Shown here piece after piece: positions 1 to 64,000 of a stretch of 64,000 nt of DNA. How positions within the stretch are numbered: the first letter of the stretch is position 1; every line of letters begins with the position of its first letter. Both the position numbers and the translations under genes were made by a program. The stretch comes from Deltaproteobacteria bacterium (lineage in GTDB: Bacteria > Desulfobacterota > GWC2-55-46 > UBA9637). The stretch covers positions 1 to 64,000 of the forward strand of contig JAUYHF010000009.1 in the NCBI GenBank assembly GCA_030690165.1. The letters run 5' to 3'. The notes beneath the pieces are model-generated. The model was given only the letters and a program-made list of their open reading frames with translations. It searched no databases and was not told the DNA's origin.

Positions 1-65
1 GCAAGTCTTACTGCTTCTTCCTTAAACTGCTTATCGTATTTCCTGTTCACTTTCCTTTCTTGCAT
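1..65 (-). CDS. IS3-family transposase OrfA, N-terminal fragment
   Basis: Reading leftwards from an ATG at 63-65, the protein begins MQERKVNRKYDKQFKEEAV, the typical start of the helix-turn-helix OrfA of IS3/IS911-type elements, which binds the element ends. A strong ribosome-binding site (AGGAGGTG on the minus strand, about 69-77) sits just upstream and fixes the start. The gene leaves the window after about 21 codons, so neither the rest of OrfA nor OrfB with its DDE catalytic core can be seen. Confidence 0.7.
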   Translation of the reverse strand, partial: MQERKVNRKYDKQFKEEAVRL

Positions 66-77
66 TTCACACCTCCT

Positions 78-105
78 TAGGTTATATGATTCTACTATAA
101 CCTAA
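78..105. repeat. Perfect 9-bp inverted repeat in IS leader
   Basis: TTAGGTTAT at 78-86 is mirrored exactly by ATAACCTAA at 97-105, with an 11-base loop. It lies directly upstream of the OrfA ribosome-binding site inside the IS end. It could be a hairpin limiting read-in translation or a transposase-binding site; the sequence alone does not decide. Confidence 0.5.
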
Positions 106-121
106 CCCTTTGGTGTGTCCA

Positions 122-880
122 CTATTTCGGGGGAGGTGCAAAAATGAATCCTTCCCATACAAAGAACTTTCCGTCTTTGTCATTACTATCAGCCATTCGC
201 CTATAGTTTAGGTGCATTTCTTTTGCTTTCTTTTCTAAACCTGCCACTGGCATTCCAATAACTACCAGTTGATTAAATGCCTCAACCTGCTTTTTTGCCC
301 ACTCTACCTTCAGTTCCGCGTAGATGAAAAGAATACAGGTAAAAATTATGAAGGCGAGAACAGCTTTAGCGAAGAACTTCAATACTCTGCGCAGAAATGT
401 CGGTTGTGACTTTATCAGGGGCTCATGGTTCATTGCGTTGCCCCCGAATTCACGCACTATATCCGTTAAAGACCCACGATAGCACCAGACAATCCAGCAA
501 ATGAAATAAAGCGCCATAGATACCTTTAAATTTTCCCATCTCAACATTTGGTTGCCAACAGCGGAATGATAAAGCCAATAAACCCAATCTACAGCAAACA
601 TCGCTGGCACGAGAGCAGCCACTACACGTAAAGGCCACGCATGAGGTCTAAATCGAATTGAGTTGTATATCGTAATCACGCTCCAAGGTGCAAAAACATA
701 CGTAAGCCCACCCATGATGAGGCTGATTCCTACATCCCAATCACATATGTCGTAGTACACCGCACCGTAGAGGAGCCAGAGCATCCCTATGCCGAAGGTG
801 GCAAGTTTCCAAGGGCGCCGCAATTCGCTGAAGTATTTCCTGTCGGGCAGGAAGGTAATTAAGATATTCTTTTCTGTCAT
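122..880 (-). CDS. Multi-pass membrane protein of unknown function, 3' end truncated by IS
   Basis: I do not recognise the family. From the proposed ATG at 880 (MTEKNILITFLPDRKYF) the protein has about five hydrophobic segments, consistent with an inner-membrane protein, followed by a roughly 50-residue soluble tail. A longer reading from 976 exists, but its first 32 residues are polar and low complexity, so the internal ATG is preferred; neither start has a convincing ribosome-binding site. The last residues (APPPK) and the TAG stop are encoded by the terminal repeat of the neighbouring IS3-type element, so the true C-terminus is probably lost. The 5' side is flanked by an IS256-type element, which may have removed its promoter. 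Confidence 0.5.
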   Translation of the reverse strand: MTEKNILITFLPDRKYFSELRRPWKLATFGIGMLWLLYGAVYYDICDWDVGISLIMGGLTYVFAPWSVITIYNSIRFRPHAWPLRVVAALVPAMFAVDWVYWLYHSAVGNQMLRWENLKVSMALYFICWIVWCYRGSLTDIVREFGGNAMNHEPLIKSQPTFLRRVLKFFAKAVLAFIIFTCILFIYAELKVEWAKKQVEAFNQLVVIGMPVAGLEKKAKEMHLNYRRMADSNDKDGKFFVWEGFIFAPPPK

Positions 881-983
881 TTTGTTTCTTTTGTTGCACA
901 ACCAATTATTGACCAGTTTCTTGACTTTATCGGAATTCTCATGCCGTGTCAAACAAGACAACAAACAAGAAAACAAGGTAATG

Positions 984-2177
984 TCAATTATTATGTGTCA
1001 GTAAGAAAGGGGTATTAGTTCCCTCCTTTTTGTTTTCATAGGTAAATACAGCATACAGTATTCTTTCCATACTCGTTCTGTCGCTGAACACACCCATAGG
1101 TCTTGTCCTTCTCCTTACCTCTCTAAACCTCCTCTCTATTGCGTTCGTCGTCCTTACAGCTTTCCTTACAGGTTCTTCCTTGAATCTAAAAAAGGTAAGA
1201 AGAGCATCAATATCCTTTCTTAAGCAAAGAACTGCTTTAGGATATATCCTCTCCCATTTATCGGCAAATACCCTTGCGCTGCTTCTTGCCTTCCTTTCAT
1301 CCTTTGCCCTGTATATCCTCCGAAGGTCTTTCTTTACCTCTTCCGTATCCTTCTTCTTTACCTTGTTAATGATATTTCTCATCTTATGCGCCCAGCATCT
1401 CTGGATTGGAATATCAGGATATACAGTCTTTAGGGCTGCAAGAAGCCCTTTGCCTCCATCAACACATAGAACATCTGTTCCTTCTCCGAGAAGTCCTCTC
1501 TTATACAGGTTTGTAAGAAACCTCTCCCATTCAGCCTCGCTTTCGCTTCCTGCAATATAAAAGTCTATAACCTCTTTCTTTAAATCATGCCGTATACCTA
1601 ATGCTACAAGGACAATCTTCTTTATTGCCCCAACTCCTGTCTTTTTTGTTAGCACAACACCATCAAGGATTATGGCCTTATACTTATCCGCAAGTCTGCG
1701 CCTGTGAAATGCCTCTACTGCCTTGTCAAGGGTCTTGGCTACTATTGATACAGTGGATGGGCTTATCCTCTCTCCCAGCACGCTTAATAGCGCTTCGCCT
1801 ACTTTGCGAGTGGATAGCCCAAGAACAAAACAACCCAGAATCATCTGGTCTATATCTGGGCTGCGTCTTGCATATGCCTTGAGAACAGATATGGCGCTGA
1901 ATGTCCTTGTCCTGGGAACATCCAGCTCTATATCTCCAAGCCCTGTTAGAAGATGCCTTGAGTAATAACCGTTCCTGCGGTCATAGATACCTTGATTGGA
2001 TATCTCAAGGAACTGCCGTTCCAGATAAGCAGCCATCCTGTCCTCTATTACTTGTTTAACCGCCTTCCTGCCTTCTTCCTTCCAATCGTTCTCTTTCCAC
2101 TGGTGATAGTCAATATTCATTTCCTTGACTATCCTTACTGCCTGTGCATAATTCTCTATTGTGGCTCTTTGAGTCAT
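984..2177 (-). CDS. IS256-family (mutator-type) transposase
   Basis: This 397-residue DDE transposase is full length for the family. Likely catalytic residues are D172 (ILDGV), D240 (CVDGGKG) and E348 (NAIERRF), and the family C-x2-H motif is at C261/H264 (RCWAHK). The start ATG at 2177 follows a strong ribosome-binding site (AAGGAGGATACCCC). The C-terminus is odd: codons for TPFLLT run through the left inverted repeat, and the TGA stop (984-986) lies outside the element in flanking DNA. The protein should recognise the terminal repeats and move the element; whether the copy is active is not known. Confidence 0.93.
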   Translation of the reverse strand: MTQRATIENYAQAVRIVKEMNIDYHQWKENDWKEEGRKAVKQVIEDRMAAYLERQFLEISNQGIYDRRNGYYSRHLLTGLGDIELDVPRTRTFSAISVLKAYARRSPDIDQMILGCFVLGLSTRKVGEALLSVLGERISPSTVSIVAKTLDKAVEAFHRRRLADKYKAIILDGVVLTKKTGVGAIKKIVLVALGIRHDLKKEVIDFYIAGSESEAEWERFLTNLYKRGLLGEGTDVLCVDGGKGLLAALKTVYPDIPIQRCWAHKMRNIINKVKKKDTEEVKKDLRRIYRAKDERKARSSARVFADKWERIYPKAVLCLRKDIDALLTFFRFKEEPVRKAVRTTNAIERRFREVRRRTRPMGVFSDRTSMERILYAVFTYENKKEGTNTPFLLTHNN

Positions 2178-2242
2178 GGGGTATCCTCCTTTTGTTTTGG
2201 TATTGGCTTACCATGGAGATACCCCTTTCTTGCTTCTGACAC
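995..2242 (-). mobile_element. Complete IS256-family insertion sequence
   Basis: A transposase gene is bounded by imperfect terminal inverted repeats. The left end (995-1015) reads GTGTCAGTAAGAAAGGGGTAT. The right end (2219-2242) is its reverse complement with a 3-base indel. Both ends finish in CTGACAC at the outer edge. IS256-type elements usually make 8-9 bp target duplications, but no matching duplication is visible in the two flanks, which suggests old insertion, deletion at one side, or recombination between copies. Confidence 0.8.
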
Positions 2243-2275
2243 AAGAAATAATACATTACCATTTTTATAACAAAC

Positions 2276-2303
2276 TTGACAACCGGCAAAACCATGCTAC
2301 AAT
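2276..2303 (+). promoter_or_regulatory. Sigma70-type promoter for the SmbP-like gene
   Basis: TTGACA (2276-2281) and TACAAT (2298-2303) are separated by 16 bases, a near-consensus housekeeping promoter. The predicted start, about 2310, lies roughly 70 bases upstream of the SmbP-like ATG at 2379. The promoter sits just outside the IS256 right end and therefore appears native. Confidence 0.65.
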
Positions 2304-2378
2304 AATTTTCGTTCAAAATACATTAACCCCATAAGCCCTCACCGGAAGGGAGGCGGGGAAGTATTAAGGAGGCAGGAC

Positions 2379-2672
2379 ATGAAACGACACATGGCATTAG
2401 GTTTATTTTTAGCCATTTTTATGGCTATGGCATTCAGCCTGGCGAACCCCGCAGCATCCTTGGCAGTGGGTGAAGAACATGCAATAGAAGGGGTGAAACA
2501 TGCAAAAGAGGGTGTAATGCATCTAAAGGAGGCTATAAAGCACCTTGAAGAGGGTCTCAAGCAGAATAGCAATCCTCATGCAAAATCGGCTATGGAGCAT
2601 GCAAAAGAAGCCGTCAATCACGCTGAACAAGCAATACTCCATGGCGAGGAGGCTTCTGGAAAGAAAAAATAA
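2379..2672 (+). CDS. SmbP-like small periplasmic metal-binding protein
   Basis: This 97-residue protein has an N-terminal signal peptide (residues 1 to about 29, ending near ASLA) and a mature part made of amphipathic helical repeats. Histidines occur at 34, 41, 48, 55 and again at 67, 74, 81, 88: two blocks of four with exact 7-residue spacing. Each lies in a unit such as VKHAKEG or IKHLEEG. This matches the organisation of SmbP, the small metal-binding periplasmic protein described from Nitrosomonas europaea, which binds Cu and other divalent metals. A clear ribosome-binding site (AAGGAGG) precedes the ATG, and the gene has its own promoter and a candidate terminator. Metal specificity is unknown. 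Confidence 0.75.
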   Translation: MKRHMALGLFLAIFMAMAFSLANPAASLAVGEEHAIEGVKHAKEGVMHLKEAIKHLEEGLKQNSNPHAKSAMEHAKEAVNHAEQAILHGEEASGKKK

Positions 2673-2696
2673 TGGGGTTAATTGCCTTATAATCAA

Positions 2697-2737
2697 CAGC
2701 CCTGAGGGGTTTCATAACCTTGGGGCTGTATAGTTTT
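2697..2737 (+). terminator. Candidate rho-independent terminator after SmbP-like gene
   Basis: CAGCCCTGAGG (2697-2707) pairs imperfectly with CCTTGGGGCTG (2718-2728), followed by a short T run at 2733-2737. It lies 25 bases after the SmbP-like stop and before the next gene, so it would separate the two transcription units. The stem has two mismatches, hence moderate confidence. Confidence 0.5.
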
Positions 2738-2807
2738 TAGAGTATATGCAACAATGAACCTCCCCGCAGCAAGCTGCGATATATTAAAATTTAAGAGAGG
2801 TCTAAAT

Positions 2808-3344
2808 ATGAAAATAGATTTGCAAATCACTGCCCGCAATTTTGAGATTACTGAGCTTATAAGAGAACAAATCAAGGAAAGAGCGGAAAAATTAGACAGC
2901 TTTTATAGCCGCATTATGCGCTGCAGGGTCGTGGTGGAGGTTCCTCATCACCATAAACATAAGGGTATTTTGTATGATGTTCATATCTACATAACAGTGC
3001 CTGGCGGAGAATTGGCAATAAAACGCGAGCCGAATGAAGATATCTCTGTGGCAATAAGGGATGCCTTTGACGCAGCGCGCCGCCAATTAGAGGACTATTC
3101 CAGAAAACAGCGTGGTGATACAAAACGGCACGATGAAATTCCTTCTGCCATGATAAGCGCCATATTTCCTGACAAAGGCTACGGCTTCATCACTACATCG
3201 AATGGCAGGGAAATATATTTTCATGAAAACAGCGTGCTGAACAACGAGTTTAAGCGCCTGAAGATTGGCGCAGGGGTGCATTTTGCGGAAGAACAAGGAG
3301 AAAAAGGACCGCAGGCCAGCACTGTAAAGGTGATAGGGAAATAA
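2808..3344 (+). CDS. HPF/RaiA ribosome-hibernation domain fused to cold-shock domain
   Basis: From the ATG at 2808 (ribosome-binding site AGAGAGGT) this is a 178-residue protein. Residues 1-100 resemble HPF/RaiA (YfiA), which binds the 30S decoding centre in stationary phase; residues about 112-178 form a cold-shock domain with RNP1-like KGYGFI and RNP2-like IYFHEN. The fusion is known in databases as ribosome-associated protein plus CSD, and should link ribosome dormancy to RNA binding. An in-frame extension to 2754 is rejected because it lacks a ribosome-binding site and adds non-family residues. The gene stands alone between an SmbP-like gene and a convergent DUF1499 gene. Confidence 0.85.
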   Translation: MKIDLQITARNFEITELIREQIKERAEKLDSFYSRIMRCRVVVEVPHHHKHKGILYDVHIYITVPGGELAIKREPNEDISVAIRDAFDAARRQLEDYSRKQRGDTKRHDEIPSAMISAIFPDKGYGFITTSNGREIYFHENSVLNNEFKRLKIGAGVHFAEEQGEKGPQASTVKVIGK

Positions 3345-3369
3345 AAGTTTACACCCGTCATATACAGTC

Positions 3370-3399
3370 AATAAGCCCAGCCCTATGGGCGGGGTTATT
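3370..3399. terminator. Hairpin between convergent genes
   Basis: AATAAGCCCAGCCC pairs with GGGCGGGGTTATT around a TAT loop. It lies between the HPF-CSD stop and the convergent DUF1499 stop codon, which it overlaps. There is no long T run, so it may work as a weak bidirectional terminator or simply protect 3' ends. Confidence 0.4.
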
Positions 3400-4186
3400 A
3401 ACCCACTTTTTTCAGGAATTTCTGTATCCTCCTTGCGTTGGTACCCACATCGCTTATACCAACCCTTGAGACTGATCGGATGTCAATACGGCTCCCGGCT
3501 CCTTCGGATATGATTCTCACCACAATGTCATCTTTAAATCCGAACCAGTATGTTGTATCAGTTGCCTCTATGCGCCCCTCTGCCTGATTTGCTTCAACGA
3601 TCTGCCAGCCCATATTAACTGCCGCTGAGACAGCCCTCTGAAAGGCCTCATCCGGTGGAACAGTAAGCGCCAATGGACCTATGTCCGGGTAGCCGGCACG
3701 CTGTTGAGCGGCAATCTCCCTGCCTCCGTAATCTGATGGATTGAGCGCATCTCTTCTCATGGGAAGGATTGCCTTAAAAGATGGAGGATTCTCTGTATCC
3801 GTAGTGATGTCATGAATCCTCGGAACAGTCTGAGCCTTTATCTTCCACTGCCACAGGGTTCCGGCAACAGGAAGGGTGATGAGCAGGCCTGTCAGCGCAA
3901 TAGCAAAACTCAACCGTGCACCAATGAACCCTGACCAGGCACACCCGAGCAGCGACAACCCTGCCGCAACAAGGCTTGCATAACCGCTGTATTTAAGAAT
4001 AGCAAGCCCTGTCCTGAAATGCCACCATCCCCAGCGGCTGCCGAAGCCTGCCAGTATAACAGCAGATACTGCCAATATCGATATGAAAAAACAGATGAAT
4101 ACTAAACCGGTAAGCGCAGTATATCGCTGATTAGGTCGTCCTGTTGTAGCATTTGGTTTCCCATTTGTGTATATATCTTTGGGCAT
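3398..4186 (-). CDS. DUF1499 domain membrane protein
   Basis: This 262-residue protein has three hydrophobic segments in residues about 25-120 (a short multi-pass membrane region), followed by a DUF1499 domain. The domain is recognised by its layout: the SDYGG... start, a long amphipathic helix (DEAFQRAVSAAVNMGW), a strand pair ending in YWFGFKDD, and the C-terminal block VGTNARRIQKFLKKV. The biochemical function of DUF1499 is unknown. The gene is transcribed away from the peptide-transporter operon and appears to be a single-gene unit. Confidence 0.8.
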   Translation of the reverse strand: MPKDIYTNGKPNATTGRPNQRYTALTGLVFICFFISILAVSAVILAGFGSRWGWWHFRTGLAILKYSGYASLVAAGLSLLGCAWSGFIGARLSFAIALTGLLITLPVAGTLWQWKIKAQTVPRIHDITTDTENPPSFKAILPMRRDALNPSDYGGREIAAQQRAGYPDIGPLALTVPPDEAFQRAVSAAVNMGWQIVEANQAEGRIEATDTTYWFGFKDDIVVRIISEGAGSRIDIRSVSRVGISDVGTNARRIQKFLKKVG

Positions 4187-4425
4187 ATTTGTTTAGGCAC
4201 AGCGCTGGTCTGAGCATTTTGCAACTGCTCCTAATCACCGTGGTGACATTTTTTTTGCATTCTGTTTAAGAATATAGACTCTTGTAAATTTATAGCACAA
4301 TAAATCAATAGTGCAAGCAATAAAATTGAGCGCCGTGTCCTTTCTCCATGCAGGATCGACTGGAAAGAGTCGTGGTCTTTGTGAAACAGATGAGCAGTGG
4401 CAACATTATAGAAGGTTTTTATTAA
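4187..4425. other. Intergenic stretch with a short palindrome
   Basis: About 240 bases separate the DUF1499 start from the dppF stop. TCACCGTGGTGA (4235-4246) is a perfect palindrome followed on the plus strand by a run of T. No plus-strand gene ends here, so it is more likely an operator near the DUF1499 promoter than a terminator. I see no further gene. Confidence 0.3.
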
Positions 4426-5388
4426 TCAAAGCGGGAAATGGCAGGCAGCCAATCTACTATCCCGCCTTGGCATTAAAAGAGGCGCTTCTATTCTGCACCT
4501 CTCCTGCGCATATATACATCTTGTATGAAATACGCACCCAGACGGCGGATTTATGGGGCTTGGTATCTCACCTTTAAGTATAATCCTTTTCTTCTTTTTA
4601 TTTGGATCTGGTATTGGAACTGCTGATAACAGCGCTTCTGTATATGGATGCACAGGATGGCTGTAGATTTCTTTGGATGTCGCTATCTCCATAATCTTTC
4701 CCAGATACATGACTGCAACCCTGTCGCTCAGATATTCCACAACCCTTAAATCGTGAGCAATAAAGAGGTATGTCAGGTTAAACTCTTTCTGCAAATCCTT
4801 AAAGAGATTTATAATCTGCGCCTGGATTGAAACATCAAGAGCAGAGATTGGCTCATCTGCTATAATAAACTTCGGGTTCAGTGCAATTGCCCTGGCAATA
4901 CCGATCCTCTGCCTCTGTCCGCCGCTGAATTCATGGGGATAGAGCGAGATGGAATTCTTTGGAAGGCCGACAATGTCAATAAGCTGCTTGACCTTTTCTG
5001 TTTTCTCCACGCCTTTCGCTATACCATGAATGGTCAATGCCTCTCCTATAATCTCTCCAACAGGCATCCTTGGATTAAGAGATGCGTAAGGGTCCTGAAA
5101 GATAATCTGCAAGTCCCTTCTTACGGATTTAAGCTCCTTTGATTTTAGATGGGTTATATCTCTGCCATCAAAGATTATATTGCCAGATGTCGGTTCAATA
5201 AGCCTTGCAACAACACGGCCAAGGGTAGACTTGCCACATCCGCTCTCACCAACAAGGCCGAATGTCTCCCCTTTTTCTACGGAAAGACTCACACCGTCAA
5301 CCGCATAAACAACCCCGTCGGTTTTCTTAAAAATACCGCCCCGTGCAGGAAAATACTTTGTGATATTATTTAGTGTGAGCAGTGGCAT
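4426..5388 (-). CDS. dppF: Peptide ABC transporter ATP-binding protein, DppF/OppF type
   Basis: The 320-residue ATPase has a Walker A motif (GESGCGKST), Q-loop ([10 protein letters not shown]), ABC signature (SGGQRQR), Walker B ([11 protein letters not shown]) and the oligopeptide-transporter C-terminal extension with its cysteine cluster (GCVFHTRC...). It energises uptake of di/oligopeptides with DppA, B, C and D. Its partner dppD normally lies immediately upstream, but here about 4.7 kb with an RND efflux pair separates them. Unless expressed from an internal promoter, it depends on readthrough of that insert. The assignment to DppF rather than OppF is by order and general similarity. Confidence 0.92.
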
Positions 5389-5409
5389 AATGTAATCTGT
5401 TTTCCCCCT

Positions 5410-5523
5410 TTACACATGTTGCTCTTTGGAAATGTAGGAATACACAGCAGGGATCACATACAGGGTCAGGGCGCTGGCGAAGGACATACCGCCAACAACG
5501 GCAATACCCGTATAAACGACAGC
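5410..5523 (-). pseudogene. C-terminal fragment of a second RND efflux pump
   Basis: Directly downstream of the complete RND pump gene's stop codon, the minus strand reads about 37 codons (AVVYTGIAVVGG..., ...ALTLYVIPAVYSYISKEQ) that match the last transmembrane helix and tail of HAE1-type RND pumps, ending in TAA at 5410-5412. There is no start codon. The intact pump already has its own C-terminus, so this is the leftover 3' end of another RND gene. It pairs with the fragment at 9960-10091 on the far side of the efflux operon. Confidence 0.75.
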
Positions 5524-5524
5524 T

Positions 5525-8500
5525 TTAGTCATCGCCAGCCAGCTTAAGTGGCCCGCTTCCCGAAAAGCGATCAAGGTAGAGGTATATCACAGGTGTGATG
5601 AAAAGTGTGATCACCTGCGAGAACAACAATCCACCTACTACTGCAAGACCCAGCGGCTGACGCAGCTCGGCACCAGCGCCTAAGCCCATGGCGATAGGCA
5701 GCGCACCCATCATCGCCGCCAAGGTGGTCATCATTATCGGGCGGAAACGCAGCAGACATGCAGTTCGGATTGCCACACTTGGCGCCATTCCTTCGTTGCG
5801 TTGGGCGTTAATCGCAAAGTCGATCATCATGATGGCATTTTTTTTGACGATACCGATTAACATCAAAATGCCGATCATAGCGATAATCGAAATATCCATG
5901 TTAAACAGCCACAACATTGCCAGTGCGCCGACTGCGGCCGAGGGCAGCCCGGCAAGAATCGTGATCGGGTGGATATAGCTCTCGTACAAGACACCCAGCA
6001 GCACATAGATCACCACTAGCGCGACGGCGATCAGCATTACCTGGCTAGTCTGCGAGGACTGGAATGCAGCGGCATCGCCGCTGTAGCTGGTGAGAATGCT
6101 CACTGGCAGATTGAGTTCGTGCTTGAACTGTTCTATGCGCTTGGATGCGTCGCCCAGTGCCGTGCCAGGCGCGAGGTTGAAGGAAATAGTGAGTGCTGCA
6201 AGCTGCCCAGCGTGATTGATCGAGATTGGTCCCACTTCGCGCTCGACGGTCGCAACGCTCGATAATGGAACCAGAGTGCCGTTCTTTGCGCGCACATATA
6301 TTTTGTTGAAGGCGCTCTCGTCGGTGCGATCTTCGGCAACAGCCTGCATGATGACCTGATAGCTGTCGCTGGAAGTGTATATCGTCGAAACCTGGCGCTC
6401 GCCGAAAGCACTGTAGAGTGTAGAACGGATATCCGCGATCTGCACACCCAGCAGGTTGGCCTTGTCGCGGTTGATATTGAGGCGCGCCTGTAAACCCTTC
6501 AGCTGCGAATCGCTGGCAACATCGCGGAAGATCGCGTCCTCGCGCATGCGCGCCATCAGGCCATCGGATGCTGCACGTAGTTCTTCGGCGCGCACGCTGC
6601 GCATGACATACTGATAGCGGCTCTTGCTGATACGGCTGCCAAGCCTGAGGTTTTGAATGGGGTTGATGAAAACATTGACACCTGGGATGACGCGCACATC
6701 ACGGCGCAAATTTTCGATCACCTTGTCCATAGGCGAACGCTCGCGGCGCAGCTTGAGATCCATGAACAGGCGCCCGCTGTTGTTGTCGCTGGCGTTGACA
6801 ACGAGCGTATCAACAGCTGGATTGGCGCGAATCACATCGCCCGTACGTTGCAACAGTTCGACCATGGCTGGAAAGGAAATATCCTCGACCGCCTCCACCG
6901 TAATGATAGCCTGACCGATATCCTCATTGGGAAAGAAACCCTTGGGCAAGAGCAGGAACAGAGCGACGGTAGCGACGAAGGTGCCGACCGCTATGCCAAG
7001 CACCACACGGCTGTGGCGCAATGCCCAGTCAAGCAGGTGTTCGTAGAACGTCCGCATTTTGGTGAATGCATAATCGAACCATGCTGTCCATTTCAGGACG
7101 CGCCCTTCGGTCTCATGCTGAACCAGATAGCGGCTGGCCAGCATTGGTATCAAAGTGAGCGACACCACGGCCGACACGAGAACAGCAACTCCCACCACAG
7201 CAGCGAACTCATGGAACAGCAACCCGATCACGCCTGGCATGAAGAAAATTGGGATGAACACCGCCACCAGCGAGAGGGATATTGAAATGATGGTAAAGCC
7301 CATTTCTCTCGACCCTTGCAGTGCGGCCTGCATCGGCGGTATGCCTTTCTCTACATGGCGCACAATATTCTCGAGCACCATGATGGCATCATCCACCACC
7401 AGTCCGACCGCAAGGGTGATGGCGAGCAACGAAATGTTGTCAAGGCTGTAGCCGAAGGCGCTCATGAAAGCCACCGTACCCAACAGCGAAATAGGCAGAG
7501 ACAGCGCCGGAATGAATGTGGCGCTAAGCTTGCGCAGGAATAGGAAAATCACCAGCACGACAAGGGCGACGGTTATCATCAGTGTGACCTGTACGTCGTG
7601 AATCGAATTGCGGATTGACTCCGAGCGGTCAACGCGCAGCTTGAGTTGAACCGACGACGGCATTTGCGCGATGAGCTTGGGCAACGCCGCCTTGATCTTA
7701 TCCACCGTAACAACGGTGTTGGCGCCCGGTTGGCGCTGCACCGAAAGCGTGATGGCACGTTCGCCGTTAACCCAGCTTGCTGTCTTCACCGATTCCACGC
7801 TATCTTCGACCACCGCAACATCTGAGAGTCGCACCGGATTGCCGCCGGGGGCTATTGCTACAACCAGATTGGCAAATGCGGCGGCCTTGCCAAGCTGGCG
7901 GTTGGCCTGGATGATGAGCGTTTGGCGCGGCCCTTCTAACGTGCCGACAGGGGTGTTGGCGTTAGCGCTGCGCAATGCATTTGCGATGTCATCAACAGTC
8001 AGGTTGCGCGCCGCAAGCGCATCAGGACGTACTCGAATGCGTACGGCATATTTCTTCTGCCCGTTTATGTTTACCTGCGCTACGCCGGCAAACGTGGAAA
8101 GTGTCGGCGAAATAAGATCACTGGCGAAGCTGTTCAAATCCGATAGCGGCATCGAGGGTGATGTCAGGGTAAGGAAAATGATTGGTGCGTCAGCTGGGTT
8201 GACCTTTTGATAGGATGGCGGCGTGGTCATTTCCGTTGGCAGCGAGCGCTGCGCACGAAGCAACGCCGCCTGTACATCAATGGAGGCGCTGTCAATATTA
8301 CGGTCCTGATCGAATTCCAGCGTGATCGAGGTGTTGCCCAGCGTGCTCGTCGAGCTGATTACGGCCAGGCCAGAGATGGTGGAGAACTGGCGCTCGAGTT
8401 GCGTGGCCACCGAAGAGGCCATGGTTTCCGGACTGGCGCCGGGGAGCGTTGCTGTAACCGAGATGGTTGGGGTATCGTAAGTAGGCAACGCGGCAATGGG

Positions 8501-8596
8501 TAAGCTGCTGTAGGCAAGGATACCGGCAACTACAACGGCTGCCGACAACAGCACCGTCATCACCGGGCGACGGATGCACAACTCAGAGATGTTCAT
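5525..8596 (-). CDS. RND-type (HAE1/AcrB-like) multidrug efflux pump
   Basis: This 1023-residue inner-membrane proton antiporter is full length. It begins MNISELCIRRPV and carries the family TM4 signature GLVVDDAIMVLENI, with the paired aspartates of the proton relay, and the TM10 motif GIVKKNAIMMIDFA with the relay lysine. Two large periplasmic loops lie between TM1-2 and TM7-8. It overlaps its adaptor gene by ATGA, showing translational coupling. Closest in feel to MdtB/MdtC-type pumps. No outer-membrane TolC gene is present nearby. The gene is distinctly GC-rich (GCG, GGC, CGC codons) compared with flanking genes, which suggests recent transfer, perhaps from a proteobacterium. Confidence 0.93.
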   Translation of the reverse strand: MNISELCIRRPVMTVLLSAAVVVAGILAYSSLPIAALPTYDTPTISVTATLPGASPETMASSVATQLERQFSTISGLAVISSTSTLGNTSITLEFDQDRNIDSASIDVQAALLRAQRSLPTEMTTPPSYQKVNPADAPIIFLTLTSPSMPLSDLNSFASDLISPTLSTFAGVAQVNINGQKKYAVRIRVRPDALAARNLTVDDIANALRSANANTPVGTLEGPRQTLIIQANRQLGKAAAFANLVVAIAPGGNPVRLSDVAVVEDSVESVKTASWVNGERAITLSVQRQPGANTVVTVDKIKAALPKLIAQMPSSVQLKLRVDRSESIRNSIHDVQVTLMITVALVVLVIFLFLRKLSATFIPALSLPISLLGTVAFMSAFGYSLDNISLLAITLAVGLVVDDAIMVLENIVRHVEKGIPPMQAALQGSREMGFTIISISLSLVAVFIPIFFMPGVIGLLFHEFAAVVGVAVLVSAVVSLTLIPMLASRYLVQHETEGRVLKWTAWFDYAFTKMRTFYEHLLDWALRHSRVVLGIAVGTFVATVALFLLLPKGFFPNEDIGQAIITVEAVEDISFPAMVELLQRTGDVIRANPAVDTLVVNASDNNSGRLFMDLKLRRERSPMDKVIENLRRDVRVIPGVNVFINPIQNLRLGSRISKSRYQYVMRSVRAEELRAASDGLMARMREDAIFRDVASDSQLKGLQARLNINRDKANLLGVQIADIRSTLYSAFGERQVSTIYTSSDSYQVIMQAVAEDRTDESAFNKIYVRAKNGTLVPLSSVATVEREVGPISINHAGQLAALTISFNLAPGTALGDASKRIEQFKHELNLPVSILTSYSGDAAAFQSSQTSQVMLIAVALVVIYVLLGVLYESYIHPITILAGLPSAAVGALAMLWLFNMDISIIAMIGILMLIGIVKKNAIMMIDFAINAQRNEGMAPSVAIRTACLLRFRPIMMTTLAAMMGALPIAMGLGAGAELRQPLGLAVVGGLLFSQVITLFITPVIYLYLDRFSGSGPLKLAGDD

Positions 8597-9822
8597 TGCT
8601 TGCCCACGATGTTGGTCTTCGCGCCGCCCTTGTTAGTGTTCTTGCCGTGGCTGTCTTCCATACTCTGTCCTCTGTTTTCTGACTCGACCACCACACTGCC
8701 CGGCCTGAGGTTCTGCGCCCCTTCCACAACGACGCGCTCGCCAGGCGCAATACCCTCAATCACTGCAAATCCATCCTGGATCAAGATTACATTGATGGGC
8801 AGCGATGTTACCTTGCGGTCTTCCCCTATCACGTAAATAAATTTCTTTTCAGGCCCGGTCTGTACCGCTTGCACAGGAACCGTTACTGCGTGGGTAAGTG
8901 TACGCGGCGCAAGTGTTACCGTGACAAACATGCCCGGCCAGAGGCGATTCTCCACATTGGGAAACTCTGCCTTGAGACGAATGGCACCGCTTGCCGTATC
9001 CACAGCATTATCAACAAAGACAAGGCGTCCCTTCAGGGCGGCTGGCTGGCCTGGTAAATCCAGCTTTGCGTGTACAGGCACTTCGCCTTTAATAAATGCC
9101 TGTTGTAAATCCGCAAACTCGCGTTCGGGCAAGGTGAAGCTGACATTGATGGGATTAATCTGCGCGATGCTTACCAGCGCAGCTCCGTTAGGCTGCACCA
9201 GGCTGCCAGGATATATTGCAATAGCACCAGTGCGCCCGGTGATAGGGGCGGTGATTTCGCTGAAACTACGCGCCACACGACTCACTTCCACGGCAGCCTG
9301 GTCAACCGCAAGCTGGCCGCGCAATCCATCTACCTGGTTCTGCGCCACATCAAGCGCAGCCTGTGAAATGAACTCCTGCCGGAACAAATTGCGCAGACGT
9401 TTAAGATTCCGTTCGGCGTTCATCAGGTCGGCGCGATCCTTGACCACCTGTGCCTCGGACTTGCTGAGATTAGCATTCTCGGTACGCATATCGAGCGTGA
9501 ATAAACGGTCGCCCTTGCGCACGAACTGTCCCTCCTTGATATACACAGCCTTGATTGTGGCGCTGATCTGTGGATGCACCTCAACTGTTTGCATGGCAGT
9601 TACCGTGCCGTTGGCAATGAGCCTTACTGAAACATCAGTCTGCGCAACCAGGGCACTCACTACCTGAACCGTGATCGTTCCCTTAGCGCTGGTTGCAGTG
9701 CCCTTGGCGCGCCATACCCAGATGCCGCCTGTGGCCAACGCTATGAACAGAATTGCGGCAATAGCAATCCACCTTTGCCGCTTGCCGTGCACCGAAGCTT
9801 TTGTTTGGGACATGACTTCCAT
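8593..9822 (-). CDS. RND periplasmic adaptor (membrane fusion protein)
   Basis: The 409-residue HlyD/MdtA-type adaptor has an N-terminal membrane anchor (WIAIAAILFIALATGG), a split lipoyl domain (VEVHPQISATIKAVYIKEGQ...), an alpha-hairpin (residues about 130-185) and C-terminal beta-barrel and membrane-proximal domains. It should connect the RND pump to an outer-membrane channel encoded elsewhere. The first ATG (9822) is chosen because GAGGT lies 6 bases upstream; MSQTK three codons later is an alternative. It shares the GC-rich composition of the pump gene and is co-transferred with it. Confidence 0.92.
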   Translation of the reverse strand: MEVMSQTKASVHGKRQRWIAIAAILFIALATGGIWVWRAKGTATSAKGTITVQVVSALVAQTDVSVRLIANGTVTAMQTVEVHPQISATIKAVYIKEGQFVRKGDRLFTLDMRTENANLSKSEAQVVKDRADLMNAERNLKRLRNLFRQEFISQAALDVAQNQVDGLRGQLAVDQAAVEVSRVARSFSEITAPITGRTGAIAIYPGSLVQPNGAALVSIAQINPINVSFTLPEREFADLQQAFIKGEVPVHAKLDLPGQPAALKGRLVFVDNAVDTASGAIRLKAEFPNVENRLWPGMFVTVTLAPRTLTHAVTVPVQAVQTGPEKKFIYVIGEDRKVTSLPINVILIQDGFAVIEGIAPGERVVVEGAQNLRPGSVVVESENRGQSMEDSHGKNTNKGGAKTNIVGKQ

Positions 9823-9959
9823 TTAAAAACCTCGCCTGAATCTCTTATTTGTAGATATTAGCTGGCAGGAGATGTTTTTGCAACCAATAATCCAAAATAA
9901 ACCTCCTGAGACATTTTAATTACAGCTTATAAAACATTCATGCTGCTTTCAGTCTTTGA
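9823..9959. other. Upstream region of the efflux pair
   Basis: About 140 AT-richer bases lie between the adaptor start and the upstream RND fragment. A promoter for the efflux pair would have to lie here, but I see no clear -35/-10 pair and no adjacent regulator gene. Confidence 0.3.
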
Positions 9960-10091
9960 ATATATGTTTTCCAGTATGACAATGGCATCGTCAACAACCA
10001 AACCGAATGCAATGGCAATGGCAATGCTTTGCTCTACTTCTTCAATCGACGTCCTGATATATTTATTACCTTCACTATAGTATTCGTACAT
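9960..10091 (-). pseudogene. RND pump TM4 fragment joined to dppD stop
   Basis: A 43-codon reading frame starts at an ATG overlapping the dppD TAA (TAATG) and ends in TAA at 9960-9962. Its second half reads AIAIAFGLVVDDAIVILENI, the unmistakable TM4 signature of HAE1 RND pumps. Its first half (EYYSEGNKYIRTSIEEV) resembles the loop that normally follows TM4, so the piece may be a rearranged mosaic. It is far too short to be a pump. With the C-terminal fragment at 5410-5523 it brackets the intact RND operon. Confidence 0.7.
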
Positions 10092-11056
10092 TATTGCGCC
10101 TTATAACACGCCGCCCAATGCCCTTTTTTAACCTCCAGCAGTTCCGGCTCATGCTCTGTGCAGCCTGAGTCTCCCTTCGGACATCGGCCATAGAAGCTGC
10201 ATCCGGGAGGGAGATTTATAAGCCCCGGCACTGTGCCTGGGATTGTTTTCAAAACTCCGTCTGTCCTTTCTATTGTTGGCAGAGAATCGAGAAGTCCGAT
10301 AGTATATGGATGCAGCGGCTCTGCAAATAAAGTTTTTGTATCAGTGTATTCTACAATCTTCCCTGCATACATCACCGCAACATTATCTACTGTCTCTGCA
10401 ACAACACCAAGGTCGTGGGTAATAAGAATCATTGCCATATCAAACTGTTTTTGCAAACCTTGTATCAATTCCAAAATCTGCGCTTGAATTGTAACATCAA
10501 GCGCGGTTGTAGGCTCATCAGCAATGAGCAAGCTTGGGTTGCACGAAAGCGCCATTGCAATCATAGCTCGCTGCCTCATGCCGCCGCTCATTTGATGTGG
10601 ATAGTCTTTAATTCTTTTCTCAGGCGATGGAATGCCCACAAGCTTAAGCATCTCTGCGGTTTTATCAATTACCTCTCTTTTATTCAGATTTTGATGCAGA
10701 GAAATGGCCTCTGAAATCTGATTGCCGATGGTCAACACAGGATTGAGGGAGGTCATGGGTTCCTGAAATACCATTGCAATCTCAGCGCCACGTATCTTCC
10801 GCATATCATCTTCAGAACACTTGAGCAGGTCTTTATCGTTATAGAAGACCTCACCCTTTACAATCCTGCCCGGAAAAGAGACAAGCCTCATGATTGAAAG
10901 CGCGGTAACGCTCTTTCCGCAGCCGCTCTCTCCCACAAGACCGATGGTCTGACCTTTATCAAGACCAAAGCTCACTCCGCGCACAGCCTTGATCTCGCCA
11001 GCATCGGTGAAAAATGAGGTGTGCAGATCGGTTATTTTGAGTAGAGGGTTTGGCAT
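10091..11056 (-). CDS. dppD: Peptide ABC transporter ATP-binding protein, DppD type
   Basis: The 321-residue ATPase shows Walker A (GESGCGKSV), the Q-loop region (FQEPMTSLNP), signature (SGGMRQRAM), Walker B (LLIADEPTTALD) and the C-terminal oligopeptide extension with its cysteine cluster (GCSFYGRC..., ACY). It is the first of the two ATPases of the dipeptide/oligopeptide importer. Upstream, 50 bases of nested palindromes separate it from the restriction-modification gene. Downstream, an RND remnant begins on its stop codon. Confidence 0.92.
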   Translation of the reverse strand: MPNPLLKITDLHTSFFTDAGEIKAVRGVSFGLDKGQTIGLVGESGCGKSVTALSIMRLVSFPGRIVKGEVFYNDKDLLKCSEDDMRKIRGAEIAMVFQEPMTSLNPVLTIGNQISEAISLHQNLNKREVIDKTAEMLKLVGIPSPEKRIKDYPHQMSGGMRQRAMIAMALSCNPSLLIADEPTTALDVTIQAQILELIQGLQKQFDMAMILITHDLGVVAETVDNVAVMYAGKIVEYTDTKTLFAEPLHPYTIGLLDSLPTIERTDGVLKTIPGTVPGLINLPPGCSFYGRCPKGDSGCTEHEPELLEVKKGHWAACYKAQ

Positions 11057-11070
11057 AGTGTTTTGGTTTT

Positions 11071-11117
11071 CAAACCTTAAGGTTTGAGTTACAGTAACTC
11101 AAGGCTTTAGCCTTGAG
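11071..11117. repeat. Three overlapping palindromes
   Basis: CAAACCTTAAGGTTTG (11071-11086) is a perfect palindrome. GAGTTACAGTAACTC (11086-11100) and CTCAAGGCTTTAGCCTTGAG (11098-11117) follow as inverted repeats, each overlapping the last. They sit between the restriction-modification gene and dppD and include the former's stop codon. They could form alternative hairpins acting as a 3' end or attenuator. Confidence 0.6.
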
Positions 11118-14100
11118 ATTTTTCAATCTCTGTATATATGCTGTCTATCTTATCCTGAATCTCTATTGTTTTCTTAAGGACAGCAACTATCCAGCAGTAA
11201 TGTTTTATATCATCAAGAGACAGCGCCCTGTCTTTTCTATCCTTGAGCCATTTATCCAGAACCTGATAGCCGCCGATCCGGTATTCCCAGACCTCTTGAG
11301 AAATGCCCTCAAAATACTGGTCTTTGTTTATGTAAACAACCCCCTGACCCCCTTTGTTAAGGGGGACAATCCTTAATTCCCCCTTTGTTAAGGGGGATTG
11401 AGGGGGTTGTTCATATTTCGGCTTTTCAACTTTATTATCTCCTTCGCCTTGAAATCTGGCAATGGACTGGCCGAGTTCCTCTGGTTTCAGAAGATGCAGT
11501 TCAATAAGCCTTTCGCCGTATTCTCCTATCTTCTTAAACAGTTTATAATCATTTGTAAAAGGAACTCGTGGAAAATCTATCTTCAAGAATTCAGCATATT
11601 TCTCACGATAGATGTTTGAATAAAGAACTGCATAAATGTAATAGAAAATTTCTTCAGGGGAAGGAGCTTTTTTAAAAGTTTCTTTCAGTTTTTCAAAAAG
11701 TTCCTGAGATATATTCGGCTTCTTTGCCAGATAATCTGCCTTTGGTTCAAAGAGCATCATTACACTGCTTAAAGATTTCTTCTTGGGTTTATCTTTAGGT
11801 TGATAGAGGTAAAGGGGGAAAAGGTAATTTATTTCGGTTGTTTTATTTGAAACAACGCAAGATTCAGCAATCGTATTACAAACAAATGTATGATAAAAAC
11901 TCGTACTACTTTGCTGTCTGCATGTTAATAATCCTAAATTCTCTTGGAGCATATGGTGCATGACCTCCCTTCGCGGACGTTCAATAAGCGCATCATGATA
12001 GAAAACCCACCGGTTGTCGAAAGGACGGTACAAAATTCTTGTAAAATCTTCTTCCCATTTATCATCTTTCCTGACTGTTTCCCGTGTGTCTTCAAGTTTC
12101 CAGTTGGATTTGTCTTTCAGGTTATAGGTTTGTTGCATGATTTCATCAGGTATTTTTTTATCCCTGAACTGCATTATTCTTCTTTTTAAAGCATTCCTGT
12201 CAGAGTCAATCACAAAATTGTCTCTTGCTGTAACTATCCCGACGCTGTTTACAGGAAATATATCCGTAATTTTAGGATAGGTTTCATACTGTTTTAAAAG
12301 CCCTTCATCTCTCGGTATAAAGAGATAAAATTCTGTTTTGGGATTTATCTTCTTCCACTTTGTTGTATTTATGTCATGTTTATCAAGATAGTTATATTTA
12401 TCTTTTCTCTCTCCCCATATCTCAGAATGGAAAACTTTGCATTTGTGTTTTTTGGGTTTTTCTTCAACTTCCTTTTCTGTAAAAATATCCATTTGCGGCG
12501 AAGGTGCGAACATTGGATAAATAGGCTCTTCTTTTACCTTCTGTTTTTTTATGAACAGTGAAATCGCAACACCCTGCCGGATGTCAAAGACATTCTCATC
12601 TTTTGAGCCATCAGGACATTTTTCTTTTTTGAGGCTGTTGCCGTGAAGGTCGAGTAGATAAATCTCGTCAAAGCTCTGCATCAATGAATGCCGCATCCCC
12701 CTGAATGTCGGATTATCCAGATAACTGTGATTCGTGATAAATCCTAAAACCCCTTCGCCAGCCTGATCTATCTTCCACTGGGCAAACCGTATGAATTTCA
12801 CATAGTCATCTTGCAGCCACTTTGGATTCTTTTCGCCAAGAGGTTTGCCGTCAACCTGATAGTATGCCTTTATCTCTTTTGATATCCAATCTCCGATATT
12901 GGTTGAATGCCCAGAGTAAGGCGGATTGCCGAGTATTACAAGAATGGACTGTTCCTTCTTGACAATACCTGCCAGATGCGATTCCTCTGAAAGCGATGCC
13001 ATGCCGGGAAGACTCGTCTGCTCAAGTTCCTCCATTTCTAATGTATTTGTAAGGAAAAGGTTGAATCTATCATCATCTTTAAGTTTGCAACCAAGTTCTT
13101 CCAGCAAAAAAGACATCTTTATATGTCCGATTGCATAAGGAGCCATCATCAGTTCAAAGGCATAGAAATTTTGAAGGATATACTCTCGGATAAACTTTTC
13201 TTTTGCTCCGTCTCCGTATTTGTAGATAAATTCTTCCACGGCGAGCTTGCTTGTTTCGGCAAGAAAGGTGAGTGTGCCTGCAGCCGGATCCAATACGGTT
13301 ACGGAACCTGATGCAAACCCGTCTCTTTTTTCAAAATATTTCTTCAGGATATTGTGCAGAGAACGGACAATATAAGAAACCACAGGCTCTGGCGTGTAAT
13401 AGACGCCTCTCTTTTCCCGCGTCTTTGGGTCATATTCCGCAAGAAATGTCTCATAAAAATGGACAATGGGGTCTTTGCCTTTATGTTTGTTAAAATACTC
13501 ATCAAGTATCTTATAAACATTTGTTGTAGCCAGAACATCTGATATGTCATCAATAATCCATTCCATCTGCCGGGGCAGATCGCCCAGTGAGATGAATCTG
13601 AATACATCCCTTAATATGCCTATTGTCCGTGGAATCTTATCGTATGCGAGTTTTCTGTTGAAACCGTTTTCTGTGCGGGTTCTGGCAGCAAAGAGGCCGT
13701 AGGCAATGGTTTGCGAATAAAGGTCTGCAAAGTCTTCCTTTGTCAGCCCGCTTATAAGATGCTCTTTAAACGCCTTATAAAAACCGAGGATGTTCCCTTT
13801 CCCCTTTTTTTCTTCTTCTTCCAACTCCTGTGCAATCACCTCATCCTTTAAAAAGCGCGTCCTCTTTGCAAGCTCTACTGCCAATGCTCTGGCATCATAG
13901 ACCTTTGGCAAGGAAAAAGAGAAGAATTTTCCCAACAGATTGCAAAAATCTTTTTCTTTCTCAACCGGCGGGACTGCCTTGAGTTTGTGAATGACAAACG
14001 GCCGCGCAATCTGGGCTTTATCAATCAACTGGCCGTTGCGGTAAAGTCTGAATTCAAAAAAGTTGGTTAATATAAGATTGGGAAAGGTATGAAGGTAACG

Positions 14101-14376
14101 TTTTAACTGCCCGGTTTCTTCTATATGGTCTAAATATTCAACTGTCGGCGCCTTTGCCTCAATATACCCTACTATCTGCTGTTTTCCATCCCATATTCTG
14201 AAATCAGGATTTCCGGCATCGGTTTTTTTAGGCAGGGTTGTAATGTCTACATTTTTCCTGTTTATTGAGTCAGCATAATTTGTTAGAAGCTCCTCAAGGC
14301 ATGAGTAGTAGCTCTCTTCCCTTGCATCGCCTCTATTTGTAATATCAGATACGCGTTTAAGATATGATTTCAGCAT
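11107..14376 (-). CDS. Single-chain type IIG/ISP-like restriction-modification enzyme
   Basis: The 1089-residue protein combines nuclease, methyltransferase and target recognition in one chain. Residues about 55-80 carry a PD-(D/E)xK-type nuclease core (NPDF at D58, E73-A-K75). An N6-adenine methyltransferase follows, with motif I-like DPAAGT (363-368) and motif IV NPPY (484-487). The C-terminal half resembles the specificity part of type ISP enzymes. No helicase domain is present, unlike LlaGI/LlaBIII (about 1500-1600 residues), so it is closer to type IIG. It starts only 3 bases after the dppC stop, within the peptide-transporter operon. A palindromic element at 11336-11410 is translated in frame near its C-terminus. 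Target sequence unknown. Confidence 0.85.
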   Translation of the reverse strand: MLKSYLKRVSDITNRGDAREESYYSCLEELLTNYADSINRKNVDITTLPKKTDAGNPDFRIWDGKQQIVGYIEAKAPTVEYLDHIEETGQLKRYLHTFPNLILTNFFEFRLYRNGQLIDKAQIARPFVIHKLKAVPPVEKEKDFCNLLGKFFSFSLPKVYDARALAVELAKRTRFLKDEVIAQELEEEEKKGKGNILGFYKAFKEHLISGLTKEDFADLYSQTIAYGLFAARTRTENGFNRKLAYDKIPRTIGILRDVFRFISLGDLPRQMEWIIDDISDVLATTNVYKILDEYFNKHKGKDPIVHFYETFLAEYDPKTREKRGVYYTPEPVVSYIVRSLHNILKKYFEKRDGFASGSVTVLDPAAGTLTFLAETSKLAVEEFIYKYGDGAKEKFIREYILQNFYAFELMMAPYAIGHIKMSFLLEELGCKLKDDDRFNLFLTNTLEMEELEQTSLPGMASLSEESHLAGIVKKEQSILVILGNPPYSGHSTNIGDWISKEIKAYYQVDGKPLGEKNPKWLQDDYVKFIRFAQWKIDQAGEGVLGFITNHSYLDNPTFRGMRHSLMQSFDEIYLLDLHGNSLKKEKCPDGSKDENVFDIRQGVAISLFIKKQKVKEEPIYPMFAPSPQMDIFTEKEVEEKPKKHKCKVFHSEIWGERKDKYNYLDKHDINTTKWKKINPKTEFYLFIPRDEGLLKQYETYPKITDIFPVNSVGIVTARDNFVIDSDRNALKRRIMQFRDKKIPDEIMQQTYNLKDKSNWKLEDTRETVRKDDKWEEDFTRILYRPFDNRWVFYHDALIERPRREVMHHMLQENLGLLTCRQQSSTSFYHTFVCNTIAESCVVSNKTTEINYLFPLYLYQPKDKPKKKSLSSVMMLFEPKADYLAKKPNISQELFEKLKETFKKAPSPEEIFYYIYAVLYSNIYREKYAEFLKIDFPRVPFTNDYKLFKKIGEYGERLIELHLLKPEELGQSIARFQGEGDNKVEKPKYEQPPQSPLTKGELRIVPLNKGGQGVVYINKDQYFEGISQEVWEYRIGGYQVLDKWLKDRKDRALSLDDIKHYCWIVAVLKKTIEIQDKIDSIYTEIEKSQG
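11336..11410. repeat. Palindromic repeat translated inside the R-M gene
   Basis: Outer arms ACAACCCCCT (11336-11345) and AGGGGGTTGT (11401-11410) enclose two copies of CCCCCTTTGTTAAGGGGG (11348-11365 and 11379-11396). The element keeps the reading frame open and adds residues such as PPQSPLTKGELRIVPLNKGG, which do not look like part of the domain. A similar design (outer arms, two inner hairpins) occurs at 60449-60540, and a half-element at 46398-46435. Confidence 0.8.
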
Positions 14377-14379
14377 GAA

Positions 14380-15249
14380 TTATATTTTCAGCCTCGGGTC
14401 TATAGAATCCCTTATCCCTTCCCCCAAAAGATTATATGCCAATACTGTTACAAATATGGCAAGGCCAGGAAAAACAGAAAGCCACCATGCAATCTCGATA
14501 TTATCTTTGCCGATTGTGAGAATATTCCCCCAGCTTGCGGTGGGCGGCTGGACGCCTATGCCAAGAAAGCTCAATGCCGATTCTACGAGAACAGCGCCTG
14601 CAATTCCCAACACCGCTGACACAAGCACAGGTGACATGGCATTTGGAAGGATATGTCTGAAGATAATCCTGAAATCGCTTGCGCCCAGCGCCCTTGCCGC
14701 AAGCACAAATTCCCTTTCTTTCAATGACAAAAACTCTGCCCTCACAAGCCTTGCCACACCCATCCATGATGTGAGGCCGATTACAATCATTATGTTCCAG
14801 ATACCCGGCTCAAGCATGGCAATGACTGCAAGGATTAAAAAGAATGTTGGGATGGCCAGCATAATGTCAACAAATCGCATTATGACGGTATCCGTCCATC
14901 TGCCGTAGTAGCCTGATAATGCGCCGAAGATGATGCCTGCTAAAGTGGCTATACCCACAGCAACAAAGCCCACTGCAAGGGATATCCTGGAACCGTAGAT
15001 TACGCGGCTTAAAATGTCTCTTCCCAAGTCATCTGTTCCAAAAGGGTGTTGGAGGCTCGGCGGCTCAAGCACATGCTTCACATCTATTACATCTGGGCCA
15101 TGTGGAGCAATAAATGGAGCAAGTATGGCAACGGTAAAAAGTATAAACACAATAACCCCGCCAAAAACCGCAAGCCGGTTCTTTTTAAACCTGCGCCAGA
15201 AGATATACTTTAAACTTCTGACTTCTGACTGCTGACTGCTGACTGTCAT
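14380..15249 (-). CDS. dppC: Peptide ABC transporter permease, DppC type
   Basis: This 289-residue permease has the N-terminal DppC/OppC segment ([16 protein letters not shown]), a periplasmic region with [16 protein letters not shown], and six membrane spans with an EAA loop ([19 protein letters not shown]). It forms the membrane channel with DppB. It overlaps dppB by ATGA (15246-15249). Its first residues (SSQQSEVRS) are encoded by a 7-bp tandem repeat tract and are not conserved. The usual downstream partner dppD is displaced by the restriction-modification gene. Confidence 0.93.
15215..15245. repeat. Heptamer tandem repeat in dppC 5' end
   Basis: About 4.4 tandem copies of a 7-bp unit (CTTCTGA twice, then CTGCTGA twice). 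It lies within the first codons of dppC, immediately after the start codon on the minus strand, and is translated. Confidence 0.85.
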
Positions 15250-16229
15250 CTCGCCCTTATCCTCGGGTCCGTCAGAGCATACCCTATATCCGCCAGCATA
15301 TTTCCCAACAATGTCAATATTGCTCCGATGGTTAATATGCCCATTATTACAGGATAGTCCCTCATCATTACAGATTGATAAAAAAGCTGGCCCATGCCCG
15401 GGATACCGAATATATTTTCAAATATTACGCTGCCGCCGATGAGCCCGGGGATTGAAAGACCAAGCAGGGTTATCACAGGAAGCAGTGCGTTTCTAAGGGC
15501 GTGCTTGTATATAACCTTCCTTTCAGAAAGCCCCTTTGCCCTGGCAGTAGTGATGTAGTCCTGCCTTATAACCTCAAGCATGTTGCTCCTCATGTATCTT
15601 GAAATGCCAGCAAGCCCTCCAAATGCCTCCAGTGTAACAGGCAATATCAGATGGCTCACGCTGTCCCATATCTTGTTTATAGCAGACAGGTTTTCATATC
15701 CGAGGGATTTCAAGCCTGATACGGGAAGCCAGTGCAGATTAACGCCAAAGAGTATCATAAGGAGCAATGCGAGCCAGAAAGTTGGAATGGCAAAGCCAAT
15801 GAAGACAAGCATCGTCGTAATCTTGTCGTAAAGAGAATATTGATGAACAGCGGATGATACGCCTATGGGTATGGCAATGGCAAAGATTAAAACAAGGGCA
15901 AGGGAGTTAATCAGTATGGTAATAGAGAGTCTTTCTTTGATCTTTGTCCAGACAGGCCGCCTGTCAGTGGAAAACGAATCGCCGAAATCAAGTTTTGCAA
16001 CCCTCTTAAGCCACATTAAATATTGAACATGGATGGGCTTGTCAAGATTGTAGTATTTTGTAAGCCTTTCCCTTGCCTCAGGCGTCATCTTCGGATTTAA
16101 ATCAGCAAGCACATCCGTGGGCTTGCCGGGCGCAAGCTGGATTATGAAAAAGGAAATGATGGTAATCCCAAACAGAGTTGGGATCATCTCAAGGAGTCTT
16201 TTTAAGAGGTAGGTTAGCATCTTATGCAC
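15246..16229 (-). CDS. dppB: Peptide ABC transporter permease, DppB type
   Basis: The 327-residue permease begins with [20 protein letters not shown], the typical first helix of DppB/OppB. A large first periplasmic loop ([20 protein letters not shown]) and an EAA loop ([20 protein letters not shown]) follow. It forms the channel with DppC. It overlaps dppC by four bases, and the gap to dppA (about 100 bases) holds two strong hairpins that could stabilise the upstream dppA message. Confidence 0.93.
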
Positions 16230-16233
16230 TTGC

Positions 16234-16316
16234 GGGAGCAGGTTTGCAACCTGCTCCCTGAATTCCGTGATTACTTCTATATGAACTATTTGGGTTCAAG
16301 TTGCAAACTTGAACCC
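16234..16316. repeat. Pair of 25-bp hairpins between dppA and dppB
   Basis: GGGAGCAGGTT-TGC-AACCTGCTCCC (16234-16258) and GGGTTCAAGTT-GCA-AACTTGAACCC (16292-16316) are two perfect inverted repeats, each with 11-base arms and a 3-base loop, 33 bases apart. Their shared size and design suggest a BIME/REP-like pair. In an operon such hairpins often protect the binding-protein mRNA from 3' decay, explaining excess of binding protein; that role is inferred. Confidence 0.8.
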
Positions 16317-16327
16317 GCTCGGGATTT

Positions 16328-18034
16328 TTACTGTATCACCTTATGTTTTTGCTGCCCTGCCGGCACATACCATTTATCTATATTGTAGCCCATGCCTATA
16401 AGGGGCGCCGGGTCTATTCCCTTAAAGCGCGCATGGACAATGGGTGTTGCGTCAGGGACATAAAGAAATATATATGGAAGTTCGTCTGCAAGTATCTCAT
16501 GTATCCTGAAATATGCCTTTTTTCTTTCTTCTGTATCAAATGTCCTTCTACCCTTTTCCAGAAGCGCATCAACCTCTGGATTGTTGTAGCTTACAAAATT
16601 AAATTCCTTTTCTTTTGTCTTGCCCGAATGCCAGATATCGTACTGGTCAGGGTCAAGGCCAATACTCCATCCAAGTATCACCGCCTCAAATCTCCTTTTG
16701 TCTATAAATTCATTTATGAATGTCGACCATTCCAGTGTCCTCACTTTTACCATTATGCCAATCTTGGCCAGTCTCCACTGGATAATGGTTGCAGTATTTA
16801 TCCTTACTGTATTTCCTTGATTCGTCAGTATGGTAAATTCAAACGGCCTGCCGTCTTTGTCAAGAATACCGTCTCCGTCAGTATCCCTCCACCCTGCCTC
16901 AGCAAGGAGTTCTTTCGCCTTTTCCGGATTGTATTCATATTTTTTTACATTGGGATTGTAAGGCCATGTATTCGGCACATATGGCCCAGTGGCTGGACTT
17001 CCAAGGCCAAAGAGAATGCCGTCCACTATCTCCTGTTTGTCTATGGCGTAGGCTATTGCCTGGCGCACCCTCTTGTCGCCGAACCAGGGATGTTTTTCCA
17101 TGCACTTTCCTGTGTCAGGCTCGCGCCTTAAGCACATGTTCAAACCCATGTATGTATATGCAGGCACAGGGTATCTGTATTTCTTAAAGTTTTTTTCTAA
17201 ATACGCAGTGTTTGTCTGTCTTGTATACTGAATCGGCGTAAGCCCCATCCAGTCAATGCCGCCTGCCTTGAGCTCAAGGAACATGGTCGCAGGGTCAGGT
17301 ATGACACGATATATATACCTGTCTATATACGGTCTTCCCTCAAAATAGCCCTGATTTGCCTCTAAGACAACCTCCTGCCCTGGCGTCCATTTAAGAAATT
17401 TAAAACGGCCCATGCCGATGGGATGTCTTCCAAGTTCGCTTTTTGTTATATCCTTGCCCTCTAAAAGATGTTTGGGAAGGACAACTATATAAGACCAACT
17501 CCCCAATGCAGGGGCAAAGGGCTTTTCATAGATAATCCTGAAGGTATATTTATCAATAACCTCAGCCTTTTTTACCTGCTTAAAATCCTCTGAATATGCG
17601 GTAGGTGTTTTTTCATCTATTATGGTTTTATAGCCGAACATCACATCATCGGCAGTAAACTCAACACCGTCTGTCCATTTAACACCTTTTTTTAAATAGA
17701 ATGTAATAACAAGGCCGTCTTTTGATATGTCCCATGACTCTGCCAAATCACCTATGAGCGTTAAGTCCTTATCATATTTTACTAACCCGTTGATAATAAG
17801 GCTTGCCACATTATGGGATGCCGAATCGCCTGCAAGCATGGGGATTAGGACGCTTGGCTCGCCGATTGTGCCTTCCACAATGGTATCGCCGTAGGCAGGG
17901 GCAGTATCGCTATTTGCAAGCTGCACTGCATTAGCTTCTTTGTCTATCTTGGTACAGTTAGCAATAAGAGATAAGGTAATAAATGGCAGAAGGATGTGTA
18001 ATATGCGATATGTAATATGCGATGTGCGATACAT
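16328..18034 (-). CDS. dppA: Peptide ABC transporter substrate-binding lipoprotein
   Basis: The 568-residue family 5 extracellular solute-binding protein binds peptides for the DppBCDF importer. An N-terminal hydrophobic segment ends in a lipobox-like LIANC (the Asn before Cys is unusual). The family signature follows (LAESWDISKDGLVITFYLKK), with further conserved blocks (FGDKRVRQAIAYAIDK, NPEKAKELLAEAGW). It is the first gene of the minus-strand operon. The first residues after the ATG (YRTSHITYRI) are encoded by a 7-bp tandem repeat, so the real N-terminus may be slightly modified. Substrate specificity cannot be read from sequence. Confidence 0.92.
   Translation of the reverse strand: MYRTSHITYRILHILLPFITLSLIANCTKIDKEANAVQLANSDTAPAYGDTIVEGTIGEPSVLIPMLAGDSASHNVASLIINGLVKYDKDLTLIGDLAESWDISKDGLVITFYLKKGVKWTDGVEFTADDVMFGYKTIIDEKTPTAYSEDFKQVKKAEVIDKYTFRIIYEKPFAPALGSWSYIVVLPKHLLEGKDITKSELGRHPIGMGRFKFLKWTPGQEVVLEANQGYFEGRPYIDRYIYRVIPDPATMFLELKAGGIDWMGLTPIQYTRQTNTAYLEKNFKKYRYPVPAYTYMGLNMCLRREPDTGKCMEKHPWFGDKRVRQAIAYAIDKQEIVDGILFGLGSPATGPYVPNTWPYNPNVKKYEYNPEKAKELLAEAGWRDTDGDGILDKDGRPFEFTILTNQGNTVRINTATIIQWRLAKIGIMVKVRTLEWSTFINEFIDKRRFEAVILGWSIGLDPDQYDIWHSGKTKEKEFNFVSYNNPEVDALLEKGRRTFDTEERKKAYFRIHEILADELPYIFLYVPDATPIVHARFKGIDPAPLIGMGYNIDKWYVPAGQQKHKVIQ
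17996..18030. repeat. Heptamer tandem repeat in dppA 5' end
   Basis: Five tandem 7-bp units (GTGTAAT, ATGCGAT, ATGTAAT, ATGCGAT, GTGCGAT). The tract begins at the second codon of dppA and is translated. Confidence 0.8.
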
Positions 18035-18077
18035 GGCAATTTAAAATAACCCAATCAGGATATTTTTGCAAGGATTC

Positions 18078-18674
18078 CTACCATCCCATATTAATCAGTT
18101 CAAATATACCCCTTCTTATCATCATTACTGCAATGGCGGCAAGGAATATGCTCATGACTTTGGAAAATCCCTTTGCGCCGTTTTCGCCCAATATCTTCAT
18201 TATTGCATCCGACTTGTTAAACGCAAGCCAGACTATGAAAAGATTTACGAGTATGGAAAAAAGCGCGGGCAGATAGCCGTATGTATCCACCAGAATTATT
18301 ATAGTTGTCAATACGCCTGGACCCACAATCAGAGGCATCCCGAGCGGCACCACCCCTATGGATGAACCTTGAAATCTCCTTGTCTTTTCCGGAAACAAGA
18401 GATCATTGATTGCCAAAACAAGAAGGACTATCCCGCCTGCTATCTTAAAATCTGCGACAGTTATGCCAAGGGCCGAGAATATGAATTTTCCTACAGCAAG
18501 GAAACATACGCTTATCAGAAAGGCTGTAACTACTGACTGCTTTATAATAATCTTTTTATCGTCAGGCGGCATACCCTCTATCATGGATAAAAAGATGGGA
18601 AGCACAGCTATTGCGTCCATAGCCACAAATACGGGGATTAGCGCCAAAAGGAAATTTGTAATATCGTAATTCAT
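18078..18674 (-). CDS. MarC-family integral membrane protein
   Basis: The 198-residue protein has six hydrophobic helices and family motifs (FVAMDAIAVLPIFLSM near the N-terminus, GVVPLGMPLIVGPGVLTT in the middle). MarC proteins are inner-membrane proteins of unknown transport function; the early link to multiple antibiotic resistance was not upheld. The gene overlaps the upstream lipid A acyltransferase by ATGA (18671-18674), so it is translated from the lpx transcript. Confidence 0.9.
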   Translation of the reverse strand: MNYDITNFLLALIPVFVAMDAIAVLPIFLSMIEGMPPDDKKIIIKQSVVTAFLISVCFLAVGKFIFSALGITVADFKIAGGIVLLVLAINDLLFPEKTRRFQGSSIGVVPLGMPLIVGPGVLTTIIILVDTYGYLPALFSILVNLFIVWLAFNKSDAIMKILGENGAKGFSKVMSIFLAAIAVMMIRRGIFELINMGW

Positions 18675-19609
18675 ATCTCCTCCAATCTGTTTTCTATCAG
18701 CGATGCCCTTTCAGTTCCTCTATTCGGGTCGTTTTCAGGCCTGCTTTTCCATCTCTGATGAAGCCAGAACCATTGTTCAGGATATTTTCTTACAAAATCC
18801 TCTATAACCCTTGTAAATGCGGCTGTATTCTCCATCTGGTCTTTTGCCCTGTCGCCTGTATCAATAACTTCAATCTCCTTGCCTATTATAACCCTGTGCC
18901 TCTTCCCATCCCTTACTATAAATGTGGGGACAACAGGCGCGCCGCTCGATATGGCCATAAGCGCTACCCCCTTATTTGTGCACGCAAGCCTGTTAAAAAA
19001 ATAGACAAACACGCCTTCGGCCCAGGCTACATTCTGGTCAAGCAGAATCCCCGCAACCCCGCCTTTTGAGAGTATTCTGAGAAGCTCCCGCATAGAACGT
19101 CCTTTAGAAATTATCCTATTACCGGCCTTCGTTCTTACCCATCTTACAAATTCATCTATGAGAGGATTATCCATGTCCCTTACTACTATATCCACCGGAT
19201 ACCCCTTCAGGGCATAGAAGATGGCCATAAGTTCCCAGTTGCCGAAATGGCCGGTAAGAAATATCACTCCCCTCCCCTTGTCATACGCCATTTTAAAATT
19301 CTCAAACCCTTCGCACTCAATATATTTGTCCAGACTTTCCTTTTTAAGCCAGGGGAGTCTGCAAAACTCCATTAGATTCATTCCAAGATTTTCAAAAACC
19401 TTCTTTGCTATGATATCTATTTCATCAGATGTTTTTTCATCTCCAAAGGACGTCTTGAGATTATTTAGCGCAATCTCTCTGTGCTTTTTATCCAGATAAA
19501 AACCAATTCTGCCCAGACCCCTTCCAATCCAGAGACTTATAGATAGAGGTATATGCCCTATAAACCAGGATAAAATCTTAAGCGCAATGATTACAAATCT
19601 ATTAAACAT
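18671..19609 (-). CDS. lpxL: Lipid A late acyltransferase (LpxL/HtrB family)
   Basis: This 312-residue inner-membrane-associated enzyme has an N-terminal hydrophobic anchor and the catalytic HxxxxE motif in HFGNWE. The second conserved block lies near GGVAGILLDQN, and QWFWLHQRWKSRP is the typical family C-terminus. It should transfer a secondary acyl chain to Kdo-lipid IVA. It overlaps lpxK by eight bases at 19602-19609 and marC by four. The exact LpxL versus LpxM role is not resolved; the symbol denotes the family. Confidence 0.88.
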   Translation of the reverse strand: MFNRFVIIALKILSWFIGHIPLSISLWIGRGLGRIGFYLDKKHREIALNNLKTSFGDEKTSDEIDIIAKKVFENLGMNLMEFCRLPWLKKESLDKYIECEGFENFKMAYDKGRGVIFLTGHFGNWELMAIFYALKGYPVDIVVRDMDNPLIDEFVRWVRTKAGNRIISKGRSMRELLRILSKGGVAGILLDQNVAWAEGVFVYFFNRLACTNKGVALMAISSGAPVVPTFIVRDGKRHRVIIGKEIEVIDTGDRAKDQMENTAAFTRVIEDFVRKYPEQWFWLHQRWKSRPENDPNRGTERASLIENRLEEI

Positions 19610-20675
19610 TCACCAATATCTCATTGAAATCTTTAGTGTTTTTAATATTAACATCTACTGCAATAGTATAAAGAGGCAGGTCTTTTATTGAAAGCCTCTT
19701 TAATTTTACGCCATCCTTCTCAGTTGTAACTATAATCTCAGCCTCAGCCGCTGCATCCTTAATCTTTTTCAAATCATCTAATGTATAAAAATGATGGTCG
19801 GGGTAGATAATCTCTTTGATTATAATTGCCCCTAATTCTTTTAGTGTCTCGCTAAATGATCTTGGCTCTGCTATGCCTGAAAGGGCGACAACCTTCTTCC
19901 CTTTTAAAGTATCCACATTATGCCTGCTGTTATCAAGAAGATTTATAACGGCCTGCGGTTTATAATTAAATGAAATAATAGGCTTGTTTTGTTTTTTTAA
20001 ATTTGCAATTTGCAATTTGCAATTTGCAATTTGCAATTCATTGCCCTTAACCATAAAAAATGACGCCCGGTTAAGACCGCTCAAAGGCTCTCTCAGAATA
20101 CCCATTGGAAAAAGCCTATGGTTTCCAAACCCTCTACGTGAGTCTATAAGCGCAATATCCATATCCCTTGCAAGCCTTATATGCTGAAAGCCGTCATCAA
20201 GTATGATAATATCCGGCTTGAATCTTTCAACGGCATACATACCTGCCCTGTAGCGGTCTCTGCCGACTATCACAGGAACGGTTTTTAATTTTACAGCCAT
20301 TAGATACGGTTCGTCCCCCGCATCTTCAGGGCCTAATAATATATTTTCTCCGTCAGAAACAACGCCGACATCCTTTATCTTCCCCTTATATCCCCTGCTG
20401 AGTATAATTACTTTTTTGCCTCTTTCCAGTAATCGCTCCGCAAGATATATGGCCATCGGCGTCTTGCCACTTCCGCCTGTAGTGATATTGCCAATGGAAA
20501 TGACCTTGCAATCGAGCCTGTGTGTCTTAAATACGCCAATACAATATAACAAAAATCTAAGCCGCAGCCCAATGCCATATAGAAGAGAAGGAAGGTATAA
20601 AAACCACCTCCCCTCTCCTTCCATCCAGTCGTTAAAAATGCGGGTTATCTGCTCAGAAATCTTTAAGTGGCTCAT
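19602..20675 (-). CDS. lpxK: Tetraacyldisaccharide 4'-kinase
   Basis: LpxK phosphorylates the 4' position of the lipid A disaccharide. The 357-residue protein has an N-terminal hydrophobic helix, a P-loop (ISIGNITTGGSGKTPMA), LSRGYKG, and the conserved block DIIILDDGFQHIRLARD followed by DSRRGFGN. A 7-bp tandem repeat (20001-20038) is translated as a non-conserved insertion (ELQIANCKLQIANLKK) after the FMVKG segment. It should not touch the active site but lengthens the protein. It heads the lpxK-lpxL-marC unit. Confidence 0.93.
   Translation of the reverse strand: MSHLKISEQITRIFNDWMEGEGRWFLYLPSLLYGIGLRLRFLLYCIGVFKTHRLDCKVISIGNITTGGSGKTPMAIYLAERLLERGKKVIILSRGYKGKIKDVGVVSDGENILLGPEDAGDEPYLMAVKLKTVPVIVGRDRYRAGMYAVERFKPDIIILDDGFQHIRLARDMDIALIDSRRGFGNHRLFPMGILREPLSGLNRASFFMVKGNELQIANCKLQIANLKKQNKPIISFNYKPQAVINLLDNSRHNVDTLKGKKVVALSGIAEPRSFSETLKELGAIIIKEIIYPDHHFYTLDDLKKIKDAAAEAEIIVTTEKDGVKLKRLSIKDLPLYTIAVDVNIKNTKDFNEILVNV
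20001..20038. repeat. Heptamer tandem repeat inside lpxK
   Basis: Five perfect copies of ATTTGCA plus three bases. The translation on the minus strand has a 7-residue period (LQIANCK, LQIANLK). It is the purest heptamer tract of the window. Confidence 0.92.
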
Positions 20676-20757
20676 GTGATTTTCAGACTGCTAATTTTCA
20701 TAGATATATAACCCATTCAGTATTCTTTGGCAAGAAAGAAAGGCATAGCTAAATCTC

Positions 20758-20786
20758 TTGACATACATGATTAAATAACTTATCAT
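20758..20786 (+). promoter_or_regulatory. Sigma70-type promoter for RelE/HTH module
   Basis: TTGACA (20758-20763) and TATCAT (20781-20786) are separated by 17 bases. The predicted start falls near 20792, about five bases before the toxin ATG at 20797, which has no ribosome-binding site. The toxin may therefore be translated from a nearly leaderless message. Confidence 0.65.
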
Positions 20787-20796
20787 CTTCTTAATC

Positions 20797-21075
20797 ATGG
20801 ATGTTTTTTACAAGCCTGCATTCAGAAATTTTGTCAAAAAACAGACAAGGCCTTTTCAACTTGTTATTGAAGATGAAATTGACAGAATTAAAAACAATCC
20901 ATCTACTGGAGAAATTAAAAAGGGAGACCTTGCAGGATTTAGAGTTCATAAGTTTAAATTCCACCATCAACAATATCTTCTTGCATACGAAATACAGGGT
21001 AATGACATAGTGGTCTATGCGATAGGGACTCATGAAAACTTTTACAGAGACTTCAAACACTATATAAGGGGGTAA
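20797..21075 (+). CDS. RelE/ParE-superfamily toxin
   Basis: The 92-residue protein has the RelE-type fold pattern: an N-terminal strand (MDVFYKPAF), two helices, a central GDLAGFRVHKF segment, then LLAYEIQGNDIVVYAIGTHENFYRDF. Proteins of this class are ribosome-dependent mRNA interferases (RelE) or gyrase inhibitors (ParE). The toxin precedes a helix-turn-helix gene by six bases, the reversed order seen in HigBA-like modules. Family membership is clear; target is inferred. Confidence 0.8.
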   Translation: MDVFYKPAFRNFVKKQTRPFQLVIEDEIDRIKNNPSTGEIKKGDLAGFRVHKFKFHHQQYLLAYEIQGNDIVVYAIGTHENFYRDFKHYIRG

Positions 21076-21081
21076 ATAATT

Positions 21082-21387
21082 ATGATAACAACAATAACAG
21101 CGGAAAAGGTTTATAAGGAAATATTAGAAATGCCGGTAAAGGAAAGAGAGAAACTTTTCACCGTTATAGGAAGGCGGGGTTTTGAAAAAGAGGTTTATAC
21201 GCATGATGAGGTGTTTGACGATATAAGGCGGTACCCCTTTACTATAAAAGAGGCAGCGGAATATCTTGAGGTAGCAGAAATAACTGTCAGGAGATGGGTA
21301 AAGCAAGGGATTTTAAAATTTAAAAGAATCGGCAAAAATATAGTGTTTGAAACAGATGAACTTAAATCTTTTAAAAAGAAAGTCTGA
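21082..21387 (+). CDS. Helix-turn-helix antitoxin (excisionase/MerR-like)
   Basis: The 101-residue protein has a C-terminal winged HTH (FTIKEAAEYLEVAEITVRRWVKQGILKFKRIG), the excisionase-type DNA-binding motif. Its N-terminal 60 residues would be the toxin-binding part (KVYKEILEMPVKEREKLFTVI). A ribosome-binding site (AAGGGGG) precedes the ATG within the toxin stop region. It probably neutralises the upstream RelE-like toxin and represses the shared promoter. Confidence 0.75.
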   Translation: MITTITAEKVYKEILEMPVKEREKLFTVIGRRGFEKEVYTHDEVFDDIRRYPFTIKEAAEYLEVAEITVRRWVKQGILKFKRIGKNIVFETDELKSFKKKV

Positions 21388-21461
21388 ACATCTTAATTTT
21401 TTCATCAGGCTTACCTCTTTAATCAACTTGATAAAACTTCCTAAACTCTTCTTTGGTTAAA

Positions 21462-23939
21462 TTAACCAACCTGTGCCAGTTCCATCCTTCCCTTCCATCT
21501 GGCATTGATTATCTCCTTTAACACCCTATGCCCTTCCTGTTCAAACTCAGGGTCGGTTTTTATCAGATTAAACGCCTCATCCCTTGCCTTCTGAAGCAGA
21601 GAGGCATCAGTCAAAAGGTTGGCAACCCTGAAATCAGGCAGACCTGACTGTCGCGTGCCGAGAAAATCTCCGGGGCCTCTAATCTTCAAGTCCTCCTCTG
21701 CTATCTTGAAACCATCGTTTGTCTCTTCCATTACTTTAAGCCTTTTGTATGTATCCACTGAGCCAATTTTACCGGCAAGAAGTATGCAGTATGAATCATG
21801 TTCTCCCCTTCCCACACGGCCCCTCAACTGATGAAGCTGGGAAAGGCCGAAGCGCTCTGCATGTTCCACCACCATACATGTTGCATTAGACACATCTATA
21901 CCTACCTCTATTACAGTGGTTGAAACAAGGATATCCATCTCCCTTGCCTTAAATGCCTTCATAACAGCCTCTTTTTCATCAGACTTCATCTTTCCGTGGA
22001 GAAGGCCTATCTTATATTCCGTAAATATATCTTTTCTAAGATGCTCTGACATCCTCGTAGCATCCTTTAAATCAAGTTCCTCTGACTCCTCTATTAAAGG
22101 ATAGACAATATAAACCTGTCTTCCCTTCTCCAGCTCACCCCTGATAATCTTATAAACTCCTTCTCTCTCCCTTTCTCTGAAGACCTTTGTTTTAACCGGC
22201 CTTCTTCCCGGAGGCAGCTCATCTATAACCGAAACATCAAGGTCTCCGAAAACTGTCATGGATAATGTCCTCGGTATCGGTGTTGCTGTCATAACGAGTA
22301 TATCAGGATTTGCCCCTTTTTTCTTAAGCATCGCCCTCTGGATAACGCCGAACCTGTGCTGTTCATCCACAATCACAAGTCCGAGCCTTGTAAATTCCAC
22401 ATCCTCCTGAATAAGGGCATGGGTGCCAATGGCAAGGTTTATATTACCAGTTTTTATATCATCCAGAATTGCCTTCCTTTCAGATTTCGTGAGGCTGCTT
22501 GTGAGGAGCGCAGTCTTAATGCTAAGACCTTCAGCATATTTATGGATATTAAGATAATGCTGTTCTGCAAGTATCTCCGTGGGCGCCATAATTGCGGCTT
22601 GATAGCCGTTATCAATTGCAATAATACTTGCCATAAACGCAACAACAGTCTTGCCGCAGCCGACATCGCCTTGAATAAGACGGTTCGCAGGGTGCGGCTC
22701 TGACATATCTTTTTTTATTTCCGAGACAACCCTCTCTTGCGCCGCGGTTAATTTAAATGGCAACATGTTTATAAAATTTTCAACCAGCGCGGAATCAGTA
22801 TTGAATGAAATGCCTTCTTCTTTGGCAAGCTTCTTCTGTTTGAGTGCAAGCCCCATTTCAAGGGAGAAGAGCTCATCAAACACAATGCCTTTTCTTGGCA
22901 ACCAGTTTGATAAGTTTGAGGTAGGGGCGTAAGGCATTACGCCCTTACTGATTTCGGAGTTTGGAGTTTCCGTAGGTTTATGAAGTTCAGCCACAGCATT
23001 TGGCAATTCCATAAGCCCGTATCTCTTCAGAACATCCGGTGGAACCGAGCCGATTACCATGGGTGAAAACTCATCAACTATGCCTCGTATGATCTTTCTT
23101 ATTGTCTTTTGATGCATATTCCCTACCTGCGAATAGACAGGCGCTATCGCATTAAAGTTAATGGAATCCAGTGTGTCATCATTTTCAAATATTTCTATAT
23201 CAGGGTGTATTATCTCCTTTTGGCCGCTGAAAATACCCACATCACCGTAAACGACAAGCCTCTGCCCGATTTTATATCTCTTTTTCATAAGCGGAAGCCT
23301 GTAATGGAACCATTTCAATTTAAGAAACCCGCTCCCATCGCTTATGGCAATCTCAAAGACCCTTCGCCTGCCGTAAAATACCTCGCCCATGGCCGCTATC
23401 TCACCTGATACAACCTCTTTAGCTTTTAATATAAGTTGAGATATCTTTTTCATCTTGCGTCTGTCCTCATACCTGATTGGTAGCCAATATAAAACATCCT
23501 CAACCGTATTCAACCCTTTATTTGCGAATACCTGGGCCAATTTCGGGCCTATGCCTTTAATGTTTTTCAAAGGGGTGGAGAGCTTAGATAATCTCGTTTT
23601 TATATCATCTAAAGAGTAGTGTTCAGCATTCAGCTTTAGGTTTTCAGCAAATACATCTACATCCGGCCGCTGATTGCTGATTACTTTGATAATCTCCAAT
23701 CCCATCCGGATTTTCTCCTTCTTTTCACCCACAGCCATTCTATCAAAGCCCTTGAATGCAGCCTCAAGTTCGCTCATTTTTTTAATGTCGTCATCTGAAA
23801 TTGGAAGGGATAAGGCTTGTTTGCAGAGCTTTCCCACAAGACCTTCAACATCTTTTACTGCTGAGATATGCGTAAAATTGTCTTTGGATGCAAATGTGAA
23901 GGGTTTAAGGAGGGTTGAGATTATTTGAGAAAGCTCCAT
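21462..23939 (-). CDS. recG: ATP-dependent DNA helicase RecG
   Basis: RecG remodels stalled replication forks and Holliday junctions. The 825-residue protein has an N-terminal extension, the OB-fold wedge domain (residues about 170-290), then Walker A (GDVGCGKT), DEQH (VDEQHRFG), MTATPIPRTL, and the C-terminal helicase motifs through VGRGEHDSYC and the TRB region. A palindromic/heptamer insertion (22921-22970) between the wedge and helicase core is translated as non-conserved residues (PTETPNSEISKGVMPYAPTS). An inverted repeat TTGGTTAA-A-TTAACCAA overlaps its stop codon. Confidence 0.95.
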   Translation of the reverse strand: MELSQIISTLLKPFTFASKDNFTHISAVKDVEGLVGKLCKQALSLPISDDDIKKMSELEAAFKGFDRMAVGEKKEKIRMGLEIIKVISNQRPDVDVFAENLKLNAEHYSLDDIKTRLSKLSTPLKNIKGIGPKLAQVFANKGLNTVEDVLYWLPIRYEDRRKMKKISQLILKAKEVVSGEIAAMGEVFYGRRRVFEIAISDGSGFLKLKWFHYRLPLMKKRYKIGQRLVVYGDVGIFSGQKEIIHPDIEIFENDDTLDSINFNAIAPVYSQVGNMHQKTIRKIIRGIVDEFSPMVIGSVPPDVLKRYGLMELPNAVAELHKPTETPNSEISKGVMPYAPTSNLSNWLPRKGIVFDELFSLEMGLALKQKKLAKEEGISFNTDSALVENFINMLPFKLTAAQERVVSEIKKDMSEPHPANRLIQGDVGCGKTVVAFMASIIAIDNGYQAAIMAPTEILAEQHYLNIHKYAEGLSIKTALLTSSLTKSERKAILDDIKTGNINLAIGTHALIQEDVEFTRLGLVIVDEQHRFGVIQRAMLKKKGANPDILVMTATPIPRTLSMTVFGDLDVSVIDELPPGRRPVKTKVFREREREGVYKIIRGELEKGRQVYIVYPLIEESEELDLKDATRMSEHLRKDIFTEYKIGLLHGKMKSDEKEAVMKAFKAREMDILVSTTVIEVGIDVSNATCMVVEHAERFGLSQLHQLRGRVGRGEHDSYCILLAGKIGSVDTYKRLKVMEETNDGFKIAEEDLKIRGPGDFLGTRQSGLPDFRVANLLTDASLLQKARDEAFNLIKTDPEFEQEGHRVLKEIINARWKGRMELAQVG
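22921..22970. repeat. Palindrome plus heptamer tract inside recG
   Basis: GTAGGGGCGTAA (22921-22932) pairs with TTACGCCCTTAC (22937-22948; 11 of 12 match). Three 7-bp units follow (GATTTCG, GAGTTTG, GAGTTTC; 22950-22970). The whole segment is translated in frame as extra residues in RecG. Confidence 0.75.
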
Positions 23940-23974
23940 GTCCTAATTCCTGAGAATCAGAAATAAGTAGATGT

Positions 23975-24334
23975 TCATTCAATTTTTTGATGCCGAATAC
24001 GAATACCCATAGGGGTAATGACTGAAAAGGACTCCATCAACTCACTGAAGTGTTTTATGATTAAGGGAACAACAATTTGAGCCTTCCTAATTGGGGATAA
24101 ACCAGCCAATCTGACCAGCACAACTCCGGAAGAAAGACGACGAAGACGAAATACCAATTCACCGAAGTCTTTATCTGCTGTTAATAAAAGAGCTCCTTCA
24201 CTGTTTGCAAGTTCAAGCACAACATCATCGGAAATTCCAGGGGCCATTTCAGCTACATAACCAACGATATATCCTTTCTCACGAAGCGCATCAACAATTT
24301 GCTTGTCGATGCTTTCATCTGCAAGTAAGTTCAC
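23975..24334 (-). CDS. DUF5615 PIN-like toxin
   Basis: The 119-residue protein begins MNLLADESIDKQIVDALREKGY and contains LLLTADKDFGELVF, the aspartate-bearing blocks of DUF5615 PIN-like nucleases (Mut7-C related). It is the predicted toxin of a DUF433-DUF5615 pair and overlaps its partner by four bases. RNase activity is inferred from the fold. Confidence 0.82.
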   Translation of the reverse strand: MNLLADESIDKQIVDALREKGYIVGYVAEMAPGISDDVVLELANSEGALLLTADKDFGELVFRLRRLSSGVVLVRLAGLSPIRKAQIVVPLIIKHFSELMESFSVITPMGIRIRHQKIE

Positions 24335-24567
24335 GCCGCCGCCCCGGCAACCGGATAAACAACATCCCCTTTTAAGACCTCGGCAGCAAAAGCAAGCGCA
24401 GCCTGAACACCTTCATGAGTCAACCTTGTATGAGCTTCAAGAATATCTTCCACTGTTTCGCCAGCAGCCAGTTTTTCTAAAATAAGTTCAACAGTTATTC
24501 TTGTTCCGGCTACAACAGGTTTCCCCATCATCACAGCCGGATCTGATACAATTAAATTCCTCACCAT
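24331..24567 (-). CDS. DUF433 antitoxin
   Basis: The 78-residue protein has the DUF433 signature (DPAVMMGKPVVAGTRITVELILEKLAAGETVEDIL), a short winged-helix that binds DNA. It lies upstream of and overlaps the DUF5615 toxin (ATGA), the standard arrangement. It probably represses the pair. Confidence 0.85.
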   Translation of the reverse strand: MVRNLIVSDPAVMMGKPVVAGTRITVELILEKLAAGETVEDILEAHTRLTHEGVQAALAFAAEVLKGDVVYPVAGAAA

Positions 24568-24727
24568 ATATACCTCCCTTGCAATTGCTTAATATTACCA
24601 TACCCGCAAATTATATAGCAAAAATATTGAGAAGGGCAAAATTCTTGAACCTTACCCTTAAGCGCTCTCTGTTACTGCCGCTGCTGTAAATTACTTTTAA
24701 ACGGCGCTACCCATATTAGTTTCTAAA

Positions 24728-26257
24728 TTATTTATTGCCGTTACTATAATAAAGACCCTTTTTATTATCGTATAATAGTTCACCTTTTTTCTGCCTTTCT
24801 GTTAACTCCGTTAATACAGTCTCAAAAAGCTTTTGCGCTGTATAGCGGCCAAATCGCGTCTCAGGTTCGCAACCTGGGGCACCAAGCGCAAGCCAACTAA
24901 GCAGTATCACCATACCAGTTGAACACCATCTGTTCTTTTTACTCAAAAGGTAACCATGTAATTCGTTAAAACTTATTGACTTCACAACGCCTTCCCAAGT
25001 TTCCCTGTGTGTTTCTTTAGCATGTGCAACATTATCTGGGGTTACATTTACGCCAAACAAGACAAACTCATCACTACTATCTTCATTATCTTCTATTAGC
25101 TTGACATGTCCCATCTTCACCTTTTTATTCCATTGTATAGAGAGACCGGTTTCTTCCAGAATCTCGCGCATAGCTGTTTTTATTAGACTATAATTGTCAA
25201 AAAGCTTATTCGGCGAGGACGCAGGCATATACCCGCCACCAAACACATGATAGCAACCAGCATATCGAGTGCCTTTTTTTCTTTTATGTAAATATATTTC
25301 CTTGTTTTCAACACAGAAAACAATAACGGTAGAGTAAATAACATTAGGCTTTTCCCCCCCTTCTTCTCTTAAGGCTGCAATTGTAGCATAATCGGTAGTG
25401 TAGTAATGCCACTTAGAATCTTCAATCTTTTTTGCAGAAATTGCATGAGGATCGTTTGGCCTTTTCTCATCTTCAAACTTTTTTTTCAGTTTGCCTATTT
25501 TTTGTTGATAATCATCTCCAAGCCATTCTTTTAACTTATCATCAAAATTAGGCACTTCATCAGACGCAGGAAGTAACGAAGGAATATCATCCAACTCTTT
25601 TATAAATTTTGCGGCCTTTAATTCATTACAAAAGAGTTTATTTAACTTTTTTATATAGTTCATTGCAACCTTAGGCGGTTCAAACCGATATATGGGAATT
25701 TGTTTGCCATGTTTAACTAATACGCTATCTTCAACGATGCCAATATTAGGCCTAGTTTCGCTATCAAAACTTTTGATATTATTATAAGTTTCTTTAGATA
25801 TAGCTAATTTATTTCTGTAACTTAGCCCCATTATCCGGAAAGCATTGTTAAGTGGTTTGCCAGCGAAATTCTCTCTATCATTTATATCTTTATAAATTAT
25901 GACATCGCCGCTATTAATACCAATCCTAATATTATATTTATTACATCTACAATATCCTTTGACTTCAAAATCGCATCGTTTGTGTTTACATTCTGGTTTT
26001 GTGTTGTTAGCGTCTATCTCCTTTAAAAGGTCAAATGCAAACCTTAATGGCAACTTATTACTCGGAGTTAAATCTTGAAAAATAACAGCCACGCCGTCTC
26101 CTGTTGGTAAAAGAGTCATTGTGTAAAGTTTCTTCATTTTTTCGAGATGTTCTGTGAATAGGTTGATTATTTTGAGTTGTGATACAGTATCTCTCAAAGA
26201 ATACTTTTCAATATCAACGGCAACGACATGAACATGTTTTATGTTTTGTTTCATCAT
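24728..26257 (-). CDS. Class III nucleotide cyclase-Nudix hydrolase fusion
   Basis: The 509-residue protein joins two enzymes. Residues about 8-195 resemble a class III adenylate/guanylate cyclase: metal-binding aspartates D15 (VDIEKYS) and D54 (PTGDGVAV), IRIGINSGDV, and the transition-state pair N137/R141 in LNNAFRI. A Cys-rich insert (C90, C95, C103, C105, with nearby His) may bind a metal. Residues about 305-440 are a Nudix domain with the core REILEETGL (364-372), though the leading G-x5-E half is altered by an insertion. A helical linker joins them. Neighbours are carB upstream and a DUF433/DUF5615 pair downstream. Possible roles are cyclic-nucleotide signalling with built-in turnover, or a Pycsar-like defence component; both are inferred. 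Confidence 0.75.
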   Translation of the reverse strand: MMKQNIKHVHVVAVDIEKYSLRDTVSQLKIINLFTEHLEKMKKLYTMTLLPTGDGVAVIFQDLTPSNKLPLRFAFDLLKEIDANNTKPECKHKRCDFEVKGYCRCNKYNIRIGINSGDVIIYKDINDRENFAGKPLNNAFRIMGLSYRNKLAISKETYNNIKSFDSETRPNIGIVEDSVLVKHGKQIPIYRFEPPKVAMNYIKKLNKLFCNELKAAKFIKELDDIPSLLPASDEVPNFDDKLKEWLGDDYQQKIGKLKKKFEDEKRPNDPHAISAKKIEDSKWHYYTTDYATIAALREEGGEKPNVIYSTVIVFCVENKEIYLHKRKKGTRYAGCYHVFGGGYMPASSPNKLFDNYSLIKTAMREILEETGLSIQWNKKVKMGHVKLIEDNEDSSDEFVLFGVNVTPDNVAHAKETHRETWEGVVKSISFNELHGYLLSKKNRWCSTGMVILLSWLALGAPGCEPETRFGRYTAQKLFETVLTELTERQKKGELLYDNKKGLYYSNGNK

Positions 26258-26409
26258 AGAGATATTCCCCTTAAAACACAGAGTGAATGGTGGTCACAGT
26301 CCATACTACGGGCTACAAGCCTTAAAGACAGACGGCAAGGCAAGGGAGTGTCAAGCCGTTATTTTTTGATATTTCCCCTTTTTTACATTGGCTAACACAG
26401 GTCAATGGG
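26258..26409. other. Short intergenic region carB to cyclase-Nudix
   Basis: About 150 bases with no gene. A minus-strand TTGACA occurs near 26348-26353, but no acceptable -10 lies at the right distance, so no promoter is called. Confidence 0.3.
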
Positions 26410-29400
26410 TTAACCCCTTGTCCCTGCTTCATGATATTCCTGTATCGACGTTACACCAAGCCCTTCTGTTATCAACGCGCCTATTCCGTGAGCTGCTGCC
26501 TTTGCTCCTGATACGGTGGTAAAATACGGAACGCTGTATACGAGCGCAGACCTTCTTATGGAATACGAATCCTTAACCGCCTTTATCCCGAATGATGTGT
26601 TGATGACCATAGCAATCTCTCCGCTTTTTATCTTATCAACTATATGAGGCCTGCCCTCTACGACCTTATACACAAATTCTGCATTAACCCCTTTTGCTTT
26701 CAGATGCTGGGCAGTCCCGCTTGTCGCTATGATTTTAAAACCCATAGACTCTAATTTCCTTGCAGCAGGTATAATCGCGTCTTTGTCATCGTCTTTAACA
26801 CTGATAAATACTGTGCCTTTTAAAGGGAGTTTTGCCCCTGCCGCAATCTGGGCCTTTGCAAATGCTCTCCCAAAATCTCTGTCTATCCCCATGACCTCGC
26901 CTGTTGATTTCATCTCAGGGCCAAGTATGGTATCAACTCCTGGAAATTTTATAAACGGGAATACCGATTCTTTTACCGATATATGTTCTGGCGCAGCCTC
27001 TTCTGTAAAACCCAGTTCTTTAAGCGTCTTGCCAAGCATAACCTTTGCAGCTATCTTTGCGAGCGGCCTTCCTATTGCCTTACTTACAAACGGAACAGTC
27101 CTGGATGCCCTTGGATTCACCTCAAGTATATAAACCGCATTATCCTTTACTGCGAACTGGACATTCATAAGCCCTATTACCTTTAGCTCCTTTGCAAGCG
27201 CATGTGCCTGCCTTCTAATATCTTCCATTACATCCAGGCTTAAGGAATACGGGGGAAGCGAACATGCCGAGTCGCCGGAATGGATGCCTGCCTCTTCAAT
27301 ATGCTCCATGATGCCGCCGATAACAACATCAGCGCCGTCGCTTACACAGTCAACATCAACCTCAATAGCATCGTTCAAAAAACGATCTGCATATATATCC
27401 AAGTCTTTGTCTGAAGAAATAATCAATTTCTTCAGATATTCATGTAATTCAGCTTGATTATAAACAATTGCCATAGCCCTACCACCTAACACATAAGATG
27501 GTCTAACAATAATTGGATAGTGAGTTTGTTCGGCGAGTCCATCAATTCCAGCATATATACCAATCTCAAATGCTTTTTTATTTGGTCTGATGTCAAAACC
27601 TTCAGGATAACGAAGCTCCAACTTATTCAATAGCTCACGAAATCTAAATCTATCTTCTGCAACATCAATGCTGTCAGAAGATGTTCCAAGAATGTTTACT
27701 CCAGCTTCTTTCAATGCTTTTGCCAATTTCAGCGGCGTCTGGCCGCCAAACTGCACAATAACGCCAAAAGGCTTTTCCTTATCAATTATGGCCATGACAT
27801 CCTCAAAGGTGAGAGGCTCAAAATACAGTCTGTCAGATGTATCGTAATCAGTTGAAACCGTCTCAGGATTGCAGTTCACCATTATGCTCTCAATCCCCTC
27901 TTCCTTGAGCGCAAATGACGCATGGACACAGCAATAATCAAATTCAATCCCCTGCCCGATTCGGTTCGGGCCGCTGCCGAGGATAACGACCTTTTTGCGG
28001 TTGGTGGGATTGGATTCGCAGTCTGACACAGGGATCGGGGAAAACTGACCCCTGACCCCCGACCCCTGACCCCTGGAATATGGTCTTTCATATGTTGAAT
28101 ACAGATACGGCGTGTGCGCCTCAAATTCTGCGCCGCATGTATCAACTGTCTTGTAAACAGGTCCAATGCCATATCCTTTTCTTATCTTCCTTACTTCGGT
28201 CTCGCTGGTATTTAAAAGTTGAGCGAGCCGTTTATCGGAAAACCCAAGTTCCTTTGCCTGCCATAAAAGTTCGGAGTTTTTCAATTCCGCAATCCGCAAT
28301 CCGCAATCCACAATCTCTTTTTCAAATTCCACAATATCCCTTATATTATTCAAAAACCATCTGTCAATCTTTGACAGGGCATATATCTCATCAACGGACA
28401 TACCGCATCTTAAGGCGTCCCCTATATACCAGAGCCTCTCCCAGTTTGGTATCCTCAGTTTCTCCTTAATTATTTCTATGTTTTCTTCTATCTTCTGGCT
28501 TCTGTCCTCTGTCTTCTTGGATTCAAACCCATAACTCCCTATCTCAAGCGACCTCATGGCCTTTTGCAGGGATTCTTTAAATGTCCTCCCTATGGCCATA
28601 GCCTCGCCAACTGACTTCATCTGCGTTGTAAGAGTTGCGTCTGCCTGCGGGAATTTTTCAAATGTAAATCTTGGAATCTTTGTAACCACATAATCTATGG
28701 TGGGCTCAAAACATGCAGGTGTCATCTTGGTTATGTCATTTGGAATTTCATCAAGTGTGTAGCCGACTGCCAATTTTGCCGCAATCTTTGCGATGGGAAA
28801 ACCTGTTGCCTTGCTCGCAAGCGCGGATGAGCGGGAGACCCTGGGGTTCATCTCTATCACATACATCTTGCCGTCAACAGGGTTCACTGAAAACTGTATA
28901 TTGGAGCCGCCTGTATCAACACCTATCTCCCTTATAATCTTTAAAGCAGCATCCCTCATTATCTGATATTCTTTGTCCGTCAGTGTTTGGGCAGGCGCAA
29001 CTGTGATGGAATCCCCTGTGTGCACGCCCATAGGATCAAAATTTTCAATGGAGCAAATAATCACCACATTGTCTTTCGTATCCCTCATTACCTCAAGCTC
29101 ATATTCCTTCCAGCCGATCACCGATTCTTCAATCAGAAGTTCACGGTAAGGGCTTGCATCAAGACCAAACTGAACCATTTCCTTAAACTCCTCAGCATTA
29201 TATGCAATGCCGCCGCCAGTGCCGCCGAGGGTAAACGATGGTCTTATGATGACAGGACAAGTCATCGTCTCTACTATGCTCAATGCATCCTGTAATGTCT
29301 TTGCATAACCGCTCCTCGGCACATTAAGGCCAATCATCTTCATTGCCTCCTTAAATAGTTCCCTGTCCTCCGCCTTTTTAATTGCATGGAGCTTTGCGCC

Positions 29401-29748
29401 TATGAGTTCAACACCATATTTTTCAAGGATACCGGACTCTGCAAGAATAACGGCAGTATTAAGCGCTGTCTGGCCGCCCATAGTTGGCAGCAACGCATCC
29501 GGTCTTTCCTTTTCAATTATCTTCTCAACTATCTCAGGCGTAATCGGTTCAATGTAGGTTCTGTCTGCCAGCCCCGGATCTGTCATTATTGTTGCCGGGT
29601 TTGAGTTTATAAGTATTACCTTATACCCTTCTTCCTTCAGCGCCTTGCACGCCTGTGTGCCTGAATAATCAAACTCGCAAGCCTGTCCTATGACAATAGG
29701 CCCGGCGCCAATGATTAAGATGCTTTTTATGTCAGTTCGTTTAGGCAA
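26410..29748 (-). CDS. carB: Carbamoyl-phosphate synthase large subunit
   Basis: CarB makes carbamoyl phosphate for pyrimidine and arginine synthesis using ammonia passed from CarA. The 1112-residue protein has two ATP-grasp halves ([10 protein letters not shown] in the first, [12 protein letters not shown] in the second), an oligomerisation domain between them, and a C-terminal MGS-like allosteric domain. It is longer than the usual 1060-1080 residues because three heptamer-repeat tracts in and after the oligomerisation domain add non-conserved segments ([36 protein letters not shown]). The small-subunit gene carA lies 4 kb away, separated by toxin-type genes and a phosphorylase. Confidence 0.96.
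28045..28076. repeat. Heptamer tandem repeat inside carB (1)
   Basis: Four and a half 7-bp units (CTGACCC, CTGACCC, CCGACCC, CTGACCC), translated on the minus strand as [10 protein letters not shown], just before the second ATP-grasp half. Confidence 0.85.
28284..28317. repeat. Heptamer tandem repeat inside carB (2)
   Basis: Units ATTCCGC, AATCCGC, AATCCGC, AATCCAC and a partial copy, translated as [10 protein letters not shown] within the oligomerisation domain. Confidence 0.8.
28485..28519. repeat. Heptamer tandem repeat inside carB (3)
   Basis: Units CTTCTAT, CTTCTGG, CTTCTGT, CCTCTGT, CTTCTTG, translated as [13 protein letters not shown] after the first ATP-grasp half. Confidence 0.75.
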
Positions 29749-29812
29749 AATGAACTCCTTGTGCTTTTTGTATCAGTCTTACAAAATACCGTTGGGTTGA
29801 TGAAACCACTCG

Positions 29813-30130
29813 CTAAATGTCTACCTGGTCTATTTTGCGCCGTTCTTCTGCCAACTCTTTAAACTTTTTTTCGTCTAGTTTACCTGCTTCAGCGGCAGAG
29901 AGTAGATTAAGGTAATAGCTGGCCAAAGCTGGCAGTGAAGTAATAAAATTGGGGCGGTCTTTAAAAACTGTGGTTTGTCCTTGATAGTCAGCGGTTGCCA
30001 TTTCAAATGCTAATTTTCGCATATCACGTTTGTAGCTCCACTTCTCCTTCAACCAAAGAGTCACGATAGTTGTTCCAGAACCAATCAATGCTCCTACGAG
30101 ACCAATGATGAGCGGTATCCATTCTTGCAT
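29813..30130 (-). CDS. Small single-span membrane protein, unknown function
   Basis: From the ATG at 30130 (strong ribosome-binding site CAGGAGGAAAA) the protein is 105 residues. One N-terminal transmembrane helix (WIPLIIGLVGALIGSGTTIVTLW) is followed by a basic, helical cytoplasmic part ending EERRKIDQVDI. A longer reading frame to 30238 is rejected because it has no ribosome-binding site and a low-quality N-terminus. It resembles small membrane-anchored hypothetical proteins found near mobile or defence genes, but I do not recognise the family. It sits between carB and the TumE-like pair. Confidence 0.6.
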   Translation of the reverse strand: MQEWIPLIIGLVGALIGSGTTIVTLWLKEKWSYKRDMRKLAFEMATADYQGQTTVFKDRPNFITSLPALASYYLNLLSAAEAGKLDEKKFKELAEERRKIDQVDI

Positions 30131-30276
30131 TTTTCCTCCTGTTGTTGCTTGGCGGACATTATCTTCTCTTTTATACCTATAGGCACCTTTTAACCACGTA
30201 GATTTGGTTGAGCAACGCGAAACCCAACCCGCTCCCAAATATTCCAGCGGGACAAAACCCCTACATCCTACATTAG

Positions 30277-30642
30277 TTACGAGTCATTTTTCTTTTTGCC
30301 CGCCGAAATCCTATCGCTTACCACCTTTAATATCTCCCTGATGTTCCATTCATGCGATTCCGTTATTTCGCCGGAAATATGCCTGTGGTGCGGATAAGTC
30401 GGGACTTCCTTGTGGTGATGAGAATTATCCCATCTTGATATCAGATTGCCTTCAACATCCTGCCAGTGATAAGAATATTTTCTTCTGCCGTCCAAAAAGA
30501 GATAGTCTCTGATATGCAGAACAGATTCGTTTACAAACCGAATCTTCGCCGCAAATGACATGCCGGAACCGTATCTCTTGTGTTCCAAGACAGAGAAACT
30601 GGCGACGATATCTGAAAACTCCTCTATTGTCTTATAAAACAT
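30277..30642 (-). CDS. TumE-family (DUF6516) toxin
   Basis: The 121-residue protein has the DUF6516/TumE layout: an N-terminal helix, strands with LHIRDYLFLDGRRKYSYHWQ, then a conserved His-rich block (RWDNSHHHKEVPTYPHHRH) and a C-terminal helix. Databases name this family a type II toxin; its mechanism is not well established. It overlaps the upstream partner by 11 bases, indicating coupled translation. Confidence 0.75.
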   Translation of the reverse strand: MFYKTIEEFSDIVASFSVLEHKRYGSGMSFAAKIRFVNESVLHIRDYLFLDGRRKYSYHWQDVEGNLISRWDNSHHHKEVPTYPHHRHISGEITESHEWNIREILKVVSDRISAGKKKNDS

Positions 30643-30937
30643 TCTTCAACTCTTTCAGTTTCCCTTCCCAGTAGTCCTTTCCCTCTTGTGCAAATTTCCA
30701 CGCCATCAAGTCGTCATATTGCGCGAAATCCTCTTCCCCTGCCTCATATTCTCTATTAAAGTTATCGAATCCTTTGCCATACTTTTTCTCAAAATGCTCC
30801 ACCTCTTCGGAAAAATTAGAGACCTTGCAAACAATCTCTGTCATAACCGTGTCTTTTATCAAATCTTCAACCCCTTTAAATTCAAGCTCCCGAATAATGT
30901 TTTTAATCTTTTCATTAATCACAATTTCTGTTTTCAT
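30632..30937 (-). CDS. Putative antitoxin partner of the TumE-like toxin
   Basis: The 101-residue acidic, helical protein (KIKNIIRELEFKGVEDLIKDTVMTEI..., NREYEAGEEDFAQYDDLMAWKF) precedes and overlaps the toxin gene. A good ribosome-binding site (GGGAGGTTGACTA) precedes its ATG. No helix-turn-helix is evident, so DNA binding is uncertain. The antitoxin role is inferred from position. Confidence 0.6.
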   Translation of the reverse strand: MKTEIVINEKIKNIIRELEFKGVEDLIKDTVMTEIVCKVSNFSEEVEHFEKKYGKGFDNFNREYEAGEEDFAQYDDLMAWKFAQEGKDYWEGKLKELKNVL

Positions 30938-31026
30938 TAGTCAACCTCCCGAATATTTTTTACGCGAGCCGTCCTTCCGCTCTTGTTTCTGATTCGTTTA
31001 TAAAATATTAAATATTATTCTTTATC

Positions 31027-31902
31027 CTACTCAACACCGATTTTCCAAACACCCTTTTCTAAAAAAGCCTCAATGGTTTGTCTATTGGCTTTATTTATAA
31101 GATTCGAATGTGAAAGTTTATTGTTCTTTGCATAGCCGGCAAGGGTAATGATTTTTTTACCTTCCAAATACGTCAATCGTTTATGATAACTATTCGTAAG
31201 CGCTTTTCCCACTATTTCTTCCATGATGGCGGTCTTGCCTTTTTCATCAAATTCTTTAAATTCTTCGTAATATTTTTTCCTATCAATAAATTTTATATTT
31301 ATCGGAACAAATCCTTCCCGTATCAACAAATAATTATTAATGACACGTCCAATACGACCGTTACCGTCAACAAAAGGATGAACATACTCAAAAGTAAGGT
31401 GTAATTTTGCTATACGCTTGATGATATTTTTATGACTTGTGGCATTATACTCTGCCAGCATTTTTTCAAGACGATCCGTTATCTCTTTCGGATTGGGCGC
31501 AATATGATTCCCGACACGAACATATTCATTATTATTTCTGAACCTTCCGGCAATATCGTCACGGATATTTGAAATCAACATCTTGTGAAGTAATAAAATT
31601 ACCTCAAGAATAAGTTCTCGTTCATTAGCCCTTTTATCTATGTATGATACAACTTGCGCAAGGTTCTTTGCTTCAAAGATTTCTCGTTCGGTGATAAATC
31701 TATCCAAATCAATTTGAAGAAGTATCTTTTCAGTTTCTTCAAGGGTAAGCGTGCTGTTCTCTATAGCATTTGAGTTATATACCTGTTCAGCAACTTCAGT
31801 TTCGGCAATGAGTTTAATAAGAGCATCTTTGCCTATGGACGCTTTATAGTATCTCTCGCGAAGAGAATTTACCTTATTAAAAACATTAAGTGTTTTTGCC
31901 AT
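31027..31902 (-). CDS. Fic-family AMP-transferase with N-terminal inhibitory motif
   Basis: The 291-residue protein has the Fic catalytic motif HPFVDGNGRIGR. In its N-terminal region it has the inhibitory-helix signature S-x3-E-N (SNAIEN), making it a class II Fic protein. Such proteins usually transfer AMP from ATP to a protein side chain. The last 55 residues resemble a small winged-helix DNA-binding tail, seen in Fic proteins that bind their own promoter. The promoter overlaps three copies of TTTTCACGGTT-like sites, fitting autoregulation. The predicted transcription start coincides with the ATG. Its substrate is unknown. Confidence 0.88.
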   Translation of the reverse strand: MAKTLNVFNKVNSLRERYYKASIGKDALIKLIAETEVAEQVYNSNAIENSTLTLEETEKILLQIDLDRFITEREIFEAKNLAQVVSYIDKRANERELILEVILLLHKMLISNIRDDIAGRFRNNNEYVRVGNHIAPNPKEITDRLEKMLAEYNATSHKNIIKRIAKLHLTFEYVHPFVDGNGRIGRVINNYLLIREGFVPINIKFIDRKKYYEEFKEFDEKGKTAIMEEIVGKALTNSYHKRLTYLEGKKIITLAGYAKNNKLSHSNLINKANRQTIEAFLEKGVWKIGVE

Positions 31903-31908
31903 ACACTC

Positions 31909-31981
31909 ATATTACAGTTATTTTCACTGTTTTGTCAATATAACCGTGAAAATTTGCCTTAAAACACATATTTTCACGGTT
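31909..31981 (-). promoter_or_regulatory. Fic promoter with three operator-like repeats
   Basis: On the minus strand TTGACA (31933-31938) and TAATAT (31909-31914) are 18 bases apart. The motif TTTTCACGGTT occurs at 31971-31981, its exact reverse complement at 31942-31952, and a one-mismatch copy (TTTTCACTGTT) at 31921-31931. The last lies between -35 and -10 and the middle one just upstream of -35, ideal for repression. The start of transcription would be at or next to the ATG. Confidence 0.7.
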
Positions 31982-32117
31982 TTGGCGTACAAGCCTGACT
32001 ACTTAGGCAATCCATCCTTCCTCCATGAGCGCATAAATCTTTTTCACATCCATTCTTGAACATCTGCTCCACACTGTTTTAATCTTTCTGAACTTTCTGA
32101 TTAAAGGAAGAAAATTT
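31982..32117 (-). other. Intergenic region with a possible gene remnant
   Basis: Between the phosphorylase stop and the Fic promoter the minus strand can be read, in a different frame from the phosphorylase, as [20 protein letters not shown] followed by SRMDVKKIYALMEEGWIA and a TAA at 32003-32005. It has no start codon of its own. It looks protein-like, but I do not recognise the family; it may be the 3' remnant of a small gene. Confidence 0.3.
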
Positions 32118-33779
32118 TCAAAAATATGCCTTCAACACATACTCCTGCATCATACGATGAGTATTGAAAAAGGAGCCGTTAAGGGCAATAGAGTAACGCA
32201 TAATTTCAATAAAATAATTACGATTATGATAGAAAGTGGGGATAACAATGTTTTCCAGTTTTTCGTACAGGGATGCGGCATCCTTAGCATGGTCCGATTC
32301 TCCCATTGCCCAGCCTGTTATTCCCTCTATATGCCCTTCAACCCACCATCCATCAAGCACGCTCAGACTTGGTACGCCGTTCATTGCCGCCTTCATACCG
32401 CTCGTGCCCGATGCTTCCATTGGAGGCTGAGGCGTATTAAGCCACACATCAACTCCGGCAACAACCTTCTTTGCAAGGTCCATATTGTAATCCTGAAGAT
32501 AAACTATCTTTATCTTATCTTGCAAAGACTTTGCGGCATCAAATATTCGCTTGATAATCTCCTTGCCGCCTTGATCTCGCGGGTGGGCTTTACCAGAATA
32601 AATGAACTGAAGCGGCCCCGCATTCAGAGCGATTTTTTCCAATCTCCCCATGTCTTCAAAAAGGATTGCTCCTCTCTTATAGCTCGCGGAACGGCGGGCA
32701 AAACCTATAGTAAGAATATTTTCGTCCATATCTACACCTGTTTCATTCTTCACATAATCAAAGAGGTTTCTTTTAGATTCTGTATGTGCCTTCATGATAT
32801 CCTCTACTGGAATGCCAAGGGCTGCACGAAGACTAAAATTATCTTCTTTCCATTCAGGTATAAAGAGGTTAAATAGTTCCTGGAATGGCTCTGAAACCCA
32901 TGTGGCTGCGTGAACGCCATTAGTGATGGCATCAATCTCATATCCGGCAAACATAAGCCTTGAAACTTCACCATGTTTTTTAGCAACACCATTTACATAA
33001 CTGCTCATGTTGAGAGCAAGATAGGTCATATTGAAAAGCCCTTCATAAACGGCAAGAGATTCAATGGAAGAAAGTATTTCAGGAATTCCTAAAACACGTC
33101 GTAAGATGTCCAGAGGAAACTTGTCATGTCCTGCAAGTACCGGTGTATGGGTGGTAAATATGCATTTCCCCCGCACCGCCTCAACCTGTGATTCAGAAAC
33201 TCCTTTCCTCTCCCTTTCTTCCCTAAGGAGCTCAAGGGTGAGAAACGCTGCATGCCCTTCATTCATGTGAAACCGCGATATATTGTCATAACCAAGGGCA
33301 CGAAGCATCTTGACACCGCCTATGCCAAGAATAACCTCCTGGCACAGACGATAATACTCATCGCCGCCGTAAAGATGGTCAGTAAGCCTTCTATCCCATT
33401 CAGTGTTTTCAGGCAGGTTGGCATCAAGAAAATATACCGGCGCAGTGAAACCGGATATACCCTGCACAGTATACCTCCATGCCCGAAGTTTTACCTTTCT
33501 CCCTTCAAGAAAAATACTCACCCTTTGCGGTATCTCTTCAAGAAATTCCTCAACAAACCTGCCAACAGGCTCTTCATGCTGCCACCCGTTTTCATCAATC
33601 CTCTGCCTGAAATAACCCTTCCTGTATATTAGTGTAATTGCCACCATAGGCACTTTCAGATCAGCCCCTGACCTTATAGTGTCTCCTGCAAGAATGCCAA
33701 GCCCGCCGCTGTAAGTGGGCATACTGTTATCAATCCCAATTTCCATGGAAAAGTAGGCAATACTTCTCTGCTGGTTCAT
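32118..33779 (-). CDS. glgP: Alpha-glucan (glycogen) phosphorylase, short type
   Basis: The 553-residue enzyme releases glucose 1-phosphate from alpha-1,4-glucans with pyridoxal phosphate. It has the short-form start ([28 protein letters not shown]), [11 protein letters not shown], and the PLP region [19 protein letters not shown] with the cofactor lysine near residue 463. It is shorter than the E. coli enzyme and resembles the archaeal/Thermotoga-type alpha-glucan phosphorylase. It lies between Fic and carA in the same direction, with no clear functional tie to either. Confidence 0.93.
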
Positions 33780-33867
33780 TTCTAATCTCCTTCCGGCCTT
33801 TTATGCGAAATCATATCAAAGAAAACAACCCTGCCTGAGGAGAATTTCATATATATGCTTTTGAAAC

Positions 33868-35004
33868 TCACTTTCCATCCATCATGTCTGTAAAACGTTT
33901 AAAGAGATACGAAGAATCATGCGGCCCCGGCGATGCCTCAGGATGATACTGCACGGAAAAAATCGGCAGCTTTGTGTGAGCAAATCCCTCAACAGTTTTA
34001 TCATTCAGATTTATGTGCGTCAACTCTGCTATGCCTTTTAGTGAATCCACATCAACTGCAAAGCCGTGGTTCTGCGCAGTAATCTCTACCTTTTTGGTAG
34101 TCAAATCCATGACAGGCTGGTTTCCGCCGTGATGTCCGAATTTGAGTTTATAAGTCTTTCCACCTAAAGCCAACCCAAGTATCTGATGACCGAGGCAGAT
34201 GCCGAATATTGGCTTTTTGCCGATAAGCTTCCTTGTGCTCTCAATGACGTATGAGACAGCATCAGGGTCGCCAGGGCCGTTTGAGAGGAGTATGCCGTCG
34301 GGATTCATCTTCAAAACCTCTTCTGCAGGCGTAAACGCAGGCACAATAGTTACTTCATAACCAACATTAATAAGATTTCGCAATATATTGAATTTAATGC
34401 CAAAATCATAGACAACTACTTTATGCCGTGATGCGTGATGTGTGGTGCGTGATGCGTAACCTCCTTCTAAGTCCCAGAGACCCTGCTCCCATTTATACGG
34501 CTCTTTGCATGTTACTTCCTTTACAAGGTCAAGGCCTGTCATTTGAGGAAACGTCTTTGCCTTTTTAACAAGGCTTGCAGCGTCTAAATCCAGAGTTGAT
34601 ATAACGCCGTTCATTGCGCCGTTATCCCGCAGATGTTTTGTAAGCGCCCTTGTATCTATGCCCTGTATGCCAACCACATTATTTTTTTTGAGGTAACTGT
34701 CTATTGTTTCTTTTGCGCGCCAGTTGCTCGGATAATTACAAGATTCCCTTACAATAAAACCCTCAAGCCAGAGTCTGTTTGACTCTATATCCTCTTCATC
34801 CACCCCGTAATTCCCTATCTGCGTATAGGTCATGGCAACCATCTGCCCTTTGTAAGACGGATCAGTAAGAACCTCCTGATACCCGTACATGGAGGTGTTG
34901 AAAACCACCTCGCCTATCGCCTCCCCTTCTGCGCCAAAGGAATAGCCCTCAAATATAGTGCCATCCGCAAGTGCAAGGATTGCTTTTTTCTTAGATAATG
35001 TCAT
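33868..35004 (-). CDS. carA: Carbamoyl-phosphate synthase small subunit
   Basis: CarA releases ammonia from glutamine for CarB. The 378-residue protein has the N-terminal CPSase domain ([20 protein letters not shown]) and a class I glutamine amidotransferase domain with the nucleophile Cys in FGICLGHQ and the His/Glu pair in [13 protein letters not shown] heptamer repeat (34427-34454) is translated as [12 protein letters not shown] at the domain junction. It follows purC by seven bases, linking pyrimidine and purine synthesis in one transcript. Confidence 0.95.
34427..34454. repeat. Heptamer tandem repeat inside carA
   Basis: Units CGTGATG, CGTGATG, TGTGGTG, CGTGATG, translated on the minus strand as a His/Ser/Arg-rich linker between the two CarA domains. 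Confidence 0.85.
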
Positions 35005-35011
35005 AAATTCC

Positions 35012-35716
35012 TTACCCCAGCACCTTTCTGCAAACCTCCTGATATGCCTCTTCTGTCTTTCCGAGGTCGCGCCTGAATCTGTCCTTGTCCATCTTCTCTT
35101 TCGTCTCTTTATCCCACAGCCTGCAGCCGTCAGGGGTTATCTCGTCGCCCAATAATATCTGTCCCTTGTGCCTGCCAAACTCCAGCTTAAAATCCACAAG
35201 GATTATTCCCCTCTCGTCAAAAAAATTTGAGAGATACCCGTTTATCTCAATGGCCATCTCTTTTAAAATATCCACCTCAAATTTCCGGGCAAGACCAAAT
35301 GCCTCTATATGATAATCGTTTATCATGGGGTCGCCGAGCGGGTCGCTCTTGTAATAAAATTCCAGGATGGTTTTTTTAAGAAACATACCCTCTTCAACGC
35401 CCATGCGCTTTGCAAGGCTTCCTGCAACTATATTCCTCACAACAACCTCTATCGGGATTATCTCCAGTTTTTTTACCACCATCTCCCTGTCAGACGGCCT
35501 TTCTACAAAATGGGTAGGTATGCCTTTATCCTCAAGATATTGAAAGAGCCTTGAAGAAATTTTGTTATTCAATATCCCCTTTTCCTGAATAATCCCTTTC
35601 TTTTTTCCGTCAAAGGCCGTTGCCTCGTCCTTAAAATATTGTATCAGCAAATCAGGACTGTCCGTAGCATAAAGGATCTTGGCCTTGCCCTCGTAGAGTT
35701 TTTCAAGCTGTTTCAT
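35012..35716 (-). CDS. purC: SAICAR synthetase
   Basis: PurC condenses CAIR with aspartate in purine synthesis. The 234-residue protein has [23 protein letters not shown], the conserved [31 protein letters not shown] and [24 protein letters not shown], and is full length. It lies between mscS and carA, and probably shares their transcript. Confidence 0.95.
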
Positions 35717-35740
35717 CTAAACCTCCTCTTTCGCGCACGA

Positions 35741-36799
35741 TCATCTCTCATTTTTCAAATATACCGTCCTCACCGGATACGGTATCTCAATATCCTCTTT
35801 TTCAAACCTCTTTTTTATCTCTGTATTTATCTGGTCAAGGGCTATGCCTATCTGAAAACAGTCCGGAGTCCAGAAGAACATCTGTAGGTTTAAAGAAGAA
35901 TCGCCGAATTCCAGAAAGAGCGCCAGCGGGGCCGGTTCCCTGACAACAAGGGGGTTTTCCCTTGCCGCATCTAACATTATATTCTTTGCCTTTTCCACAT
36001 CGCTTCCATACGCAATCCCAACCTTTATCAGGCCGCGCATTAACTTATCCGGATAACACTGATTTATGACCTTTGTATTCACAAGCTCTGTGTTAGGGAC
36101 TATCAGCATGTTGCTGTCCATGGTCTTTATCTTTGTGCTCCTCAAACCTATCTCCGCCACGTCTCCGATATCGCCTGTTGATAGCTTTACCCTGTCCCCC
36201 ACCCTGAACGGCCTGTCTATCATGAGGGTAAATCCTGATATCATATTTGCAAGCGTATCCTTTGCCGCAAGACCAATGGCAAAGGATGTAACACCCAGCG
36301 CTGTAATAAGGGACAGGACATCGTAATTGAAATGCTTGAGGACAATTATCAAACCTGTGATAAATATGAAAATGAATACAATCTTCTCTATTAACGGCAG
36401 GAATTCTTTTTCAAGCTGGCTTTCAGTCTTTTTTTGGGCATTGTGGGTATACCATTCAAGGATGACATTAACTACCTTGTATGCCATAAACAAAGCAATT
36501 GCCACGCCCAGCACAAAAACTATGCCGTCGCCTATTGATTTTAATTTTGCATGGAGCGGCAGATTGTCTAAAGCAAGGGAGAAACCAAATAATAGGATAA
36601 TGTAAAGTATAGGCCCCTTTACAGCCTCAACTATCTTATCATCCAACTCAGTCTCAGTATGCTTTGTAAATACCGAAACCCACCTGGCAAAGAAATATCT
36701 CGCAAACTTTGCAAACACCCAGAAGCCCAAAAGTATGGCAAGGGATATCAGCCCTTCCTTGAGCCATAGTTCAGTATTCTTATTTATATTGATTCCCAT
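35741..36799 (-). CDS. MscS-family mechanosensitive channel
   Basis: The 352-residue protein has about five hydrophobic segments, the last of which is the glycine/alanine-rich pore helix (LITALGVTSFAIGLAAKDTLANMISGF). It is followed by the beta domain (RPFRVGDRVKLSTGDIGDVAEIGLRSTKI) and the alpha/beta C-terminal domain (IPYPVRTVYL). It should relieve osmotic downshock at the inner membrane. It is the most upstream gene of the mscS-purC-carA group. Confidence 0.92.
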   Translation of the reverse strand: MGININKNTELWLKEGLISLAILLGFWVFAKFARYFFARWVSVFTKHTETELDDKIVEAVKGPILYIILLFGFSLALDNLPLHAKLKSIGDGIVFVLGVAIALFMAYKVVNVILEWYTHNAQKKTESQLEKEFLPLIEKIVFIFIFITGLIIVLKHFNYDVLSLITALGVTSFAIGLAAKDTLANMISGFTLMIDRPFRVGDRVKLSTGDIGDVAEIGLRSTKIKTMDSNMLIVPNTELVNTKVINQCYPDKLMRGLIKVGIAYGSDVEKAKNIMLDAARENPLVVREPAPLALFLEFGDSSLNLQMFFWTPDCFQIGIALDQINTEIKKRFEKEDIEIPYPVRTVYLKNER

Positions 36800-36916
36800 A
36801 GAACCCGAAAGAGTTCTCCTTACAAAATAAATCTAAGTATAAAAATTAGATACCAAATTGATTAAAAAATCAAGGCTGAATAAAGCGCTATTTATATAGA
36901 CATACTTTTAGAAAAG

Positions 36917-37265
36917 TTGCAAGATGTTCGTGTAGTAATGTTAGCGGCAAGTAAACTGTCCTCCTTTGCAGCACATGAAGTGTCCTATTTATGGTTTCCT
37001 GAATTTCAAGGAGGAGACCATGAAACGGACAGAGATGTTACAGGAGGTCAGGAAGATGGGCATAGAAAACTTGCTGAATATGACTCGGAAGGTCAATTGA
37101 AGAGAAAGGAGACGGAAAAAACGGCTGTACAGAGTCAGAGCCGTCATATCTCATCCAAAACAGGAAAGGCGCTTCGGGCTACGCCCCCGTGCCTTTCCTG
37201 TTGAATCAAAAAGCGGACAATTCATTTGCTCTAAAAGCGGACATTTCTATTTGTTGACAACAAAA
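36917..37265 (+). mobile_element. Degraded ISNCY-like insertion sequence remnant
   Basis: About 350 bases without an intact gene. A strong ribosome-binding site (AAGGAGGAGACC) precedes MKRTEMLQEVRKMGIENLL at 37021, which matches my memory of the start of ISNCY-type transposases in related environmental genomes. The frame then jumps into sequence unlike the rest of that protein, indicating internal deletion. A strong hairpin (37160-37201) and the motif AAGCGGACA repeated at 37210-37250 lie near the right end. Family and limits are tentative. Confidence 0.5.
37160..37201. terminator. 11-bp-arm hairpin at the IS remnant's end
   Basis: ACAGGAAAGGC (37160-37170) and GCCTTTCCTGT (37191-37201) are perfect complements, with a smaller internal GGGC/GCCC pair. 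No T run follows. It probably insulates the element, or is part of the IS 3' end. Confidence 0.45.
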
Positions 37266-37307
37266 CAATAAATAGGTTGCACTAATTTAACCGCGTAGAA
37301 CACCGTA

Positions 37308-38798
37308 TTATTCAAATATCTTTTTAAAAAATCCCTTGCCTTCCTTTTGTTTCCTCGTCTGGATGAGCCTAAGTTCACTTTGCGCCTCGGACAGGTTCGG
37401 GTTTTTCTGCACAGCCTTATTAAAGGCAGCCTCTGCCTCTTCCAACTTGCCGTTCACTCTATGAATGACGCCTAGGAAATAATATGCCCTGTCCTGCTTC
37501 GGATTTGCCGCTATGCCATCCTGTATGAGTTCTTTTGCCTTTTTTACCTCTGCCGCATCCTTTGGTGAGAGATTAAAGATTGTCCAGCCCAGATATGTCT
37601 TGTATTCTCCCTCATCAGGGTTCAGTTTGACAGTCCATTCAAAGGCCTCTCTGGCGCTCTTGTAATCCTTTCTTGACAGGGCGATTTTTCCTTTTTGAAA
37701 CTGAAGTTCTGCATTCATAATATTCGCCGCATCCTGATGGATATCCTGCTTTCCGCCGCTCTTTAAGGATTCTTCATAGGTTCTGCGGGCATTTTCATCC
37801 GAAAGTGTGGTGTATGCCGTATTGATAAGGGTAAATATATCCGAGGCAGCCGCCAGTACATCCTGTATATTGTTGTGATATTTATCCGGATGATACTGCT
37901 TTGCCATCTTAAAATACGCCTTTTTTATACTGCCGTTATCTGCATCCTGAGCAATGCCGAGGATCTCAAATGAGTTGAGGGATTTCATCTGAAGGTATTT
38001 GCCGGTAAGCTCCTCTATTAAGGCGCTGTCTTCTGAAGAAGGCCCCTCCGGTTTTTTTTCTTTTTCCACCTGTTTTAAGATAAGGATATCTGTTGTAAGC
38101 AGGGTATAAATAAACGGATAGATTTCTTCTTTTGAGATTGAGAGCCTCGTTTCTACTTCAACTAATATTTCACCTAATTTTTTCTTTCCGTCTATCAGCG
38201 TAAGAACCCTTCTTTCTGCTGGAGTGGGCTGAAAATCTTCCAATGCGTATACGGTTTTATTTGAAAATAGAACAAGTTGTTCCTTATTTTCATCTATCGC
38301 TGCCTTCATTCTGTCAGCGGGATAATATCCGCCCTTTAAGGCATGGAGGATGGCATAGGCAGGATGGACAGGATAAAAAAACAGGTCTTTTGGCAATTTT
38401 TCTATTGTATAGTAATGGTATGTCCCGTTTATCCAGTTGAATGCGCTGAATAGTCTTTCCTTTGCCTGTATGTTTAATGCGTCATTCAATTGATGCGGGG
38501 TTATATGCCCGTTGGATAACAACACCTCTCCCTGCCTCTTTTTTCCATTTAGCATTATCTCCAGGGATTTTTCATAAATCCCCTGTGTAATTATCTCTTT
38601 TCGCACCATCAATCTGCCAAGTACCTCGTTAAGGGTATTGGAAATGCCGTAAACAGGGACGCCTGTTTTAAAGAAAAACCTCTTCTTGATATTTCTGTCT
38701 TCCATATCAAGAGCGCTGGCTGTGTCCCTGGCTGCGAATATATTATGCAAAAGCCTTGGGAATCCAATATCGCTTAATTTTCCCCATTTTTCCTGCAT
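37308..38798 (-). CDS. DUF4388-like, J-domain and TPR protein
   Basis: The 496-residue protein has three parts. Residues about 1-240 resemble DUF4388/PatA-type N-terminal regions (WGKLSDIGFPRLLHNIFAARDTASALDM..., KRQGEVLLSNGHITPHQLNDAL). Residues about 275-345 form a J-domain with the HPD tripeptide (KQYHPDKYH). The rest is TPR-like (DYKSAREAFEWTVKLNPDEGEY, KLEEAEAAFNKAVQKNPNLSEA). J-domains recruit and activate DnaK; the combination is typical of deltaproteobacterial-type signalling or surface-assembly proteins. No signal peptide, so cytoplasmic. Flanked by 17-bp direct repeats. Confidence 0.8.
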   Translation of the reverse strand: MQEKWGKLSDIGFPRLLHNIFAARDTASALDMEDRNIKKRFFFKTGVPVYGISNTLNEVLGRLMVRKEIITQGIYEKSLEIMLNGKKRQGEVLLSNGHITPHQLNDALNIQAKERLFSAFNWINGTYHYYTIEKLPKDLFFYPVHPAYAILHALKGGYYPADRMKAAIDENKEQLVLFSNKTVYALEDFQPTPAERRVLTLIDGKKKLGEILVEVETRLSISKEEIYPFIYTLLTTDILILKQVEKEKKPEGPSSEDSALIEELTGKYLQMKSLNSFEILGIAQDADNGSIKKAYFKMAKQYHPDKYHNNIQDVLAAASDIFTLINTAYTTLSDENARRTYEESLKSGGKQDIHQDAANIMNAELQFQKGKIALSRKDYKSAREAFEWTVKLNPDEGEYKTYLGWTIFNLSPKDAAEVKKAKELIQDGIAANPKQDRAYYFLGVIHRVNGKLEEAEAAFNKAVQKNPNLSEAQSELRLIQTRKQKEGKGFFKKIFE

Positions 38799-38921
38799 CT
38801 AAAATTCCTCTTTTATGCCTATAATTCTCTCGTACAGATTTCTTACCTTATTTGACATTATACCTGCCAAGGCCTTCTTTGGCAATCTCTATTTGTTGAC
38901 AACATATCCCATCATAGATTG

Positions 38922-38950
38922 TTGCTATATTAGGCGCGTTATTGTATTAT
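38922..38950 (+). promoter_or_regulatory. Candidate promoter for ald
   Basis: TTGCTA (38922-38927) and TATTAT (38945-38950) are 17 bases apart, giving a start near 38957, about 30 bases before the ald ATG. The nearby TTGACA at 38896-38901 has no -10 at a usable distance. Confidence 0.45.
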
Positions 38951-38987
38951 CAGCTCTAAAGACCTGTCTCTACAATATAACAATATT

Positions 38988-40097
38988 ATGATAGTTGGCA
39001 TTCCAAAAGAGATTAAAGACAAAGAATATCGTGTTGCCATAACGCCGGCGGGCGTTGATGTCATTATAAAGGCAGGCCATAAGGTAATTATTGAGAAGGC
39101 CGCCGGCGCAGGCAGCGGGATAACGGATGAGGAATATGCAAAGGCAGGGGCAGAGATAGCCGGCAAGGCCCATGAGGTATTTGAGCGGGCTGATATGATT
39201 GTAAAAGTCAAAGAGCCTCTTTCCCAGGAATATCCATTATTAAGAAAAGGACAAATACTCTTTACCTATCTTCACCTTGCCCCTGTGCCTGAATTGACCG
39301 TTGCCCTGATAAAGAGCGGGGTAATTGCCATTGCGTATGAAACAGTTGAACTTCAGGATGGAAGTCTTCCGATACTAACGCCAATGAGCGAGGTTGCAGG
39401 AAAGATAGCTGTTCAGGTGGGCGCATATTATCTTATGAAGGCTCATGGCGGAAAGGGGATACTCCTTGCCGGCGTGCCGGGCGTGGAAAAAGGAAAGGTG
39501 GCTATCATTGGCGGCGGGGTAGTGGGGACAAATTCCGCCAAAATGGCCATTGGTCTTGGCGCAGAGGTGGTCATTATAAATAACAGTCTTGAGAGGCTGC
39601 GGTATCTGGATGATATATTTGGCGGCAAAGTAAAAACCCTTGCATCCAATTCCTATAATATTGAAAAGGCTGTAACAGAGGCTGACCTTGTTATAGGCGC
39701 TGTCCTGATTACGGGCGCAAAGGCGCCGCATCTTGTTACAAGAGATATGATAAGAAGGATGAAAAAAGGTTCTGTTATTGTGGATGTGTCTGTTGATCAG
39801 GGGGGCTGCGTTGAAACCATAAAACCCACAAGTCATTCAGACCCTGTTTATGAGGTTGACGGTATTATCCATTACGGTGTTACGAATATGCCCGGCGCTG
39901 TGCCGAGGACATCCACATTTGCCCTCACAAACGCAACACTCCCTTATGTTGTAAAACTGGCAAATCTTGGAATAGAGGCATTGAAACAAGACCCTGCGCT
40001 GGCAAAGGGAGTGAATCTATTTAAAGGCAGGATAACATACAAGGCTGTTGCAGATATTATGGGAGAGAAATTTACGCCTCTTGAAGAACTCTTATAA
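38988..40097 (+). CDS. ald: Alanine dehydrogenase
   Basis: The 369-residue enzyme interconverts alanine and pyruvate with NAD. It begins [20 protein letters not shown], has the substrate-binding Lys (MIVKVKEP) and His (LFTYLHLAP), a Rossmann motif ([22 protein letters not shown]) and the catalytic Asp in [11 protein letters not shown]. Length is normal for the hexameric family. No clear ribosome-binding site precedes the ATG. The gene starts a plus-strand run of metabolic genes. Confidence 0.96.
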
Positions 40098-40165
40098 CAG
40101 GGCGACCCGCCAACTGTAGTTATATCTTTAACCCGTTAGATCAATCTCACTGTTGATATAAATCT

Positions 40166-40585
40166 ATGCCGGTTATAAAAAAGACGGTTGACATAAAGGC
40201 TTCCCCGAAAAAGGTTTTTGACCTTATTGCAAGGCCGGAGGATTTTCCAAGATATTCAAGCCTTGTAAAAAAGGTTACGGCTATCGGGCATTCAGCCTAT
40301 CACTGGATTGTGGATATACATGGGATTGAATTTGAATGGGATGCGAAGGTTGTTGAATTGAAAAAGCCGGAGAGATTTGCGTGGCAGTCAATAACAGGCA
40401 TTCAAAATTCCGGTTCGTATACGCTCGAACCAATTAAAAATGGCACAAGGATTAAATTCTATATGGAATATCTCCTTCCAAATATTATACTGGAAGAATT
40501 GGCGCAGGTCATTACAGAGGGATATATGGAGAGGATGGCCTCTGAGATACTTGAGAATGTAAAAAAAGAACTGGAAAATTCCTGA
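40166..40585 (+). CDS. SRPBCC (START-like) protein
   Basis: The 139-residue protein has the helix-grip pattern of the polyketide cyclase/RatA-type family: VDIKASPKKVFDLIARPEDFPRY at the N-terminus and a long C-terminal helix (YMERMASEILENVKKEL). Members bind hydrophobic ligands or, as in COQ10/RatA, lipids or ribosomes. No specific function can be assigned. Confidence 0.8.
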   Translation: MPVIKKTVDIKASPKKVFDLIARPEDFPRYSSLVKKVTAIGHSAYHWIVDIHGIEFEWDAKVVELKKPERFAWQSITGIQNSGSYTLEPIKNGTRIKFYMEYLLPNIILEELAQVITEGYMERMASEILENVKKELENS

Positions 40586-40647
40586 TGACTTTATCTGCTT
40601 CTTTTGATAATCTTTTTTAACAAAAAAAATTATATTGGAGGGTATTT

Positions 40648-41721
40648 GTGCGGGCAATGAAACCTATCATCTGGAACGGCATAATCCGGGAATTTCAAGA
40701 ATTTCTTCCAAAGGTAAAAGAAGAGTGTATAGTCCATTTCAGGGAAGGCAATACGCCCCTGATAGAGGCATTGAACATGAGCGAGGTCTTTGGAAAGGAA
40801 TTAAAGATATTTCTCAAGTATGAAGGCCTGAACCCAACAGGTTCTTTCAAAGACAGAGGTATGACCATGGCTGTGTCAAAGGCGAAGGAAGACGGCTCAC
40901 ACGCCATAATATGCGCCTCAACAGGGAATACCTCGGCTGCGGCAGCCGCTTATGCGGCAAGGGGAGGTCTGCGGGCGTATGTTTTGATACCGGAAGGAAA
41001 GATTGCGCTTGGCAAGCTGTCCCAGGCAATGATGCACGGCGCAAAGGTTATACAGATACAGGGCAATTTTGACGAGGCCATGACAATAGTGAAGGAGGTT
41101 TCCAAAAATTACCCTGTAACATTGGTCAATTCAATAAATCCTTACAGGCTTGAGGGCCAGAAGACAGCGGCATTTGAGGTGTGCAATCGTCTTGGTTTTG
41201 CGCCGACATATCATTTTCTTCCAGTGGGCAATGCCGGAAATATAACAGCATACTGGAGGGGTTATAAGGAATTTAAGGAAAGAGGGATTATAAATACCCT
41301 TCCGAAGATGTTCGGTTTTGAGGCAGAGGGCGCTGCGCCTATTGTAAGGGGCTATCCCATAAAAAGTCCAGAGACAGTTGCATCGGCAATAAGGATTGGC
41401 AACCCTACAAGCTGGGAAGCCGCATTAAAGGCAAGAGACGAATCCGGCGGCGCGATAGACATGGTGTCAGATGATGAAATCATCTATGCGTATAAACTCC
41501 TGTCAACAAAGGAAGGGATATTCTGCGAGCCTGCGTCTGCCGCATCTCTGGCAGGTGTTATCAAGATGCATAAAAAAGGTATTTTCAAAAACGGTGATAC
41601 GGTTGTCTGCACATTGACAGGGCATGGTCTAAAGGATCCTGATACAGCGATAAAATCGTCAGACAAGCCAATAACAGTGCCTTCTGAACTGGATGAGGTT
41701 GTAAAGGCGTTCGGGTTTTGA
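40648..41721 (+). CDS. thrC: Threonine synthase
   Basis: This PLP enzyme converts O-phosphohomoserine to threonine. The 357-residue chain has the cofactor lysine in [11 protein letters not shown] (K68), [18 protein letters not shown], the phosphate-binding loop PVGNAGNI, and [11 protein letters not shown] near the end. A GTG start at 40648 is favoured because GGAGGG lies five bases upstream; the internal ATG at 40657 is too far from it. The stop overlaps closely with the apgM start, so the two are co-translated. Confidence 0.94.
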
Positions 41722-41723
41722 TT

Positions 41724-42914
41724 ATGAAATATATAATCCTCATAGGCGATGGGATGTCTGATGACCCCATCGAAGAATTAGGCGGCAGAACCCCTTTGCA
41801 AGCGGCTAAGACTCCCAACATGGACATGCTTGCACAGAAGGGTTCCATCGGCCTTGTGAAGAATGTGCCTGATAAATATCCGCCCGGCAGCGATGTGGCC
41901 ATCTTGAGCGTATTGGGTTATGACCCTGCAAAATATTATACAGGCAGGTCGCCGTTGGAGGCTGCAAGCATTGGCGTTGAATTGGCTACGGATGACCTTG
42001 CTGTGAGGTGTAATCTGGTTACATTGGACCAGAAGGACGGCAAGGTTTATATGGATGATTTCAGCGCAGGCCATATAACCACGGATGAAGCCAAAGAGAT
42101 TATTCATGATGTGGATAAGGAACTGGGCGGAAACGGATTCAGATTTTATCCGGGCGTGAGCTACCGGCATCTCATGGTATGGAGCGGCGGTCCGGACGGC
42201 CTTGAAACAACGCCGCCCCATGATATATCAGGCAAGGAGATAAAAGACTATCTGCCAAAAGGAAAAGGCTCTGATAAATTTATTCAGTTGATGAACGCAT
42301 CCCAGATGCTTCTCAAAGACCATCCTGCAAATGCCCGAAGGGAGGAAGACGGCCACAAGCCTGCAAACTCAATCTGGCTATGGGGACAGGGGAGGGCGCC
42401 TAAGCTGCCTACCCTGAAGCAAAGATTCGGCATTGAAGGCTCTATTATATCAGCAGTTGACTTGCTCAAAGGCCTCGGTATATATGCCGGATTGAAGGTA
42501 GTCAATGTGCCTGGCGCAACAGGGTATCTTGATACGAATTACAAGGGCAAGGCGGAATATGCGCTTAGAGAGCTTGAGACAAGGGATTTTGTCTGTGTGC
42601 ATGTAGAGGCGCCGGACGAGGCAGGCCATAACGGCGATTTGAAAGGCAAAATCAAGGCGATAGAGGATTTTGACAGAGAGGTTGTAGGCAGGGTGATTGA
42701 TGGAATGGACAGATTTAAGGAATACAGGATACTTGTGCTTCCCGACCATCCCACGCCTTTAATAAAGAAAACCCACACAAGAGACCCTGTGCCGTTTGTG
42801 CTTTATCCTTCCAATGATAATCACGGCAAGGCATATACAGAGGCAGAGGCAAAGGGAAGCGGTCTATTTATAGAGCAAGGACATAGGCTGATAGAGGGGC
42901 TTTTTAAGAGATGA
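41724..42914 (+). CDS. apgM: Cofactor-independent phosphoglycerate mutase, archaeal-type
   Basis: The enzyme interconverts 3- and 2-phosphoglycerate. From the ATG at 41724 it is 396 residues with the alkaline-phosphatase-superfamily metal site ([30 protein letters not shown]), the ChpB-like insertion, [19 protein letters not shown] and DHPTPL. It starts three bases after the thrC stop and overlaps the kelch gene by ATGA. In bacteria this gene often sits with homoserine/threonine genes and has been proposed as a homoserine kinase-like ThrB3; that alternative fits this neighbourhood. Confidence 0.9.
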
Positions 42915-43882
42915 GAATGTCAGAAAATTACGGCTATATGCGAAGCTGCTTTGTAAAAGCAATAATATGTTTTTTGCTCCTTGTCCTGCCCCTTTATCTG
43001 TATGCAGAAGTGGCGATATGGGAGACCAAAAAGCCTGCACTGAAGGAGAGGTCAGAAGTAGCCGCAGCTTCCATTGAGGGAAAGATTTATGTAATAGGCG
43101 GTTTCGGAAGATTTAGTGTAACCGATCTTCTGGAAGAGTATGACACCTCCACAGATACGTGGAAGAAAAAGGCGCCTTTGCCCACGTCTCTACATCACGC
43201 AGGGGCGGCTGAGGCTGGAGGAAAGATATATGTTATTGGCGGTTTTAAGAGGCTCTGGCCCTGGTCGCCGATGGATACTGTTTACGAATATAATCCGGCA
43301 AAAGACCAGTGGACTCAAAAGGCATCCATGCCGACTGCGCGAGGCGCATTAGCCTTGGGGGTTGTTAACAACAAGATATATGCCGTTGGCGGGGTGGGTA
43401 AAGATGGAGACACAAAGGCAAATGAGGTCTATGACCCCATGACCAATACATGGGAGATAAAACCCCCCATGCCCACTGCCCGGGATCACCTATCAATAGG
43501 GAGCGTTGAAGGAAAGATATACGCAATAGGGGGAAGGCTTGGGACATATGCAAAGAATTTGGCTATAAACGAGATGTATGACCCGAAAACAGATACATGG
43601 AAAAACCTCGCGCCCTTGCCGACACCGCGAAGCGGGATTGCTGCCTCTGTTTTACATGAAAGGATATATGTATTCGGAGGTGAGTCTTCGGAAGGGACAT
43701 TTAAGACGGTTGAGGGATATGATCCGAAAACAGATTCCTGAAAAACCATGCCTCCGATGCCCACTGCACGCCACGGCCTGAGTTCTGCAGTGGTCGGGAA
43801 GAAAATCTATGTAATAGGCGGCAGTAAAAGGCCCGGCGGGTCAGTAAGTAACATCAATGAGGTCTTTACCCCGTCTCCTTAG
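42911..43882 (+). pseudogene. Kelch-repeat protein interrupted by in-frame UGA
   Basis: A signal peptide (FVKAIICFLLLVLPLYLYAEVA) is followed by six kelch-type repeats with motifs such as KIYVIGGF and DTWKKKAPLPT, so a secreted beta-propeller is expected. At 43739-43741 a TGA replaces the conserved repeat tryptophan (TDS-stop-KTMPP, where other repeats have TDTWKN). The same frame continues for 46 more codons, completing the last blade (KKIYVIGGSKRPGG) and ending in TAG at 43880-43882. A single G-to-A change would explain it. As read, the product is 276 residues and lacks the last blade. It overlaps apgM by four bases. Confidence 0.85.
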
Positions 43883-44250
43883 GCAATTTTTAAGAAATGG
43901 GGACAGATTTATTTTTCCATAATTTTTGGGATACCATACTTAACTTTTGGCATTGATGACAAAAAGGCTTTTGAGGTCAACTCTTTACATTGGCAAAATA
44001 GATTTTAAAATGCTATAGACTTTATATGGCAATGCCGTGCGGTTTATCACCTATCACAGCAATAAAAAAGAATCTCCATTGAAAATTCGCCTCTGGTTTT
44101 ATCCTTGTAAAATGAAACCTCTTATTTTAAAATGCAAGCAGGCCGCATAATCTACCATGAGTTAGAATCTTTTGCCCTGAACGAAACAGGCTATGATAAT
44201 CTTAATATTTTATGGTTAAGGGGAGCAATCTAAAAACAGTAACAATAAAT
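43883..44250. other. Gene-free stretch
   Basis: About 370 AT-rich bases. The first part (AATGGGGACAGATTTATTTT, near 43898-43917) resembles sequences often found beside REP-associated/IS200-like transposases, but no coding remnant is recognisable. The rest holds no gene, strong hairpin or RNA gene that I can see. Confidence 0.35.
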
Positions 44251-44259
44251 AATATAGAT

Positions 44260-44293
44260 TTTGCACTAATTTGTGTTATAATACAGTGCGAAA
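44260..44293 (+). promoter_or_regulatory. VapBC promoter/operator
   Basis: An extended -10 (TGTTATAAT, 44274-44282) lies inside an imperfect inverted repeat, TTTGCACT (44260-44267) and AGTGCGAAA (44285-44293). No good -35 is present. The arrangement fits an autorepressed VapBC promoter, with the repeat as the antitoxin's binding site; that is inference. Confidence 0.5.
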
Positions 44294-44313
44294 TAACTAT
44301 AAAAGGAGTGTAT

Positions 44314-44511
44314 ATGCGAGCCACCATAACCATAGAAAAGGATATACTTGACAGCATTCTTATGGAAACACATGCAAAAAGTAAGACTTCTGCTGTAAAA
44401 ATAGTTATAGATGACTATTTGCGAAGAAAAAAAATAGAGAAGATAAAATCAATGAAAGGCAAACTTGAATTTGATAAATCTGCTGAAGAAATAAGGCATT
44501 ATGAACGGTGA
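44314..44511 (+). CDS. VapB-type antitoxin
   Basis: The 65-residue protein (MRATITIEKDILDSILMETH..., VIDDYLRRKKIEKIKSMKGK) has the ribbon-helix-helix start and toxin-binding tail of DUF2191/VapB antitoxins. AAAGGAGTGTAT before the ATG fixes this start; an upstream in-frame reading to 44212 crosses the promoter and is rejected. It overlaps VapC by 11 bases. Confidence 0.85.
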   Translation: MRATITIEKDILDSILMETHAKSKTSAVKIVIDDYLRRKKIEKIKSMKGKLEFDKSAEEIRHYER

Positions 44512-44896
44512 GAAGATCTTAATAGACACCTCCGTATGGATAGACTACTTTAAGTCTGCAAGCAACAATATTGTTGAACAGGTTGATGAAATTTTAACTA
44601 ATGCAGAGGTTTATGTTCCCAAATCTGTTATTGCTGAACTCATTCAAGGCGCAAAGTCAGAAAAAGAAATATCAGTGATTGAAGAATTTGTGAATGCCTT
44701 TCATCTCATTGACCAGTCAGAGGATACATGGTCAAAGGCAGGCAAACTATCCTATACAATGAAAAGAAAAGGCATCACAGCAAACCTCATGGACTGTTAT
44801 TTGGCTGTAATTGCACAAGAAAACAATTGCAAAATCCTTACACTTGACAGGCATTTTAAAGATATTAAAAAGTTTTTGAGGATTGAACTTGTATAA
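44501..44896 (+). CDS. VapC-type PIN-domain toxin
   Basis: The 131-residue PIN ribonuclease has the acidic residues expected: D in LIDTSVWIDYF, E in VIAELIQG, D in LMDCYLAVIA and D in LTLDRHF. It would cleave RNA, commonly tRNA, and be neutralised by the overlapping VapB. Its TAA overlaps an ATG of a short downstream frame. Confidence 0.92.
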   Translation: MNGEKILIDTSVWIDYFKSASNNIVEQVDEILTNAEVYVPKSVIAELIQGAKSEKEISVIEEFVNAFHLIDQSEDTWSKAGKLSYTMKRKGITANLMDCYLAVIAQENNCKILTLDRHFKDIKKFLRIELV

Positions 44897-45007
44897 TGAG
44901 CAAGAAGGATGGGGAATTACAGCAGTTGGAAAATAAAATTAAGATGGATCTGATATTGCAAGACCTGAGCCCCTCACCGCTGTAAAGGAACTTTATGAGA
45001 AAACATA
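44896..45007 (+). pseudogene. Frameshifted small gene remnant
   Basis: A frame starting on the VapC stop (TAATG) reads 29 codons (MSKKDGELQQLENKIKM...) to a TAA. A one-base shift lets the sequence continue as LTAVKELYEKT before another stop. It looks like a small, recently broken gene, family not recognised. Confidence 0.4.
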
Positions 45008-45240
45008 GGAGTTCAATAGCACGGGCAGCATCTTACAAAGACATTGGTAAGTTTTGGGATACCCACTATTTATCTGACTTCTGGGATAAAACTAAAGAGA
45101 CATTGTTTGAAGTAGATATTGAACAGAAATTACTTAATTACGCGGTTGACAGGACACTTTCAGAAAAGATTCAGCCCCTTGCACAAAAATGTGGAGTTAC
45201 TGCTGGCTGTAGCACGAAATATCACTGTATTGCCTGTTAA
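44995..45240 (+). CDS. CopG/BrnA-like antitoxin, degraded C-terminus
   Basis: The 81-residue frame has YKDIGKFWDTHYLSDFWDKT and a FEVDIEQKLLNYAVDR segment, typical of antitoxins with the FWDTHDxxDYWD-type start. These normally end in a ribbon-helix-helix tail, but here the end reads CGVTAGCSTKYHCIAC, which looks frameshifted. No toxin gene follows. It is probably a remnant of a lost toxin-antitoxin pair. Confidence 0.55.
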   Translation: MRKHRSSIARAASYKDIGKFWDTHYLSDFWDKTKETLFEVDIEQKLLNYAVDRTLSEKIQPLAQKCGVTAGCSTKYHCIAC

Positions 45241-45288
45241 AGAACTATTAAAGATTGCAAAGTAATTTTAAAGAAAATTGGATTGCGT

Positions 45289-45630
45289 ATGTCTGCAAAC
45301 TCTGTTATCAATATAAGAAAATCCGATATAGAGATAGAATTCTATCGGAGTTCAGGTCCCGGCGGTCAGCACAAGAATAAAACTGCCACTGCTGTCCGCA
45401 TAAGGCATATCCCGACAGGGATTATTGCGCAGGCTTCGGAGAGACGCTCACAGCATCTAAACAGGGAAATAGCAATGGAGAGGCTTAAAAAGGCCATTGC
45501 AAAGATGTTATTTAAACCTAAAAAACGCATTTCTGTTAAGGTTTCTGAATCGCAGAAGAGAAAACGGCTTGAGCAAAAGAAGAAAGTAGCAAAGAAAAAA
45601 GTATTAAGAAGGGTCTCAGAGGAGGGATAG
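45289..45630 (+). CDS. GGQ-domain peptide chain release factor-like protein
   Basis: The protein (113 residues from ATG 45289) is a lone RF-1 catalytic domain with the GGQ tripeptide in RSSGPGGQHKNKTATAV and a basic C-terminal tail (KKRISVKVSESQKRKRLEQKKKVAKKK). It lacks codon-recognition domains, like ArfB/YaeJ, which rescues stalled ribosomes by hydrolysing peptidyl-tRNA. A TTG at 45283 is an alternative start. It ends four bases before the next gene. Confidence 0.85.
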   Translation: MSANSVINIRKSDIEIEFYRSSGPGGQHKNKTATAVRIRHIPTGIIAQASERRSQHLNREIAMERLKKAIAKMLFKPKKRISVKVSESQKRKRLEQKKKVAKKKVLRRVSEEG

Positions 45631-45633
45631 GAT

Positions 45634-46212
45634 ATGAACAAAAAAGTGGCCAGAAAAGGTCTAATGAGGTTGATTTTGTTTTTACTGCTTACTGCCTACT
45701 GTTTACTTACCACTGGACTTATGGGTTGCGGCAAAAAAGAAAAAGAGACTGCAAAGGAAGATGCCCAAGTCTCAGTAGTTGAAAAAAAGACAGAGGTTAC
45801 GTCCTCGGTCGATAGCGCATCTCCTGAATTTACAGCAGATACATACAAGGGTGTGCTTGTCGTATCGTCAGTAGAAGGCGTTGATTGGCAAAAAGGTGTA
45901 ATAACTGCTGTGGGCAGAGGTTTACCGCCAAAAGATATTACAAACCCGGCACAGGCAAGGCTACTTGCAATGCGTGCGGCAAAAGTGGAAGGCTATAAAA
46001 ATTTATTGGAGATAATCCTGAAGATGAAAACGGCTCCTGACAGGGGCATGAAAGAATATCTTGACGAAAAACATATAGAAATAACCAGAATAGAAGGCTT
46101 TGTTAAAGGCGCAATGGTTGTTAAAGAAGAATATAAGAATGACGGCAGCGCAGAGGTTACATTGGAAGTTCCTATAGCCGGTGGAAGCGGGCTGGTAGCG
46201 GAGCTTAAATAA
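45634..46212 (+). CDS. LPP20-like lipoprotein
   Basis: The 192-residue protein has a lipoprotein signal with lipobox LMGC (C32), a charged linker, and an LPP20-type domain (ITAVGRGLPPKDITNPAQAR, LLAMRAAKVEGYKNLLEII). Membrane attachment is expected; the function of the family is unclear. Part of its signal peptide is encoded by a 7-bp tandem repeat. The ATG lies four bases after the previous stop. Confidence 0.8.
   Translation: MNKKVARKGLMRLILFLLLTAYCLLTTGLMGCGKKEKETAKEDAQVSVVEKKTEVTSSVDSASPEFTADTYKGVLVVSSVEGVDWQKGVITAVGRGLPPKDITNPAQARLLAMRAAKVEGYKNLLEIILKMKTAPDRGMKEYLDEKHIEITRIEGFVKGAMVVKEEYKNDGSAEVTLEVPIAGGSGLVAELK
45682..45709. repeat. Heptamer tandem repeat in lipoprotein signal peptide
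   Basis: Units TTACTGC, TTACTGC, CTACTGT, TTACTTA, translated as LLTAYCLLT within the hydrophobic signal segment. Confidence 0.8.
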
Positions 46213-46236
46213 AATATGTGATTAGACTTTTAGCCT

Positions 46237-47253
46237 ATGTCCTTTTTAAACCTCATTACCCATTACTCATTACCTATTACTATCTTCTTTGCATATCTCC
46301 TTGATTTAATACTCGGCGACCCGAGATGGCTTCCGCATCCTGTGAGATGGATTGGCAGATATATTTCATTCCTTGAAGATAAAATAAGAAGATTTGCAAC
46401 CCCCCCAGCCCCCCCTTTAATAAAGGGGGGGGGAAGAGAGGAAAAGATTGGCGGGGTATTTCTTTTTATCATTATTGTTGGAACAGTGTTTGGTGCGGCA
46501 TGGTTTCTCTTGTATCTTGCCTATCAGCTATCAGCTATCAGCTATCAGCTATTAGCCGTCTTTATTGCGTATGTCTCGCTTTCCATCAAATCATTGAAGG
46601 ATGAGGCATTGTCAGTTGCATACGCAGTGGAAAATATTTCCATAGAAGAGGCCAGAAAAAGGTTAAAGAATATTGTAGGAAGGGATACTGAAAATCTTTA
46701 TAAAGGCGAGATATACCGCGCTGTTACAGAAACTGTTGCAGAGAATACATCAGACGGCATTATTGCCCCGCTCTTTTATCTTGCCCTTGGCGGGCCAGCG
46801 CTGGCTCTGGCATATAAGGCGGTCAATACACTTGATTCAATGGTCGGCTATAAAAATGAGAGATATAAAAACCTTGGCTGGTTTTCTGCCAGGATGGATG
46901 ATATTGCCAATTTCATACCTGCAAGGATTACAGCCATCTTGATGGTTTTTGCCTCTTTTATCCTTAGATTCAACTGGAGAAATTCTTTAAAGATAATATG
47001 GAGAGATGCAAGAAAACATCCAAGCCCCAACGCAGGCTTTCCTGAGGCTGCTGTTGCAGGCGCGCTGGGGTTACAGCTTGGCGGGACGAATTATTATTTT
47101 GGCGCGCCGCACCACAGGCCGCTTATCGGAGCATTTAGAAGTCAAAATGGATTTACCATAAAGACAGTTAAAGATGCTGTCAGAATCACATATCTTACCG
47201 CATTTTTAGGCGCTATTTTGGCAGTATTGGCTGCAAAACTTGCTTTGTCTTGA
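46237..47253 (+). CDS. cbiB: Adenosylcobinamide-phosphate synthase
   Basis: CbiB/CobD attaches the aminopropanol arm to adenosylcobyric acid in B12 synthesis. The 338-residue membrane protein has LLDLILGDPRWLPHPVRWIG, ETVAENTSDGIIAPLFYLAL, NTLDSMVGYKNERYKNLGWF and SPNAGFPEAAVAGALG. Three repeat tracts are translated within it: at the N-terminus (46254-46281), after the first conserved block (46398-46435, PPAPPLIKGGG) and in a membrane segment (46521-46555, YQLSAISYQLL). No cobalamin riboswitch is visible upstream. Its product would serve the B12-binding radical SAM enzyme downstream in the window. Confidence 0.93.
   Translation: MSFLNLITHYSLPITIFFAYLLDLILGDPRWLPHPVRWIGRYISFLEDKIRRFATPPAPPLIKGGGREEKIGGVFLFIIIVGTVFGAAWFLLYLAYQLSAISYQLLAVFIAYVSLSIKSLKDEALSVAYAVENISIEEARKRLKNIVGRDTENLYKGEIYRAVTETVAENTSDGIIAPLFYLALGGPALALAYKAVNTLDSMVGYKNERYKNLGWFSARMDDIANFIPARITAILMVFASFILRFNWRNSLKIIWRDARKHPSPNAGFPEAAVAGALGLQLGGTNYYFGAPHHRPLIGAFRSQNGFTIKTVKDAVRITYLTAFLGAILAVLAAKLALS
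46254..46281. repeat. Heptamer tandem repeat at cbiB start
   Basis: Units CATTACC, CATTACT, CATTACC, TATTACT, translated as LITHYSLPIT at the N-terminus. Confidence 0.85.
46398..46435. repeat. Palindromic insert in cbiB
   Basis: A C-rich arm and a G-rich arm around CTTTAATAAAG form a hairpin closely related to the inner palindromes at 11336-11410. It is translated in frame as TPPAPPLIKGGG. Confidence 0.75.
46521..46555. repeat. Heptamer tandem repeat inside cbiB
   Basis: Four perfect CTATCAG units and one CTATTAG, translated as a 7-residue-period segment (YQLSAIS, YQLLAV). Confidence 0.9.
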
Positions 47254-47278
47254 CAAACAAATATGATTTTGTTAATAT
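47250..47278 (+). promoter_or_regulatory. Sigma70-type promoter for multihaem cytochrome
   Basis: TTGACA (47250-47255), 17-base spacer, TAATAT (47273-47278). It overlaps the cbiB stop and places the start near 47285, leaving about 95 bases of leader that includes a heptamer tract. Confidence 0.7.
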
Positions 47279-47330
47279 CATAGCCATATCAGGCGGACTG
47301 ATGGGCAAGATGCGGCAGGTTTATCTTATT

Positions 47331-47358
47331 TAACTTTTGACTGTTGACTCTTAACTTT
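47331..47358. repeat. Heptamer tandem repeat in cytochrome leader
   Basis: Units TAACTTT, TGACTGT, TGACTCT, TAACTTT in the untranslated leader of the multihaem cytochrome gene. Confidence 0.75.
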
Positions 47359-47381
47359 ACGTAAAAGGGGGTATTGTAGAC

Positions 47382-49787
47382 ATGAAAAGGTTTTTACTCC
47401 TTTCCGCTCTATCTCTGGTATTTGCCATAACAGCCTATCTTTATCCCTGGGCCGGTTTAAAAATCATCCCCGATGCCTTTGCCACAGGCGGCGCATTTAT
47501 CAACACCAAGCACGGCGGCGGCACAACAGATGGTCTTACACCCTGCGCCGGAGGCGTGAACAGGGGATTGGGGGCAGACTATGAGGGGCTCACTGCTGAC
47601 CCTTGCAATACCCTTCCTGGCACAAACCCTTACAATAGCACCAACCCCGAGGCAGGCACATACGGCTCCGGCGAATGTCTCCACTGCCATGAACCTATGG
47701 GAAGCTTTGGCGGGAGCGAGCCGCACCCAAATACCTCTTCAACACCTGCTGATACAGCAGGTCCGAGTCCCTATCTTCTCTTTAAGGGAGATTATAACTC
47801 CGCAACAACAAATGGGGCAAGCGCCGAACTTTGCTGGTATTGTCATCAAAATCAAGTCAATATAAACAACTCTAACAGCCCCCGCAGTATGGGCAGATGG
47901 AGTTTCTATCAGGGTAAGACGATTTTCCAGGCATCCAGCCATTTTCTTCCGCCTTTCGACCCACAATTCGCAACAGGCCAATTTTACTGGCCTGGCACTA
48001 CTGGCGACCCTGTCCAAATATGGCCGAGGCAAAATAGGTCTGGCCTCCCAACTGGTAACAAGGGAAGCTGTCTTAACTGCCATACCCCGCACGGAATAAA
48101 GGCGGCAAATGCGGCCAATGCTTATGACACAACAGCCCCTGACGGAACCGGCGGCGTGCCTGCCACCAAGCAGATTCCCTGCGCTGACCCGAATATACTG
48201 AATAATCCGATAGGGTGCAACCCTTCTGTAATGTCTGATTACATGATACCCCGAAAGCTTATTGCATGGGAGGAAAACCTCTGTGAGGCGTGTCATAGCG
48301 GACCAGGCCCATCAACAAAGGATATCCGGGAAGAGATAAACAAGAGACATCCGGTCGGCGGCGCCGGTAGTGGTCATCCTATTGATGATACTGCCCTATC
48401 AGGCCGTCATACGGTAAGAGAGTCTATCCCTCTTACCTTAACAGAGGGTAGTCGTCTTGTTACTGAAAAACATGTAGAATGTTACGATTGCCATAATCCT
48501 CATGCAGTAAAACTCGGCGGGAATGATCCCCTTCTCTGGGACGATGGGGGCAGGTTAAAGGGGATAAGATATATTACGCTCGGCGGCGGCACGCTCGCGC
48601 TCCCCGGCACGATATGCGACCCTGTAAGTTCCACTAACCCTGCGGAATGCACGACTTTCAACGGTTTCACTAAGACCTCTGCGCAGCCGTTCATCTATGA
48701 ACTCTGTTTCAAGTGTCATGGGGATCCTTACGCAAGTTTTGTTCCGGACCGGCCTTGCAGCCCCGCATGTCCTGATAATAATCCACTCAGAACCACAGTT
48801 GCGCAGAACGGCTGCACAACGAGAACGCCTGCGTCATCATGCACTGACGGCAGCAATAAAAGACTGGAATTTAATCCACTCACACAGGCCAATGACGGCT
48901 TTGGCGGCACCCTTGCGGGCAACAGGGCATATCATCCTGTGGCCGTGCCAGGCAGGAATACATCCAGAGCCCTTTGCTTACAGCTTAAGACTAAGCAAAA
49001 CGGCAGCGTTGTAGGCGGTTTTGCCGGTCTTGATTGCACAAGCGCTGCGGCAGCTACAGCTTCTTTATCAAATTTAACCATCTACTGTACCGATTGCCAC
49101 AATAACGACGCTGCAGGCGCTGGGAATTTTACCGGACTAACCGCAACCCCCACTTATCCCGGCCCTGTTACTGAATCGAGCCTCAGGTCAACAGATAAGG
49201 CCTCCGCGTTCAATCTCCCTGCTACTCCGGTTGGTCCGCATGGGTCTGTAAATCCAAGGATCCTTCGCGCACAATATAACACAGGCTTCACCTGTCCTGA
49301 CGGCACCGGCGCCCTCGGCAGCAAATGCACCCAAGGTTTTAACGCTGCAAATTTTGCCCTCTGCTTTCAATGTCATAATATTGACCCATTTGTCAGGACT
49401 GATGGCACAGTGTTAGACCCAGTAACCAACACCCGGATCGTAGCAACAAATTTCTTCAATGCGTCTCTGGGAAGTCTTCATGAATGGCATCTTATTCGGA
49501 AAACTAACAGCTCTTGCATCAATTGTCACTACAATATCCATTCAAATTATGAACAGGCGCATACTCAACTTGGTACGGCTACAGGAGGAGTCGATCTTCC
49601 TCCGGATGGGGACACACATCTTATAAATTTTTCACCGGCGGTAACTGCTAATGGTTTAGCAAAACCTGCCTGGTATTATCGCGGCGGGAATATGGGATGT
49701 ACTGTAACATGCCATGGCATAAAAATGGATGGTGCTGGAATAGGAGGAGGAGGCAGGAATGCAATATATGTATTTAACCCTTCTTAA
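47382..49787 (+). CDS. Secreted multihaem c-type cytochrome (ten haem motifs)
   Basis: The 801-residue protein has a signal peptide (cleavage near AFA-TGG, residue 34). It has nine CxxCH motifs, with the first cysteine at 99, 151, 230, 301, 367, 442, 569, 661 and 712, plus one CxxxCH (C773, C777, H778). The haems are spread through long low-complexity, Cys- and Asn-rich loops, with no recognised catalytic domain. It probably carries electrons in the periplasm or outside the cell. It has its own promoter. Its stop directly abuts the convergent FGE-like gene with no intervening base. Confidence 0.9.
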   Translation: MKRFLLLSALSLVFAITAYLYPWAGLKIIPDAFATGGAFINTKHGGGTTDGLTPCAGGVNRGLGADYEGLTADPCNTLPGTNPYNSTNPEAGTYGSGECLHCHEPMGSFGGSEPHPNTSSTPADTAGPSPYLLFKGDYNSATTNGASAELCWYCHQNQVNINNSNSPRSMGRWSFYQGKTIFQASSHFLPPFDPQFATGQFYWPGTTGDPVQIWPRQNRSGLPTGNKGSCLNCHTPHGIKAANAANAYDTTAPDGTGGVPATKQIPCADPNILNNPIGCNPSVMSDYMIPRKLIAWEENLCEACHSGPGPSTKDIREEINKRHPVGGAGSGHPIDDTALSGRHTVRESIPLTLTEGSRLVTEKHVECYDCHNPHAVKLGGNDPLLWDDGGRLKGIRYITLGGGTLALPGTICDPVSSTNPAECTTFNGFTKTSAQPFIYELCFKCHGDPYASFVPDRPCSPACPDNNPLRTTVAQNGCTTRTPASSCTDGSNKRLEFNPLTQANDGFGGTLAGNRAYHPVAVPGRNTSRALCLQLKTKQNGSVVGGFAGLDCTSAAAATASLSNLTIYCTDCHNNDAAGAGNFTGLTATPTYPGPVTESSLRSTDKASAFNLPATPVGPHGSVNPRILRAQYNTGFTCPDGTGALGSKCTQGFNAANFALCFQCHNIDPFVRTDGTVLDPVTNTRIVATNFFNASLGSLHEWHLIRKTNSSCINCHYNIHSNYEQAHTQLGTATGGVDLPPDGDTHLINFSPAVTANGLAKPAWYYRGGNMGCTVTCHGIKMDGAGIGGGGRNAIYVFNPS

Positions 49788-50612
49788 TTAAAACCTGGCG
49801 CACCTGAATCCGCCGTCATCTCCACCCATGTCCGGCCAGTAAAAGTTTCTGTATGATGACCGTGCAAAGAGCCTGATGAGAGAATTATAATGCCCTTTGA
49901 AATTCCCGACGCCCCCGCGTAGTATCCTGAATTTTTTGCCAAAATCTCCATTCTTCATCTTACTTCCTGGATATGGTTCATACCATGCATCAACCCATTC
50001 CATCACATTTCCACCCATGTCATACACCCCATAGTAGCTTTTGTCTGTTTCGTATGAGCCAACCGGAACGGTATCTCCTGTGGTGAGGTTGGCCTTATTC
50101 TCATCATATTCCTTTCCCCATGGGTATCTATTTCCCAATGGTCCCCGGGCAGCCTTTTCCCACTCTTCCTCTGTTGGAAGGCGCTTCCCGGCCCATTTGC
50201 AGTAAGCCCTGGCATCAAACCATGTTACATTATTTACAGGATGCTTCCCTCTTCCATCAGGATAGACACCCTTTTCCCAATCCCAGGAAGGCGGGAGGGG
50301 ATACCCTGTTGCGTAAGTAAATATCTTGTAGCGCTCATTCGTTACCTCGTATTTATCTATGTAAAAACCAGGCAGGAATATATTTCTCATAGGTCTTTCA
50401 TTTCCATAGAAAGCCCCTCCCCGGGATCCAACATCCTTTCCAAGACCCTCGGTGTCAATATCCTCGCTTCCCATAATAAACCGGCCTGAGGGTATGAACA
50501 CCATCCCTTCAATAGGCAGCGCCTTTTCCCCTGTGCAGGAAAAGAGAAAAAGCGCTGCGGCTATGTAAAGATATTTCTTAATGAAATATGACAAGCTTGT
50601 TTTTCCCTTCAA
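49788..50612 (-). CDS. FGE/SUMF1-domain lipoprotein
   Basis: The 274-residue protein has a lipoprotein signal (ALFLFSC) and a formylglycine-generating-enzyme fold: MVFIPSGRFIMGSED, FYIDKYEVTNERYKIF, WFDARAYCKWAGKRLPTEEEWEKAARG, YDMGGNVMEWV and GGDDGGFRCARF. Many members lack sulfatase-activating activity and have other roles (for example EgtB-like, or as binding domains). The active-site Cys pair of true FGE is not evident. It is the last gene of the polyketide-type operon and overlaps the short KS-like gene by 35 bases. Confidence 0.85.
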   Translation of the reverse strand: MKGKTSLSYFIKKYLYIAAALFLFSCTGEKALPIEGMVFIPSGRFIMGSEDIDTEGLGKDVGSRGGAFYGNERPMRNIFLPGFYIDKYEVTNERYKIFTYATGYPLPPSWDWEKGVYPDGRGKHPVNNVTWFDARAYCKWAGKRLPTEEEWEKAARGPLGNRYPWGKEYDENKANLTTGDTVPVGSYETDKSYYGVYDMGGNVMEWVDAWYEPYPGSKMKNGDFGKKFRILRGGVGNFKGHYNSLIRLFARSSYRNFYWPDMGGDDGGFRCARF

Positions 50613-51222
50613 TAAATCCTTCCACCATACTGAAAGACTCTTCTATGGTCTTTATCATTACCTCTCCCTGCAAGAGAGTATCATTATATCCAATAACCTC
50701 TCTTAAGCAAACACCTTCTTCCTTCTTCTTTTGCGCTTCATCAGGGGTGAGGCTCTCCATTATAATAACCATTGCCCCATTCTCAGACACGCCGCCTGCA
50801 ATAACCGCATTCATTACGCCTCTATGCAGCAATTCAAAGCCATATCCTACTGCCTTCAGGAATGAAGAGGCCCCGCTAACAATGGTAAGAGCCTCGCCCT
50901 TTATGCCAAAGGCAATGGTCGCCTGGGCTGTTATGGCATTGTGACTTGTGTAAGGAAAAAGCAGAGGGCTCGCGCCAATGGGACCCTCTGATACAAGGCC
51001 TTTAAAAAATTCCGCCTTGCATTTGTCTATGGCATTATCTATGCCAAAGACAATACCGGTGGTGTCTAATTCCAAATTTCTAATTTGTTTTAGCGCCGCA
51101 GATAGTGCGGCCAGAGTTAGTTCCTCAGCCCTGAGCACAGTCTTAACTGGCTTCGGTGTTTCTATATGGCTCGGGCCTTCCCTGCATATACCCATGCCTG
51201 TTATGAAAATCCTTGTGTCCAT
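50578..51222 (-). CDS. Short ketosynthase-like protein, catalytic Cys absent
   Basis: The 214-residue protein matches only the N-terminal half of beta-ketoacyl synthases, similar in size to the single-domain KS-like proteins (PF13723 type) in aryl-polyene clusters. The position of the active-site Cys reads IVSGASS, with Ala. It could be a chain-length or partner subunit. It lies between the radical SAM and SUMF1-like genes. A heptamer tract (51066-51086) is translated near residue 50. Confidence 0.7.
   Translation of the reverse strand: MDTRIFITGMGICREGPSHIETPKPVKTVLRAEELTLAALSAALKQIRNLELDTTGIVFGIDNAIDKCKAEFFKGLVSEGPIGASPLLFPYTSHNAITAQATIAFGIKGEALTIVSGASSFLKAVGYGFELLHRGVMNAVIAGGVSENGAMVIIMESLTPDEAQKKKEEGVCLREVIGYNDTLLQGEVMIKTIEESFSMVEGFIEGKNKLVIFH
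51066..51086. repeat. Heptamer tract in short KS-like gene
   Basis: Three units (CTAATTC, CAAATTT, CTAATTT) translated as IRNLELD. Short and imperfect, included because it fits the window-wide pattern. Confidence 0.5.
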
Positions 51223-51232
51223 AAAATTAGTT

Positions 51233-52681
51233 TTAAGCGGCCTTTACCCTTCCTGCCTTCTTTAAAATAAAAAATATCATGACATCCCAGCCTGCTATTA
51301 AAAGCCTTTTAATCCCTGCCGGGTCTTTGAGCATGGCGATAAATAAAGAAAGGGTCTTTTGCGGCCTCCAGTAATATTTTGCAATGGCCTTTTTGTATTC
51401 CCAGTCTAATTCCTTTTCAGTCCATCCATGCGGGATAAAAACGAAATTCATGGCATTCATCTTTTTCCAATCAGGGGAAAACTGCCCATATTTGTGGGCG
51501 TCCTTATATATCTCTGTGCCTGGGAAAGGTGTAAATTTGCTGATATTTATGATGTCAAAAGGCAGCCTCTTTGCAAGGTCAATGGTCTCTTTAATGGTCT
51601 CGCGGGTCTCAAGGGGATGTCCCATCATAAAAAGCCCCTTTACTTTTATCCCTGCCTCATGTGTCCAGCGCACGGCTTTTTCTATTTCCTCCAACGTAAT
51701 CCCCTTTGCCACAAGGTCAAGTATCTTCTGCGAGCCGCTCTCTATGCCGTATGCAATCTCCCAGCACTCTGCCTTTTTCATCAGGGCAAGGGTTTCAGGG
51801 GTTACTGTATTCACCCTTGCGTCGCATGTCCAGCTTATGTTCAATTTTTTAGCCATAATACTTTCGCAGATTGTTTTAATCCTTGATCCCGATGCGGCAA
51901 AGAGATCATCATAAAATATAATGTGCCTGATTCCATATCTTTCCACAAGATGCCCTATCATCTTTATAACATAATCTGCGCTGTAGCATCTGTAGCGGTT
52001 CCCGAATACAGACCTGTCGCAGAATATGCACTGGAAAGGACATCCCCTGGATGTAACCATGGACGCCACAGGGAGTTCCTTATAGCTCATAAGCGGCGGC
52101 TGATAACGTTCCGGGAAACCTTCCAGCAGATCCCATGCAGGTATTGGCAGGGTATCCAGATTTTCTATATACGGCCTTTTTGGCGCAAGCCTTGCCGCGC
52201 CGTCATGCCTGTAAACCAGCCCCTTTACCCCCCCAAAATCTTTGGTGTGAGGGTTAACAGCCTCAAGGAATTCAATAATGGTCTCTTCCCCCTCGCCGAT
52301 TATCCCTGCGTCAAATTGCGGAAAATCCTGGATTGTCTCAATGGGAAGGGCAGTAACATGAGGTCCGCCGATAAGGGTTATAATATTTTTATCATATTCC
52401 TTTATCTCTTTTGCCAGAAACGCAGCATTGAGAAAAGAAATTGTGGATGCCCTGAACCCCACTACTTTAGGCCGCTCCTTTATGATATAGGCAATGGTCT
52501 GCTTAAGGGTAAGCTGCAGCGCGCCTGCCTCCAATATCTTAGGCTCATACCCCTTCTCCCTTAAAACCGAGGCAAGACAGCACAGCCCAAAGGAAGGCAT
52601 TGTATTCTCCAGTGTCTTTGGCAGGGGAACAGATGTGTCCCATGCAGCATAGGGTGGATTGACTAAAACTATTTTTGACAT
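51233..52681 (-). CDS. B12-binding-domain radical SAM enzyme
   Basis: The 482-residue protein has an N-terminal cobalamin-binding-type domain (LVNPPYAAWDTSVPLP..., LIGGPHVTALP, IGEGEETIIEFL) and a radical SAM core with the iron-sulfur cysteines C214, C218, C221 in GCPFQCIFC. A C-terminal domain follows, as in BchE/HpnJ-like enzymes. It probably performs a methylation, cyclisation or C-C rearrangement on a lipid or polyketide intermediate. It lies between two KS-type genes in the same operon, which makes it the most distinctive tailoring candidate. Confidence 0.88.
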   Translation of the reverse strand: MSKIVLVNPPYAAWDTSVPLPKTLENTMPSFGLCCLASVLREKGYEPKILEAGALQLTLKQTIAYIIKERPKVVGFRASTISFLNAAFLAKEIKEYDKNIITLIGGPHVTALPIETIQDFPQFDAGIIGEGEETIIEFLEAVNPHTKDFGGVKGLVYRHDGAARLAPKRPYIENLDTLPIPAWDLLEGFPERYQPPLMSYKELPVASMVTSRGCPFQCIFCDRSVFGNRYRCYSADYVIKMIGHLVERYGIRHIIFYDDLFAASGSRIKTICESIMAKKLNISWTCDARVNTVTPETLALMKKAECWEIAYGIESGSQKILDLVAKGITLEEIEKAVRWTHEAGIKVKGLFMMGHPLETRETIKETIDLAKRLPFDIINISKFTPFPGTEIYKDAHKYGQFSPDWKKMNAMNFVFIPHGWTEKELDWEYKKAIAKYYWRPQKTLSLFIAMLKDPAGIKRLLIAGWDVMIFFILKKAGRVKAA

Positions 52682-52692
52682 TTTATTATCAG

Positions 52693-53850
52693 TTAATCCG
52701 TTGCGCTGAAAAGGAGGGCTGCGTTTTGCCCTCCGAAGCCGGCGGACAGAGAGATGGCTGTTTTTATATCGACCTTTCTTGCTGTATTCGGCACATAGTC
52801 AAGGTCACATTCAGGGTCTTTTTCCTGATAGTTTATTGTGGGAGGTATTGCGCCATTTTTGATGGCAAGGAGACACGTTGCCGCCTCTATTGCGCCGCCT
52901 GCGCCAAAGCTGTGGCCTATCATGGATTTTATTGAGCTTACCGGTATTTCGTATGCGGGATTGCCGAATGCGAGCTTTATCGCCTTTGTCTCCATTGCAT
53001 CGTTATATATTGTGCCTGTGCCGTGGGCGTTTATATAATCAGGCTTTGATATGCCTGCCTCTTTTAATGCCGCTTTAATGGCCGCTGCCAGTCCCCGGCC
53101 CTCTTTGTCAGGCCCTGTCATGTGATGGGCATCTGCCCTTGAGGCATAGCCTATTATCCTGCCGTAAACCAGCGCACCTCTTTTTTTTGCGGCGACAGCC
53201 TCTTCCAGAACAAGAAATGCAGCGCCCTCGCCAAGCGCTAAGCCATCCCTGTTTTTGTCAAACGGCCTTACCTTGGTCTTTGTCAGCGCTTTAAGATTAT
53301 TAAAACCGCAGAATGCAAACTCGCTTAATGTGTCGGATCCGCCTGCTACCATTACATCGGCCTTTCCCCAGAGGATATTTCTGTATGCCATACCAAGGGC
53401 ATCTGTGCCTGATGCGCAGGCAGTGGACACAGTAAGGACATGGCCTTTTATGCCATATTTATCTGTAAGATATCTTTCGCCGGAATAGAAGTGATATTCT
53501 TCAGGAAGAGTGGGTTTATTTTCTTTCCATGCCTTTTGGCCTGCAAGGATACCTCCGAGGACTGTGCCGATGTATAATCCAAATCCCCCTGCGCCCGCAT
53601 CAACCCCTGCATCGGCAAGCGCCTCCTTAAATGCAAAATCAAGAAAATTTATCCATCGTTCCGTCCCTGTATGCTCAAACCTCTTTACCTCTCCTGCTAT
53701 TTTGCATTCATATCTCCCGGTATCAAAAGACTTAACCTCTTTTATGGCATCCTTTCCCTTCAGCAACTCCTTCCAGAACATTTCAAGCCCATCCCCTGAT
53801 TCAAGGGGAGATATGATACCGATGCCTGTTACAACGACTTGTCTGCTCAT
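52693..53850 (-). CDS. Beta-ketoacyl-ACP synthase II-type (active)
   Basis: The 385-residue KS has the catalytic Cys145 in VSTACASGTDAL and both histidines (NAHGTGTIYND and IGHSFGAGGAIEA). It should extend an acyl-ACP chain by decarboxylative condensation with malonyl-ACP. It overlaps the methyltransferase by ATGA (53847-53850). A second KS, a KS-like partner and a short KS-like protein occur in the same operon, more than ordinary fatty acid synthesis needs. Confidence 0.92.
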   Translation of the reverse strand: MSRQVVVTGIGIISPLESGDGLEMFWKELLKGKDAIKEVKSFDTGRYECKIAGEVKRFEHTGTERWINFLDFAFKEALADAGVDAGAGGFGLYIGTVLGGILAGQKAWKENKPTLPEEYHFYSGERYLTDKYGIKGHVLTVSTACASGTDALGMAYRNILWGKADVMVAGGSDTLSEFAFCGFNNLKALTKTKVRPFDKNRDGLALGEGAAFLVLEEAVAAKKRGALVYGRIIGYASRADAHHMTGPDKEGRGLAAAIKAALKEAGISKPDYINAHGTGTIYNDAMETKAIKLAFGNPAYEIPVSSIKSMIGHSFGAGGAIEAATCLLAIKNGAIPPTINYQEKDPECDLDYVPNTARKVDIKTAISLSAGFGGQNAALLFSATD

Positions 53851-54950
53851 GGCCTCTTAAACACCCATACAGCAGAGTCAAGCATATAAAAATTATTAAC
53901 CACCGCGTTTAACCCGACAAACCCTATATCCTTAGCCATCCTGACAGTAGAGTCTATATCGCGGAAGCCGTGCCATCCATTGCATACGCTCTCTGCGAAA
54001 TCGTGTATATATATCCCCTTCCTTACCCATTCATTCTGTATGTGCCTCTTTTGCCTGTCAGGATACCCCCACGCAACAATACCCGCAGCGCCGCCGGGCT
54101 TCAAAATCCTGTATATGTCTTTATATACATATTCGCGCAGGGGTTCCGGGATATAAGGGTCTCCACATGAGAAAAACACCCTATCAAAAGTCATGTCTTT
54201 AAACGGGAGTTTTGACCCAAAGCCGTTCCATCTGCGCGCATCAACCCAGCTTATCTTTCCGGAATTCTCTCCGAGCCTTGACATCACGAACTGCCTCATT
54301 GCGCCGGTAAAGTCTATTGCAGTTATTCCGGCATTCGGGAAATCCCTGCATATGGCTTTAAGCCCGTGGCCTGTCCCGTAGCAGAGGTCCAGCATTTGAC
54401 AGTCCTCTGTTTTATCCGATGCCATAGCCTTTAAGAGTATATCCCTTGCTATGCTGAACTCATAATTTCCGAGGAACCTGTCCCATATATCCTCCATGCC
54501 TTTGGCAAAATTATAAAGATGATCGCCGCCGCGCAGAAACTCGCCTGCATAGTCAATGCACCTGCCGAAAAACTCCACCTCGCTGTAAAAACCCTCTTTT
54601 AGGGTCTTTCTCTCAATTAGAGAAAGCGCCGGCAGAGGTTTTACATCATCGTTGTATATGCAGCTATGCGCCGGGTTCTGCGAAACATACCCGCACTCTT
54701 CAAGAAAATCCAGCAGGATAAACAACATCCTCTTCCTTGCACTGTCTCCTGTCTTGTATTTAAGCTGTCCCGCGGCCCTATCGCAGAATTCTTCTCTTGT
54801 AAAACTCTTCATCTCTTTTATGACAGAGATGAGCCCTTCCTGTTCCGCAAATTCAACAAGCCTTAATGTAAATGCCCTCGGGACAATAAACTGCCTTAAT
54901 ATGTCAATCCCTGTCTTTATGTCTTCAAAGACTGCTGTCATAATCCTCAC
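53847..54950 (-). CDS. SAM-dependent class I methyltransferase
   Basis: The 367-residue protein has a winged-helix-like N-terminal region and a SAM-binding domain with motif I MLDLCYGTGHGLKAI, then FPNAGITAIDFTGAM and the ILKPGGAAGIVAWG post-motif. This layout is like O- or C-methyltransferases of secondary metabolism. The family is clear but the substrate is not; position between two KS-type genes suggests methylation of a polyketide/lipid intermediate. An internal ATG (MTAVFE) is an alternative start. Confidence 0.85.
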   Translation of the reverse strand: MRIMTAVFEDIKTGIDILRQFIVPRAFTLRLVEFAEQEGLISVIKEMKSFTREEFCDRAAGQLKYKTGDSARKRMLFILLDFLEECGYVSQNPAHSCIYNDDVKPLPALSLIERKTLKEGFYSEVEFFGRCIDYAGEFLRGGDHLYNFAKGMEDIWDRFLGNYEFSIARDILLKAMASDKTEDCQMLDLCYGTGHGLKAICRDFPNAGITAIDFTGAMRQFVMSRLGENSGKISWVDARRWNGFGSKLPFKDMTFDRVFFSCGDPYIPEPLREYVYKDIYRILKPGGAAGIVAWGYPDRQKRHIQNEWVRKGIYIHDFAESVCNGWHGFRDIDSTVRMAKDIGFVGLNAVVNNFYMLDSAVWVFKRP

Positions 54951-54956
54951 CTTCTT

Positions 54957-56105
54957 CTAATACAAACGCATTAAATAAAGTAAAGAGCCGCTCCCCTCAA
55001 ATCCGATTGAACTTATTAGCGCCATATCTGCCTTTACCTCTTCTTCCTTTGTGTTGGGCCTGCACCAATCCATCTCTTTTATCAGGCCATCTCCAATGGT
55101 TGACGGAGGTATGATTCCTTTATGAAGCGCCATTGCCGCTGATGCGGCCTGCATTGCGCTGCCAGCGGCAAAACATTCGCCTGTAAGGGGTTTAATATTC
55201 CCCACAAAGACCTTCGCCGCGTTTTTATTATTCCCTGATAGCAATGCCTTTAATATCCCGGCCTCAACAACATCTTTGCCGGTGCCGTTTGCGCCTGTTA
55301 CCGCATAGATTATCTTATTATCAAAATCCTTTGCATCAGAAATTCCGGCATAAAGAACCGCGCCCCTTTTGACTGCCGCCTCTTTTTTTTCAAGCACAAG
55401 CATGCACGCGCCTTCTCCTGTCACGAACCCGTTTCTATCAGAGGCAAAGGGCTTAATGCCTTCTTTTCCCCTGTTATTCGGCGACAGCAGCCTGAACCTT
55501 GCATAGCTGTCAAATACCAGGGCGTCTATCTCCTCTGCGCCGCCTGCAATGCAGACATCCAGATTATTATTCCTCATAACCCTTATTGCGTAATCAATGG
55601 CGTCTATCCCGGCCGGTATGCCGCCGGCGATTGTATGCGCCGCGCCCTTTATATTGAATGCAATCGAGGCATTGCCAGCAGGCGCATTTAGGACAGAGTC
55701 TGAAAAAAACATAGGGCTGGCTGAGAGCGCCCCTTCCCTTATCAGCGCAGTGTGGAAGTCCCTGGTGTAATTCATTGCGCCGTGAGTAACACCCACAATA
55801 AGGCCGGCCTTTGCCGGGTCCCATACGGAGGGGTTGAGCCCACTGTCCTTTATGGCCATATCTGCGGCCGCAAGACAGTATTTAGATATCTTTGCCGCCC
55901 TCCTGAATCTCTTGTCAAAAAAAACAGCATCTATATCGTCTGTGTTTATCTCTGCGCCAAGGCGGCTTCTCTGTCCTCCGGTATCAAAACTCTTTATCTC
56001 TTTTATACCGGTTCTACCGGCAAGGAGCGCATCCCAGAATACAGGATTGCCGATACCGATGGGGCTTACAATGCCGATGCCTGTAATAACATATTCGCAG
56101 CTCAT
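54957..56105 (-). CDS. KS-like chain-length-factor-type protein, catalytically dead
   Basis: The 382-residue protein has the full KS fold pattern, but all three catalytic residues are replaced. The Cys site reads TIAGGIPAGID (Ile near 164), the first His site reads ANGTGKD (Asn) and the second reads TGECFAAGS (Glu). This is the signature of a chain-length factor that pairs with an active KS. It overlaps the following KS gene by ATGA (56102-56105), so the pair is co-translated, as expected for a KS-CLF heterodimer. Confidence 0.85.
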   Translation of the reverse strand: MSCEYVITGIGIVSPIGIGNPVFWDALLAGRTGIKEIKSFDTGGQRSRLGAEINTDDIDAVFFDKRFRRAAKISKYCLAAADMAIKDSGLNPSVWDPAKAGLIVGVTHGAMNYTRDFHTALIREGALSASPMFFSDSVLNAPAGNASIAFNIKGAAHTIAGGIPAGIDAIDYAIRVMRNNNLDVCIAGGAEEIDALVFDSYARFRLLSPNNRGKEGIKPFASDRNGFVTGEGACMLVLEKKEAAVKRGAVLYAGISDAKDFDNKIIYAVTGANGTGKDVVEAGILKALLSGNNKNAAKVFVGNIKPLTGECFAAGSAMQAASAAMALHKGIIPPSTIGDGLIKEMDWCRPNTKEEEVKADMALISSIGFEGSGSLLYLMRLY

Positions 56106-57310
56106 GTGTTAACATCCTGAAATACTATTGCGGCATTCGCCCCGCCAAAACCGAATGAGTTTGAAACAGCCCTTTTTATTGATATCCTCTGGCCGGGCTT
56201 ATCAACGATATTAAGGGGACAGTCGGGGTCAGGGGTTTTGTAATTCAGATTCGGCGGAAGAACCCCTTCCTTCATTGCCAAAATAGTAATAACAGCCTCT
56301 ACTGCGCCTGCCCCGCCAAGGAGATGGCCTATCATGGATTTTATTGAGCTTACCGGTATGGTTTTGGAGATGTTTCCAAAGACACGTTGGATTGCCTTTG
56401 CCTCCATAGCGTCATTATAAGTCGTGGCTGTACCGTGGGCGTTTATATAGTCAATCCGGGACGCATCAATTTGAGCGTCCTCCAACGCATTTGATATTGC
56501 TGCAGCGGCAGAAGCGCCGCCCGGCTCAGGCCGCGTAATATGAAACGCATCGCTGGACTCACCGTATCCTATAACCTCCGCGATAATATCCGCTCCCCTT
56601 CCCTCAGCGCGCCCCATCTCCTCAAGCACCATAACACCGGCTCCCTCTCCGAGCGCGAGGCCGTCGCGCCCTTTATCAAACGGCCTGCAAAGCGAAGGGG
56701 TTACTGCCTGAAGCGAATTAAAGCCCGCAAATGTAAATTCGCACATAGTATCATAACCGCCGGCAATGATTGTATGCGCGCGGCCTGAAAGTATCTCTTT
56801 ATACGCAAACCCTATGGCATTTGTACCTGATGCGCAGGCATTGGAGATTGTAAACTGCCTGCCGTTTAATCCGTATTCTTCGGCTAAATGAGAGCCCTGA
56901 CAGTGGGCAAGATAATCCAGAATGAGCGAAGGGCTTCCCTTTTTCCCATAGACTCTGCTGCGATGGTATGTCTCGCCTGAAAACATTCCCCCTAACGTTG
57001 TTCCTAATATAAGCGATGTATCATGAGGGAGGCCTTCCTTTAAACCCGCTTCCAGAACCGCCTCGTCAGCCACTGTCAGCAGAAGCTTTGTCGCCCTGTC
57101 AAGCCGCGAAGGTCTTAGTCTTTTGAGTTCTTTCGAAAAATTAAACCCCTTTATCTCTCCGCCGGTCTTACCCCTATAGCTTTTTACATCAAAAGAGGCT
57201 ATCTCTTTTATTGCATTTCGCCCTTCAATTATTCCTGAAAGATTCTGTTTTTTCCCAATGCCAAGGGCGGTTATCAGGCCGGCTCCGGTAATAACAACTC
57301 TTCTATTCAT
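56102..57310 (-). CDS. Beta-ketoacyl-ACP synthase II-type (active)
   Basis: The 402-residue KS has catalytic Cys159 in ISNACASGTNAIG and histidines in NAHGTATTYND and IGHLLGGAGAVEA. It should be the active partner of the adjacent CLF-like protein. It overlaps the small membrane-protein gene upstream (57307-57310) and the CLF downstream, each by four bases. Confidence 0.92.
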   Translation of the reverse strand: MNRRVVITGAGLITALGIGKKQNLSGIIEGRNAIKEIASFDVKSYRGKTGGEIKGFNFSKELKRLRPSRLDRATKLLLTVADEAVLEAGLKEGLPHDTSLILGTTLGGMFSGETYHRSRVYGKKGSPSLILDYLAHCQGSHLAEEYGLNGRQFTISNACASGTNAIGFAYKEILSGRAHTIIAGGYDTMCEFTFAGFNSLQAVTPSLCRPFDKGRDGLALGEGAGVMVLEEMGRAEGRGADIIAEVIGYGESSDAFHITRPEPGGASAAAAISNALEDAQIDASRIDYINAHGTATTYNDAMEAKAIQRVFGNISKTIPVSSIKSMIGHLLGGAGAVEAVITILAMKEGVLPPNLNYKTPDPDCPLNIVDKPGQRISIKRAVSNSFGFGGANAAIVFQDVNT

Positions 57311-57492
57311 TTTATAAAACCGATAAACTTGCTGTCAAATCTGTAATACCACCCGAAAAATAAAACTAACATTGACAGAAAAAACCATGCGGCCCAAACT
57401 GAATAAAAACAAAACCATATAATAGCGCCTAATATGGCTCCAACAAAAAGACATGTGGCTATAAAAGATTTTATGAAATATTTATCAATCAT
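57307..57492 (-). CDS. Small two-helix membrane protein
   Basis: The 61-residue protein consists of two hydrophobic helices (FIATCLFVGAILGAIIWFCF and WAAWFFLSMLVLFFGWYY) with short polar ends. It overlaps the KS gene by ATGA, so it is clearly part of the operon. Family not recognised; a membrane scaffold role for the synthase complex is possible. Confidence 0.65.
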   Translation of the reverse strand: MIDKYFIKSFIATCLFVGAILGAIIWFCFYSVWAAWFFLSMLVLFFGWYYRFDSKFIGFIK

Positions 57493-57500
57493 AGTTGCAG

Positions 57501-57521
57501 CTCATGGCTCTTGGCTCATAG
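57501..57521. repeat. Heptamer tract between operon genes
   Basis: Units CTCATGG, CTCTTGG, CTCATAG in the 42-base gap between the deacetylase and small membrane-protein genes. Confidence 0.6.
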
Positions 57522-57534
57522 TAGTTACTATCAA

Positions 57535-58356
57535 CTACAACGTTATAACCTCTTTAATAGGCCCAAACTTTATATGCCTTAACAGGCCTTCTAATTTTGG
57601 CCTTGTCGTAGATATCCTGAAATAATGCATAAAGCGCCTTGATATCGGGAGGTCTATCTCAGAATGCTCATTATCAAACTCCCATGGATGCACATAAACA
57701 AGCCCTGGCTGACCATACCTTTTATTCATCCATTTTAGTTTTGAAAGTGTATACCAGTAAGGTGATATCCTTAACGGAAGTCCGCCTGTAAACGGCAGAT
57801 TTTCCCAAAGGAATCTCATGGTTGTCAGAGGAAATTCCCAGATATTTCCAAATTCGGTTTTTATCATATAGGGGTACTGCCCAAAATTTCTCTCCCCCAT
57901 CCTTGTAAGCGGAACCATGCTGGAATCATACAGGATGCCCAATTTTTTCAGCACACACAGAGCCCAAAGCGTATTATTTCTTATTGACCATTCAGGCGCC
58001 CTGTAACCCAAAACCCTTTCCCCTGTAACTGCCCTTACAATATCAATTGATTTATTTACATCCTCTTCAAATGCCTCTCTGGATAATTCGAACAGCCTCT
58101 GATGATAATAGCCGTGTATTGCCAGCTCATGACCCTCTCTATGGATAGCCCTGATAAGATCCGGTTCCTTTTCAGCTATATACCCAAGGACAAAGAAGGT
58201 TGCCCTTGTATTGTACTGCCTCAGGATAGAAAGCACCTTATCCGTATTGCGGGTCACACGGCTTTCATACTCAATCCATTTTGAAGGCATCGCATTATCC
58301 GTTGTCCCACAGATGTGATACCAATCTTCCAGATCTACAGTCAGCGCATTTATCAT
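57535..58356 (-). CDS. XrtA-type polysaccharide deacetylase (DUF3473)
   Basis: The 273-residue NodB-like enzyme has the metal/catalytic start VDLEDWYH, the zinc-binding HxxxH (IHGYYH), RAPEWS and the C-terminal DUF3473 extension (ISRRFMHYFRISTTRPKLEGLLR). Such proteins usually belong to exopolysaccharide/exosortase loci and remove N-acetyl groups. Here no exosortase is present; it sits between a CsgG-like gene and the KS operon, and may act on a cell-surface glycan or glycolipid. Confidence 0.88.
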   Translation of the reverse strand: MINALTVDLEDWYHICGTTDNAMPSKWIEYESRVTRNTDKVLSILRQYNTRATFFVLGYIAEKEPDLIRAIHREGHELAIHGYYHQRLFELSREAFEEDVNKSIDIVRAVTGERVLGYRAPEWSIRNNTLWALCVLKKLGILYDSSMVPLTRMGERNFGQYPYMIKTEFGNIWEFPLTTMRFLWENLPFTGGLPLRISPYWYTLSKLKWMNKRYGQPGLVYVHPWEFDNEHSEIDLPISRRFMHYFRISTTRPKLEGLLRHIKFGPIKEVITL

Positions 58357-58362
58357 CTTGGA

Positions 58363-59694
58363 TTAGTCTTTGACATTGACTACCTTATCGCCTGAAAACT
58401 CTATGTAGAGCTTATCGCGTCTCCCCTGAAGATAAATCCATGTATTTGCATTCAATATATCTCCCAGTGTCATATCAAAGGTCTTTCTATTGCCGGCAAT
58501 TACCGGCGCCCCTTTAGAGTAAAGCATCTGCCACTTTGTCATTCCAGTCTTTGCCTCGCCACTTGAAATGTAAGACTTTACATCCTCCGGGAACCCCGCT
58601 ATTACAGGTCCGGGATCATCTTTTGTCAAAAACTTGGAAAGCATTACTGGATTTGGTGTTTTGGCATAGTGATACACAAAGGTATATTCATTCCCTTTCC
58701 ATGTAAACTTTGCATAGTGCCTCTCGATCTTTGTTAATACAATCTTTTCGCCTGCATGGATTGCAGGCAGGTCTGTGCGGTTTTCCCATCCAGCGGTATT
58801 TTTTACAACATGGATGGTTGTCAAAAAATAATATTCCTCACCTATATTAAACTGTCCTGCTGCCTGATGGTTTTCTCTTTTCACCTCAGCCAGCATTGTC
58901 TTTTCTTCAGGCAAAGAGGATTGCGCGGCAGCGGTGAATGCCTCCACAGAACTTCTGACCATATTCCCGTATTCGATCTTCTGGCCGGATGCCTCCCTCA
59001 AAATAATGCCTGTGGCTGTCTTTTCCTTAACTGCCCTTACCTCTACTTCGCCAATGTCTATCCTTTCTATATCAAGCACCTCTCCTGTCTTGGGATGCTT
59101 TATTGCCTTGCCTTCCTTAAAAACAATAAATCTCTTCCCAACCTTAGCGCCGGCAAGCTTACCAATGTCTATTGTAACTGTATTGTCTTCTCCCCTTTCC
59201 ACAACATAACCCTCCAGAGGAAAATCGCTTATAATCCTAACGGCCATCTCTGTAACAAGCGCTTCAAGCTTTGTGGCGCTTTCACTCTTGACCTTTTCCG
59301 CTGCTATGATAGAGCCATTTTCAACATTTATCAGGCGGGCATTTACCTCCATAAATTGTCTGAGTTTCATCACAGAACCTGTAACTACTATTTTTGCGCC
59401 AAGAACCTTTCCAAGCCTTGCGATACTATCCGAGTCTACGACTCCGGATACGCTAAGCTTCTGCTCCTGAAGTATCTTTTCAAGAAGCCTTCTTTCAACA
59501 ACATCAAAACGGCCTTCCTGAACAAGGGCTGTTATGAGCCACTCAGCGACTATCTTTCCTATATCTTCTGTCTCAAATTTTTCACCCTGCACCTGAAAAT
59601 CCATAACAGCTATCTTGGTCTTTTTAAAATCAGCATAAGCTGTATTTGCCGCAAAAACCAAGACCGTCAAAAAAAGTATTATTAATCTTTTCAT
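58363..59694 (-). CDS. CsgG/FlgT-like secreted protein
   Basis: The 443-residue protein has a signal peptide (LIILFLTVLVFAANTAYA) and a CsgG-type domain (KIAVMDFQVQGEKFETEDIGK..., WLITALVQEGRFDVVERRLLEKIL, GAKIVVTGSVMKL). A second, less conserved beta domain (residues about 170-260) is followed by an unrecognised C-terminal half. CsgG forms the curli secretion pore, but many relatives have other periplasmic roles and this one lacks a lipobox. It lies within the operon but its link to the KS genes is unclear. Confidence 0.8.
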   Translation of the reverse strand: MKRLIILFLTVLVFAANTAYADFKKTKIAVMDFQVQGEKFETEDIGKIVAEWLITALVQEGRFDVVERRLLEKILQEQKLSVSGVVDSDSIARLGKVLGAKIVVTGSVMKLRQFMEVNARLINVENGSIIAAEKVKSESATKLEALVTEMAVRIISDFPLEGYVVERGEDNTVTIDIGKLAGAKVGKRFIVFKEGKAIKHPKTGEVLDIERIDIGEVEVRAVKEKTATGIILREASGQKIEYGNMVRSSVEAFTAAAQSSLPEEKTMLAEVKRENHQAAGQFNIGEEYYFLTTIHVVKNTAGWENRTDLPAIHAGEKIVLTKIERHYAKFTWKGNEYTFVYHYAKTPNPVMLSKFLTKDDPGPVIAGFPEDVKSYISSGEAKTGMTKWQMLYSKGAPVIAGNRKTFDMTLGDILNANTWIYLQGRRDKLYIEFSGDKVVNVKD

Positions 59695-59719
59695 AATGCC
59701 TCCTCTGTTGTTGTTACAG

Positions 59720-60955
59720 TTACCTGAAAATCAGCCTCCTCATCTCCTTATTAAAGAAAAAAGGAAGAACAGACGAAACCCTTCCTACAATCGGCATTGG
59801 ATCAGCGGCAGATATAATATCATCGCCTTGTGTCCTTGTAAAGAAACTTGGATTAAGCCGTAGTCTCTCCGGATTTGATATAAAGTGCAATATATCCCCT
59901 GGAATCAACCAGCGGCATCGTATGCCTGTCTCATAATCCCATGCTGGCTCTACATCGCCGTCAACAGCCATTTTATAAAGAAGATACGGGAAATCCATTC
60001 CTGATAAAATTGCAAGCTGTAAAGAACCCCAGAATCTTGGATTTATTTCCATAAGTTTTGCCTTGCCGTCCCTTGCATCAACCCTGAACTCTACCATTGC
60101 GACACCAACCCAATTTAAAGATTTCAGCAGGCTGACGGCAACATCTCTTATCTCATCATTCTTTACGCTTTCCCTTAATGTGCTTGGCCCTCCGCTGACA
60201 GGATATTCCCTGAGCCGCTTATAAACAAAGGCAGCCCTTGGCTCTGAATTAAGATTAAAAAGCGCGCCTACACCATATGCGCCGCCATTCGGGATATACT
60301 CCTGGACAAGAGGGAAAGGATACCTGCTGTGAACCTTCTGAAAGGCAGTTAAAAATTCTGAAGGCCTGTTCACATATACAAGCCCCCTTGAACCAGAACT
60401 TTCCCTTGGCTTTATAACCAAAGGATATTCCATGCCTTCATCCGAAAATCCCCCCTCACCCTGACCCTCTCCCGCAAGGGGAGAGGGAACTATTTGTTTC
60501 CCCTCCCTTGACGGGAGGGGATTAAGGGGAGGGTGAGAATTTTTATATGTCTTCGGACATAAATAGCCGTTTTTCTCAGCATATCTTATAAGCCATGCCT
60601 TGTCATTAACCTTGGATATTAAATTGTAATCTGCAAACGGAACCCTTGTATATGGCTCAATCTCTTTTTTATGCTTCAAAATAATCTCAAGGGTTTCAAA
60701 CTCGGTAGGAAGGAGCATATCGTAGTTATTTGCCTTAACCTCTTTTAAAAGCCAATCAAGAAACTCATCCGGTTTGGATGCGGGAGACGGATATATTACC
60801 CGCCTGCTGCAATATTTGGAAAAAAGGGCGGTTGCAAATCTGGTCTTTTCGCCGACTGTAAGATAAAACCCCCTTCTGCCCAGCGACCGCACTGCCGCAA
60901 GGGTTTTATTCCACATGGCGTCAAGGATAAGGATTTTTGAGTGGGTACTGACCAT
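59720..60955 (-). CDS. ATP-grasp ligase
   Basis: The 411-residue protein has a preATP-grasp domain (residues 1-125) and an ATP-grasp fold (YPLVIKPRESSGSRGLVYV..., VQEYIPNGGAYG, VEFRVDARDGKAKLMEINPRFWGSLQLA), with the Mg-binding E-x-NPR motif. Such enzymes form an acyl-phosphate and then an amide or similar bond. It is the first gene of the minus-strand operon. A palindromic repeat (60449-60540) is translated as a non-conserved insertion between the two ATP-grasp subdomains. Confidence 0.85.
   Translation of the reverse strand: MVSTHSKILILDAMWNKTLAAVRSLGRRGFYLTVGEKTRFATALFSKYCSRRVIYPSPASKPDEFLDWLLKEVKANNYDMLLPTEFETLEIILKHKKEIEPYTRVPFADYNLISKVNDKAWLIRYAEKNGYLCPKTYKNSHPPLNPLPSREGKQIVPSPLAGEGQGEGGFSDEGMEYPLVIKPRESSGSRGLVYVNRPSEFLTAFQKVHSRYPFPLVQEYIPNGGAYGVGALFNLNSEPRAAFVYKRLREYPVSGGPSTLRESVKNDEIRDVAVSLLKSLNWVGVAMVEFRVDARDGKAKLMEINPRFWGSLQLAILSGMDFPYLLYKMAVDGDVEPAWDYETGIRCRWLIPGDILHFISNPERLRLNPSFFTRTQGDDIISAADPMPIVGRVSSVLPFFFNKEMRRLIFR
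60449..60540. repeat. Double-hairpin repeat inside the ATP-grasp gene
   Basis: Outer arms CTCACCCT (60456-60463) and AGGGTGAG (60531-60538) enclose two hairpins, CCCTCTCCC/GGGAGAGGG and CCCCTCCC/GGGAGGGG. It is translated in frame (NSHPPLNPLPSREGKQIVPS and then PLAGEGQGEGG). It has the same nested design as the element in the R-M gene, with different bases. Confidence 0.85.
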
Positions 60956-61206
60956 AGTCTGACAATCAATTATAATTTGTGGTTAATCAGTCTATCCTAA
61001 AGGTTTTTCTCTGTCAAATTTTAAAAAATTATAAAAATTCTTGACTTGCCATTTCTTTTAGTTAAAAATATACAAGTTTTACAATCCGGCAACATCATAC
61101 AACAGGGCAATATGAAAGGAGGCGATCTGATAAATATAACTCAAGACTTTATCCTTGATCCGACTCATCAGTAATGAAAAAACTTAAACCTAAAAGGAGG
61201 CGCTTT
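60956..61206 (+). promoter_or_regulatory. Divergent upstream region with candidate promoter
   Basis: TTGACT (61041-61046) is followed after 16 bases by TAAAAA (61063-61068), a plausible but weak promoter for the plus-strand gene at 61207. A 20-codon frame (61112-61174) with its own AAGGAGG nearby could be a leader peptide but lacks other support. Promoters for the long minus-strand operon must also lie here; none is clear. Confidence 0.35.
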
Positions 61207-61785
61207 ATGCACAAAATAATCAAGGGGTTTTTTGTTTGCCTGTTTTTTGTTTTTTTCATAGCCATGGCAAACACAGGACATGCCGAAGACGATATCTACT
61301 ATGCAAGATGCAATCTAAAGGTGTTAAAGGGAAATAAAATTACATGGGTTAATTATCAATCTGCGCCATCTTTTATTCCAGCTGGCACAAAACTTAAAGT
61401 GACTAAAAGCGACAGCGATGTAACCTTGTTGAATATGGCAACAAATGTAAGTTATTCTATAGATGCAGGAGCATCAGGCGACCAGTTTCTGGAAAAATTT
61501 GTTACAAAAAAACCTGTTTCTCTCGACAAGTTCCCTGAAAATGTTCAAGCTGATATAAAGCAGGCTGTTCCAAGGATCGGTATGACAAAAGAGCAGGTCT
61601 ATCTTGCAATGGGGCCTCCGCCGTATATTGATGGTAAAAATGTAACCCAGAACTTAACATATGATGCCATCATGAAAGGCAATTTATGGGTCTGGAGACG
61701 TATGAAGATAGGAAAGACTATAGGTGTTGAGTTTGATCCTGCAAGCGGAACCGCAAAACGCGTCGAAGGGGTTTGGGGGAAGTAA
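61207..61785 (+). CDS. Secreted protein with SmpA/OmlA-like C-terminus
   Basis: From the ATG at 61207 (ribosome-binding site AAAGGAGGCGC) the protein is 192 residues with a signal peptide (GFFVCLFFVFFIAMANTGHA). Its C-terminal third contains RIGMTKEQVYLAMGPPPY, like the GMTKxQVxxLLGxP start of SmpA/OmlA (BamE-like) domains. Its N-terminal half has an SH3-like look. Upstream ATG 61174 would add a basic dozen residues, but the internal start has the better site. Function unknown; it ends before a strong terminator. Confidence 0.65.
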   Translation: MHKIIKGFFVCLFFVFFIAMANTGHAEDDIYYARCNLKVLKGNKITWVNYQSAPSFIPAGTKLKVTKSDSDVTLLNMATNVSYSIDAGASGDQFLEKFVTKKPVSLDKFPENVQADIKQAVPRIGMTKEQVYLAMGPPPYIDGKNVTQNLTYDAIMKGNLWVWRRMKIGKTIGVEFDPASGTAKRVEGVWGK

Positions 61786-61789
61786 ACAA

Positions 61790-61810
61790 ATTACGATTTG
61801 CGAATTACGA
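61790..61810. repeat. Heptamer tract after the 61207 gene
   Basis: Units ATTACGA, TTTGCGA, ATTACGA directly after the stop codon. Confidence 0.65.
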
Positions 61811-61843
61811 ACGAAAAACTGAATTGGATCGCTTTAGCCTATT

Positions 61844-61887
61844 TAGCCCGTCCCATAACAGATAAACAGGACGGGCTAATTTTTTTC
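61844..61887 (+). terminator. Rho-independent terminator
   Basis: TAGCCCGTCC (61844-61853) pairs perfectly with GGACGGGCTA (61869-61878), followed by a run of T (61880-61886). It separates the SmpA-like gene from darA. Confidence 0.9.
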
Positions 61888-61915
61888 TTGCGGAATTTTT
61901 TCATATAAGTAAAAT
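61888..61915 (+). promoter_or_regulatory. Candidate promoter for darA
   Basis: TTGCGG (61888-61893), 16-base spacer and TAAAAT (61910-61915). The start would be near 61922, five bases before the ATG; there is no ribosome-binding site, so a nearly leaderless message is possible. Confidence 0.45.
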
Positions 61916-61926
61916 ATTAGATTGAC

Positions 61927-62871
61927 ATGACGCGCATTTTAGTTCTCTATTATTCACAGACAGGCCAGCTTACACAGGTAGCACATTCTATGATGGCCCC
62001 TCTGGAAAATCAGAGGGATATAGAAATTGTATGGGAGAATCTTAAACCCAGAAAACCGTATCCGTTCCCATGGCCGTTTCTTGATTTTCTGGATGTGTTC
62101 CCGGAATCTGTGCACATGATTCCGCCTGAGATGGAGCCTGTTTCTTTTGATCCTGACAGCCGTTTTGACTTGATTGTGCTGGCCTATCAGGTCTGGTTTT
62201 TATCGCCGTCTTTGCCTGTAACAGGCTTTTTAAAATCGCCTGCGGCAAGGGCGCTCAAAGATACGTCTGTAATTACTTTAATTGCATGCCGCAATATGTG
62301 GCTCTGCGCGCAGGAAAAGGTAAAAACCATGTTAAAATCATTGGGAGCCAGACATATTGACAATGTGGTCTTGGTAGACCAGGGGCCGCCGCTGGCGACC
62401 TTTGTAACTACCCCGCGGTGGCTCTTAACCGGCAAGAAAGGCGGGTTCTGGGGTATTTTTCCCCCTGCCGGGGTCAGCGCAATGGATATTGCCAATGCCG
62501 CGCGTTTTGGCCGCGCAATTGCAGAATCTTTACCTGTGTTGAAATCCAAACCGGGAGCATCTATTCTATGGGGCCTCGGCGCAGTAAAGGTTAATCCCGG
62601 CTATATTGCAAGTGAAAAGATAGCGCATCGCAGTTTCTATATCTGGGGCAGGCTGTTTCGTAGAATTGGAGAACGGGGGCACCCGCTACGCAGGCTGCTC
62701 CTGATGGTATATGTTGTGTTCCTTATATCTATTATTCTTACAGTAGTGCCTTTGGGTGTAATCTCCCGCGCTGTATTAAAACCATTTTTGCGCCGCAGGC
62801 TGGATGCGCAGACAGCTAAATTTGAGCAGCCATCGGGATCATCCACTGAACGGATAGCGCAATACAACTGA
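61927..62871 (+). CDS. darA: Dialkylresorcinol biosynthesis protein DarA
   Basis: The 314-residue protein begins with a flavodoxin-like motif (ILVLYYSQTGQLTQVAHSM), continues with WPFLDFLDVFPESVHMIPP and LIACRNMWLCAQEKVK, and ends with a hydrophobic helix (LLLMVYVVFLISIILTVVP). It matches the family annotated as dialkylresorcinol condensing enzyme. In the published DAR pathway DarB makes the cyclohexanedione ring and DarA aromatises it; the flavodoxin-like start fits an oxidation step. It is immediately upstream of darB and divergent from the KS operon. Confidence 0.88.
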   Translation: MTRILVLYYSQTGQLTQVAHSMMAPLENQRDIEIVWENLKPRKPYPFPWPFLDFLDVFPESVHMIPPEMEPVSFDPDSRFDLIVLAYQVWFLSPSLPVTGFLKSPAARALKDTSVITLIACRNMWLCAQEKVKTMLKSLGARHIDNVVLVDQGPPLATFVTTPRWLLTGKKGGFWGIFPPAGVSAMDIANAARFGRAIAESLPVLKSKPGASILWGLGAVKVNPGYIASEKIAHRSFYIWGRLFRRIGERGHPLRRLLLMVYVVFLISIILTVVPLGVISRAVLKPFLRRRLDAQTAKFEQPSGSSTERIAQYN

Positions 62872-62919
62872 TTTATATTACCTTCTTGCCCCGAAAATGT
62901 TTCTTTGAAGAGGTTACAC

Positions 62920-64000
62920 ATGACGCCAGCAGTTTACATAAATGATATTGCAGGGTTTCTGCCCAATGAGCCGATAGGCAATGATGCAATAGAACAGGCG
63001 CTTGGAATGGTCGGCGGCAAACCCTCCCGCTCAAAAAAACTCGTTTTGCGGAATAACGGCATCAAGACACGTTATTACGCCATAAACCCTCAGACCGGCA
63101 AATATACCCACAATAATGCGCAGATGACAGCAGAGGCCGTACGTGCCTTGTCAAAAAAGAGCGGCTTTAATCTGAATGACATGGAGGTCTTAAGCTGCGG
63201 CACATCAAGCCCTGACCAGTTTCAGCCTGCGCACGGACAGATGGTGCAGGGAGAGCTTGGCTGTCCGCCCTGCGAGGTTATTACCACAGCAGGTGTATGC
63301 AGCTCAGGCATGACGGCAATGAAATACGGATATATGAACGTTGCATTGGGGTTGTCAAAAACCGCTGTGTGCGCAGGTTCCGAGTTTGCATCCAGTTTTA
63401 TGCGCGGCGCAAATTTTGAACCGGAAATCCAGGCGCGTATAGACAAGTTGGAAAAACATCCTGAACTTGGCTTTGAAAAGGATTTTATGCGCTGGATGCT
63501 TTCTGACGGCGCAGGCGCGGCGCTTATATCCTCCAAGCCCAATCAAAACCGCATCTCGCTGTGTATTGACTGGATTGACTATCTGTCCTTTGCCGGAGAT
63601 ATGCCGGTCTGCATGTACAGCGGGGCAATAAAACAGGAAGATGGTTATCTGAAAGGGTGGCGTGAAGCAGAAGATCCCCTTGACATTATTAAGCAGGGTT
63701 ATTTTTCCAGTAAGCAGGACGCCAGACTTCTGGATAAACATATAATCTCCATATCAGTGGAGCGCGCCTTATTGCCAATCGCAGCAAAACGCGGCCTCAG
63801 GGCAGATGAGGTTGCATGGTTTCTGCCGCATTATTCCTCAGAGTATTTCCGTGAAAAGCTGCACAATTCAATGTCATCAAATGGTTTTAATATCCCGTTT
63901 AACCGGTGGTTTACAAATCTGACTGTAAAGGGGAATGTAGGCGCTGCCTCTATTTATCTTATTATAGAGGAACTGCTGTATTCCGGCAGATTGAAAAAGG
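62920..64000 (+). CDS. darB: DarB-type 3-oxoacyl-ACP synthase III, cut by window end
   Basis: The first 360 residues of a KAS III-like ketosynthase are visible, with catalytic Cys in TTAGVCSSGMTAMKYGYMN, His in FLPHYSSEYF and Asn in KGNVGAAS. In the DAR pathway this enzyme joins two beta-ketoacyl-type thioesters and closes the ring. The ATG at 62920 follows AAGAGG. It ends beyond the window, where the partner ACP (darC) and other pathway genes would be expected. Confidence 0.9.
   Translation, partial: MTPAVYINDIAGFLPNEPIGNDAIEQALGMVGGKPSRSKKLVLRNNGIKTRYYAINPQTGKYTHNNAQMTAEAVRALSKKSGFNLNDMEVLSCGTSSPDQFQPAHGQMVQGELGCPPCEVITTAGVCSSGMTAMKYGYMNVALGLSKTAVCAGSEFASSFMRGANFEPEIQARIDKLEKHPELGFEKDFMRWMLSDGAGAALISSKPNQNRISLCIDWIDYLSFAGDMPVCMYSGAIKQEDGYLKGWREAEDPLDIIKQGYFSSKQDARLLDKHIISISVERALLPIAAKRGLRADEVAWFLPHYSSEYFREKLHNSMSSNGFNIPFNRWFTNLTVKGNVGAASIYLIIEELLYSGRLKK

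Follow-up and report, generated by a model that had tools for sequence, protein, structure and literature searches.

Class III adenylate and guanylate cyclases (PF00211) have a common fold with two metal-binding aspartates, an Asn/Arg pair and a phosphate-contacting lysine. A core of this class is also found in PycC, the Pycsar cyclase, for which pyrimidine-selecting residues have been reported in clades B, D and E and a zinc site near the C terminus in clade D (PMC11224242). NUDIX domains are likewise tied to nucleotide-based immunity, through the TM–NUDIX effector Cap16 of CBASS (PMC10419184), and an inverted (inhibitory) signalling logic operates in Panoptes (PMC12657230) and Clover (PMC12265719).

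Here we describe a gene from a 64,000-nucleotide stretch of DNA (hereafter the window) whose product combines a class III-type cyclase, a cysteine-rich insert and a Nudix module. The protein agrees with PF00211 cyclases in fold and in all of the positions named above but, unlike them, bears the Cys insert and the Nudix fusion. It shares the class III core with PycC, differing in its base-pocket residues and in having no separate effector gene; the Cys insert differs from the clade D zinc site in both chain position and spacing. Compared with CBASS Cap16, there is no CD-NTase next to the gene, a domain search finds no transmembrane-type domain in the chain, and the cyclase resides in the same polypeptide. 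The Nudix part resembles PF00293 hydrolases in the REILEETGL half of its box and in the flanking strand pattern, departing from them in a longer loop within the box and an extra conserved N-terminal part of ~100 residues. This small, recurrent architecture, which places a cyclic-nucleotide synthesis domain and a Nudix enzyme in one chain, is apparently undescribed: the original prediction knew of no system with such a fusion and we found none in the open-licence literature, where absence is weak evidence.

One gene encodes the cyclase and Nudix domains

The fusion gene (P0001) is complete and occupies 24728–26257 on the minus strand, where the original prediction had placed it, as a single open reading frame of 509 codons. 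No open run in the other five frames of this interval exceeds 79 codons. A good ribosome site (AAGGGG) stands ahead of the ATG; neither sigma-70-type nor terminator signals exceeded chance. The 509-residue chain is differentiated into a class III cyclase domain (residues 1–195, 25673–26257 on the minus strand, as are all features of the chain), which contains the Cys insert (residues 86–107, 25937–26002; C90, H92, C95, C103 and C105), the N-terminal part of the Nudix module (residues 196–300, 25358–25672) and a Nudix domain with a C-terminal helix region (residues 301–509, 24731–25357), including the Nudix box (residues 340–372, 25142–25240). The original prediction had read into this one chain a cyclase core with both metal aspartates and the N/R pair, a cluster of C90, C95, C103 and C105, and an intact REILEETGL half, and all three hold up in alignments of relatives.

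A search for the same fusion, which that prediction had proposed, recovers a full-length relative, L126, from a distant genome. Because L126 has the same architecture, colinear over residues 7–482 (36–37% identity, E = 2.6 × 10−67), the fusion is neither an assembly artefact nor two genes joined by chance or by a frameshift, nor is it unique to the window genome. At only 36% identity, the two proteins keep the catalytic residues of both domains, and L126 retains all four cysteines. The cyclase–Nudix pairing represents a real, recurrent and apparently undescribed signalling protein family.

The cyclase domain and its Cys insert

Pfam Guanylate_cyc (PF00211) matches residues 4–169 above cut-off. 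Across 17 diverse cyclases (the window protein and 16 relatives), the residues assigned to metal (D15 and D54), transition state (N137 and R141) and phosphate (K182) are invariant. An AF2 model of the domain, built on the 17-sequence alignment, has pLDDT values of 82–95 over residues 1–90 and above 89 over 111–160; its best Foldseek match is 5oyh (E = 2.7 × 10−12, target TM 0.76), with 6sir also matched, so both model and search give the N-terminal half a cyclase fold.

The base pocket is less conventional. PF00211 cyclases place a lysine four residues before the second metal aspartate and an aspartate three residues before a conserved glycine, whereas the window protein has Leu50 and Asn130 at these positions (profile alignments to Ma1120 and 6aoa/5oyh); the purine-selecting Lys/Asp (or Glu/Cys) pair is thus absent. 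Since the alignment shows this altered pocket throughout the subfamily, the substrate base is not predictable by the canonical rule. Outside the Cys-insert group, the nearest relatives are stand-alone cyclases with the signature PTGDG/DTGDG ... DINxxxNxxG (L005 from Smithella, L006 from Dehalococcoidaceae, L007 from Spirochaetales, L028 and a Gallionella protein). These share 21–32% identity and the same altered pocket with the window cyclase but possess neither Cys insert nor Nudix module, carrying other C-terminal domains or none.

The Cys insert is missing from ordinary cyclase relatives in our alignments. Six Cys-insert cyclases all have C90, C103 and C105, and C95 is common to the window protein and L126; this conservation makes a metal site likely, probably one for zinc. 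Cys-insert cyclases form one side of a tree branch (89/89); the Cys site is specific to their subfamily.

The Nudix module

The Pfam NUDIX profile matches residues 311–392 of the window protein under its cut-off (E = 0.0055, or 0.0011 for the domain alone), passes it in a homologous module, L119 (24.5 bits against 21.1), and matches five of the seven modules at E ≤ 1. REILEETGL spans residues 364–372, of which R364, E365, E368, E369, G371 and L372 are invariant in all seven, and conservation among the modules extends along their whole length. The canonical GX5EX7 spacing before RE is absent, with a ~10-residue insertion between GGG and REIL. Fused and stand-alone modules have in common the motifs of the N-terminal part (LNxLF ... 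NDPHA ... YYTTDYATIxxLR), and a profile alignment reaches MutT-type proteins such as 3grn. Structure prediction had been suggested for both domains; it bore out the cyclase fold, the Nudix half reaching a pLDDT of 33 in a single-sequence AF2 run made without an alignment.

Relatives and exchange of C-terminal modules

No other fusion was found in 63 genomes of the host class or 297 of the host phylum, nor in the phyla of L006 (251 genomes), L007 (247 genomes) and L009 (348 genomes), and a genome-contig scan seeded with cyclase-only relatives returned solely cyclase-only proteins. The fusions and separate modules described below all come from one order (48 genomes) of Pseudomonadota, the phylum of L023, sampled at 398 genomes; within that order they occupy ten places in eight genomes. 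This small sample holds one complete fusion, L126, and one split across contigs: L127 and L128 are its halves, each at the end of a different contig in a single genome, and are probably one gene split by assembly.

The two halves also occur in other combinations. Four genomes encode the Nudix module alone with its catalytic residues intact (L123, L119, L121 and L129), and three encode the same Cys-insert cyclase (31–32% identity to that of the window) with an FGE-sulfatase domain in the place of Nudix (L122, L124 and L125). As the cyclase can carry either C-terminal partner, it behaves as a portable input module, and the swappable C-terminal module joins the Cys site as a hallmark of the architecture. 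Three of the stand-alone modules (L119, L121 and L129) lie between a copper-type P-ATPase gene (copA) and queF. The fourth, L123, occupies the ccmE–ccmF gap, as does the fused L126, and the two are sisters in the tree (95/93); the cyclase half was therefore probably lost in L123, and the Nudix module can evidently work without a cyclase, as expected for an output domain.

A conserved operon surrounds the cyclase–FGE fusions (L122:2489–8663, L124:7341–12711 and L125:201–6252), composed of an EamA transporter, the fusion itself, an asparaginase, a tRNA-editing (YbaK-type) protein and a TIR-like protein. The TIR-like gene matches TIR_2 just below cut-off in L125 and is broken or fragmentary in L122 and L124. 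The operon may constitute a separate undescribed signalling or conflict system.

A proposed bifunctional enzyme

Our best explanation, held tentatively, is a bifunctional, modular signalling enzyme whose output is the Nudix module. The N-terminal class III-type domain would dimerize and convert an NTP into a cyclic nucleotide, with the Cys insert forming a putative metal site that stabilizes or gates the cyclase. The Nudix module is a predicted pyrophosphohydrolase of some nucleoside-diphosphate-linked substrate—candidates are the NTP pool, a dinucleotide or another NDP-X—and the cyclase would control this activity through its state or its product. The missing GX5E spacing of the Nudix box and the replaced purine-selecting residues count against this explanation. 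If active, the protein would provide a direct coupling between a messenger and the removal of a diphosphate-linked nucleotide. The fusion also offers a mutational test, at two residues per domain, of whether class III cyclases with altered base pockets make a new messenger.

With the purine-selecting residues replaced, the cyclase might only bind nucleotides, and we consider it rather unlikely, though not negligibly so, that the protein is simply a regulated Nudix hydrolase: a housekeeping enzyme gated by a cyclase-like NTP sensor that makes no signal. The stable retention of the module alone at the same copA–queF position in three genomes fits this reading, as does loss of the cyclase half as the simplest account of L123. 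However, the cyclase has diverged strongly yet conserves every metal, transition-state and phosphate residue, which is unlike a degenerate binding domain.

A foreign insertion between carB and recG

The fusion gene is part of a 2.5-kb insertion (23940–26409) between recG (21462–23939) and carB (26410–29748). Downstream of it, in the same insertion, profile matches identify a DUF433 gene (24331–24567, minus strand), a probable antitoxin, and a DUF5615 PIN-like gene (23975–24334, minus strand), a probable toxin. The insertion is missing from four related genomes, where carB and recG are 78–254 bases apart, and within its class is seen in the window genome alone. The fusion gene has 35% G+C, against 44–45% for carB and the whole window. 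This compositional and comparative evidence shows the fusion gene to be foreign, horizontally acquired cargo; a search of the island ends for a mobile element revealed neither clear target-site duplication nor terminal inverted repeats.

In G147, a genome of the same genus, a type III methyltransferase gene comes after carB, then a PIN gene and a res gene reaching the contig end; on another contig, the end of a res gene precedes recG. These genes lie at L112:4358–9410 and L099:159–1382. Taken with the window insertion, this means that the gap has been used for cargo at least twice, once for restriction–modification (R–M), and it looks like a recurrent insertion site.

A possible role in defence

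The original prediction proposed a defence role, for example Pycsar-like, from the gene neighbourhood. Membership of Pycsar itself was rejected on two grounds. First, the flanking genes are carB, DUF433, DUF5615 and recG, with no adjacent PycTM or PycTIR effector gene bearing a cyclic-nucleotide receptor. Second, the PycC base-pocket residues (Y50/D94/R97, F60/K104/F109 or F100/R142/Q144), placed by distance from the metal aspartates and not by superposition, are absent.

A broader version of the idea is a single-chain anti-phage system, in which infection would alter cyclase output and the Nudix domain, as a toxic or nucleotide-depleting effector, would be switched in cis, the product either turning it on (Pycsar-like) or holding it off (as in the inhibitory signalling of Panoptes and Clover). 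We regard this as unlikely. Its setting speaks for it: a foreign, AT-rich insertion confined within its class to the window genome, in a gap that in G147 holds type III R–M with a PIN gene (modest support, from one comparison), with several toxin–antitoxin pairs, a Fic gene and a type ISP R–M gene elsewhere in the window. A Cys-insert cyclase fused to FGE sits near a TIR-like gene, and CBASS Cap16 provides a precedent for a NUDIX domain in immunity (PMC10419184). The PADLOC PycC profile gives the window protein a weak match (E = 1.8 × 10−4), although it also matches ordinary relatives weakly, and L126 not at all. Against the proposal, no CNBD, TM or TIR effector adjoins the gene; A13, L50, T52 and G55 stand where clades B, D and E of PycC have their specificity residues (PMC11224242); and homologues reside in ccm and copA–queF loci, which are housekeeping operons. 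Nor was a homologue found in scans of viral contigs, plasmids and phages, a weak negative given poor patterns drawn from one protein.

More specifically, and with still less likelihood in our estimation, the gene could amount to an entire immune system by itself. The cyclase would make a nucleotide that the same chain senses; when a phage attacks nucleotide pools, this nucleotide would keep the Nudix effector off or, alternatively, activate it, so that Pycsar or Panoptes/Clover signalling would run in cis.

Nudix hydrolases cut diphosphate linkages, and 3′,5′-cyclic mononucleotides contain none. It is for this reason very improbable that the protein makes and degrades its own signal, as had also been suggested from the presence of both domains in one chain: removal by Nudix could extend no further than the NTP substrate or a dinucleotide product, and the module is also found without a cyclase.

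Other features of the window

A type ISP single-chain R–M enzyme is encoded at 11107–14376; the original prediction had counted it as a neighbour of the fusion, and it is present but ~10 kb away, inserted among opp transporter genes. Just beyond carB, 30277–31902 is likely another foreign segment, containing a TumE-type toxin gene, preceded by a small partner (30632–30937), next to an AT-rich Fic gene (34.6% G+C). Between lpxK and recG, the opposite strand carries a gene for a ParE/RelE-like toxin and a small partner of helix-turn-helix type (20797–21387), and a Mutator-family transposase gene is found at 984–2177. In several relatives (G343:C82, G340:C4 and G016:C70), carB matches are broken near residue 870, and in G343 also near 562–574; the carbamoyl-phosphate synthase large subunits of these relatives may be split or interrupted.

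Follow-up and report, generated by a model that had tools for sequence, protein, structure and literature searches.

The predicted undecaheme electron transfer (Uet) gene set, which is said to go back to an original paper by Eddie et al. in 2022, stands among the described systems closest to the locus studied here. In the available text of a source on this set, which is predicted in Tenderiales and Gallionella, it comprises the tetrahaem protein UetA, the PPIase UetB, the barrel protein UetC, the trihaem proteins UetDEG, the NHL proteins UetHI and UetJ, the latter being counted with 11 and with 12 motifs, CX3CH included (PMC10734462). The other systems considered are OmcE of Geobacter (PDB 7tfs), a tetrahaem and polymeric cytochrome in which, as in OmcS, a His of one subunit ligates a haem of the next according to the accessible part of the report (PMC9473688), the ten-haem proteins OmcA/MtrC and MtrA/DmsE of extracellular electron transfer, and MmcA of Methanosarcina acetivorans, an archaeal, OTR-related heptahaem protein whose CXXXCH motif was haem-loaded by mass spectrometry in a host using archaeal Ccm, as stated in the sections available (PMC11024163).

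The window, i.e., the whole stretch of 64,000 nucleotides of DNA that was analysed, contains a gene for a decahaem cytochrome, hereafter the window protein. It resembles UetJ as a doubled-CXXCH multihaem protein, OmcE and the PDB entry 9yuq in its N-terminal TKH motif and doubled-haem pattern, OmcA/MtrC and MtrA/DmsE in its ten haems and its supposed role, and MmcA in its CxxxCH, for which no homology is claimed. The protein is genuine and well conserved and its general kind is known, but it belongs to a branch of which, as of a family-wide terminal CxxxCH, no description was found in the available portions of the literature searched.

Gene, haem motifs and candidate ligands

The features of the gene are as follows.

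47250..47278, + strand: sigma-70-like promoter candidate TTGACA-17-TAATAT, 10/12 match, TG before the second hexamer
47363..47371, + strand: Shine-Dalgarno-like AAAAGGGGG, read from the sequence, ending 10 nt before the ATG
47382..49787, + strand: decahaem cytochrome gene, 801 aa plus stop
47382..47483, + strand: probable Sec signal peptide read by eye, residues 1-34, cleavage between AFA and TGG
47511..47513, + strand: H44, invariant N-terminal His in the TKH motif, candidate axial ligand
47676..47690, + strand: haem 1 motif CLHCH
47697..47699, + strand: M106, at an alignment position with His in most core sequences
47832..47846, + strand: haem 2 motif CWYCH
48069..48083, + strand: haem 3 motif CLNCH
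48282..48296, + strand: haem 4 motif CEACH
48480..48494, + strand: haem 5 motif CYDCH
48705..48719, + strand: haem 6 motif CFKCH
49086..49100, + strand: haem 7 motif CTDCH
49362..49376, + strand: haem 8 motif CFQCH
49479..49490, + strand: H700 and H703 (HxxH), H703 being a candidate distal ligand of the CxxxCH haem
49515..49529, + strand: haem 9 motif CINCH
49698..49715, + strand: haem 10 motif CTVTCH (CxxxCH), family signature

The initial annotation had described a secreted cytochrome with ten haem motifs, a description borne out by the signal-peptide-like start and by the nine CxxCH motifs (residues 99, 151, 230, 301, 367, 442, 569, 661 and 712) and the terminal CTVTCH (residue 773) found within 801 aa. 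The residues flanking the predicted cleavage site, A34 and T35, were invariant in 10/10 sequences of alignment A2, and the mature protein, composed of 12% Gly, 10% Thr and 7.8% Asn, would contain by chance a mean of 0.05 and a maximum of 2 CxxCH (2000 shuffles). Neither a CxxCK nor a CX5-17CH beyond the motifs listed above was present in the window protein, and no second ORF with at least three CxxCH was found within the 64 kb window. As for the near-consensus promoter proposed earlier, the TTGACA-17-TAATAT site does exist, but promoter-type sites in the region occur at chance level (3 found vs 3.4 expected in shuffles), the candidate being plausibly placed rather than significant.

The protein had also been said to contain no known domain, which requires correction, since generic doubled-CXXCH models passed their cut-offs (PF09699, 48.9 bits vs 20.6; PF14522, 28.6 vs 24.8; TIGR01905, 33.7 vs 25.2). 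The proposed distinction from the MtrA/DmsE type was in turn upheld by a score of 28.8 bits against an NCBIfam cut-off of 192.2 for DmsE, the NCBIfam model for OmcA/MtrC gave no window-protein match at E<=10, and the window protein differs from both types in its haem motif spacings of 51-127 residues.

All ten haem motifs were invariant across A1, the 15-sequence alignment of the window protein and 14 named relatives, as were eleven His residues outside the motifs (44, 187, 237, 332, 343, 364, 374, 518, 620, 700 and 703); with H720 near-invariant in the same alignment, there would thus be enough distal ligands for ten haems. Position 106 is occupied by His in 8/10 of the core sequences covering it (the core is defined below), by Met in the window protein and its own-genome paralogue, and by Arg in four Myxococcota relatives, and the presence of M106 instead of His might change the ligation or the potential of one haem. 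The window protein contains 34 Cys, 14 of which lie outside the haem motifs as seven neighbouring pairs (55/75, 267/279, 412/423, 459/463, 478/487, 532/552 and 638/649). Six pairs were all-or-none across 14 core sequences (55/75 being present in 5 and 532/552 in 10), and the pair 478/487 broke this pattern in one of the 14. As the Cys residues of the pairs nearly always occur or vanish together, we infer that they would form disulfides.

Relatives and the terminal CxxxCH motif

The window gene lies in a genome of 2.2 Mb in 70 contigs, where contig C19 carries another copy, 63% identical and likewise with 9+1 motifs, and the two were sisters in the tree with 100/100 support. Among 59 genomes (this one and 58 relatives), 13 gave a match to the window protein at E<=1e-3, a count that includes partial and C-terminally different matches, and one of them (G019) had 9 matching places. 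Of the 21 class homologues read out, the 14 with CxxxCH were designated "core" and the 7 without it "outer"; since this split was made after seeing the distribution of the motif, its presence in the core is by definition, and the independent count is that of the family ORFs given below. In the named genomes, 80 of 114 confirmed loci were kept after retrieval with six peptide patterns, and these relatives span many phyla, as judged from record titles, with 22-33% identity in the best segment. Two pattern matches in viral contigs did not encode a relative.

The homologue search with masked haem motifs that had been suggested earlier was run by using a profile built from ten core proteins, with reversed-sequence controls. 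This profile found five Myxococcota decahaem relatives at E 5e-21 to 9e-28, along with many of the dodecahaem type at E 4e-15 to 5e-5, as compared with 0.012 for the best reversed control. With the masked window sequence alone, the class relatives scored strongly and the dodecahaem ones weakly (best 1.6e-4 vs 0.85 reversed). Homology beyond the haem motifs was thus shown at the profile level, where the relatives stayed significant, and as judged from these alignments the window protein is a family member and not an orphan. Several class homologues are built differently: L144 and L145 (G001, G019) have an N-terminal TKHGG module with a long tail, LamG-like by eye, and L141, L142, L143, L146 and L147 (G005, G012, G020, G003) have this module with a C-terminal part resembling the one found in the 11-haem proteins of the class. 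The family looks like a mosaic, in which the TKHGG module seen at the N-terminus of the window protein is combined with other C-terminal parts.

The unusual last motif singled out by the initial annotation was confirmed as CTVTCH. In a survey of 249 ORFs matching a family profile, 93 scored at least 150 and reached the C-terminus, both copies of the window's genome being among them, and 91 of these 93 had a terminal CxxxCH, usually C-x-L-x-C-H-G with its first Cys at a median of 17 residues from the end. None of the six retrieval peptides contained CxxxCH. Of 101 other multihaem ORFs at the same loci (score <60), which served as control, only 7 had the motif, amounting to 18 CxxxCH vs 696 CxxCH. 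The terminal CxxxCH is a family signature.

H703 is the best candidate, and the probable one, for the distal ligand of the CxxxCH haem, because it is kept together with the motif (60/60 dodecahaem, 14/14 core and 15/15 A1 sequences, sets that overlap) and mostly lost where the His of the motif is gone (11 of 15 aligned proteins; L141, L119b, L065 and L066 retain a His at 703). The argument is limited to H703, since H700, missing in the 7 outer proteins in a first alignment, was kept in 15/15 motif-less proteins in a second. The notion of two independent joint losses of CxxxCH and H703 was dropped, as the 11-haem proteins and five of the outer proteins (L141, L142, L143, L146 and L147) resemble each other in the C-terminal part, so that one loss event plus a domain swap is possible.

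These distributions also bear on whether CTVTCH could be a haem-free relic in a nine-haem protein. Such a relic would suit the absence of CxxxCH from 7/21 class homologues and from the 11-haem proteins of the class, as well as the four of 15 motif-less proteins still having His at 703; it is at odds, however, with the 91/93 family ORFs and their C-x-L-x-C-H-G preference, with the loss of H703 in the other 11 and its retention in all motif-bearing sets, and with the haem-loaded CXXXCH of MmcA as given in the accessible text (PMC11024163), and we regard it as highly improbable. By the same analogy with MmcA, covalent attachment at CxxxCH is plausible, and the motif probably carries an ordinary covalent haem, which leaves the earlier statement that it needs an altered attachment unproven. 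The host genome has ResB-type genes in three places (C49, C6 and C19) and gave no match for CcmE, which points to System II maturation. A dedicated haem lyase for CxxxCH is possible without being required, since archaeal Ccm is at work in the MmcA case and ResB here. The ResB-type gene at G000:C19:10978-11688, which lies at a distance of approximately 10 kb from the second copy of the cytochrome gene, is a candidate special haem lyase.

An OmcE-like module in the fuller relatives

Against the PDB, profile A1 matched the OmcE filament subunit 7tfs at E 3e-38 and 9yuq, named only "putative multiheme cytochrome c", at E 4e-32. The matches cover profile positions 10-203, where the 11+1 relatives have their N-terminal module of four haems, to which both structures are homologous. 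Nitrite reductases (1e-4 to 3e-2) followed behind OmcA (1e-7) and OmcS (8e-5), these weaker matches being probably haem-driven. The best E was 0.3 in a search with the window protein alone and 0.097 with the core-only profile A2, and the OmcE homology, as traced through these profiles, reaches the window protein through intermediates only.

A structure model of the window protein from the 15-sequence alignment was unusable (pLDDT 35), and that of L050, a compact 9+1 relative, from the 71-sequence alignment A4 reached pLDDT 72 and pTM 0.75. With the L050 model, Foldseek returned nothing at E<=0.001, and VIA-align, run against 12 chains, nothing at Z>=2, which says little, because loop-rich proteins are poorly found: in the available text on OmcS and OmcE, DALI and Foldseek returned only these proteins themselves and close homologues (PMC9473688). 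The missing L050 match does not point to a new fold.

OmcE-like tetrahaem ORFs, 44 in total, were present in 42/80 named loci, and a profile of 18 of them matched 7tfs at 3e-53. In the 48 loci with at least 5.5 kb of upstream sequence, such an ORF occurred in 38, of which 37 have 11-12 CxxCH and one (L099) has 8 in an apparently split ORF; the other ten comprise four loci with 11 CxxCH, five with a 9+1 decahaem and one with a 7-haem protein. The comparison of 38/42 with 0/5 decahaem loci for an OmcE-like neighbour gave p = 8e-5, with kinship uncorrected and the 7-haem row excluded. Among the loci listed, the fuller relatives (11 CxxCH plus CxxxCH) lie near tetrahaem, NHL, barrel-like (approximately 650-710 aa), tri- or pentahaem and PPIase genes, a set read by eye in which Pfam confirmed NHL and PPIase, two scanned barrel-like proteins giving no Pfam match. 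As motif count and gene set match the Uet list in the published text available, we refer to these relatives as UetJ-like, a name based on those two features and not on the UetJ sequence.

In 60 dodecahaem ORFs, sixteen non-motif His are conserved (two of them in 59 and 57 of the 60) for twelve haems, more than would be needed for distal ligands inside one subunit. OmcE-like modules were also observed in ORFs of 740-905 aa and in many of about 250-400 aa (G034:C8, G051:C173, G029 and others), G029 having at least 14 module matches, and the class relatives hold large unstudied OmcE-like paralogue families.

The dodecahaem UetJ-like relatives share the ten-haem core and the terminal CxxxCH with the window protein, which in A1 retains, for the last ten haems, all the motifs and almost all the conserved His, and has two haem motifs where the fuller family has four; the identity of the two lost haems is ambiguous, because the haem pairs look alike. 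The window protein differs from UetJ in having 9+1 motifs vs the 11-12 counted in the available source, two N-terminal haems fewer, in lying outside any Uet gene set, and in a genome that gave no OmcE-like (tetrahaem) match at E<=1e-10. It appears to be a divergent, shortened homologue of the UetJ-like family with the ten-haem core kept. Of the 59 genomes, 13 have a window-protein match and 34 an OmcE-like module (E<=1e-10), 12 have neither and no genome has both, an exclusivity with p of 1e-6 per genome and 0.07 when collapsed to genera; in two genera, different species carry either the one or the other. Since p is only 0.07 at the genus level, the claim that this either/or pattern proves replacement was toned down. 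Eight regions were opened in seven module-bearing genomes: five of them (G002, G004, G007, G027 and G034) encode an 11-haem protein without CxxxCH, clustered with NHL-like and tetra-, hexa- or heptahaem genes, and with FGE and barrel-like genes near in G002, G004 and G007, the G016 copy being cut by the contig end and the G010 region holding a tetrahaem gene only.

Being distantly related to OmcE by way of the dodecahaem family, the window protein could be imagined to self-polymerise into a nanowire, in which H44 or a surplus His would ligate a haem of the next subunit, as in the filaments described in the available text on OmcS and OmcE. The invariant N-terminal His, the excess of conserved His over haems, the low haem density and the multiple copies per genome (9 matching places in G019) would all be compatible with such a wire. 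The window protein lacks, however, two of the four haems in the OmcE-like module, OmcE subunits being tetrahaem and the window protein decahaem; nothing significant was matched in the PDB by the core-only profile (best E 0.097), and M106 stands where 8/10 core sequences keep His. Considering these differences, we judge polymerisation of the window protein unlikely.

A reading that we put forward tentatively, and hold for possible more than for probable, is that the UetJ-like dodecahaem protein serves as an adaptor between an OmcE-like filament and an outer-membrane conduit, the window branch being an "unplugged", wire-free descendant that works alone. The N-terminal OmcE-like module would dock to the filament made by the neighbouring tetrahaem gene, and the eight-haem part ending in CxxxCH would face the conduit; in the decahaem branch, whose genomes lack an OmcE-like gene, only two haems of the module would be left. 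The gene content is consistent with this proposal.

Gene neighbourhood and proposed role

Downstream of the window cytochrome gene lies the following feature.

49788..50612, - strand: FGE-sulfatase-type (PF03781) gene, lipoprotein-like by eye, convergent, abutting the stop codon of the cytochrome gene

The encoded protein shares 47-48% identity with FGE proteins from the electron-transfer clusters that sister genomes carry, and 35-43% with those behind L135 and L138. It is a possible partner of the cytochrome, and as the genome has 9 PF03781 matches, a chance adjacency is possible as well. The other neighbour is a cobD-like gene (by eye); no conduit gene adjoins the cytochrome gene, and no NHL, PPIase or barrel gene was seen beside it among the ORFs of 42000-54500, read by eye. 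In 7/11 core loci (the window and L131-L140), a propeller gene (L132, L133, L134, L137 and L140) or an FGE-type gene (L135 and L138) adjoins the cytochrome gene on the same strand and overlaps it by longest-ORF starts. Neither type of neighbour was identified for L131 (the own-genome paralogue), L136 and L139, the cytochrome gene of L136 being followed by that for a protein of 1317 aa, for which no Pfam model exceeded its cut-off. Within the class, genes for FGE-sulfatase-type proteins are found repeatedly in the vicinity of multihaem cytochrome genes (window 49788-50612, L135, L138, L177, L178 and L182). Elsewhere in the same genome, the cluster G000:C51:66200-79000 (L148) encodes, according to Pfam, two doubled-CXXCH proteins with 26 and 15 haems and one pentahaem protein, along with NHL-like, parvulin-like and barrel-like ORFs by eye, and is a possible outer-membrane conduit of the organism.

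The reading we favour is that the window protein is probably a Sec-exported decahaem c-type cytochrome that takes part in extracellular electron transfer by itself, as a carrier at the cell surface or in secreted form. Its covalent haems, each with two His ligands, would form a chain, with the CxxxCH carrying the terminal haem and H703 as its probable distal ligand; electrons would enter from an outer-membrane conduit, for which the 26-haem/15-haem cluster on contig C51 is a candidate, and would be passed on to a mineral or to a partner cell; the flow could also be reversed. It is in these terms that we infer the haem loading, the bis-His ligation, the export and location, the conduit partner, the flow direction and the acceptor.

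That the window protein might instead be a multihaem enzyme or a periplasmic electron store seems rather improbable. Profile A1 weakly resembles nitrite reductases of the NrfA and octahaem types (E 1e-4 to 3e-2), a similarity that looks haem-driven, since the scores for OmcA (1e-7) and OmcS (8e-5) are equal or better. One haem could be unusual owing to the Met at 106, and the FGE-type neighbour would agree with an enzyme or store, but the CxxCK motif is absent, open haems fit poorly with more invariant His than haems, and the gene sets around the relatives match the Uet pathway, which is predicted to be extracellular. We retain the extracellular carrier as the preferred reading.

With these results, what had seemed an orphan cytochrome becomes a member of a conserved family across many phyla, and its conserved CxxxCH offers a natural test of how System II handles non-standard haem motifs. 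The predicted Uet gene set is linked to the solved OmcE nanowire fold, a link not found in the available portions of the literature covered. An OmcE-like module fused to an eight-haem protein and encoded near an OmcE-like gene provides a concrete candidate for the connection of cytochrome filaments to outer-membrane conduits.
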